From positions 1-31,154 of IMG/VR virus record IMGVR_UViG_3300022074_000225: a stretch of 31,154 nucleotides of DNA; one strand, 5' to 3'. Position numbers and translations under genes: made by a program. Below the pieces are notes generated by a model, which ran no database searches, was not told the DNA's origin, and saw only the letters and a list, made by a program, of their open reading frames with translations. This document shows positions 1 to 31,154 of this stretch, one piece after another; the first letter of the stretch is position 1; each line of letters opens with the position of its first letter. The stretch comes from a virus.

Positions 1-205
1 TTTGTACTAAGTCTTTATACTCGGTACATATAGAGACAACTTTTGTTGCCTCTCTTTCTCCTTTCCAATTTCCGACGGCGTCAGTTATTGTGTAACCGTC
101 GAACATTGAATCTAACACCTCGGAGGTGTAGGCGTTAAACTGCTCAGTAGTAATGGTTTCATTATCTGGACGGTTTAAGCCTAAATACATTTGATAAGTA
201 TTCAT
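1..205 (-). CDS. Partial small protein, DUF3574-like (5' part only)
   Basis: The ATG is at 205 and the frame stays open to the window edge, giving 68 visible residues that begin MNTYQMYLGLNRPDNETI. The pattern 'LGLNRPD...T..QFNAY..EVLDSMFDGYTITDAVGNWKGE...KVVSI' resembles DUF3574-type small proteins (L-G-L-x-R-P near the start, then F-DG-T-x-x-D-x-x-G-x-W). The family has no established function. The start overlaps the stop of the upstream gene by one base (TAATG), which indicates translational coupling. It is the last visible gene of the early-type string downstream of the two intergenic promoters near 1.47 and 1.69 kb. The family match is from memory of its signature. Confidence 0.7.
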   Translation of the reverse strand, partial: MNTYQMYLGLNRPDNETITTEQFNAYTSEVLDSMFDGYTITDAVGNWKGEREATKVVSICTEYKDLVQ

Positions 206-543
206 TATACAAATGATGGTAAGTTAACATCTTTATGAGTCTTCTTTGACTTTGGAAGATCTAAAACATAATAGCCGTTACGCATTGTTTTGTTATCGTT
301 TGGAATAACTCTCCAATCTTCTCTAGCTCTACGAGAGTTAGCACAGTTACGGTTAAACCAAAAACCGAGACTGATTGAAGGATTAACTAAGATATTCATA
401 ATAGCTCTTTTGGATACATTGCGATATCCATAAACGGAACCATCTTGAAAATAGGCTACGGCTTTTGCATTGACTAAGTCAACTTTTACGTCGCTAAGGA
501 ATGTTGAAGAACGGAATGGAACTGATACGTACATGTTAAACAT
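205..543 (-). CDS. KTSC-domain-like small phage protein
   Basis: This ORF encodes 112 residues. Residues about 18-68 read 'DVKVDLVNAKAVAYFQDG', then 'VYGYRNVSKRAIMNILVN', then a short 'SLGFWFNRNC'. This matches the KTSC pattern: a short beta hairpin ending in G-x-V-Y-x-Y-x-x-V, a helix, and an aromatic-Asn ending. KTSC domains are common in small phage and bacterial proteins and are thought to act in nucleic acid or translation-related contexts, but no reaction is established. The C-terminal 40 residues are basic. It is preceded by a 43-base AT-rich gap and overlaps the next gene by TAATG. The ATG at 543 is in-frame and nearest to the gap; an internal Met at residue 4 is the alternative start. 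Confidence 0.7.
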   Translation of the reverse strand: MFNMYVSVPFRSSTFLSDVKVDLVNAKAVAYFQDGSVYGYRNVSKRAIMNILVNPSISLGFWFNRNCANSRRAREDWRVIPNDNKTMRNGYYVLDLPKSKKTHKDVNLPSFV

Positions 544-586
544 AATAATAAAAAATAATAAAGTGGGTGAGAAGTCATTGTGAGTA

Positions 587-856
587 TTAATACCTAGAAG
601 GGATATATTCTCTTAATAGGTTATTAATAACTGATTGGTCAACAGTTGGAATACTGTTAGGATTTGGAACGTCTCCGTATTCGTTTAAGTATCTGTTAAC
701 GTGGCGAGTAGTTGTCGAACTATACCATTGTTTTGTTTTAACATAACCTAAAGAATTTGAATATCCTGCAACAGGTGTTTCGTAACTGAAGAAGACCTCT
801 TGACCATCGTCAAAGGATAAGACCGTACGATTTTTTGCGAGTGAGTACAATTTCAT
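587..856 (-). CDS. Small conserved phage protein, unknown function
   Basis: This ORF encodes 89 residues with the pattern 'VFFSYETPVAGYSNSLGYVKTK' (residues about 21-42) followed by 'WYSSTTTRHVNRYL'. The combination F-S-Y-x-T-P-V-A, a beta strand, then W-x-S-x-T-T-x-x-H-x-N is familiar from a widespread family of short phage proteins without known function. No catalytic motif, signal peptide or membrane segment is visible. The start ATG at 856 lies two bases beyond the stop of the preceding ORF, so the two are likely co-translated. The early-region position and small size fit the host-takeover or unknown accessory genes found at the left end of T7-like genomes; that role is inferred. Confidence 0.65.
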   Translation of the reverse strand: MKLYSLAKNRTVLSFDDGQEVFFSYETPVAGYSNSLGYVKTKQWYSSTTTRHVNRYLNEYGDVPNPNSIPTVDQSVINNLLREYIPSRY

Positions 857-858
857 AA

Positions 859-1029
859 TTAAGAATGTAGTGCGGATAATAAGAGACGATCACAAATAGA
901 CTTTAGTTTGTCATCACCAATACAATTATAGCAATGATCTACTAAGTATAGCAAGTCGTCGTTACATATTGTAACATTTGATCTGTTGAATCGTTGGGCG
1001 TTTTCAACGTGTAAATTGGTTACTGTCAT
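859..1029 (-). CDS. Short hypothetical ORF (56 aa)
   Basis: This ORF begins MTVTNLHVENAQRF and ends CDRLLLSALHS. Its ATG overlaps the stop of the upstream ORF (ATGA), and its own stop is two bases before the next ATG, so it sits in a tightly coupled string. The middle is acidic and carries three cysteines (ICNDDLLYLVDHCYNC). I do not recognise a family. The ORF contains the third copy of the dyad-plus-TATAAT module (925-975), so the DNA may have two roles or the module copy may be fortuitous. Coupling on both sides is the main support for real translation. Confidence 0.55.
   Translation of the reverse strand: MTVTNLHVENAQRFNRSNVTICNDDLLYLVDHCYNCIGDDKLKSICDRLLLSALHS
925..975 (-). promoter_or_regulatory. 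Candidate internal early promoter with upstream dyad (third copy)
   Basis: On the minus strand, the dyad GTTACAATATGTAAC (961-975) is followed after 6 bases by TTGCTA (949-954), an 18-base spacer, and TATAAT (925-930). Dyad-to-minus-35 and minus-35-to-minus-10 spacings match the copies near 1.47 and 1.69 kb. The -35 is weak (4 of 6) and the module lies inside a 56-codon ORF, so this copy is less certain. Confidence 0.4.
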
Positions 1030-1196
1030 AAAAATAAAGTGTTACCTTTCATTGTAAAATCACCATGCTCGGGTTCGTCGGCCAAGTCATTGTGAACTTG
1101 TTGTTCATACTCAAGTTGTGTTGCATACTCAATGAGTTGCTTACGCATTCTAGGTGTAAGAATGTTAAATAGTTCTTGATACTGTTCTTTAGTCAT
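1026..1196 (-). CDS. Short hypothetical ORF (56 aa), acidic
   Basis: This ORF begins MTKEQYQELFNILTPRMRKQ and has a helical, acidic composition (Glu, Gln and Asp rich through residue 46). Its ATG overlaps the stop of the 36-codon ORF upstream (ATGA), and its stop overlaps the next ATG in the same way. Such four-base overlaps on both sides are typical of polycistronic phage early genes. No known domain is recognised; a helical interaction protein is possible but unproven. Confidence 0.6.
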   Translation of the reverse strand: MTKEQYQELFNILTPRMRKQLIEYATQLEYEQQVHNDLADEPEHGDFTMKGNTLFL

Positions 1197-1303
1197 TTGA
1201 TTTTTTTAAGGATGGTTGCGAGTTGATTAATTTGTTTTTGGTTTAGCTTATCTAATGATTTAACATTGATAGCTTTTTTAAAACCGAATGGATCTTTGTA
1301 CAT
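1193..1303 (-). CDS. Very short ORF (36 aa), basic
   Basis: This ORF begins MYKDPFGFKKAINVKSLDKL and ends ATILKKIK, making a lysine-rich, probably helical peptide. It is coupled to the next ORF by an ATGA overlap and starts two bases after the stop of the 44-residue ORF upstream. I do not recognise it. Support comes from the gapless coding arrangement and the sensible amphipathic composition. Confidence 0.5.
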   Translation of the reverse strand: MYKDPFGFKKAINVKSLDKLNQKQINQLATILKKIK

Positions 1304-1305
1304 AA

Positions 1306-1440
1306 TTAAAACTTAACTGATTTTCTAGGTCTGTTTATTGTGGTTGGTAGTTTAGTATACCTAACCGTTGTTAACTGTGGTTTGCATTGCATCTGTAGTT
1401 GTTCGATGTTTGCTTGTAGTTGTTGTTGATAGTTAAGCAT
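1306..1440 (-). CDS. Short ORF (44 aa), first gene after an early promoter
   Basis: I chose the ATG at 1440, giving a protein that begins MLNYQQQLQANIEQLQMQCK and ends with the basic stretch PTTINRPRKSVKF. A longer reading to 1515 would run through the TATAAT box and the dyad, so the extra 25 codons are most likely promoter DNA. The N-terminal half is Gln-rich and helical. No family is recognised. It is the first gene downstream of the promoter at 1463-1491, with a leader of only about 20 bases. Confidence 0.55.
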   Translation of the reverse strand: MLNYQQQLQANIEQLQMQCKPQLTTVRYTKLPTTINRPRKSVKF

Positions 1441-1462
1441 GATGTTTGTTGTGTATACTATA

Positions 1463-1513
1463 ATTATAAAGGATGATAAGTAAGAAGTAAAGGTGTTGTT
1501 TACATTCTGTAAC
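1463..1513 (-). promoter_or_regulatory. Early sigma70-type promoter with upstream dyad (copy 2)
   Basis: On the minus strand: dyad GTTACAGAATGTAAAC (1498-1513), 6 bases, TTTACT (1486-1491), 17-base spacer, TATAAT (1463-1468). The dyad directly abuts the stop of the upstream 47-codon ORF (TAATGTTAC). The perfect -10, good spacing and a second copy with the same geometry at 1689-1740 support a host-RNA-polymerase promoter with an adjacent protein-binding site. The identity of the binding protein is unknown. Confidence 0.7.
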
Positions 1514-1514
1514 A

Positions 1515-1658
1515 TTAGCTCATAGCTTCAAATCTTTTCATAACTTCAGCTTCTACTACAGCATTACGTAAGTTAGGATATATTTTATCTATTGGATATT
1601 CAGCATCTACTTCTTCGTATAGTGTTTCTAGTAGCTCGTCGTTTACTGGATGTGACAT
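1515..1658 (-). CDS. Short ORF (47 aa), first early gene
   Basis: This ORF encodes an acidic helical peptide that begins MSHPVNDELLETLYEEVDAE and ends EVMKRFEAMS. It lies about 30 bases downstream of the TATAAT at 1689-1694, so it is the first gene of the early string. Its stop codon overlaps the conserved TAATGTTAC edge of the next dyad. No family is recognised. The clean ATG, position behind a strong promoter and ordinary composition make it a likely real gene. Confidence 0.6.
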   Translation of the reverse strand: MSHPVNDELLETLYEEVDAEYPIDKIYPNLRNAVVEAEVMKRFEAMS

Positions 1659-1688
1659 AAAGGTTAACCTCTGTTTGTTTATATTCTA

Positions 1689-1740
1689 ATTATAGCACAC
1701 GTGTTGTCAAGGTGTCTACTGTTTGTTTACATTCGGTAAC
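1689..1740 (-). promoter_or_regulatory. Early sigma70-type promoter with upstream dyad (copy 1, strongest)
   Basis: On the minus strand: dyad GTTACCGAATGTAAAC (1725-1740), 6 bases, TAGACA (1713-1718, 5 of 6 to TTGACA), 18-base spacer, TATAAT (1689-1694, perfect). The spacer also holds a TTGACA and the palindrome ACACGTGT. The promoter points into the early ORF string and away from the GC-rich junction segment. A host-type promoter at the left genome end is what T7-like phages use before their own RNA polymerase is made. Confidence 0.75.
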
Positions 1741-1793
1741 ATTACAATCGCAACAGATGGCGAGCCTGTCGCATCAGTCGCAGAGGTGAGACG

Positions 1794-1911
1794 CTCCGCT
1801 CGTGCTTCGCACTCGCTTTTCTACCACAGAATAATACATGTGTCAAGTGTGCCAGCGTGCAAACTGTCCACCGCCGCCGCAGGAAAAAAAGAGCGAGCGA
1901 AGCGAGCGGGA
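1794..1911. repeat. Imperfect inverted repeat, GC-rich arms
   Basis: The left arm at 1794-1820 (CTCCGCTCG-TG-CTTCGC-AC-TCGCTTTT) and the reverse complement of the right arm at 1887-1911 (TCCCGCTCG-CTTCGC-TCGCTCTTTT) align over about 25 positions, apart from two inserted dinucleotides in the left arm. The arms are about 66 bases apart. They could form a large cruciform or RNA hairpin in the proposed terminus segment. Confidence 0.6.
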
Positions 1912-1948
1912 CGGTTTCCCGTACCCCATTGGGGGTTGACGGCGTCCC
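1908..1948. terminator. Nested stem-loop past the last late gene (possible terminator or packaging hairpin)
   Basis: GGGACG (1908-1913) is complementary to CGTCCC (1943-1948), and between them ACCCC-ATTG-GGGGT forms a second stem. The structure lies about 27 bases past the stop of the 97-codon gene. There is no U-tract directly after it on the minus strand, so a classical intrinsic terminator is uncertain. A hairpin used in end processing is an alternative. Confidence 0.4.
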
Positions 1949-1974
1949 GAGAAATCCGCATAGGTCTGAGAAAA

Positions 1975-2268
1975 TTATGTCAAAAATGTAGGACCGTCTT
2001 TGTCATCATTCTTAAAGCTTGCCCAAGGTGAGGTAATAGACATACTGCCATCGTCGTGTTCTACTACCTCAGGTTTAGCGTCAGGTTCCTCTGTTGCATC
2101 CTTGTAATTTTTAATAGCGTCGTCTACGGTAACCTTAGTTTTAAAGTTAATGTACTGTTCTTCTAGTCCAATCAGGAACCCTAGCACTAAAAACCCTAAC
2201 CATGGAGGATTCTTAAACTTACTGTGGATATCTTGGAATATCCGAAGTTTTAAAGTTGGTTTCTGCAT
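1975..2268 (-). CDS. Small single-pass membrane protein (97 aa), last late gene
   Basis: This ORF encodes 97 residues: a basic N-terminus, 'NPPWLGFLVLGFLIGLEEQY' as one hydrophobic segment (about residues 23-36), then an acidic soluble tail ending DKDGPTFLT. I do not know its function; the layout is that of a small inner-membrane protein. The only ATG in frame (2268) lies inside the transaldolase gene, so the two overlap by 50 bases. No canonical start is seen nearer the talC stop, so the overlap is probably genuine. It is the last minus-strand gene before the GC-rich segment. Confidence 0.65.
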   Translation of the reverse strand: MQKPTLKLRIFQDIHSKFKNPPWLGFLVLGFLIGLEEQYINFKTKVTVDDAIKNYKDATEEPDAKPEVVEHDDGSMSITSPWASFKNDDKDGPTFLT

Positions 2269-2887
2269 AATCTTTGTTAAATTGAGCTAATCCTTGGTCA
2301 GTTAGTACATGTTTGTACATCTTATCGAATATTGCCGGAGGTAAAGTGCATACATCAGCACCATATCGAAATGCTTTGCTTACTGAAGCTACATCACGTA
2401 TAGATGCTGCTAATATCTGTGTACATGGCATATGTAGTACAAATATATCTGCAATCAACTGTAATCCGTCTACTGAGTTGTCATTTAACCTACCGATAAA
2501 CGGCGATATGTATCTTGCACCTGCTAACGAAGCTAAAATAGCTTGAGCCGGACTAAATACTAAGGTTACATTTGTACGTATCTTTTGATCATTTAACATT
2601 TGACACGCTCGTAGTCCTTCTACGGTACACGGTAACTTTATGGTTGCAGTTTCGTAATTATCTGCCGCAGTTAAACCTTCTTCGTACATTACTACTGCTG
2701 TATCTGCAACAACTTCTATGCTAACGTCTGTTATATAGTCTAAGTTATCCAGTTCACGGTATACATCCGAAGGTTTCCGTCCGCTTTGTCTTATTAAGGT
2801 TGGGTTAGTTGTAACACCACTTATCAATCCAGTATCAACTCGTCTTGCAACTTCGCTAACATCTGCTGTATCTAAAAATAGTTTCAT
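2219..2887 (-). CDS. talC: Transaldolase, TalC/FSA-like short family
   Basis: This 222-residue protein has the length of the short transaldolase/fructose-6-phosphate aldolase family. Motifs in order are LFLDTADV at 3-10, GVTTNPTLI at 24-32, the Schiff-base lysine K84 in ATIKLPCTVEGL, NVTLVFSPAQA at 106-116, SPFIGRLND at 128-136 and AASIRD at 160-165. E58 (SIEVV) and F130 (SPFIG) occupy the positions that are Gln and Tyr in E. coli fructose-6-phosphate aldolase, which points to true transaldolase activity. In infected cyanobacteria this enzyme is known to push carbon through the pentose phosphate pathway for NADPH and nucleotide precursors. It lies downstream of terL, as in P-SSP7-like cyanophages, with a TATAAT 28 bases before the ATG. 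Confidence 0.95.
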   Translation of the reverse strand: MKLFLDTADVSEVARRVDTGLISGVTTNPTLIRQSGRKPSDVYRELDNLDYITDVSIEVVADTAVVMYEEGLTAADNYETATIKLPCTVEGLRACQMLNDQKIRTNVTLVFSPAQAILASLAGARYISPFIGRLNDNSVDGLQLIADIFVLHMPCTQILAASIRDVASVSKAFRYGADVCTLPPAIFDKMYKHVLTDQGLAQFNKDYAETNFKTSDIPRYPQ

Positions 2888-2914
2888 ATTAGGGTAGAGT
2901 ATGTTTGGGTAGGT

Positions 2915-2937
2915 ATTATAAGTATGTCCATTAATGG
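2915..2937 (-). promoter_or_regulatory. Candidate talC promoter with CCATTAATGG palindrome
   Basis: On the minus strand, the perfect palindrome CCATTAATGG (2928-2937) is followed after 7 bases by TATAAT (2915-2920), 28 bases upstream of the talC ATG. No good -35 is seen at 17 or 18 bases. The palindrome occupies the spacer and could be an operator or replace a -35. It would give talC its own host-type transcription. Confidence 0.35.
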
Positions 2938-2949
2938 GAAATAGATATA

Positions 2950-2984
2950 GAGGAAGTGTTGTCTGTTAGGACGACATCTTCCTC
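2950..2984 (-). terminator. Long stem-loop between terL and talC
   Basis: GAGGAAGTGTTGTC (2950-2963) pairs with GACGACATCTTCCTC (2970-2984), giving about 14 base pairs with one bulged base and one G-U pair and a six-base loop. On the minus strand it is followed by TATATCTATTT, a weak U-rich tract. It is positioned to end or process the terminase transcript before talC. An RNase III-type processing hairpin, as in T7, is an equal possibility. Confidence 0.55.
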
Positions 2985-3035
2985 ATAAGGGGTCGGGTCC
3001 ACCCTTCCCTTCCCCTGTATACGGTGGTGGTTGGT

Positions 3036-4769
3036 CTAAAGCCACGTAGGGACTGACTTTCCAGAGTTCTTACCTCTAGCCTCTCTACGCTGCTCTAAAT
3101 TCATACCTAAAACCAAGTGATTAGCGGCAGACACAGGGTCATCGTTCCATGTATCTAACATATCTTGAAACTCATCTCTTTCTCTTAACTTAACTTGTTC
3201 ATATGCTGAGATTGCTAGTGCATCTGTGTAATACTTAACCGCCATCGCTAGAACGTCAATACGGTCATCGTGTTTTACAGCACCTTTTTCTCTACACATT
3301 CTACTCATTTGGTAAAAGAGCATATATAAGAGCCGACTTTCAGGTGCACTGTCTTTGTTGGAGGTATAGTCCCAATCAATGACACTGCGATTAACAACAA
3401 GACGGTGTTGGTTAAGCACAGGCTCGAGACTATCAATAATCCTGTCCTCTTTTCGTACATTTGCACGAACCTCGTCCACAAATATGTTTTGCTTCGTCTG
3501 TTGAAGATGTTTTTTAAATAGTTCACTTACGATTCCGTCTCCAAAGTTTGTTTCTATTACTAACGTAGACACGTTGTACTTTTTACATCCACGTAATATG
3601 TCTAATAATGTTCTGTCGCTGTAACCGTCCCTGTATGCCCTCATGTCGTGTAGATATAAGAATCCGTTACGTTGGGATAGGTAGCATGCTGCAGTCTCGT
3701 CTGAGCCTCTTCCAGAGGGGTCTACGGCACAAATAGTTTCTGTGTATGGTCCCCATTCGCCTTGCATCTGCATAGGTCGATAAAAATAGTCTCCCGGTAG
3801 ACCAACTGTAGGTAATTCTTTAATTACATTTACAGGGTCTGAACACCAGACGATTGCATCAGGTGCTTCTTTAGGGTTAACGCTAGTTACAATTAGATCA
3901 GCCATCTTAAGTGGAAACTTCTCAGCATCACTCATAGATGTATCTAACATAAACTGTAGCATAAAGTTAGATCTACCCATAGATGCTTCACGATCTATTA
4001 GGTCTTCGTTGTCAAATCTGTCTGGGTCAGTACAGTCGCCAACATCCACACCCATATCTATATCTTCTTGTAGCTGTGGAGCTAGGAGTCCTTCGTAGTT
4101 ACTGAGGGACTTTGGGTATCTGGCTGGCCAAACAAATGGTCTATAAGACCGCTCTGCCAACTTACGATAAACAGTAAAAGTAGTCTGAGGAGTCCCGAGA
4201 TACATAATACGGCTATCGTCTTTCGGCGTAAGGATTGACTCGGCTTCGGTACAAAGTTGAAGTAATTTCTCACGCATCAACTCCGTCATGCTGTTTCCCG
4301 GTACCTCGATGTCGTCCAGAATCATTAGATCCGCTCTGGACCCCGTCAGCTGACCAGTAATACCAACACTTTTGACTGATGGTGCCTGATGAGGTGAACA
4401 GTTTACGTCGAAGGAAATCCTTGACCATCTGCTGTCGTCGCTCTTTGGTTGTAGGTGTTTCAGCCATGGTGTCTCTATAATAAGTTTTTGTAAAAAGATA
4501 GACATGTTATCTGCACGTTCTTTAGACGCAGAGATAATCATTATCTTTTTTTCTGGATTTTTAAATAGCGTCCATAGCACAAAAGCACCAGTAATCCAAG
4601 ACTTACCAACACCTCGGAACGCTTGAATCTGAAGCCTCTTGGGACCACTCTGCAAGTAATCAGCAATTGCATACTGTGCCCTCGTAGGTTGAGGAAGATC
4701 TAACTGATCCCACAAAGCTTGTAGGAACAGTTTAAAGTCTTCTTGTAATGATGTTAAAACGTCTGTCAT
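3036..4769 (-). CDS. terL: Terminase large subunit (DNA packaging ATPase/nuclease)
   Basis: This 577-residue protein is close to T7 gp19 (586). It packages phage DNA into proheads with ATP and cuts concatemers. The Walker A motif is FRGVGKSW at 51-58 and Walker B is LMILDDIE at 148-155. The C-terminal RNase H-like nuclease shows its acidic triad in AVDPSGRGSDE (348-358), VIETNFGDG (404-412) and HDDRIDVLAMA (500-510). The start overlaps the stop of the 303-codon gene by ATGA. It is preceded by the small terminase some 1.6 kb upstream, with three small or unknown genes inserted between, and followed by a strong hairpin. Confidence 0.97.
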   Translation of the reverse strand: MTDVLTSLQEDFKLFLQALWDQLDLPQPTRAQYAIADYLQSGPKRLQIQAFRGVGKSWITGAFVLWTLFKNPEKKIMIISASKERADNMSIFLQKLIIETPWLKHLQPKSDDSRWSRISFDVNCSPHQAPSVKSVGITGQLTGSRADLMILDDIEVPGNSMTELMREKLLQLCTEAESILTPKDDSRIMYLGTPQTTFTVYRKLAERSYRPFVWPARYPKSLSNYEGLLAPQLQEDIDMGVDVGDCTDPDRFDNEDLIDREASMGRSNFMLQFMLDTSMSDAEKFPLKMADLIVTSVNPKEAPDAIVWCSDPVNVIKELPTVGLPGDYFYRPMQMQGEWGPYTETICAVDPSGRGSDETAACYLSQRNGFLYLHDMRAYRDGYSDRTLLDILRGCKKYNVSTLVIETNFGDGIVSELFKKHLQQTKQNIFVDEVRANVRKEDRIIDSLEPVLNQHRLVVNRSVIDWDYTSNKDSAPESRLLYMLFYQMSRMCREKGAVKHDDRIDVLAMAVKYYTDALAISAYEQVKLRERDEFQDMLDTWNDDPVSAANHLVLGMNLEQRREARGKNSGKSVPTWL

Positions 4770-5677
4770 TCGACCTCTTTAAGTTTCATTAAAATATATT
4801 CTTTCAATGTACCTACAAATGCACCTTGTTTTGTTAACTCAGCATCTGACGGATCGTCTTTGTATTGTCGAGAATAATTGCCACGCACTTCTTTAGTGCT
4901 TACACCTTGTTCACCAACAATATTTTCAGGAACATCTAAACCTCCATTATGTAAAGCTTTTTGATGTCCTTTAGATAATCCAGATGCTCTAATACCTTTT
5001 TTCTTAGCATTATATTGCGTTCTAATTAACTTAAGTAGTTTAGCTAATTTAGCTTCCTCACCTACTTCTGCTAGAATATTTTTAATTTCATCTTTTTGAG
5101 TAACCCAAGGTGTTTCTCTGCCTTTTCGTTTTGTAGTTTCTTTTGCAGTAGTTTTTTTTAATTTAGGTTGAAAATCTTTTTTACCATCTTTTTTAGTTTT
5201 CCATTTAAGATCAAGTTCACCTTCATCAGGAGTTCTTAATTTACCTTTTTCTTTAAAAAACCTAGAAACTGGAACTGTTTTACCTTCAGCTTGTTCTGCG
5301 TCATAAATAAAATTACTAGCAGATTGTTTATAAATACGTTTTTGTTCTTCAATAGGTAAAGTTTCATCTACTTTAAACGGTTCATATTTAAACTGCCTAG
5401 TCATTTTATTAACATTACCTTGATAATGATCAGATGTAAGTAATGTTTTACTAAAGTCATTTAAAGACTCAGTAGCAGCTTCTTCACCTGCAGCTGTACC
5501 TTTTAACATGGTTTCTATATCAGGTATGTCTACACCTTTAGTTATATTAATATGATCAGACATACTTTTAACAACTTGTGGTGCAAGTTCTTTTGTATAA
5601 CCTTGTTTAGCAAACCTTTTTAAAGTTTGCTGTCCAAGATCTACGGCGGCTTTACCTAGTGCTTTTCCAACACCCAT
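4766..5677 (-). CDS. Unknown cyanophage protein (303 aa), lysine-rich, next to terminase
   Basis: I do not recognise a domain. The N-terminus (MGVGKALGKAAVDLGQQTLK) looks like an amphipathic helix. Residues about 140-200 are very basic (repeated Lys, Thr and Arg). The C-terminal third carries 'KGIRASGLSKGHQKALHNGG', a motif I associate loosely with cyanophage proteins near virion genes. No Walker or nuclease signature is visible. It is coupled to terL by an ATGA overlap, so a role in packaging or as a DNA-associated virion protein is plausible from position only. It is moderately AT-rich compared with terL. Confidence 0.6.
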   Translation of the reverse strand: MGVGKALGKAAVDLGQQTLKRFAKQGYTKELAPQVVKSMSDHINITKGVDIPDIETMLKGTAAGEEAATESLNDFSKTLLTSDHYQGNVNKMTRQFKYEPFKVDETLPIEEQKRIYKQSASNFIYDAEQAEGKTVPVSRFFKEKGKLRTPDEGELDLKWKTKKDGKKDFQPKLKKTTAKETTKRKGRETPWVTQKDEIKNILAEVGEEAKLAKLLKLIRTQYNAKKKGIRASGLSKGHQKALHNGGLDVPENIVGEQGVSTKEVRGNYSRQYKDDPSDAELTKQGAFVGTLKEYILMKLKEVE

Positions 5678-5686
5678 GTTTACCTC

Positions 5687-6094
5687 CTACTTTTTCTTTT
5701 TCTTAGCAATTCTTTCTTTTGCTAGTTGTTGTGCAGTCTTAGGTGCTTTGTATGTTCCAGCTTTTTTAGCTGCAATTCTTGCTTTTGCAGATGCTTGTGC
5801 TCTTTCTTTAGCAGTCATAGTAGCTTTTTTAACTACTTTTTTATTAGTAGTACTACCGCCTCCACCTGTTTGATTGTTTCCGTAGTTTTTACGCTTGTTA
5901 GCTTGTGCTCCACCTACAGTTTTTTTAACTTCTTTTTTAGGAGCATCTACATTTTTAAGTTGTCTTTGTAAACGTTTAGCAGTACCTTGGTTACTACGTC
6001 CTCCACCTACATTTGAAATTTTCTTTTTAAGGTCAGTTTTTAATTTGTCCTTTTTACGTTGTTCTTTTGATTTGAAAATTCTTTTTAATACCAT
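5687..6094 (-). CDS. Highly basic Lys/Ala-rich protein (135 aa), unknown
   Basis: Composition dominates this ORF: about one third Lys plus Arg, an Ala/Lys-rich C-terminus (AKERAQASAKARIAAKKAG) and two Gly-rich linkers (VGGGRS, TGGGGS). It resembles histone H1-like or DNA-condensing tails, and binding to packaged DNA or to RNA is a fair inference but not shown. It lies two bases downstream of the 92-codon gene and nine bases before the 303-codon gene in the packaging cluster. The strand is supported by gene order; plus-strand frames across it are hydrophobic mirror translations. Confidence 0.6.
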   Translation of the reverse strand: MVLKRIFKSKEQRKKDKLKTDLKKKISNVGGGRSNQGTAKRLQRQLKNVDAPKKEVKKTVGGAQANKRKNYGNNQTGGGGSTTNKKVVKKATMTAKERAQASAKARIAAKKAGTYKAPKTAQQLAKERIAKKKKK

Positions 6095-6096
6095 GA

Positions 6097-6375
6097 TTAT
6101 TTAGCGATGTAAAGTTTGTTTTTGTTTTTTTTACGTGGTCGTGCACGATTAGTTGATGGACTTTCTAATCCATGCTTTCCGGGACCATGCATGTTATGCG
6201 AGGCATCTTTGCCATCGCCATTGCCATATGTACCCATTTTACGATTTAACGCTACAGCTTCTTTAGCAATCTTATTGCCTTTACCGTTTTTGTTATATCG
6301 TGTTTGTTGTGCAATCCTACGCTTGTTAGCAGCAGGATTAGCATCATAATATCTTTGTGTTTTACCTTTTGCCAT
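6097..6375 (-). CDS. Small basic cyanophage protein (92 aa)
   Basis: It begins MAKGKTQRYYDANPAANKRR and contains 'MGTYGNGDGKDASHNM' in the middle, followed by a Lys/Arg/Asn-rich end. The pattern K-x-x-x-Y-D-x-N near the start and G-T-Y-G-N-G-D-G-K-D-x-S-H is shared, as far as I remember, with small hypothetical proteins of marine cyanophages. No function is known. Its 5' end overlaps the small terminase gene by 14 bases, suggesting coupled translation. A DNA- or RNA-binding structural role would fit the charge but remains inference. Confidence 0.65.
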   Translation of the reverse strand: MAKGKTQRYYDANPAANKRRIAQQTRYNKNGKGNKIAKEAVALNRKMGTYGNGDGKDASHNMHGPGKHGLESPSTNRARPRKKNKNKLYIAK

Positions 6376-6601
6376 ACATCCTCCGAGTTATTAACTCAGG
6401 ATCTACTTTAGGCATTAACTGATTTAATTTATCTAATGGGTTACCATCATAGGCTACACCGCTAATATCATTAGCTTTTAGCCAGTCACAAGCTGCTTTT
6501 AGATCTTGTGTGGTTGCCTCGCCGTTACGAACTCTGTTTAAAAACTCATTCGTGACAAGGTTATGCAGTTCGTTAAACTGCTCTTCGTTAGCTTTGTTCA
6601 T
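6362..6601 (-). CDS. terS: Probable terminase small subunit (T7 gp18-like)
   Basis: This 79-residue protein is near the length of T7 gp18 (89). The helical N-terminus 'FNELHNLVTNEFLNRVRNGE' followed by 'ATTQDLKAACDWLKANDISG' and a Pro/Leu-rich C-terminus match the pattern of T7-type DNA maturase A proteins: helix, S/T-x-x-D-L-x-A-A-x-x-W-L-x-x-N-x-I-x-G. These proteins recognise the concatemer junction and hand it to the large subunit. It lies between the HNH gene and the basic proteins, on the same transcript as terL. The assignment rests on motif memory and position, without a search. Confidence 0.75.
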   Translation of the reverse strand: MNKANEEQFNELHNLVTNEFLNRVRNGEATTQDLKAACDWLKANDISGVAYDGNPLDKLNQLMPKVDPELITRRMYGKR

Positions 6602-6602
6602 T

Positions 6603-6932
6603 TTAATTTATATGAGATAGGATCACGTGCTCCCGGTCTGGATTATATCCAAACGTGGCTCGCATCCAATCAAGCCAATTTCTACTACCTTTTTCCTGAT
6701 TACATCGACGGCACGACGGTACAACATTAGTTGTAACATCTCGTCCACCTTTACATTTAGGTCGAACGTGGTCAATAGTAAGATTGTGTAATTCATGTAA
6801 TTCTCCGCAATAAACGCATGTACAATTGAAGTGCTCTTTGACAGCTCTTCTCCAGAGCTTCTTTGCATCAGGACTTTGCATTGTTATTAAATTTTGTAGA
6901 TAATGTTCAGGTGAAGGTAGTAACTGAGTCAT
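6603..6932 (-). CDS. HNH endonuclease
   Basis: This 109-residue protein carries a classic HNH zinc-finger nuclease core: C39-x-x-C42 (CVYCG), L-x-I-D54-H55 (TIDHVRPK), then N69 and C74-x-x-C77-N (VVPSCRRCNQEKG). The KGG and NxxPxCxxCNxxKG spacing is standard for the HNH_1/HNH_5 group. The protein would nick or cut DNA. It is free-standing and ends one base before the small terminase gene. Either a packaging-assisting HNH, as in some cos phages, or a homing endonuclease is possible. The tight spacing argues for an operon member, not a recent invader. Confidence 0.9.
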   Translation of the reverse strand: MTQLLPSPEHYLQNLITMQSPDAKKLWRRAVKEHFNCTCVYCGELHELHNLTIDHVRPKCKGGRDVTTNVVPSCRRCNQEKGSRNWLDWMRATFGYNPDREHVILSHIN

Positions 6933-6937
6933 AAAAA

Positions 6938-7102
6938 CTACTTAGATCCTACGAAGATCTTAGTTTCTATGAACTCCACCGCTTTATCATCTAGCTGGTT
7001 ATCAGTAGAAGCAACTAACTTTTTAAGGACATCAACGATGAGCCTCTTAACTGAGTCTGACTTAGCAAAAGTTAAAATAATTGGTTTGAGTAAAGTAATC
7101 AT
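6938..7102 (-). CDS. Small conserved cyanophage protein (54 aa)
   Basis: The ORF begins MITLLKPIILTFAKSDSVKR and continues 'LIVDVLKKLVASTDNQLDDK' before ending FIETKIFVGSK. The layout of a hydrophobic N-terminus (L-L-K-P-I-I-L), then V-x-x-L-I-V-D-x-L-x-K-L-x-x-x-T-D-N-x-x-D-D, is one I recall from short proteins of marine cyanophages, with no known function. It starts 5 bases after the stop of the secreted protein gene and ends 5 bases before the HNH start, which fills the gap fully. It could be membrane-peripheral through the N-terminal helix. Confidence 0.65.
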   Translation of the reverse strand: MITLLKPIILTFAKSDSVKRLIVDVLKKLVASTDNQLDDKAVEFIETKIFVGSK

Positions 7103-7107
7103 TTGGG

Positions 7108-7617
7108 TTAGAATAGTTTAAATTTTTTAGGTGGCTTGACTTTAACAATAGGTACTATGTCCTGACATACCTTAGCCATAGGTGTGCCGGGTCTATACAT
7201 AAAACCCTTTTTCATTAAGTCTGCACATTTGTGTGCTCTTGTAATCTCATACTCGAGCTTCATCTTTTCTTCTTGGCGTTTAGCCAGTTCTTTACATTGT
7301 TTGTAACCTGTCTTATCTAGAGGTACCATAAAATTAATCTGAAACCCCCAGTTTTCTGCCAGCGTATAGCTGCTAGGTTGCATAAACTCATCAAGCGGTT
7401 TAGTATGATTACCCATATAAAAAGGTTGGAATGTCATTGTACTGCCATTACAACTTATATTAGGACCATAATACTGTCTACTTTGTGCTCCATTATTCTG
7501 GAATTGCACCGCTTGGTTGGTGACATTTCCCGTAGCTGCGGCCACGGGATTTGAAACATTTGTGTCTTCACCTTCAGCAAGTACGGGTGTACCTATTGAG
7601 AGAAGATAGAGTAAGAT
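7108..7617 (-). CDS. Secreted conserved cyanophage protein; start codon not canonical or uncertain
   Basis: The coding signal begins with a signal-peptide-like run 'FNYFILLYLLSIGTPVLA|EGED' at about 7567-7629, followed by 'NQAVQFQNNGAQSRQYYGPN' and 'STMTFQPFYMGNHTKPLDEF', a pattern I remember from conserved structural or secreted proteins of marine cyanophages. The mature part has several cysteines (SCNG, YKQC, HKCAD, KVCQD) that could form disulfides. There is no ATG or GTG near the signal peptide. AUC at 7617 is given as a placeholder; UUG at 7704 would add a 29-residue N-terminus and a 112-base overlap. The same frame is open to an ATG at 7947, but that extension is out of frame with the upstream gene and looks non-biological. 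The 3' end at 7108 is firm. Confidence 0.6.
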   Translation of the reverse strand: MLLYLLSIGTPVLAEGEDTNVSNPVAAATGNVTNQAVQFQNNGAQSRQYYGPNISCNGSTMTFQPFYMGNHTKPLDEFMQPSSYTLAENWGFQINFMVPLDKTGYKQCKELAKRQEEKMKLEYEITRAHKCADLMKKGFMYRPGTPMAKVCQDIVPIVKVKPPKKFKLF

Positions 7618-7955
7618 GAAGTAGTTGAATCTGTGTCGATTACCCGATCTATAGTTATCGTTTCGATCGTTCCTGCCTCTCTGGTTGTGATCTGTAGATC
7701 CCAATCTGTTGAGTTGGTTGTTGGTGTGTAAACTGTGTCTGCGTGACCAATACCTCCGGCACCAGTTATCGTAACGTTTGTACCACTGTAAGATGAGGAA
7801 GCTGATCCCTCGATCTCGTGTACTATCTCTTCTGTGATAGTTTGTTGTGTTGTTGTCGTGGACTGCATACTTCCTGTTGTAAAGGAAGGAGTCACTGTGT
7901 TTGCTCTTGCTATGCCGGGTGATAACAGAGCCAAGAGTATGATCCATTTTTTCAT
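7593..7955 (-). CDS. Secreted Ser/Thr-rich cyanophage protein (120 aa)
   Basis: A clear Sec signal peptide (MKKWIILLALLSPGIARA, cleavage likely after ARA at 18) is followed by 'NTVTPSFTTGSMQSTTTTQQ' and ends in 'TTSSYSIFSQ'. The N-T-V-T-P-S-F-T-T-G-S-M and S-x-F-S-Q end pieces are ones I recall in cyanophage and cyanobacterial proteins found next to a second secreted protein, as here. Function is unknown; a virion or periplasmic role has been suggested by position only. Its ATG overlaps the stop of the membrane protein upstream (ATGA), and its 3' end overlaps the next secreted gene by at least 25 bases. Confidence 0.75.
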   Translation of the reverse strand: MKKWIILLALLSPGIARANTVTPSFTTGSMQSTTTTQQTITEEIVHEIEGSASSSYSGTNVTITGAGGIGHADTVYTPTTNSTDWDLQITTREAGTIETITIDRVIDTDSTTSSYSIFSQ

Positions 7956-8269
7956 ACTTTTGGTTTGGGTTTATTCATTGGGCAGTTTACTGGTCCCTTA
8001 CTACCACCATTTTTACCTGTAGTCAAACCGAAGGTGGCTAAAGCTCCCGTAAAGACGCTTGCGACGAAAGTGATATCTGAGTTACCAGACTTCTTTACCA
8101 TCGGTATTTCTACATAGTTCATAGTAATAATAAAACCTGACCAGACGACTACACCTAGTCTAACAAAGGTACCTAAGATTTCTATCTGATGCTCCTTATC
8201 TTCAGCAGCATCTTTTAGTTTACCTAAGAGTCCTTTCTTTTTTTCTTCTTCAGGCGGTTTTCCTTCCAT
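7952..8269 (-). CDS. Two-segment small membrane protein (105 aa), holin-like layout
   Basis: A charged N-terminus (KPPEEEKKKGLLGKLKDAAE) leads to two hydrophobic segments at about 31-52 (ILGTFVRLGVVVWSGFIITM) and 66-84 (ITFVASVFTGALATFGL), then a short polar tail (CPMNKPKPKV). The 'LGKLKDAAEDKEHQI' start is familiar from cyanophage hypothetical proteins. Size, two membrane spans and a charged terminus resemble class II holins, and neighbours are secreted, so a lysis role is a reasonable guess. No endolysin is visible nearby, which weakens it. It overlaps the upstream proline-rich gene by 46 bases. Confidence 0.65.
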   Translation of the reverse strand: MEGKPPEEEKKKGLLGKLKDAAEDKEHQIEILGTFVRLGVVVWSGFIITMNYVEIPMVKKSGNSDITFVASVFTGALATFGLTTGKNGGSKGPVNCPMNKPKPKV

Positions 8270-8610
8270 TTGTTTATCTTACCTTGTAGGAATTTTTGTA
8301 CTTTCTTCTTTATATTTTCTATAATCGGCTGTGTAAAAGTTGTAGCTGCAACTGCTGTAACAGCTGCTATGCTAGTTGTAACTAAAACCTCAGTCGAAGG
8401 TATAGGTATGGGTGGTAAGTTTGGTATCTTTAATTTAGGAGCTGGTGGTGTCTCAGTTTTAGTTGCCTTAGGTTTTACTCCTTGTTCATCTCTAAGATCA
8501 CTAGGAGGTACAACCATAGGTACATAATAAGGTACGTCAGCTGTTGGTAAAGGTATTTCTACAGTCTTTATCTTTTGTATTGGTGGTATGTTAATGGTGG
8601 GTATTTCCAC
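8224..8610 (-). CDS. Proline-rich membrane-anchored cyanophage protein (128 aa)
   Basis: The N-terminal 70 residues are dominated by Pro, Ile and Val (EIPTINIPPIQKI, VEIPLPTADVPYYVP, PNLPPIPIPSTEV). A hydrophobic segment follows at about 75-92 (EVLVTTSIAAVTAVAATT), then a very basic tail (KWKENRLKKKKRKDS). The order Pro-rich extended arm, single span, basic tail recurs in marine cyanophage proteins next to tail fiber genes, as I remember. No function is established; a membrane-linked virion or lysis component is possible. Its start overlaps the oxygenase stop by one base. Confidence 0.65.
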   Translation of the reverse strand: MEIPTINIPPIQKIKTVEIPLPTADVPYYVPMVVPPSDLRDEQGVKPKATKTETPPAPKLKIPNLPPIPIPSTEVLVTTSIAAVTAVAATTFTQPIIENIKKKVQKFLQGKINKWKENRLKKKKRKDS

Positions 8611-9149
8611 TATTTTATACCTGTTGCTATGTTTAATATTATTCTACGAGAAGTATCAGTTTGAGTAAAACCTTGATGTTCAATCTCGTTGTCAAAAATT
8701 AAAGCTTCATTAGCATTAGAACTATATTTTTTGTCATTAATAATAGTTCCACCATTACAAGTAGTAAAATTAAAAACTGTTATCTTGCAATCTTTTAAAG
8801 GTTTAGAAGTATCTTTATCTGTTAAGTCAATATGTTTTGCGTGTGTAATTGTTTTACCTTGATTAGGATATAAATTTAATTTCATGCGATACACTTTTTC
8901 TGTCATTATATGTTGATTTAAAAAATATAATATTGGTAAAAATGTTTCAAAATAAGGTGAAGTGTGGTTAGTGTCTTTATGAAACAAAAGATGTGTAAAC
9001 ATAAAATTATTGTCTAAAGCATTGTTTTTTGTGTCTGACGCAGTTAAAGAGTTCCAATACCAATCGAAACTCCTACTGTGGTCATCCAAAATTTTTTTAA
9101 GACGATTTAAATATATATCAGGTAGTAAATTAGGAACAGCCTTAACCAT
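8610..9149 (-). CDS. 2-oxoglutarate/Fe(II)-dependent oxygenase (prolyl-hydroxylase-like)
   Basis: This 179-residue protein has the double-stranded beta-helix signature of 2OG-Fe(II) oxygenases: H106-x-D108 (AKHIDLTD), distal H158 (NEIEHQGF) and the 2OG-binding Arg at 168/169 (TSRRIILNI). 'YRMKLNLYPN' upstream of HxD and 'GGTIIND..Y.S.ANEALIFDNE' before the distal His follow the pattern of phage prolyl-4-hydroxylase-like enzymes. It would hydroxylate a substrate using 2OG and O2. The substrate is unknown. It follows the fiber cluster with a one-base gap, so a virion fiber protein, host protein or nucleobase are all open. Confidence 0.8.
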   Translation of the reverse strand: MVKAVPNLLPDIYLNRLKKILDDHSRSFDWYWNSLTASDTKNNALDNNFMFTHLLFHKDTNHTSPYFETFLPILYFLNQHIMTEKVYRMKLNLYPNQGKTITHAKHIDLTDKDTSKPLKDCKITVFNFTTCNGGTIINDKKYSSNANEALIFDNEIEHQGFTQTDTSRRIILNIATGIK

Positions 9150-9150
9150 T

Positions 9151-9468
9151 CTATGATTTAGAATATTTAGTTTTAGTATTAGCTCTAGCTGTAGCTAAAG
9201 CATCCCATTCACTACTGTCCCCTGCTTCTTTTTTAAACAAAGCATCAATGACATCCCCAACTTTAGGGTACTCATGTCTTCTGTTTTCATCATAACTTAA
9301 TGGTGTTTCTACAGGAGCAGATACCGAACCATCAGAATTAACTGTCCATTCTTGTTTTACGTTGTCGTTTGAACAACTTTGCCAAGACCCTGCGTCTGAA
9401 TGTACTTCAAATGATGCATCTGCAACATCTACAACAACAGAGTTTTTTACTAAAATTTGTTTTGCCAT
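9151..9468 (-). CDS. Small tail-associated protein, XkdW/fiber-assembly-like C-terminus
   Basis: This ORF encodes 105 residues. The C-terminal 40 residues read 'RRHEYPKVGDVIDALFKK' followed by a helical, charged end (SEWDALATARANTKTKYSK). The Y-P-x-x-G-D-x-x-D-A-L-x-K element is common to XkdW-type and other short proteins at the end of phage tail fiber operons, where they are often fiber chaperones or attached tips. The N-terminal half is beta-rich with paired short strands. It overlaps the glycine-rich gene by one base and precedes the oxygenase. The role is inferred from motif and position. Confidence 0.6.
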   Translation of the reverse strand: MAKQILVKNSVVVDVADASFEVHSDAGSWQSCSNDNVKQEWTVNSDGSVSAPVETPLSYDENRRHEYPKVGDVIDALFKKEAGDSSEWDALATARANTKTKYSKS

Positions 9469-10283
9469 TACTTAAATTCCTCCACTAAGCAAAATCCATT
9501 ACCGCCAGCACCGCTCGTTACGTTGTCAGCAGCACCACCACCACCACCACCTTTATCTCCATTTTGACCACCTACGTTATTTTGACGAGATAATCCTACT
9601 CCACCACCACCAAAGAAAGAACCACCACCATGACCACCTGATCCATGTGAGTTCGTTCCATTATCATTACCACAACCGCCTGAGTTTCCAACTAAATTTA
9701 TATCACCACCAGAACCAGAACCACCTCTCCCACCATGGACGTTACCTGCATTACCATGTCTACCAACTGCACCACCACCACCTGTACAATGTGAACCAAA
9801 CGAAGAAGTAGTACCTGAGTTACCATGATTTTCATTAACCACACCTGCACCACCTGAACCAATAGTTACTGCTACTGTGTTTATACTTGTTGCATCTAAG
9901 TATTTAATTGCAGTACCTCCAGCACCACCTCCTCCTCCTTGGTCACCTGAATCATTAGCACCACCAGAACCACTTGCTCCACCACCTGTAATATATACTT
10001 TTATTTTAGTTATACCAGCAGGTTTTGTATAAGTACCATCATTGACAAAAGTTTGTTTTGAAACAAATCCTCCAGTTACAGCACCTTTTGTCATATAGTT
10101 CCAACTAGCGTGTGCTGTACCACTACTAGAAGGTGCATTGCCTGTAGAGTTTGCTACACATACATATGAGGATAATATTCCTGCATCTGTGTATTCAACA
10201 ACGTCATCAACTGTATAAGCTGTTCCGTTATTGTAAGTGCCTCGCCAGACTAATTTAATTTTTCCTAAATCTATTGTTGCCAT
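9468..10283 (-). CDS. Glycine-rich putative tail adhesin (271 aa)
   Basis: The N-terminal 68 residues form a module 'LVWRGTYNNGTAYTVDDVVE...YVCVANSTGNAPS' seen in many phage tail and carbohydrate-binding proteins. A short strand (TKIKVYITGGG, about 93-102) then leads into some 160 residues with dense Gly runs (GGGGGAGG, GGRGGSGSGGD, HGSGGHGGGSFFGGGG, DKGGGGGGA). This recalls the polyglycine-II tip domain of T-even-type gp38 adhesins, in which Gly-rich strands carry short variable loops that bind the receptor. Receptor recognition is therefore a plausible role, by architecture. It lies inside the fiber cluster, downstream of the T7 gp17-like fiber. Confidence 0.65.
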   Translation of the reverse strand: MATIDLGKIKLVWRGTYNNGTAYTVDDVVEYTDAGILSSYVCVANSTGNAPSSSGTAHASWNYMTKGAVTGGFVSKQTFVNDGTYTKPAGITKIKVYITGGGASGSGGANDSGDQGGGGGAGGTAIKYLDATSINTVAVTIGSGGAGVVNENHGNSGTTSSFGSHCTGGGGAVGRHGNAGNVHGGRGGSGSGGDINLVGNSGGCGNDNGTNSHGSGGHGGGSFFGGGGVGLSRQNNVGGQNGDKGGGGGGAADNVTSGAGGNGFCLVEEFK

Positions 10284-10284
10284 T

Positions 10285-10668
10285 TTAAATTGTTGCGATT
10301 AGTTTTCCGTCTGTGTTTACGCTAAAGGTAAAACCTGTAGCTGCATAAATAACATCTTCAAATGCTGCATAAGCAGTACCTGAGATATTATCTGCACCAC
10401 CGTTTGTGGTAGTGACTATTAAGTTAGCTCCAGATGTATTAAATCCATACACTTCTGGAGAGGACGCTTGTGCCCAAGTTAACTGGTCACTATTGTCTTT
10501 GTACTGAAGAAATGTACCAGCTGTAGGTGCATTACTTACGTCTAGCTTAACTTCAGCTATTGTGTCGTCAGCTAGTTTTGTGCCAACTATATTAGCAGCT
10601 GAGTGTAAATCAGCGTTTACTAATTCGCCATCCTTTACACTAGCTGAGGTTACTTTTGTTAATGCCAT
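10285..10668 (-). CDS. Short fiber-like structural protein (127 aa)
   Basis: The sequence shares with the main fiber the connector 'IAEVKLDVSNAPTAGTFLQY' followed by 'DQLTWAQA' (fiber: KLKVSNSPVNGYYLAAQSGN then GLTWTQ). The N-terminal part (ALTKVTSASVKDGELVNADL) resembles the A-x-I-x-G-T-K-L type linkers of cyanophage fibers. The C-terminal 50 residues are a beta-rich end (VTTTNGGADNISGTAYAAFE). It may be a detachable tip or accessory fiber. It overlaps the upstream gene by one base and is one base away from the next. Confidence 0.6.
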   Translation of the reverse strand: MALTKVTSASVKDGELVNADLHSAANIVGTKLADDTIAEVKLDVSNAPTAGTFLQYKDNSDQLTWAQASSPEVYGFNTSGANLIVTTTNGGADNISGTAYAAFEDVIYAATGFTFSVNTDGKLIATI

Positions 10669-11291
10669 TATGCTGCTATCTCCCGTGCAGTATATGTAGA
10701 TGCACTTCTAAAGGTATAATTTTGATTATCATCACTATGCATTCTGTTTATATAAATGTTGTTGTTACTATAACCTGATCTCACTTTAATTTTATATGTG
10801 ATCGCAGATGTAGTATTAGGTGAATCTAAAAATTCAAAACTTGCTGAATATGCATTGTAATCTTCAAAATTATTTGTCATACCAACAAAAGTAACAGAAG
10901 GTCTGATACCACCACCAGCATCACCCTTTATCAGATCAGTAGATGAACCACCTATTTCTCGATATAAAGTAAACCCTGCATAGCTATCATCTTGACCACC
11001 TACCATTCCTAAATGAACAGAAACAAGGATTTTATTAGAGGAACTGGATGGTGTAATACTTACAGACAATCCAGTAACTTCAACGTCAGATGCACTTGAA
11101 GTCATAAAAGTATCAGTTTTTGTATCTTGAACAATTTGAATTACCTTACCAGCACTTGGTGTAGTCCAACTTAAGTTTCCAGACCCATCAGTTTTTAATA
11201 CCTGTCCAGCACTACCATCTGTTTGTGGCAATGTATATGTAGCTGCACCGTTAGCTGTGTGTGCAAGCTGATTTGTTTTTATTGTGCTCAT
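10668..11291 (-). CDS. Fiber-like protein with jelly-roll-type C-terminal domain (207 aa)
   Basis: A short N-terminal connector 'LPQTDGSAGQVLKTDGSGN' then 'LSWTTP' is followed by a beta-sandwich of about 150 residues ('SVSITPSSSSNKILVSVHLG', 'AGFTLYREIGGSSTDLI', 'TYKIKVRSGYSNN') ending in 'TYTAREIAA'. The I-x-P-x-S-x-x-N-K-I-L-V core and Y-x-x-x-x-R motif recur in phage fiber tips and marine viral structural proteins. It is likely a homotrimeric tip or accessory fiber. It overlaps its neighbour upstream by 4 bases and downstream by 1 base, in a string of similar genes. Confidence 0.65.
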   Translation of the reverse strand: MSTIKTNQLAHTANGAATYTLPQTDGSAGQVLKTDGSGNLSWTTPSAGKVIQIVQDTKTDTFMTSSASDVEVTGLSVSITPSSSSNKILVSVHLGMVGGQDDSYAGFTLYREIGGSSTDLIKGDAGGGIRPSVTFVGMTNNFEDYNAYSASFEFLDSPNTTSAITYKIKVRSGYSNNNIYINRMHSDDNQNYTFRSASTYTAREIAA

Positions 11292-11893
11292 ATTAGTTTA
11301 AATCCTCCGAACATAGCACCATCAGCTGAAAATCTAGGATCGCCTGCTGCCGTTAAACCGTATCCATATGGTTCAACATAGTCTGAACTACCATTCATAG
11401 CTACCATTGCAGTTACGCTCATACCTAATCTATTTTCTTCAGCACCGTCATTTGGATCTATCCAAAATGTTCCAATAACAGTACTACCATTTTTTTTTAT
11501 TCTAGCGTAAGCAGATAAAATCTTATTACTATTTGTACCAAACCAATAGTAGTTTAAATAGAATACATAGTTACCAGCTACATTAGGTGTAAATCTTTGG
11601 TTATTAAAGTCGTAACAACTGCTAGTATCGAATCTTTCTTGGTCAAAATCAAGTTTAGTTTCGCTACCATTGCTACCCGTATAATCAGCACTTCTATATG
11701 CTGAAAAAGCTGGTGAGTTAGTTGCTGCTACTGTAGCAAAACTTAAATTTTTAGATCCATCAGTTTGGAGAACTTGACCAGAACTTCCATCAGCTACAGG
11801 TAACTTAAATACTAAGTCTGCACTACTTGTTGTTTGAGTTGGAGCGTCAAGTGCAACCGACCCTCCAGACTGTGCGTTTAATTTTATACTCAT
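11288..11893 (-). CDS. Fiber-like protein with C1q-type C-terminal domain (201 aa)
   Basis: The connector 'KLPVADGSSGQVLQTDGSKN' followed by 'LSFAT' matches the one in the 207-residue neighbour. Residues about 80-201 look like a C1q/TNF-type jelly roll: 'AFSAYRSADYTG', 'FDTSSCYDFNNQRFTPNVAG', 'YVFYLNYYWFG', 'GTFWIDP', 'AMFGGFKLI'. The F-T-P-x-x-x-G-x-Y-x-F-x-L line is the clearest C1q sign. Such domains form trimers and bind varied ligands. It is most likely a tail fiber tip or attached adhesin, from its location in the fiber string. Confidence 0.65.
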   Translation of the reverse strand: MSIKLNAQSGGSVALDAPTQTTSSADLVFKLPVADGSSGQVLQTDGSKNLSFATVAATNSPAFSAYRSADYTGSNGSETKLDFDQERFDTSSCYDFNNQRFTPNVAGNYVFYLNYYWFGTNSNKILSAYARIKKNGSTVIGTFWIDPNDGAEENRLGMSVTAMVAMNGSSDYVEPYGYGLTAAGDPRFSADGAMFGGFKLI

Positions 11894-12411
11894 ACTTTTA
11901 TCTCCTGTGCAATTAAATAAGCAGTCATAGGTGAGTTTGTTTCACCGCCTCGACCATTAAATGTAAAATGTCCGTTAGTTACACGACATTGAACTTTATA
12001 ATTAATTTGTGATGTTCCTCCGGCAGTATCAAAAAAAGCATAACTACCGTCTTCAACCTGTCTATTTCCTCCAAGGTTGTAGCCAGCATTATGTAAAAAA
12101 TCATTATTACCATCAACTACAGTAGTACTGTTTTTATATAATCTAAGACCATTACTTGCAGATGAAGTATTACCCCATCTACAATGTAAAGTAAGAAAAA
12201 TTAAACTGTTACTAAAGTTTGGTGTAATATTTAATGTTAAAGCAGTATCTGTCCAAGTAGAGTTTGCACTTATTTGTTGAGATGAAGTTGTAGTAACTTT
12301 TTGTGTTTGTAATATAGTTCCATCTGGCATATTAGAACCAGATAAAGTTCCACTTATTGTTGTGGGTGTATATCCGGTTATTGTACCGTTTCCGTTTATT
12401 GTTACTGACAT
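11890..12411 (-). CDS. Fiber-like beta-sandwich protein (173 aa)
   Basis: The N-terminus (MSVTINGNGTITGYTPTTIS) is a strand-rich linker. Residues about 60-173 form a beta-sandwich with 'LNITPNFSNSLIFLTLHCRW', 'NGLRLYKNSTTVVDGN', 'QINYKVQCRVTNG', 'SPMTAYLIAQEIKV'. The I-T-P-x-x-x-x-x-x-I-x-x-x-L-H and final T-A-x-x-x-A-x-E-I lines match the 207-residue protein two genes downstream, so the two are probably distant paralogues. It begins with a one-base overlap at the end of the main fiber gene, which places it as an accessory fiber or tip. Confidence 0.65.
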   Translation of the reverse strand: MSVTINGNGTITGYTPTTISGTLSGSNMPDGTILQTQKVTTTSSQQISANSTWTDTALTLNITPNFSNSLIFLTLHCRWGNTSSASNGLRLYKNSTTVVDGNNDFLHNAGYNLGGNRQVEDGSYAFFDTAGGTSQINYKVQCRVTNGHFTFNGRGGETNSPMTAYLIAQEIKV

Positions 12412-14864
12412 TATACTATTGTCCAGTTAGATGTACTTGGAACTGTTACTGTTATTCCGCTGTTAATAGTAATAGGACCAAATGATCCGGCATTTCTATT
12501 TGCAGATATTGCATAATCATGTGTAACAGTTTGCTGGTTTTCCCAGAATACTGCGTTACCACCAGAGTTACCTCCAGTCGCACCAGCTTGTAAACCTGTT
12601 AGATTCGACCCATCTATAGCAGGGAGTGCACCAGTTAATTTAGATGCTGTTAAAGTAGATATTCTTGCATCAGCAACTGTTCCAGTTAAATTACCAGCTG
12701 GTATTGCTGTTAAGTTAGCTGCACTAGCTGCCGGTAAAGTTGCAGGAAATCTTGCATCAGGTACTGTTCCAATAGCTAAATCAGACGCACTTAATTGTGT
12801 CCAAGTTAAACCACCTGTGTTACCAGATTGAGCAGCTAAATAATATCCATTAACTGGACTATTACTTACCTTTAACTTACCTTCACTTACAGCATCAGAT
12901 GTTAATTTAGCTTCTGTTACTGTGTTATCACTAGGTGTACCAATACCTGTAGCTGCACCAATTTGTGTTACATATAGACTAGATCCACTAGCTGGAGCTG
13001 TACAGAATTTAATTCCGTTAGTTCCTTCTAGATAAAATCCTTCATTACTTGCATTATATGAACCAGCATTTGGTTTCTGTATTACACCGTTAAGACTAAC
13101 AAATAGTTGACCTACGTTAGTTATAGACGCTGCATTACTTGCATCTCTTAAATCATAAGAAACAATATTACCGTCAAATGTAGGACTACCAGATGTAGCT
13201 CCGTCAGGAACTATTGTTAATAATTTAAAGTCTCCAACTGAGGCAACAGTATTATACTGTGTGTTACCTAAGTCATATACTTTCATGACGTTAGCATCTG
13301 TATCAAACCATAAGTCTCCGTCACCTAGTGCCGAACCGTCTGGATGAGCACTAGGTGCATTTTGACTTATCTGATACCTGTCGTTAAAATCACTTACAAG
13401 TGTTTGTGCATTACTTACACCTGCTGAGTCTACGACTTGTCTATGAAATGTATATGTGTGTAATGTAGTTGTTGTTTCTACTAACACACCTAATCCAGCT
13501 GCTGTTGTTGATCCAGCTGTCAAACCATTTATTGTTACAGTATTTCCTGTACCAGCACCGTTTGCAATAGTAGCTACTCCACTACCGTTAGCAACAAGGT
13601 TACTAGCTAAAGCTTTAATACTGACTATAGTTCCAGCACCATCATTGATGTCTGGGTTAGTTGTAGGAAAACTTGTTTCGTTTGCTATAGGAGCAAAACC
13701 ACCTACCTCTGTTACTAGCTCTACTATTCTTTCGTTAACAGCTTGAGCTGAAGGTAGTTGTACATCTGTTGCACTACCACCAATAGTTGTAACTATACTT
13801 TTACCATCTAATAAGTTTAGTTCTGCTGTAGATGATGTAATACCATCTAGTGTTTGGACTTCTGCTGTGTTTAGATCAGCTAAAGCTCCAGCAGTTCCAC
13901 TACCCATTGTAGCTAGTTCTGTTAGTTCAGAATCAAGTGGTTGTTTACCATCTATCTGTGCTTGGATTCCGCTAGTAACACCATCAACATAATTAAGTTC
14001 AGCAGTTGTTGCTGTTACTCCGTCAATAATGTTTAGTTCTGTAGCTGTAGCAGTTACGCCATCTAAAATATTTAACTCATTAGCTGTAGCTGTAACGCCA
14101 TCTAATATATTTAATTCGTTTGTAGTTACTGTCGCACCATCTAATATTGATAATTCTGTCGTAGATACACCATTAACTGTACCAGTTGTTGCTATATTTT
14201 GTGAACCAAAGTCAGGAGATATTTTAGTACCAGCTATTGCAGCTGACGCATTTACATCAGCATTTACAATAGTTCCGTCAGTTATCATTGTTGACGTAAC
14301 AGTATTAGTATCTCCAGATGTTATCACCGTACCTGTGGTATCAGGCAATGTAATAGTTTTATCTGATGTAGGATTTGCTACTGTTAATGTAGTTTCATGT
14401 GCATCTTCTGCAGAACCTTCAAAGGTTAAATTTACATTCTGACCTAAATGTAAATCTCCAGTCATCGTACCACCAGTAGAAGCTAACTTCTGCTCGTTAT
14501 ACTCCATAGCCTTCCGCATTAATTGCAGTTGGTTATTATTAAGGTCAGTAGATGTAATTGAAGCTCCGGGTGTATAAGTTGCTCTTGGTGTAGGAGCACC
14601 TAAATCTGTTTCAGGTCTTATAGTTATAGTACCACTAGACAAATCAGCTCCACCAATATGTATGGTTTTAGCTGTTATGTCTACTGTATATTCTCGGGGT
14701 GAGGCGGATTCATCTATTGTAGAAGCAGTAAATGTTAAAGCTATACCGTCTAACAATGCTACTACTTCTGACGCTTTAAATACATCGAAACTCCCTGAGT
14801 AGCTAAATGTATTCGCAGCTCCCGTATTTTGGGAGTGTGTTTTTGTTACTTTTGTATGTGCCAT
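12411..14864 (-). CDS. Tail fiber, T7 gp17-like N-terminus (817 aa)
   Basis: Residues about 1-145 match the tail-attachment domain of T7 gp17-type fibers (VFKASEVVALLDGIALTF, ADLSSGTITIRPETDLG, STDLNNNQLQLMRKAMEYNE). Next come 11-residue repeats T-x-x-E-L-N-I-L-D-G-V at 235-298, then coiled and beta-rich shaft segments, and a C-terminal region with 'LTGTVADARISTLTASKLTG'-type repeats ending VPSTSNWTIV. It carries host recognition or positions the tip proteins encoded downstream. The length exceeds T7 gp17 (553), and the C-terminus lacks an obvious enzymatic or chaperone domain. It begins immediately after the gp16-like gene, as in T7 order. Confidence 0.85.
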   Translation of the reverse strand: MAHTKVTKTHSQNTGAANTFSYSGSFDVFKASEVVALLDGIALTFTASTIDESASPREYTVDITAKTIHIGGADLSSGTITIRPETDLGAPTPRATYTPGASITSTDLNNNQLQLMRKAMEYNEQKLASTGGTMTGDLHLGQNVNLTFEGSAEDAHETTLTVANPTSDKTITLPDTTGTVITSGDTNTVTSTMITDGTIVNADVNASAAIAGTKISPDFGSQNIATTGTVNGVSTTELSILDGATVTTNELNILDGVTATANELNILDGVTATATELNIIDGVTATTAELNYVDGVTSGIQAQIDGKQPLDSELTELATMGSGTAGALADLNTAEVQTLDGITSSTAELNLLDGKSIVTTIGGSATDVQLPSAQAVNERIVELVTEVGGFAPIANETSFPTTNPDINDGAGTIVSIKALASNLVANGSGVATIANGAGTGNTVTINGLTAGSTTAAGLGVLVETTTTLHTYTFHRQVVDSAGVSNAQTLVSDFNDRYQISQNAPSAHPDGSALGDGDLWFDTDANVMKVYDLGNTQYNTVASVGDFKLLTIVPDGATSGSPTFDGNIVSYDLRDASNAASITNVGQLFVSLNGVIQKPNAGSYNASNEGFYLEGTNGIKFCTAPASGSSLYVTQIGAATGIGTPSDNTVTEAKLTSDAVSEGKLKVSNSPVNGYYLAAQSGNTGGLTWTQLSASDLAIGTVPDARFPATLPAASAANLTAIPAGNLTGTVADARISTLTASKLTGALPAIDGSNLTGLQAGATGGNSGGNAVFWENQQTVTHDYAISANRNAGSFGPITINSGITVTVPSTSNWTIV
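13971..14162 (-). repeat. Tandem 11-residue (33-base) repeats in the tail fiber
   Basis: Five to six units of the form T-x-x-E-L-N-I-L-D-G-V, each coded by 33 bases, lie at residues 235-298. DNA is less conserved than protein (alternate Leu, Ile and Val codons), so this is not a recent duplication. Units of this kind form regular triple-beta or coiled shafts in many phage fibers. Confidence 0.8.
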
Positions 14865-17800
14865 TTAGTTCTTTTTAGGATTGCCTAAATCTAGGATTTC
14901 GTTTCGATTATCTCTTGTACGAGATGTATGTCCATCTTTTTCAGACATTAATTTTTGTACAGCAGGATATCCGGGATGGTCAGGTCTTTTAAGTTTTGCC
15001 CAAGCTTTCGACCTAGCTTGATTCATTACATTATCTATAAGAGTATTATGTGGATATGTAGTAGGGTTTATATCATAACTTGCAGGATCATTAACACTGT
15101 CTTTCATTCGTTTCATAGACTTTTGTACATCTGGTCTACTTGCTAAATGATTTAAAGCTTCTTCTACATTCTTAAACTTTTTAAATCCTATTGTTATAGG
15201 AACTGTACCTATAGCATTTTGGAAGTGTGCTCTTACATGTGCATCTTTAGTAAATGAGTATCCACCATATGCATATGTTGTAGATTTTAAATCATAGTTA
15301 CTTTCTAATAATAACTTTCTACCGGGTGTATCTCTTCTAATATCTAATGATATAGGTGACACAGCATTAAATGATCTGCCTACAATATTCCAATTATTAA
15401 TTGGTTTACCGTTTAACAAGTCACTTTTTTCTGGTAAAGGATTTAATGCTAATGCTTCACTAGCTAAGTTTCTGTTTCTAATAGAAGACCACATATCAGA
15501 GTTAAGTTCTTTCATGTGTGGGTTAATCCATTTACCAAACTCATTACGAGCACCGGCTAACGGAATACTATTATTAAGTAAATTAGCTGTACCTCTAGTT
15601 AAGGCACCGGGTTTCATTTGTGATATCTGCATTAATTGATCTAATCCAGACATATATGTTTTACCTTGTAAACCTCTACCTACAACAAACGCTACTGCTT
15701 GTAATCTTTTTTCTGCCCATTCAGAACCCATAAGTTCCATGTTATCACCGATGTCAGCAATAGTAGAAAATATAACGTTGTATGGTTCGAGAGATCTGTA
15801 GTCAAATCCTACATCACCTATATAAAAATGATTAGGTTTCCAACCAGAATTAATCCAGTTTTGTCTAAGTTGTCTATCAGCAGGACCATTACCTGTCAAT
15901 TGATTTCCCATATACATCATACCAAAAGTACCTACAACAGCAGAACCCATAGCTTGTCTACCTGCAAATAAACTTCTTGCAGCTTTTAGATCAGCAGCAT
16001 TCTTAATACCATAATCAGCTAGTTCTGTAAAATCAGTCCCTTTGTGTGTAAGTATTGCAATAGATTCTTTGTGTAATGCACCTAATAATGGTGTGTTTTT
16101 ATATGTAAAGTTAAGACCGTTAACACCAGTTCTAGCAAATAAATAAAAAGGTTTAATTAATGGTACATTACCAAATAACTTATCCATTTTTTCAGCTGTA
16201 CCTTTTAACTCAGATGTTAAAGTAACTTCTCTAAATTGTTTTTCTAAGAAAGAATCTGCAGCCATATTAATATTACCATCACCATCTAGTAGATTTTTGT
16301 AATGTAAATCTTCGGCTTTTTTTAGCATTTCAGGAGTAATTTTAGAAAAATCATCTCCCACTTCTGCCATTGCTTTACGCATTGCAATTTCTTTAGACCT
16401 AGATCTTACTAATAAATGTTTAAAAGTATCATCAACTGCAGCTAATGCACGAGGTGACCATCCAAATAATTTATTATTAGTTAAATTTCTAGTAATATTG
16501 TTTATATAAAATGCTGCTTTTTCACCCTCTGTACCACGTTGTTCTACATGAATACGTTTGGCTTCTAGTAATTTATCAGTTTCTGTATCTACTTCAGTAA
16601 ATCTAGTTTGTATATCTGCAATGTCTGCATTAAATTTAGCATTCCATTGTTTTTGAAATACTTCATATGCTTCAGGTATAAGTTCAAATTGACCTTTTAA
16701 TTTAGCCATAGATGATTTATAAGTTGCTACGTCGTTTGTAAATGGTAAACGTATAGCTGCACCAAATGCTTGGTTAATAGTATTAAGGTAACTGTTTACT
16801 GTAGTACCCATTAAAGCTCTTAACGGAGTTTTAGGACCACTAAGTATACTCTGTACCATAACTTTCTGTAAACCTTTTATTAGTTCTCCAGTCTTTACTT
16901 GACCATTAAACTTACCACCAACTATCTGTTGCTTCATAAATGCATCAAAGTCTTTCCAATTATGTATATCGTTAGAAACTTTAAATACGTCTAATACAGC
17001 TCCAGCAAGCTCTTCATCGCCTGTTTCACGCATCATGGCTATCATTGTATTAACACCTTCTTTTGTCTCTTTTAAAAGACGTTTAGACTGTGCTTTAGAT
17101 GTTTTGTTTAAGTCGGCAATTAATTCAGGTGTAAGTTGACCACCTTTTTTAGCTAATCTTGTATTAGCTTCATTCCAAATAAACTGTGTTCTTTTTACCT
17201 GATGTAAACCTGCAACTAAATTATCTGCAACATTTTTCATTGGACCATCTGTAGCAAATATATCAGTTTTACCTATCATCTCACTAGATGTAGCAGAAAG
17301 ATCTTTTAATTGCATAAGAAGACTTTTCATAACCGCATTCTGTACGTCAGTATTTTGTATTGCCCAACGGTCAACTTCAGACATCTTAGTCCAATCTTTT
17401 TTTAATTTAACTTCTCTATCTAAAAATTCACCATAAAAAGTTACGTCATCTACTGTAGAAGCATCTCTACCTAGTAGAGTTTCTTTAATATCTTCTAATG
17501 CTTCTGCTGATCTTTTACCTATAGTCTTATTACTAGGATCTATACTATCTAAATATCTTTGATAGTTATCATCAGCAACTAAACCTTCAGCTTGTTTAGA
17601 AAGTTCAACATCATTTATACCAGACTTAGCTGCTTTAGCTATATCTGTTTGACTAACTACTGAGTTAGTACTTCCTTTTTTACCTGTAAATTTAGTATGT
17701 TTAATTTCTTGTATATCTTTTATAATTTGTGTAAGACCATCTCTAGCCTTAGTTAAACCCTGACCCATCATTGCAGAGCCGTTTTTATATGCACCATATG

Positions 17801-19598
17801 CTCCTTTTAACATACCGTCAGACATATTTTCTTCTGTAAATGCATTCTTAAAACCATCAGCAGCTTTCTTTGTTTGTTCTATACCAGCTTCTGCTAAATC
17901 TTTTAATTGTTGTTGTTGTTGTTTAAACCAATATTTTTGATCTACAAACTCTGAATCTATTTTAGTTGACCAAGACTTAGTACTAACAGCAAACTGATCT
18001 AAGTTTTTTTGTCCCCAACTTGTTACTTGTCCGGGAACCTCAGGTAATTTACCTAATACTCTTTGACCATTTGTAAAGATTGATTTACCAAAACCTCCAA
18101 TACCTACGACACCAAGTGTACCATACGCAGTTTCAGTAACAATAAAATCCATTTGTTTAAATAATGGAGAGTTAATACCTTGAGCAATCTGTTGTGAAAA
18201 CATACTACTTTCAGGATATTGTTCTAATATCTGTTGAAAAAATCCATCTTCTTGTATCATACCTCTACCATCTTCTTGTAAGTTAGAAAATGCAGCTAAA
18301 GGTAAATCAGATATAAGAGTTGTTTTAGCACCACTCTTTACCATATTTAAACCTTGAACTATTTTTTGCTTACCTAAGAATCCTGTAGCTGGTTTAATAA
18401 AGGTTTGACCAACTTTTTTAGTAGCAATATTAGAAACTGCAACAGCTTTACCACCACTTAATGTAGGTCGTAAAAACATACCTGCTCTTATTAAAGCTGG
18501 AGATTTAACTAATGCTCCTGTTGTCATTGCAGTTTTACCAACTGCTGTAGCTGTACCTCCAGTTAAAAGTGTAGGTAATGCCCAATATGTACCTTCGTAT
18601 GCCAAAAAATCACCTGCAGATCTCGCAATGTTTTGGTTAACCATATATTCCAATGATTGTTCATTTTGAGTTTGAAGTAATTTTTCATTAAGATCTGAAT
18701 CTTTAGCTAATAAAGATAAGTCTTTTTCTTCTACTGCAGAACCAATACGTCCTGCTGCTTCTAAAGCTAAACTTGATAAATCATAAGCTGCACCAGCAGC
18801 ATTTTGTCTTATACCTTCTCCGGCATTACTACTCATTCCAAACCAGCCTTTACCAGTATCACCTTCTCCAACCTCAGACAAAGCATGTCTTCTTCTAAGG
18901 TTAATATATCTAGCCATGTTTTGACCTGCACCGGCATTTTGCCATAGTGCTTTAGCTCTAGCCATCATGGTAGGATTTTCTAAACCTGCTAACCATTCAG
19001 CTGTAAGTTGTTCATCAACTTCTGGATTTAATCTTTTTAATTCTGGATCCCAATCTTCGTTATCTGTTGTATCAAAAAAATCGTCGTAAGTAATTTTACC
19101 ATCATTATTATGATCATATCTTTGTACAAGTGCTGGAGTATTAGCAATTAAATTAAAAGCTTGAACTTGACTTTCTAAATTATTACCATCACTTAATAAT
19201 TCATTAACTTGATCTTCTTCTGGAATATAAGCATAATTCATTTTCAATCCTCGTCTCAAACCTTCAGCAGGTAATTTACCACCATAAGCTGCTGCAAGTT
19301 GTTCATCAGATATCATTCCATTTTCATCTGGAGTAAATAACTTAGGTTGTGCTTGAGCTTGTGGTTGTTCTACTTGTTCTGGATTTGGATTTTGAGCTTC
19401 AACAACTGTAGGTTGTATGTTTTCTTCAGGTGTTAGTTCTTGTTGTAATGCTTCAGCTTCTGCAATTTCTTCAGGTGTACGAAAATCTTCTTCAGGAAAT
19501 TCATTTTTGATTTCTTCTATTTGATCTTCATAACCTTCTACCTCAAAGGTATCATCTGTTTTACCTACAGCATCGGGTTGTAAATTTAAAATGTCCAT
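14865..19598 (-). CDS. Internal virion protein, T7 gp16-like (1577 aa)
   Basis: This is the largest gene in the window and holds the gp16 position (after gp15-like, before the fiber). T7 gp16 (1318 aa) forms part of the DNA-ejection channel. The acidic N-terminus (to about residue 90) is followed by an EF-hand-like loop 'YDHNNDGKITYDDF' at 161-174 with D162, N164, D166, T170 and D173. I see no lytic transglycosylase motif at the N-terminus, where T7 has one. The middle has hydrophobic, Gly-rich segments (about 340-520) and long charged helices. A second hydrophobic stretch near 'GMMYMGNQLTG' could insert in membranes. It overlaps the gp15-like gene by one base. Confidence 0.8.
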   Translation of the reverse strand: MDILNLQPDAVGKTDDTFEVEGYEDQIEEIKNEFPEEDFRTPEEIAEAEALQQELTPEENIQPTVVEAQNPNPEQVEQPQAQAQPKLFTPDENGMISDEQLAAAYGGKLPAEGLRRGLKMNYAYIPEEDQVNELLSDGNNLESQVQAFNLIANTPALVQRYDHNNDGKITYDDFFDTTDNEDWDPELKRLNPEVDEQLTAEWLAGLENPTMMARAKALWQNAGAGQNMARYINLRRRHALSEVGEGDTGKGWFGMSSNAGEGIRQNAAGAAYDLSSLALEAAGRIGSAVEEKDLSLLAKDSDLNEKLLQTQNEQSLEYMVNQNIARSAGDFLAYEGTYWALPTLLTGGTATAVGKTAMTTGALVKSPALIRAGMFLRPTLSGGKAVAVSNIATKKVGQTFIKPATGFLGKQKIVQGLNMVKSGAKTTLISDLPLAAFSNLQEDGRGMIQEDGFFQQILEQYPESSMFSQQIAQGINSPLFKQMDFIVTETAYGTLGVVGIGGFGKSIFTNGQRVLGKLPEVPGQVTSWGQKNLDQFAVSTKSWSTKIDSEFVDQKYWFKQQQQQLKDLAEAGIEQTKKAADGFKNAFTEENMSDGMLKGAYGAYKNGSAMMGQGLTKARDGLTQIIKDIQEIKHTKFTGKKGSTNSVVSQTDIAKAAKSGINDVELSKQAEGLVADDNYQRYLDSIDPSNKTIGKRSAEALEDIKETLLGRDASTVDDVTFYGEFLDREVKLKKDWTKMSEVDRWAIQNTDVQNAVMKSLLMQLKDLSATSSEMIGKTDIFATDGPMKNVADNLVAGLHQVKRTQFIWNEANTRLAKKGGQLTPELIADLNKTSKAQSKRLLKETKEGVNTMIAMMRETGDEELAGAVLDVFKVSNDIHNWKDFDAFMKQQIVGGKFNGQVKTGELIKGLQKVMVQSILSGPKTPLRALMGTTVNSYLNTINQAFGAAIRLPFTNDVATYKSSMAKLKGQFELIPEAYEVFQKQWNAKFNADIADIQTRFTEVDTETDKLLEAKRIHVEQRGTEGEKAAFYINNITRNLTNNKLFGWSPRALAAVDDTFKHLLVRSRSKEIAMRKAMAEVGDDFSKITPEMLKKAEDLHYKNLLDGDGNINMAADSFLEKQFREVTLTSELKGTAEKMDKLFGNVPLIKPFYLFARTGVNGLNFTYKNTPLLGALHKESIAILTHKGTDFTELADYGIKNAADLKAARSLFAGRQAMGSAVVGTFGMMYMGNQLTGNGPADRQLRQNWINSGWKPNHFYIGDVGFDYRSLEPYNVIFSTIADIGDNMELMGSEWAEKRLQAVAFVVGRGLQGKTYMSGLDQLMQISQMKPGALTRGTANLLNNSIPLAGARNEFGKWINPHMKELNSDMWSSIRNRNLASEALALNPLPEKSDLLNGKPINNWNIVGRSFNAVSPISLDIRRDTPGRKLLLESNYDLKSTTYAYGGYSFTKDAHVRAHFQNAIGTVPITIGFKKFKNVEEALNHLASRPDVQKSMKRMKDSVNDPASYDINPTTYPHNTLIDNVMNQARSKAWAKLKRPDHPGYPAVQKLMSEKDGHTSRTRDNRNEILDLGNPKKN

Positions 19599-21892
19599 TA
19601 ATCTTTCCGTGTTGTAGTAATAAAGTCAGGTAAATTAGATTGTGGATCAGGTCCACCTAAAGGTTCTGGTAATCTAAATTGTTCTAACCAAGGATATTGT
19701 TCCTCTAAATCATCCCAAACGGATTCAGGAGTTTTAGAAGGATTAAAATTATCTCTTAATATTTTAACTGCATAGATCATATTTTCTTTTGTAGGATTCT
19801 GTTGTGCTCGTTCTACAGCTTTTATAGTAGGTCTAAATTTATGTGGGTCATTAATAATCTTACCTTTTTCATCTTTACCTTCGTATAAATTATATAACTG
19901 TGGACGTTCATCGGTCCATAATCCGTCGTGACCTGCAGTCTTTAACTGTGCATCTACTAGACCCATCCAGTTAATATTGCGACCACGTGCTAAACCTTGA
20001 TAATAACGCACTGCACCTTCATCTTTTAAGACACCTTTGTTGTGTCCATATTTGTTAATGTTTTTAATAATACTATCTAATTGTTTTTTACCATAAGTAC
20101 CACCTATAGGTTCTTCAAAGATAATATTAGGATCATTCATTAATTGTTTTTTACCTTTGTTAATTTCTGCTACTCTAACTTTACCTTGGTTTTGTTCTCC
20201 TTTAATAGCAAAATCTGGTTCTCTGTATTTATTAGCAGATTCCATTTGTTTGATATGATAGAGTACACCTTCAGAGTTTGGAATATCTTCTCCAGTTTCT
20301 TTATCTTTAACTGACTCTGCATTTAACGCATAGTAACTAGCTTCTCGTTGTGAATAACCCATAGATACATAGTTGTTAAATTTCTCAGTATAATCTTCTG
20401 TAGCATTAGCTAAAGCTATTTCATAGTCAAGAGTCTTTTCATTACCTTTAAGACCCATACCATCAAATACTGTGTTAAGTGCAGCAGATATTTGTTTGTC
20501 TCCATTAAATTGATCAATAGAAGCTTTTTCTAATTTACTAGCTTTATCTCTAAATTCTATAGCTGCTTGAGGATGAAACTGATCTAACTGATCATTAGAT
20601 ATATAACCATTTTGACTAGCCATCAAAGCTTTTATTTCTTGTGTATCTTCTCTCTGATCTCTCATAGTAACTGTTTCATAATTAGTTACACTAGATGGTA
20701 TAGGTAAACCCATACTTCCAAACTCTCGTTTGTATTCATTTACTCGTTGAGTAGATAGATTACCTTTTCTAGCTTCATCTATAAATTCAGTTTTTAATGT
20801 AGTACCAGCTGACTCTAAGTTTTTTAATTCGTTGTCAATCTGTTTAGTATAGCCATCTCTAATTTGCTGTTTTAAAGTACCAACTTTACCCGACCAATGG
20901 TCAGCGTAAGTTGTACCTTTCTTAGCACCTAATTTTATAGATAACCTATCTGGCATAGGCTGGTTAAGTATTCTAGCTGCATACTCAGGATCGTTTTGAT
21001 TTATACCTTCTGCAACTATAGTAGCTTCTAAAGCTTTCCATGCACCAGCATTACCCACTAATTTGTTTTGACCATCTACAGTAGCACCTGTTTTAACTAA
21101 GTAATGATAAATATCATCACCAGTTTTTTGACTGGTTTTCCAAGTTGTTTCTGCTTTACTTCTAGTATTAGAAGAAGATTCTATATTAAATCTTGATCTA
21201 TATTTAGCAATACTAGATTCTTTTGCTTCTTGTATAGCTTTGTTAGTACCAGCTAATTCTAATAATTCTGGAGAAAATTTATGTAAACCTGCATTTTTTC
21301 TAATATCTCTTGCAATCATATGTACAGCAGCTTCTTTAAAAGGCATGCCGTGTATATTATTATCGTGTAATTCTTTAGGTGTAAAAGTTATATTTTCTAT
21401 CTGTAAAGCTTTTTCGCTAGTCATCATAGCGTGACTTAGTTTATCAGCAAACGTGTCATTAAAACCACGTAGCTTTTCTTTCATAAAACCAGCTTGTTCC
21501 CAATTTGACATTTTAGTCAAACGATCAGCATCAGGATAAATATCAGGACCAGAGACTTTTAACATTTCTGCTTTGATCTCATGGTATCTAGTATCTTCTT
21601 CAGTTAACGTACCTAACTGATCTTGTAACTGTATTAACTTTTCTGAATTAATTTCAGCTTGTTCCTGAGCTAACATAGCACCACGTTCGTGTGCTTCGTC
21701 TTTTTGTTTCTGTCGTATATTTTGTAAAGTTGTAGAAAAAGCTTCTAATGACTTATTCATTTGTGCAGCTTCATTAATACCACGTTGACCCATAGTGTTA
21801 GCCATGGCTGTACGTTGAGCATTACCTTGTTGAACGTTGGTTCTTTCACGAGACCTCATTCGTTCAATGTTTCTATCATATGAACTACTCAT
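19598..21892 (-). CDS. Internal virion protein, T7 gp15-like (764 aa)
   Basis: The length is nearly that of T7 gp15 (747), and the gene sits between the gp14- and gp16-like genes. The N-terminal 120 residues are Arg/Gln/Glu-rich and helical (MRSRERTNVQQGNAQR, KSLEAFSTTLQNIRQKQKDE), typical of gp15's coiled N-terminus. The rest is a long helical protein without signal peptide or enzymatic motif. In T7, gp15 and gp16 form the periplasmic tube through which DNA enters the host. The assignment is by order and size; sequence identity with T7 is too low to see by eye. The ATG overlaps the upstream stop (ATGA). Confidence 0.75.
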   Translation of the reverse strand: MSSSYDRNIERMRSRERTNVQQGNAQRTAMANTMGQRGINEAAQMNKSLEAFSTTLQNIRQKQKDEAHERGAMLAQEQAEINSEKLIQLQDQLGTLTEEDTRYHEIKAEMLKVSGPDIYPDADRLTKMSNWEQAGFMKEKLRGFNDTFADKLSHAMMTSEKALQIENITFTPKELHDNNIHGMPFKEAAVHMIARDIRKNAGLHKFSPELLELAGTNKAIQEAKESSIAKYRSRFNIESSSNTRSKAETTWKTSQKTGDDIYHYLVKTGATVDGQNKLVGNAGAWKALEATIVAEGINQNDPEYAARILNQPMPDRLSIKLGAKKGTTYADHWSGKVGTLKQQIRDGYTKQIDNELKNLESAGTTLKTEFIDEARKGNLSTQRVNEYKREFGSMGLPIPSSVTNYETVTMRDQREDTQEIKALMASQNGYISNDQLDQFHPQAAIEFRDKASKLEKASIDQFNGDKQISAALNTVFDGMGLKGNEKTLDYEIALANATEDYTEKFNNYVSMGYSQREASYYALNAESVKDKETGEDIPNSEGVLYHIKQMESANKYREPDFAIKGEQNQGKVRVAEINKGKKQLMNDPNIIFEEPIGGTYGKKQLDSIIKNINKYGHNKGVLKDEGAVRYYQGLARGRNINWMGLVDAQLKTAGHDGLWTDERPQLYNLYEGKDEKGKIINDPHKFRPTIKAVERAQQNPTKENMIYAVKILRDNFNPSKTPESVWDDLEEQYPWLEQFRLPEPLGGPDPQSNLPDFITTTRKD

Positions 21893-22506
21893 TCAAAAGC
21901 TCCTGCTGCAGTAGCACCTAAGGAAAAGATTAAACTAGCTGATGACTTCTTCGGTTCCATTTCTGGAGCCATTGGTGTTGGTCCATGTATAGGAGCAAAT
22001 CTAATATTTTCATACAAATCTCTAGATTTAGATCTAGCTTCTTCAGCTTGTATATCTTTAGAAACCATTGATTCTTCCTTAGACATCATAAGATTATGTA
22101 GTATTTCAGATTTTTCTTGTCCTAATTTCTTAGCACTTTGACCTGCTAACCGAGCTGCAGTCCGACCTGTTTGTGTACCTGCATACTCATTCTCATACAT
22201 AGATCTAACTGCCTTTTCTATTTTTTGATCAGATTCTGCAAATAGTCTATTTAACTTTTGATCTTCTTGAGTCCATTGACCTACCATAGCTTTGTAAACA
22301 TCATCTTGTTTGATGTCTTCAAGAGCCATATCATTTCTATATTGAGCACGATCAAGCATTACTTCTCGATCATACAATCTATTTTGTTCTTCAAAGTTAC
22401 GAAGTTTAGCACGGTTTCTGCCAGCTATGGCATTATTTTCCGCTTGGTGCCCTGCTATTTGTCCCATTCCTGAGAACACGGCTCCTATTGTTGTTGGTTC
22501 GCACAC
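21889..22506 (-). CDS. Internal virion protein, T7 gp14-like (205 aa), GTG start
   Basis: The size is close to T7 gp14 (196). The start used is GTG at 22506 (GTG TGC GAA CCA), giving MCEPTTIGAVFSGMGQIAGH, a Gly/Ala-rich start reminiscent of gp14's first helix. The middle is a long charged helix, and the C-terminus has a short hydrophobic run (SASLIFSLGATAAGAFE). T7 gp14 inserts in the outer membrane to begin the ejection channel. The gene overlaps the end of the gp13-like gene by 74 bases in a different frame, which is unusually long for this cluster. Confidence 0.7.
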   Translation of the reverse strand: MCEPTTIGAVFSGMGQIAGHQAENNAIAGRNRAKLRNFEEQNRLYDREVMLDRAQYRNDMALEDIKQDDVYKAMVGQWTQEDQKLNRLFAESDQKIEKAVRSMYENEYAGTQTGRTAARLAGQSAKKLGQEKSEILHNLMMSKEESMVSKDIQAEEARSKSRDLYENIRFAPIHGPTPMAPEMEPKKSSASLIFSLGATAAGAFE

Positions 22507-22930
22507 GGCAAAATTCTATAAAGGTTAATTGGTTAGGACCATATTTTAGTTCCCGTAAGAACTTGAATCCTAGAAACTTTAGAAGTTTTAGATGAGCGGT
22601 ATTCCGTTTATCTACAATGTTCCAAAGGAGTTTCTCTTCTCTACTTTCTATAAATCGTTTAGCTTCTCGTGCAAAGGTGAGAGGATAGTCATGTATAGCT
22701 GGGGTACATAACATCCAAATTTTACCACCTTCCTGTACACCGGCTAATCCGGCAGTCTTGCCGTTAGGCACGTTAAAGTAAACTGTGTCTCCTGTAAAAG
22801 CAGCAAATGGTATATACCAGCGTGGGAAATGGCCATGACCTTCCCATACTTCTCTATAGTCATCTGTACGAAGATTAGAAGCAACCTCGACGGCTGCCTC
22901 CATTGTAATTGGGTGAATGTAATTAGACAC
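22433..22930 (-). CDS. T7 gp13-like internal virion protein / GNAT-like fold (165 aa)
   Basis: The position between tail tube B and the gp14-like gene is that of T7 gp13 (138 aa). The line 'PITMEAAVEVASNLRTDDYR' at the start and 'WNIVDKRNTAHLKLLKFLGF' near 105-124 resemble acetyltransferase (GNAT) folds, in which N-x-x-x-x-x-L-L-x-x-x-G-F closes the acetyl-CoA site. T7 gp13 is needed for infectivity but is not retained in the mature virion. Whether this protein has enzyme activity is unknown. The last 24 codons overlap the next gene, and they are Arg/Asn-rich and may be non-essential. It overlaps tail tube B by 8 bases. Confidence 0.65.
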   Translation of the reverse strand: MSNYIHPITMEAAVEVASNLRTDDYREVWEGHGHFPRWYIPFAAFTGDTVYFNVPNGKTAGLAGVQEGGKIWMLCTPAIHDYPLTFAREAKRFIESREEKLLWNIVDKRNTAHLKLLKFLGFKFLRELKYGPNQLTFIEFCRVRTNNNRSRVLRNGTNSRAPSGK

Positions 22931-25900
22931 GTGAATAATATCTTGGTGAGTAATCCCCTTCCCAGTTCATTGAATGTAGGGTTGCTGGTGAGGGATGATT
23001 AGATTTTATAAATACGCTTAGGTTTGTATTCCTATCGTATACTGGTATTGTATGTATATATCCTGACGCTATTGCTGCTGTACTAGCATTTATATTATCG
23101 TATTCTTTTGATTCTACTGTGTATGTATAGTCAGCTCTACCTTTACGTTGTAATGTAATATCTAATACACCTACATCTCCAAAGTCAAAGTTCATCCTAT
23201 GTAATACAAGAGATCCTCTAGTTTCAGATCTACTCTTATCACCTTCAGCTCTAGTTACAAATACCTTAGGTAACTCTACTTCAAACTCATACTCAAAACC
23301 AATTATTACATCTGTATTAACAGACACATTAGACGTACCAGCTTCGGTCGATGTCTTCCAGTTACCGGGTAGGGTAACTGTTTGGTTAGGAGCTGTACCT
23401 GTGATAGCAGATGCTGGAATATCATAACTCTTACCAGCTGCATCACTTGCTGTTATGCAATACGCAGTTAGTGTACGAGTGCTATAAAATCCTGCACCTA
23501 AAGTAAACGTTGTTACATCATTAACTGTATCATATGTTAGATCAGCTGATGCAAAAGTTTTTTTAGTATCTAAATGTACACGGTTTTCGTCTGGAGGTAC
23601 CCCTATCATAGGAGTTGCTGTTGACAATTTTATGTCAAATTTTTCTAGTGTATATGTAGAACCTGTATTTAATACAACAAAGTATTGATCATCCATCATA
23701 CAATGAAAGACAACATTATTAGGTAATGTCCATCTAAACCATGCAGACTGAGCACGAGTATCACCAGCTTCATAAAACTTATAACCCCATACTTCGTTAG
23801 TTGCTGTATGTAATGTACTATCTACTGCAAACAAAAGAAGTTGATTTTCTGTTGATGAGGTTACATTTGTTAAATTTTGTGGAAATAACTCTGCTATAAT
23901 TTTACTTTGTTCTTGTACTGTCGGAGCACCTCTAGTAGATACATCTGCTATCTCATAGAATCTAGCTTCTCTTGCTGTACTATTTAAGAATCCTATTGTA
24001 GTACCTAATGATACTGGATTACTATCTTCATTAAATGCATATGATGATGCATAACTTATCTTAGCTGTTTCAGGAGTAAGCAACGCTTCAGCTCCAGAAC
24101 TCAGTAAGAACTGTTCACTAGCACTAAATATAACTAAACCTCCTGCATTCTCTACAGCATCAAATAGTTTAGTTGGATATGTAGAACTAGATTGTAAATC
24201 AATAGGGTCAGCATTAGAAATAGCCATAGCTGTTTTTACCCAGAAGTTATAGAAGTCATTTACCCTAGATAAGATAACGTTTTCTGCACTAAGTAAACAT
24301 ATTCTATTTCTAAAGAATATCATTTTCTGAATAGGGTGACCTACAAATGATGGTTCACTATTTGTTAAGTCATCACCTACATCACGTTTACCCCAGTCTG
24401 GATAACTAAATCGGAAGAATCCATTTGTATAGTTAGTAGTACCACCACCATTATTGATAGTTGTATATGTCCCGGGATTGGCTCTCTTAAGCTGTATAGG
24501 CATCGTTGTGTTGTCGAAGGTAGTTGTTATCCCCGGCTCCGCACACTCTTCCCATACGCCCTCTCCGAAGCGAACTGGGTGAACTGTGACGTTCCCACTT
24601 GTTGTACCTGAAGATGCATCTGTTACTGTAAATGTATTTGATGCTACGTTAGCAATCGTATAATATCCATCACTACCATTACCAGACGTTACATCTAAGA
24701 TAACTTGATCGCCATTACTATAGCCATGACCAGTTAAAGTTACTGTTAAAGTAGTACCTGATCTAGCATATGTAGCTGGTTGACTTAAAGGGTTATCGTC
24801 TGTATCTGTTACACCTTCAGCATAAAACTTAAGGTAGTAATCATCCATATCTTCACCACTATTAACTATACGCACAACATAACCATGACGACATACACGT
24901 GGTAAGTCAGCTATATTATTTGCTTCAGTTGTAGTTACAGTCATTAATTGTTTTTCTGGTGACGTTACACCAAACGGTGTAGCTCTATATAAATGTATAC
25001 CATTACCAGAAATTGTTGCTGTAATACCATGACCACTTATAGCATCTAATGTAGTTTTTAAATCACCTAATATACCATTTGCAGACACATGTTCTTCAGC
25101 ATTAGAAGATGTCAAGTCAGGTCTGACCATTGCTACATTAGCTCTGGATATAACGTTTACGTGACTTTTAATTGTGGCTGTAGTGGTAACACCTTTACTT
25201 GATGTATGCTGGTGTGTATCATTAGTTGTCCAACCTTCACCACCAAACTGTAATTTTATATAACATTGGTATGTATCATGGTAGTTATCAACAGTATTAT
25301 CGTTACCATCACTATTTATTTGTGGTGTACAACGTGTATCTAGTTCATATCTAAGGTTACTTTTACCTCCAGAACTTCCGTTAGGAGGTGATGTAGCACC
25401 AATAGCTGTACCTGAATCTACATTAACAGTTTCTCTACCTGCTCCTTTACAGTCACCATTACTGGTACCACTATAGTTTGCGGCGTCATCAATAGAAGCA
25501 ACTGTAATCCCGGTAGCTCTAGGATATGTAACTGTAGAGTTATTAGATGGGTCATAGATATCTAATGCATATTGTTTACCATAAGATATAGTATCTAATG
25601 ATATAAAAGCTTCGTTTAACTGAGGTGGTGATTTATCTTCAGCACCAGTTTTCATTGCTACATTTGTTTTTCTATTAACAAAGAATGTAGTTTCGTTAAT
25701 AGTCATAACCTGTATATCAGAAGATTTTTCATCTGATAATGCAGTATTATCTAAGTAAACTGCTTTTGTATTATTTCCTAATGGATTGTAATCTACAGGT
25801 ATTTCTACACCGTCGCTACATCTCCATATTTTAACTACACCATCTGCACCAACTTGACCTATATACTGTTCTTGATCATTAGTATATATGTTAAACCATT

Positions 25901-26087
25901 TAGTATGTGCAGCTGTTGATGGAGTTATATTATTTACTAATTGACTTCCCGGACGTTTTATAAGTTGCCTTACAACATCAGGAACGCCGTTAACTAAGTC
26001 TACTACTTGTCCCGGAATTTTTTTTTCGTCGGGTTGTGTAGACATACCTAATACGTAACTAGGTACTTTCTGTGTAACACTTGCCAT
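22923..26087 (-). CDS. Tail tubular protein B, T7 gp12-like nozzle (1054 aa)
   Basis: The start 'VPSYVLGMSTQPDEKKIPGQ', then 'LVNGVPDVVRQLIKRPGSQL', is characteristic of T7 gp12-type nozzle proteins (T7: 794 aa). Other typical lines are 'FRNRICLLSAENVILSRVND', 'DLQSSSTYPTKLFDAVENAG' and 'TPETAKISYASSYAFNEDSN'. It closes the tail and gates DNA ejection. The excess length comes partly from an inserted module at about 434-503 (ARSGTTLTVTLTGHGYSNGD through SSGTTSGNVTV) placed between 'YLKFYAEG' and 'GEGVWEECAEPG', which are normally close. The start overlaps the tail tube A stop by one base. Confidence 0.93.
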   Translation of the reverse strand: MASVTQKVPSYVLGMSTQPDEKKIPGQVVDLVNGVPDVVRQLIKRPGSQLVNNITPSTAAHTKWFNIYTNDQEQYIGQVGADGVVKIWRCSDGVEIPVDYNPLGNNTKAVYLDNTALSDEKSSDIQVMTINETTFFVNRKTNVAMKTGAEDKSPPQLNEAFISLDTISYGKQYALDIYDPSNNSTVTYPRATGITVASIDDAANYSGTSNGDCKGAGRETVNVDSGTAIGATSPPNGSSGGKSNLRYELDTRCTPQINSDGNDNTVDNYHDTYQCYIKLQFGGEGWTTNDTHQHTSSKGVTTTATIKSHVNVISRANVAMVRPDLTSSNAEEHVSANGILGDLKTTLDAISGHGITATISGNGIHLYRATPFGVTSPEKQLMTVTTTEANNIADLPRVCRHGYVVRIVNSGEDMDDYYLKFYAEGVTDTDDNPLSQPATYARSGTTLTVTLTGHGYSNGDQVILDVTSGNGSDGYYTIANVASNTFTVTDASSGTTSGNVTVHPVRFGEGVWEECAEPGITTTFDNTTMPIQLKRANPGTYTTINNGGGTTNYTNGFFRFSYPDWGKRDVGDDLTNSEPSFVGHPIQKMIFFRNRICLLSAENVILSRVNDFYNFWVKTAMAISNADPIDLQSSSTYPTKLFDAVENAGGLVIFSASEQFLLSSGAEALLTPETAKISYASSYAFNEDSNPVSLGTTIGFLNSTAREARFYEIADVSTRGAPTVQEQSKIIAELFPQNLTNVTSSTENQLLLFAVDSTLHTATNEVWGYKFYEAGDTRAQSAWFRWTLPNNVVFHCMMDDQYFVVLNTGSTYTLEKFDIKLSTATPMIGVPPDENRVHLDTKKTFASADLTYDTVNDVTTFTLGAGFYSTRTLTAYCITASDAAGKSYDIPASAITGTAPNQTVTLPGNWKTSTEAGTSNVSVNTDVIIGFEYEFEVELPKVFVTRAEGDKSRSETRGSLVLHRMNFDFGDVGVLDITLQRKGRADYTYTVESKEYDNINASTAAIASGYIHTIPVYDRNTNLSVFIKSNHPSPATLHSMNWEGDYSPRYYSRV

Positions 26088-26719
26088 TAACGTCTAAGCA
26101 TTCTATAAGGTTGATAAGATTGATATGCAGAATCATCTGGCCATCCCATAAAGTTATGGTCACCTTGATTGCATTCGTATTCCATACACGCAGCTCTAGC
26201 CTGTGATTCAAAGGTTGACATCATCTTCTGTAGATCACCGTTGGAAACTAATTGTACTGCAGCTCTACCGCAAGCTTTATATATAATATAACGTTGGAAC
26301 GGAGCTGGTATATCTTCAAAATTTAAGAGTCTTACATAATTAAAATAGAAAAAATCATCTTGTGGAAACTCAAATGTATGATTTACTCTATCATATATTT
26401 TCCATAGTCCATCAGAATCTTTTCTTCTAACAAAGTCTCTAGTACGATCCCATGCATCTGCCATGTCTATACGCATAACATCTGCTGGAATAATAAATTT
26501 ATTATCTGTTGTTTTACTTGAATTTTTAATGTGGTATTCTTTATTAAATATCCAACCTTCGCTCTGTACATCTTGATTAGATTCTTTCAATAGGTTGTAT
26601 ACGAATGATACCTCTGGATTCGTAAAATCTAATTGAGATATAGGAGACTGACCGATGCTACCAAGTATAGAGTTTACTGCGGATAGTTCGGTATCGAGTG
26701 TTGTAGTTGTGGTAGTCAT
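26087..26719 (-). CDS. Tail tubular protein A, T7 gp11-like (210 aa)
   Basis: The length matches T7 gp11 (196). 'ELSAVNSILGSIGQSPISQL' near the start and 'EGWIFNKEYH', 'RRKDSDGLWKIYDRVNHTFE' and 'DIPAPFQRYIIYKACGRAA' are typical gatekeeper-protein lines. Twelve copies join the portal to the nozzle. The first seven codons include a run of Thr (MTTTTTTLD). It is the first gene after the intrinsic terminator at 26738-26766, so the gene is either reached by read-through or has its own transcript start; no promoter is evident in the short gap. The next gene (tail tube B) follows with a one-base overlap. Confidence 0.93.
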   Translation of the reverse strand: MTTTTTTLDTELSAVNSILGSIGQSPISQLDFTNPEVSFVYNLLKESNQDVQSEGWIFNKEYHIKNSSKTTDNKFIIPADVMRIDMADAWDRTRDFVRRKDSDGLWKIYDRVNHTFEFPQDDFFYFNYVRLLNFEDIPAPFQRYIIYKACGRAAVQLVSNGDLQKMMSTFESQARAACMEYECNQGDHNFMGWPDDSAYQSYQPYRMLRR

Positions 26720-26737
26720 AGGTTAAGATTTATGAAT

Positions 26738-26766
26738 AAAAAAAAGGGAGGTCGTGAAACCCCCCT
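26738..26766 (-). terminator. Intrinsic terminator after the capsid cluster
   Basis: On the minus strand AGGGGGG (26766-26760) pairs with CCTCCCT (26751-26745), with one G-U pair and an eight-base loop, and eight T residues follow (26738-26745, counting the last stem T). It is the clearest rho-independent terminator in the window. Its place, downstream of capsid and two tiny ORFs and upstream of tail tube A, parallels T7's T-phi terminator after gene 10. Confidence 0.85.
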
Positions 26767-26773
26767 GTATGTG

Positions 26774-26974
26774 TTAAGTATATTGTCCAGAAACAACAGC
26801 ACATGTGTCAACGACACCTGAACTACCGACTGTGTTATATGCTAAACGTAAGTTTTTTGTTGTGGAGGCTACAGCTGATGCTGAACCTGATCCACTTGTA
26901 TCTGAAGGAGATATACGTGTTTCGGTACCTGCACCGCATACACCATATTCTCCAACTGCTGAAGGAGCTGCCAT
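26774..26974 (-). CDS. Short Ser/Ala/Gly-rich ORF (66 aa) between capsid and tail tube A
   Basis: The product begins MAAPSAVGEYGVCGAGTETR and is Ser/Thr/Gly/Ala-rich with a helix-poor, strand-like end (NLRLAYNTVGSSGVVDTCAV). Two cysteines flank the sequence. I do not recognise it. It lies 12 bases after the 55-codon ORF and 7 bases before the terminator hairpin, so it is the last gene of the capsid transcript. Its location suggests a small head or head-tail accessory protein. A mirrored plus-strand frame is present but has no context. Confidence 0.6.
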   Translation of the reverse strand: MAAPSAVGEYGVCGAGTETRISPSDTSGSGSASAVASTTKNLRLAYNTVGSSGVVDTCAVVSGQYT

Positions 26975-26986
26975 AATATTATATTG

Positions 26987-27154
26987 TTAAGAGACTGTTC
27001 CTAGAAGAGAGCTGTCAGAATGCTGTCTCCCATACTCCATAGGAGTTGCAGGATCTTTAGTTACAGACTTATCGACTGTACCGATTCCGCTGAGAGAAGC
27101 ACCGTTACCCTTTACTCTAGTAATAGTCTGTGAAGTTCCGGGTTTTAAAGACAT
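26987..27154 (-). CDS. Short ORF (55 aa) directly after the capsid gene
   Basis: The product begins MSLKPGTSQTITRVKGNGAS and ends PMEYGRQHSDSSLLGTVS. The ATG at 27154 is two bases after the capsid stop and fills the gap to the next ORF, which supports it being real. The sequence is polar with no membrane segment. I do not recognise it; a small head protein is a guess from position. Confidence 0.6.
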   Translation of the reverse strand: MSLKPGTSQTITRVKGNGASLSGIGTVDKSVTKDPATPMEYGRQHSDSSLLGTVS

Positions 27155-27156
27155 GA

Positions 27157-28173
27157 TTAACTACGTGCTGAAGTTAACTCAATAGCACCTGCTGGGTTAA
27201 GTGTTCCTGCACCCATTGCAAGTCTACCTACCATAACGTCACCTTGGTATAAAACAGAAACGTCTCCAGATGTCACCTGAACCTGAGGTCCAACTGCTTC
27301 TACGATTCCAGCTACGTCACGTTGATATATTAAACCACAGTGTGTAGAGAAATCTCCAGAGTAATCGTTGTTTTCACCAGACTGACCAGTTACTGTACCG
27401 GCAAGGAAAGGTAGGTTGTTTGAACGCTTGATAGAAATACCAGCAATTTCAACTAGACCTTCACCAGATGTTAGGTTACCTTGATTGTTACCATAGTCTC
27501 TGTTTAAGATGTTAGAAGAAACCTGTGATACCAAGGCATAGTATTGTCTTGGATTAAGTATCGCAGTACGTCCAGTCTTTGGGAGATTTTTTTCGTCAAG
27601 AACTGCAGCTGCTTCAAAGAAAGCATCTACTAGAGCTTGAGCATTATACTCCTTAGTTACACCTAGCTCGATCTGTGTACCACCGGGTTCTGGTCCGGGT
27701 GATGCTGTGATAGGATGTGCTTCTCTTGCTGCTTTAGCAATAGTTCTAAACACTTTCTTATCATAAGCTTCAGCCAAAGCATGACCGATCTTAGAAGAGA
27801 TCTCTGAGCGTAGAGAGTAATGTGCAAGTGTTTCATCTAAGTCATATACGAATGCAGAACTAATTAATAGGTCATCGCATTGTATAGTTTTCTCAGCTAC
27901 TGGTGGATCACCACTTCCAAGGATAGGCTCCCCGGGTGTATGATACGCCGCTTGCATGCGTCCTGTGAAGATGAATTGTAAACTCTTACCATTCTTCAAG
28001 GTACGTCTTTGCACGGTGTCACGTGCTATAGTTGCTGACTCATAAGCTTTAAATAGCTCTCCTGAGAACAACTTTAAATAGGTTGCGTATTTGGTATCGT
28101 AAGCCTGAGATCCAGCAGTATTAGATACCGCCTTATTCAAAGCACCAATTACGGATTGTGTAGCGTTAGCCAT
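27157..28173 (-). CDS. Major capsid protein, T7 gp10A-like
   Basis: This 338-residue protein has nearly the length of T7 gp10A (345). 'LKLFSGELFKAYESATIARD' then 'GKSLQFIFTGRMQAAYHTPG' and 'KTIQCDDLLISSAFVYDLDE' match the N-arm and E-loop region of T7-type HK97-fold capsids. 'LNPRQYYALVSQ' and 'VGRLAMGAGTLNPAGAIEL' are near the P-domain and C-terminus. It forms the T=7 head. No frameshifted 10B-type extension is seen: the stop is followed at once by a separate ATG ORF. It is preceded by a 180-base structured leader without a clear ribosome-binding site. Confidence 0.95.
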   Translation of the reverse strand: MANATQSVIGALNKAVSNTAGSQAYDTKYATYLKLFSGELFKAYESATIARDTVQRRTLKNGKSLQFIFTGRMQAAYHTPGEPILGSGDPPVAEKTIQCDDLLISSAFVYDLDETLAHYSLRSEISSKIGHALAEAYDKKVFRTIAKAAREAHPITASPGPEPGGTQIELGVTKEYNAQALVDAFFEAAAVLDEKNLPKTGRTAILNPRQYYALVSQVSSNILNRDYGNNQGNLTSGEGLVEIAGISIKRSNNLPFLAGTVTGQSGENNDYSGDFSTHCGLIYQRDVAGIVEAVGPQVQVTSGDVSVLYQGDVMVGRLAMGAGTLNPAGAIELTSARS

Positions 28174-28346
28174 TTTTTAATAAAAATTAAAGGTATATTT
28201 GCTCGTCTCTTTACGTAAAAAGTTGTGAGTCTCAATTGGACTCATTGATATTTGTGGTCTATCCCACCGTCTAGACGGCTAATTGGTATCCTCGTAAGGG
28301 CAAAAAGCCAACGGTGAAGGAGTCCTACTCTGAGGTGCTCCTCCAC
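28174..28346 (-). promoter_or_regulatory. Structured leader upstream of the capsid gene
   Basis: The minus-strand RNA has a 9-bp stem (28314-28346, one G-U pair, 15-base loop) just after the upstream stop. Then CACCGT (28311-28316) can pair with ACGGTG (28265-28270), or instead the perfect palindrome CCGTCTAGACGG (28267-28278) can form. A third stem is TGAGTC/GACTCA (28226-28244). The first stem may be a terminator or processing site. A 22-codon ORF starts inside (ATG at 28245). No known RNA family is recognised. Confidence 0.45.
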
Positions 28347-28355
28347 TTATACTAT

Positions 28356-28835
28356 TTAGAAGCGATAGTACTGAACGCTTGAGCCTTCTAACACTTTAGC
28401 TGCAGTAGCATCAGAAGTGTTCTGAGCAAACTGGAACTTGATGTCGCCAGCTGTTGCACCATTTTCAATAGTACCTGATAGTTGTAAACAACCGTCAGTA
28501 CCAGATGCTGTGATTGCAATAGCACTACCTTCAGCTGTGATGATAGATGCTAGTGCTCCACCAGCGTGGTCGCAACCATTCTGAGCTACACGGTATGTAG
28601 TTAAACTTGCAGGAGTATCAATAAGATACTTGAAGTCTGGTGTAGCTGCTGTGTTGTAGAAGATGTTGTACTTGAAGTTAATCCTCTCGTACTTACCAAC
28701 TCTAAGATCTAGATCTGATACATCTACAAGTGTAGTAGAACTAGCTACTGATACGTCAGCAGTTACAACCTTAGTGATTGGTTCCTGAGCAGAATAAACT
28801 ACTCCACCGCTTGTAGCGTTTGAATTAAAAGCCAT
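28356..28835 (-). CDS. Beta-rich virion structural protein (159 aa), possible head decoration or fiber
   Basis: The C-terminal half reads 'GCLQLSGTIENGATAGDIKF', then 'QFAQNTSDATAAKVLEGSSV' and 'QYYRF'. The G-x-x-x-x-x-x-Q-x-A-Q-N-x-S-x-x-x-x-x-x-V-L-x-G-S-x-x-x-x-x-x line is one I recall from many marine phage structural proteins. N-terminal residues 33-75 show strands (TTLVDVSDLDLRVGKYERIN). No enzymatic motif is seen. It occupies the slot right before the capsid gene, where T7 has scaffolding gp9, but it is beta-rich and short and does not look like a scaffold. A decoration or head fiber role is the best guess. Confidence 0.65.
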   Translation of the reverse strand: MAFNSNATSGGVVYSAQEPITKVVTADVSVASSTTLVDVSDLDLRVGKYERINFKYNIFYNTAATPDFKYLIDTPASLTTYRVAQNGCDHAGGALASIITAEGSAIAITASGTDGCLQLSGTIENGATAGDIKFQFAQNTSDATAAKVLEGSSVQYYRF

Positions 28836-28922
28836 AATAAATTGTTATTAATGTGTCACCGATATGCATGGTTCCGCCATGCTGTTCGGCCATAGTTTAA
28901 CGTGGTTACGCACAGTTGAATA

Positions 28923-28973
28923 CTACTTGTTTCTAGTGTATTCTATGCCACGATATACGTAAGTAACTGTCAT
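28923..28973 (-). CDS. 16-residue 'downstream peptide' with YRG-Y motif, DUF4278-like
   Basis: The ORF encodes MTVTYVYRGIEYTRNK. The start at 28973 is chosen because GGAG (28980-28983) lies six bases upstream; an in-frame ATG at 28985 is nearer the riboswitch and would remove that spacing. The M-x-x-x-Y-x-Y-R-G-x-x-Y pattern is that of the short DUF4278-type peptides found behind Downstream-peptide/glutamine-II RNAs in marine cyanobacteria. The ORF begins 15 bases after the pseudoknot that is proposed to control it. Cellular role is unknown; homologous systems in cyanobacteria belong to nitrogen control. Confidence 0.75.
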   Translation of the reverse strand: MTVTYVYRGIEYTRNK

Positions 28974-28987
28974 AGCTATCTCCATAT

Positions 28988-29041
28988 ACCAAGACCCCGT
29001 TCCATGCCTTGGTGCTCATGCGTCCCGTGAGGGATGAACGG
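28988..29041 (-). promoter_or_regulatory. Glutamine-II (Downstream-peptide motif) riboswitch candidate
   Basis: On the minus strand CCGTTC (29041-29036) pairs with GAACGG (29002-28997) as P1. TCCC-TCAC-GGGA (29034-29023) forms hairpin P2. ACCAAG (29013-29008), in the joining strand, pairs with CTTGGT (28993-28988) downstream of P1, making an H-type pseudoknot. The segments CGTTCATCCC, GGGACGCATGA and GCATGGAACGGGG follow the Downstream-peptide motif, which binds glutamine. The pseudoknot ends 4 bases before the GGAG of the 16-codon ORF, so glutamine binding would be expected to hide the ribosome site. It is 8 bases after the psbA stop. Confidence 0.8.
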
Positions 29042-29049
29042 ACGTAGTG

Positions 29050-30129
29050 TTAACCTATAGCTGGTGCTGTAAGTGCTACGTTTGTTGACTCAGCTGATGC
29101 TAAGTCTAATGGAAAGTTGTGTGCATTTCTTTCGTGCATTACTTCCATACCTAAGTTCTGTCTGTTAACGACGTCTGCCCAAGTAGGTATAACCTTTCCA
29201 TTAACATCAACCACTGACTGGTTAAAGTTAAATCCATTAAGGTTGAATGCCATTGTGCATACACCCATAGATGTTAGCCATATGCCAACAACCGGGAAAG
29301 CACCAAGAAAGAAATGAAGAGCACGAGAGTTATTGAAAGACGCATATTGAAATATTAGTCTACCGAAGTAGCCGTGAGCTGCAACGATGTTGTAAGTCTC
29401 CTCTTCCTGACCAAACTTATAGCCATAGTTCTGCGATACATCTTCTGTTGTTTCTCTAATAAGTGAGGAAGTAACAAGAGATCCGTGCATAGCAGAGAAA
29501 AGAGATCCACCGAATACCCCAGCAACGCCGAGCATGTGGAACGGATGCATAAGGATATTGTGTTCTGCTTGGAATACGAACATGAAGTTAAAAGTACCAG
29601 AAATACCAAGAGGCATACCATCACTGAAACTCCCTTGTCCGAAAGGGTACACTAAAAATACTGCTAGTGCTGCAGATACTGGTGCGGAATAAGCTACGCA
29701 TATCCATGGTCTCATTCCTAATCTATAACTAAGTTCCCATTGACGTCCCATGTAAGATGCTGCACCGATAAGGAAGTGGAAGACAATGAGTTGATAAGGT
29801 CCGCCGTTGTAGAGCCATTCGTCGAGAGTTCCTGCTTCCCAGATTGGGTAGAAGTGTAAGCCGATGGCGTTGGAGCTGGGGACCACTGCTCCTGAGATGA
29901 TGTTGTTACCATATAAAAAAGATCCTGCTACTGGTTCACGTATGCCGTCAATGTCTACAGGAGGTGCAGCAATGAAAGCTAGTATAAAACAAGTAGTGGC
30001 GGTTAAAAGTGCGGGTATCATTAGTACTCCAAACCATCCTACATATAGGCGGTTCTCTGTACTGGTAACCCATGTACAAAAACTTTCCCAATTATTTCGT
30101 TCTTGTTTTTGAAGAGTAATTGTTGCCAT
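29050..30129 (-). CDS. psbA: Photosystem II D1 protein
   Basis: This is a full-length 359-residue D1. Functional residues sit at canonical numbers: Tyr161 (LVYPFG), D170, E189, H190, H198, H215, H252, S264, H272, H332, E333, H337, D342 and A344, so the Mn cluster, Tyr-Z, chlorophyll, iron and QB ligands are intact. The C-terminal extension after A344 ([15 protein letters not shown]) is kept for CtpA cleavage. Residue 130 is Gln, the form associated with the low-light D1:1 type in Synechococcus. In infection it replaces photodamaged host D1 and sustains energy supply. The start overlaps the hli stop by one base. A glutamine riboswitch candidate follows the stop. Confidence 0.99.
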
Positions 30130-30329
30130 TAAAATATTCCGGGGATGATTTGTCCAGTTGTGATGTAGGCACCGACTGCTGCTACAAATCCGAGCATAGC
30201 TGCCCAGCCGTTAAATCTTTCTGCTTCGTTTGTCATAATAGGGTTTTTGTTTATGGGGTAATTAGGGATAACTCTCGGTGGAGTTTCGTTTGCATGTATG
30301 TTTTGCTTGCCGTATTCGGAAGTAATCAT
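30129..30329 (-). CDS. hli: High-light-inducible protein (Hli/HLIP)
   Basis: The product has 66 residues. The C-terminal 32 hold the HLIP helix: A36-E37-x-x-N40-G41-x-x-A44-M45-x-G47-F48 ([13 protein letters not shown]) then [19 protein letters not shown]37 and N40 are chlorophyll-binding positions of the LHC superfamily. HLIPs protect photosystem II assembly and dissipate excess light energy in thylakoids. The 30-residue N-terminal arm is polar; an internal Met at 32 would give a minimal 35-residue HLIP, but the ATG at 30329 is supported by the gap structure. The gene forms a one-base overlap (TAATG) with psbA, so the two are co-translated. Confidence 0.95.
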
Positions 30330-30357
30330 AGTTGTAATAAGAGTGGTGAAAATACCT

Positions 30358-30387
30358 GTGGCGAGGACGATCGGTTCGGGTCGCCAC
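30358..30387 (-). other. Stem-loop before hli
   Basis: On the minus strand GTGGCGA (30387-30381) pairs perfectly with TCGCCAC (30364-30358) around a 16-base loop containing CGATCG-like halves. The 3' stem arm ends 28 bases before the hli ATG and the 5' arm begins 6 bases after the upstream stop. It may be a processing hairpin or leader structure for hli-psbA. No U-tract follows. Confidence 0.5.
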
Positions 30388-30393
30388 GAAGTA

Positions 30394-30558
30394 CTATTTA
30401 ATTTTTAGTTTGTTCTTCTTTGCAGTTTTAGCTGCTCTCTTGAAGTTCGAGTTTGTGGGAGCACCGGGAGCACCAGCCTTCCTCATTTTCTCGCCAGAGC
30501 CAGCGGCGATACGCTTTCTCTTGGCATGTATGTTTGCGTAGAGTCCGGGTTTAGCCAT
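30394..30558 (-). CDS. Small basic conserved cyanophage protein (54 aa)
   Basis: The product begins MAKPGLYANIHAKRKRIAAG and continues SGEKMRKAGAPGAPTNSNFK with a Lys-rich end. The K-P-G-L-Y-A-N-I-H-A-K-R-x-R-I-x-x-G-S-G-E-x-M-R line is one I recall as strongly conserved in short proteins of cyanophages of several families. No function is known; the charge suggests binding to nucleic acid or head interior. The ATG overlaps the stop of the 18-codon ORF (TAATG). Confidence 0.8.
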   Translation of the reverse strand: MAKPGLYANIHAKRKRIAAGSGEKMRKAGAPGAPTNSNFKRAAKTAKKNKLKIK

Positions 30559-30614
30559 TAGCGTTTACCTTTTCCTCCTTTAGATCCACAGGATCCTTTG
30601 CCTTTGTGTGCCAT
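30558..30614 (-). CDS. 18-residue Gly/Lys ORF
   Basis: The ORF encodes MAHKGKGSCGSKGGKGKR. It starts one base after the stop of the upstream gene and its stop overlaps the next ATG by TAATG, so ribosomes can pass through all three. The composition (Gly/Lys with one Cys) resembles the flanking basic small proteins. The tight coupling argues it is translated; function is unknown. Confidence 0.5.
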   Translation of the reverse strand: MAHKGKGSCGSKGGKGKR

Positions 30615-30615
30615 G

Positions 30616-30864
30616 TTAACATTTCCATTTGCGTAATGCAAGTGCCTTTCGTGTTGGACGACCCTTGCTATCTTTCATTGGTCCTTTAACCCCACCCATT
30701 CTAGCACAGAAAGATTTCTTTCGTGAGCCACCTTCTGGTTGTGGAGCTTTTAAGTTAGAACCTGTAGCTGCATTATACTTCTTACGACCTGCAGCTGTCA
30801 AGCCGCCTGAACGACTTTTATGTTTGCCTATCTTTAGACTAACACTCTTTCGTTTGACTGCCAT
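30616..30864 (-). CDS. DUF6321-like small basic protein (82 aa)
   Basis: From residue about 20 the sequence reads 'GGLTAAGRKKYNAATGSNLK', then 'APQPEGGSRKKSFCARMGGV', 'KGPMKDSKGRPTRKALALRK' and 'WKC'. The L-T-x-x-G-R-x-x-Y-N-x-x-x-G-S-x-L-K-x-P-x-x-x-G, S-F-C-A-R-M-x-G, P-x-x-D-x-x-G-x-P-T-R-x-x-x-A-L-x-x-W-x-C layout is that of DUF6321, widespread in tailed phages and of unknown function. Conserved Cys, Arg and Trp suggest a compact fold or zinc site. The stop is one base before the 18-codon ORF. Confidence 0.85.
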   Translation of the reverse strand: MAVKRKSVSLKIGKHKSRSGGLTAAGRKKYNAATGSNLKAPQPEGGSRKKSFCARMGGVKGPMKDSKGRPTRKALALRKWKC

Positions 30865-30865
30865 G

Positions 30866-31030
30866 TCATTTTTTCTTTCGTTTTTGTAGATTCTTTTTGA
30901 TCATATCAAGAACCATCTGTTTACCAGTACCTGTTTTACCAGCTTTTTTGCCTAGCTTTTCTACTAGACCAACATGGTTAGGCATGCCGGGTTTCTTTTT
31001 CTTTTTTTTATCGTCGTAGTGTCCGGGCAT
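30866..31030 (-). CDS. Lys-rich short ORF (54 aa)
   Basis: The product begins MPGHYDDKKKKKKPGMPNHV, followed by 'GLVEKLGKKAGKTGTGKQMV' and a basic helix ending QKRKKK. The stop TGA is one base before the DUF6321 ATG, and the start overlaps the preceding stop by TAATG. No family is recognised. Poly-Lys near the start and at the end suggests nucleic-acid contact. It is part of the small-protein string upstream of hli-psbA. Confidence 0.65.
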   Translation of the reverse strand: MPGHYDDKKKKKKPGMPNHVGLVEKLGKKAGKTGTGKQMVLDMIKKNLQKRKKK

Positions 31031-31154
31031 TACTGTTCTGCTCCTGCGTCTGTACCGTCAGCTGTACTGCCAACTTGTTTTTTACATTGAGCTACCTGCT
31101 CTGCTGTAGTGCCATTGTCATTGTAAGGAATGAACCAACGGTCACCTGTAGCAT
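31030..31154 (-). CDS. Partial gene, C-terminal 41 residues only
   Basis: The frame is open to the window edge; the visible end begins ATGDRWFIPYNDNGTTAEQV, then AQCKKQVGSTADGTDAGAEQ. The TAA stop overlaps the next ATG. The D-R-W-F-x-P-Y-N-D-N-G-T-T-x-E-Q line looks like the end of a conserved small cyanophage protein, but I cannot name it. It does not resemble the C-terminus of a T7-type portal. Confidence 0.55.
   Translation of the reverse strand, partial: ATGDRWFIPYNDNGTTAEQVAQCKKQVGSTADGTDAGAEQ

Follow-up and report, generated by a model that had tools for sequence, protein, structure and literature searches.

A Glutamine-II riboswitch and YRG-Y micropeptide module upstream of the capsid gene in cyanopodoviruses, with a proposed operon-internal translational switch

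Marine cyanophages are abundant and their growth is tied to host nitrogen, yet nitrogen sensing by lytic phages is little known. A short minus-strand RNA between psbA and the capsid gene of one such virus (the window, 31,154 nucleotides of DNA, positions 1 to 31,154 of IMG/VR record IMGVR_UViG_3300022074_000225) raises the question of whether a glutamine sensor operates inside a phage late operon and, if so, which gene it serves. An earlier note, made from the sequence alone, had assigned this RNA to the Glutamine-II/Downstream-peptide class, and the covariance-model search it suggested gave a significant match. Using cmscan with all families of Rfam 15, we found RF01704 at 28988..29043 (minus strand), matched over its full length (model positions 1-60 of 60) with 53.0 bits compared to a gathering cut-off of 33 (E 2.6e-10). 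This was the sole Rfam match within the window, in which no tRNA or tmRNA was found either. The aptamer begins 9 nt past the stop codon of psbA (photosystem II D1; 29050..30129, minus strand; Pfam Photo_RC, E 4.6e-87) and, on the same strand, the micropeptide, a 159-aa ORF and, further on, the gene for the major capsid protein follow. The window element is a genuine Glutamine-II riboswitch in the late operon of a Prochlorococcus-type T7-like cyanophage, and by analogy with the other members of RF01704 its aptamer should bind glutamine.

The sequence elements named in the earlier note are all in place; its helix names, in contrast, were swapped. The crystal structure of the class (PMC6698751) assigns CGTTC/GAACG to the pseudoknot, the short hairpin to P1 and ACCAAG/CTTGGT to P2; accordingly, the helix described as P1 (CCGTTC/GAACGG) is the pseudoknot, the hairpin TCCC/GGGA is P1 and the presumed pseudoknot is P2. 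On the minus strand of the window, the pseudoknot CCGUUC/GAACGG joins 29041-29036 with 29002-28997, and the P1 hairpin UCCC-UCAC...GGGA joins 29034-29031 with 29026-29023. The P2 helix ACCAAGG/UCUUGGU (28988..29013) pairs 29013-29008 with 28993-28988 in its core, adds a G29007-U28994 pair and encloses the 3' strand of the pseudoknot. Among 62 viral elements, all four pairs of P1 and all seven pairs of P2 showed double-sided changes, with 95.6% and 93.5% of cells being paired, respectively, and the combined P1 and P2 covariation score was 0.42, whereas shuffled partners gave 0.14 and slid partners no more than 0.10. The letters of the pseudoknot were fixed by the search pattern in this set (5 of 6 pairs), which is therefore uninformative on that helix. 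The copy of phage SS120-1, found by the Rfam model rather than by the pattern, carries a compensatory change to CGUUU/AAACG. The comparison across cyanopodoviruses proposed earlier thus yielded covariation at every P2 pair and one compensatory change for the CCGTTC/GAACGG helix. Across large divergence, the aptamer core is intact in nearly all phages besides S-SBP1, where the aptamer has decayed (19.6 bits, 5' half missing) and the peptide is retained.

How widespread is this arrangement? Whole-record searches found RF01704 above cut-off in 19 of 24 cyanopodovirus records, of which seven named ones had been picked by DNA resemblance to the element and 17 by psbA or capsid similarity; among the 17 not selected for the element, 12 were positive, five of these from one genus. 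The carriers include P-SSP7, P-SSP2, P-SSP3, P-GSP1 and NATL1A-7, whereas whole-record searches of DSL-LC07, S-CBP2, S-B28 and Syn5 gave no RF01704 match and no YRG peptide was present near their capsid genes. We further assembled 138 viral loci, comprising stretches from an IMG/VR pattern scan (at least 120 matching), named phages and the window itself. Nearly all of them lie on the stretch leading from psbA, hli or scaffold to capsid, and every neighbour that was identified shares the strand of the element. Upstream these neighbours are psbA, hli, scaffold or gp222-like genes; downstream they are capsid, gp222-like or 159-aa ORFs. Locus L049 differs in its setting, which is GC-rich. When the linker letters were varied in two scans, 79 more structured elements were found, 73 of them with a YRG ORF and many in podoviruses without psbA at that place, and the riboswitch is likewise present in SS120-1, S-TIP28 and MedDCM-S28-C3, whose annotations show no psbA between scaffold and capsid. 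The module is thus common to most cyanopodoviruses surveyed and not peculiar to the window phage. The placement between psbA and capsid genes that had caught attention at the outset is correct as a position in the window, but the arrangement is not confined to this virus. Because the element persists in phages lacking psbA, the module is tied to the capsid side, and psbA was rejected as a gene that the element would regulate or stabilise. The upstream stop codon lies at most 25 nt before the element in 80 of 121 loci, a short gap that would suit a switch inside an operon better than a classical 5' leader. A host origin of the module is plausible. In a pattern scan of genome contigs, matches outside cyanobacteria were largely due to chance; a Dehalococcoidia-binned contig of 6.6 kb (PBPE01000100.1), which carries a phage-type riboswitch and the peptide MTVTYVYRGVKYTRKK, is probably a misbinned cyanophage fragment.

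The reading frame behind the aptamer, a YRG-Y micropeptide of 16 codons (MTVTYVYRGIEYTRNK; 28973-28923, minus strand), is preceded by the Shine-Dalgarno motif GGAG at 28983-28980, and an in-frame ATG at 28985, upstream of the annotated start, would allow a 20-aa form. That this frame is real, as had been proposed, is evident from its homologues: a YRGxxY ORF of 13-60 aa follows the aptamer in each of the 132 loci whose downstream DNA is long enough. In P-SSP7, whose peptide is MKVTFVYRGVAYTRVIG, and in loci L063 and L098, the first ATG is out of frame. In 115 distinct ORFs, encoding 102 distinct peptides of 13-60 aa, the residues Y, R, G and Y are invariant (YRGIEY in the window), and pN/pS over the motif is 0.076, with variation falling at third positions; the motif was required when choosing these ORFs, a step that cost no locus. 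The micropeptide ORF is therefore a real coding gene under strong purifying selection. Against DUF4278 (PF14105; Pfam gathering cut-off 25.3 bits), the 20-aa form of the window peptide gave no match and longer viral peptides reached 17.7-22.9 bits, whereas host peptides of 33 and 57 aa scored above the cut-off with 33.1 and 42.9 bits. Given its sub-threshold standing, we term the window peptide DUF4278-like only. In Prochlorococcus hosts, the peptides of such elements have one to three copies of the motif, among them the 33-aa yfr6-type peptide. According to a review (PMC6316151), DUF4278 corresponds to the N-terminal portion of IF17, the glutamine synthetase inactivating factor; this portion stabilises the factor and is not needed for inhibition. 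By analogy, the phage peptide may act on host nitrogen metabolism.

The second candidate target, the major capsid protein gene (27157..28173, minus strand; Pfam Gp10A-like, E 5e-84; PHROG 267, major head protein), encodes a protein 95% identical to the capsid protein of Prochlorococcus phage NATL1A-7 and has a conserved structured leader RNA of its own, separate from the riboswitch (28243..28347, minus strand; 101 bits with our model R1). In an alignment of 54 sequences, two tested helices of this leader gave a covariation score of 0.43 compared to 0.16 for shuffled controls, and RNAalifold recovered the structure in part only. The model matches 17 of 20 records, one copy each and upstream of the capsid gene, among them DSL-LC07 and S-B28, in which the riboswitch is absent. 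The leader stays next to the capsid gene even where further ORFs separate it from the riboswitch. In the window, a 159-aa ORF (28356..28835, minus strand) lies between micropeptide and leader; this ORF has homologues at the same place in a few relatives (L060, L061 and L103), no Pfam match and no significant PHROG. Searched against Rfam, the leader had no match up to E 5, making this RNA of about 100 nt a candidate new family. In NATL1A-7 (L126, 3745-3815), an annotated tRNA-Gly replaces the first hairpin of the leader, and in many phages the loop of this hairpin resembles a tRNA T-loop, hinting that the first part of the leader may be tRNA-derived or a processing site. Another locus (L003) contains a group I intron (6132-6345; 83 bits) 3' of the riboswitch, apparently inside the capsid gene. 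As the capsid gene possesses its own conserved leader RNA, the riboswitch should serve the peptide, and direct control of the capsid by the riboswitch is unlikely. The earlier suggestion that glutamine could influence either the peptide or the structural genes is thus likelier for its first part, peptide translation being favoured by the sequences, than for its second.

Our probable reading of the locus is an operon-internal, glutamine-ON translational switch for the DUF4278-like micropeptide and not for the capsid. When glutamine is scarce, the 3' strand of P2 together with the Shine-Dalgarno region would fold onto codons 2-9 of the peptide, forming a hairpin P3 (28947..28995, minus strand) that would hide the ribosome site. 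When glutamine is present, the pseudoknot and P2 would form and remove the base of P3, exposing GGAG such that the micropeptide could be translated. In the window, the minimum free energy fold contains P3 with GGAG paired (-15.7 kcal/mol), and withholding the P2 3' strand leaves GGAG open in the best fold. The start codon is paired in that same fold and may also stay paired in the aptamer-folded state, which would count against the ON model. The predicted unpaired probability of the window Shine-Dalgarno motif was 0.08, compared to 0.76 in synonymous recodings and 0.35 with the P2 3' strand withheld. The respective means over 40 relatives that share the window/P-SSP7 type were 0.24, 0.54 and 0.42. 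The effect was weaker in other peptide types and small in a second, independent set (0.48 vs 0.55 recoded), and ordinary window genes, of which only eight were usable, went in the opposite direction (0.58 vs 0.50). Pairing runs between linker and codons averaged 5.8 within the same genome, compared to 4.55 over 1000 partner shuffles (maximum 4.99; kinship ignored). This register-tolerant shuffle replaced a fixed-register P3 count based on greedy detection of the P2 end, which was blurred by register slips. By fold energy, P3 was unremarkable relative to dinucleotide shuffles (z -1.26), and the folding-energy z against synonymous shuffles is a weak measure, as ordinary window genes also give -1.2. 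Taken together, the predicted folds support a lock of the Shine-Dalgarno motif by the coding sequence for the window type, but not as a general feature. The ON direction is drawn by analogy from published host switches, and the conflict between P2 and P3 in the window is consistent with it. An OFF state in which the 5' strand of the pseudoknot pairs with the Shine-Dalgarno motif was rejected, its predicted probability being near zero. No terminator-like site was found in or just after the aptamer on the same strand; transcription attenuation was therefore rejected, and translation is the likely level of control.

Three other explanations need to be weighed against a peptide switch. The switch could act mainly on expression of the capsid gene and the structural genes after it, whether through translational coupling, polarity or transcript stability, with the peptide as a mere leader. 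A long-standing linkage to the capsid is indeed apparent, as most cyanopodoviruses, psbA-less ones included, carry the element on the capsid side. However, a median of 160 nt separates the peptide stop from the next ORF, gp222-like or 159-aa ORFs can intervene, the capsid leader RNA also occurs in phages without the riboswitch, a terminator-like site near the aptamer is absent and the peptide residues themselves are conserved, so that we judge capsid control to be improbable.

Still less likely is a role as a 3' element that protects or ends the upstream psbA message, or as a free, yfr6-like small RNA, with glutamine sensing being secondary. The close spacing to the upstream stop codon would fit a 3' element, and MED4 yfr6, which contains the motif, accumulates as a 244-nt RNA (PMC1242208), but the element also follows hli, scaffold or gp222-like genes where psbA is elsewhere or absent, and the downstream ORF is always retained under purifying selection. 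The least probable alternative, to which we give very little weight, is that the aptamer is a non-switching remnant of the host locus, selection acting on the peptide alone. The decayed aptamer of S-SBP1 beside its retained peptide is what such a remnant would look like; the core, however, is intact in nearly all other phages despite their divergence, and compensatory changes have accumulated in P1, P2 and, in SS120-1, the pseudoknot.

Returning to the peptide switch, a wider picture can be sketched only tentatively: cyanopodoviruses may share a virus-specific nitrogen gauge, in which a glutamine-gated micropeptide is made within the late operon as capsid synthesis begins and tunes either the glutamine synthetase of the host or a different target of DUF4278 proteins, the window type being locked by its own codons and a second structured RNA residing at the capsid gene. 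The virus may thereby read the nitrogen state of its host while making particles. Being syntenic in most surveyed cyanopodoviruses, including the model phage P-SSP7, the sensor-peptide pair offers a directly testable route to phage nitrogen sensing. Moreover, the phage forms of 13-17 aa are the shortest natural members of a cyanobacterial nitrogen-linked peptide family and provide a handle on the role of that family.

One cyanophage copy was reportedly noted in the original description of the motif. The class, its pairing with a YRG peptide in hosts, the nitrogen link and some phage copies have been published (PMC1242208, PMC2518516, PMC2864571, PMC6316151, PMC9004378, PMC9602691, PMC9964418). 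In a search that covered mainly openly available papers, we found no description of a conserved cyanopodovirus module preceding the capsid gene, of a lock formed by the peptide codons or of the capsid leader RNA; the syntenic viral module and the window-type expression platform appear to be new. Other marine phages also carry glutamine riboswitches, namely T4-like cyanophages, Melnitz, Mosig and AG-345-P14, which belong to other phage groups than the window; the Melnitz element is glnA-like (type 1) and linked to tmRNA, and in the passages covered a capsid-upstream module with a YRG peptide is not described for any of these elements (PMC9602691, PMC9964418, PMC9004378). The gifB/IF17 system of Synechocystis, with its type 1 glutamine riboswitch, likewise places a small protein under glutamine-ON control, a direction that for the phage would hold by analogy; its aptamer is of another class (glnA type), and IF17 is far larger and has a glutamine synthetase-inhibiting part that the phage peptide lacks. 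The closest relatives are the Glutamine-II elements of marine picocyanobacteria, known together with the YRG-Y peptide from a nitrogen-control setting, as the earlier note had stated (PMC2864571, PMC6316151). According to the latter, a review, picocyanobacterial riboswitches of the type 2 glutamine class occur with DUF4278 genes and switch expression on, a Prochlorococcus copy being activated by glutamine. Expression of host copies drops on nitrogen depletion (PMC1242208). The elements of Prochlorococcus and Synechococcus, including MED4 yfr6, share with the window the aptamer, as judged by the covariance model, with pseudoknot, P1 and P2, and a short YRGxxY ORF closely downstream. In contrast to these host elements, the window copy lies inside the late operon of a lytic phage, directly after another gene's stop codon; its peptide has one motif, as in many phages with 13-17 aa, compared to two or three motifs and 33-57 aa in the hosts seen; and its Shine-Dalgarno motif is predicted to pair with the peptide's own codons.
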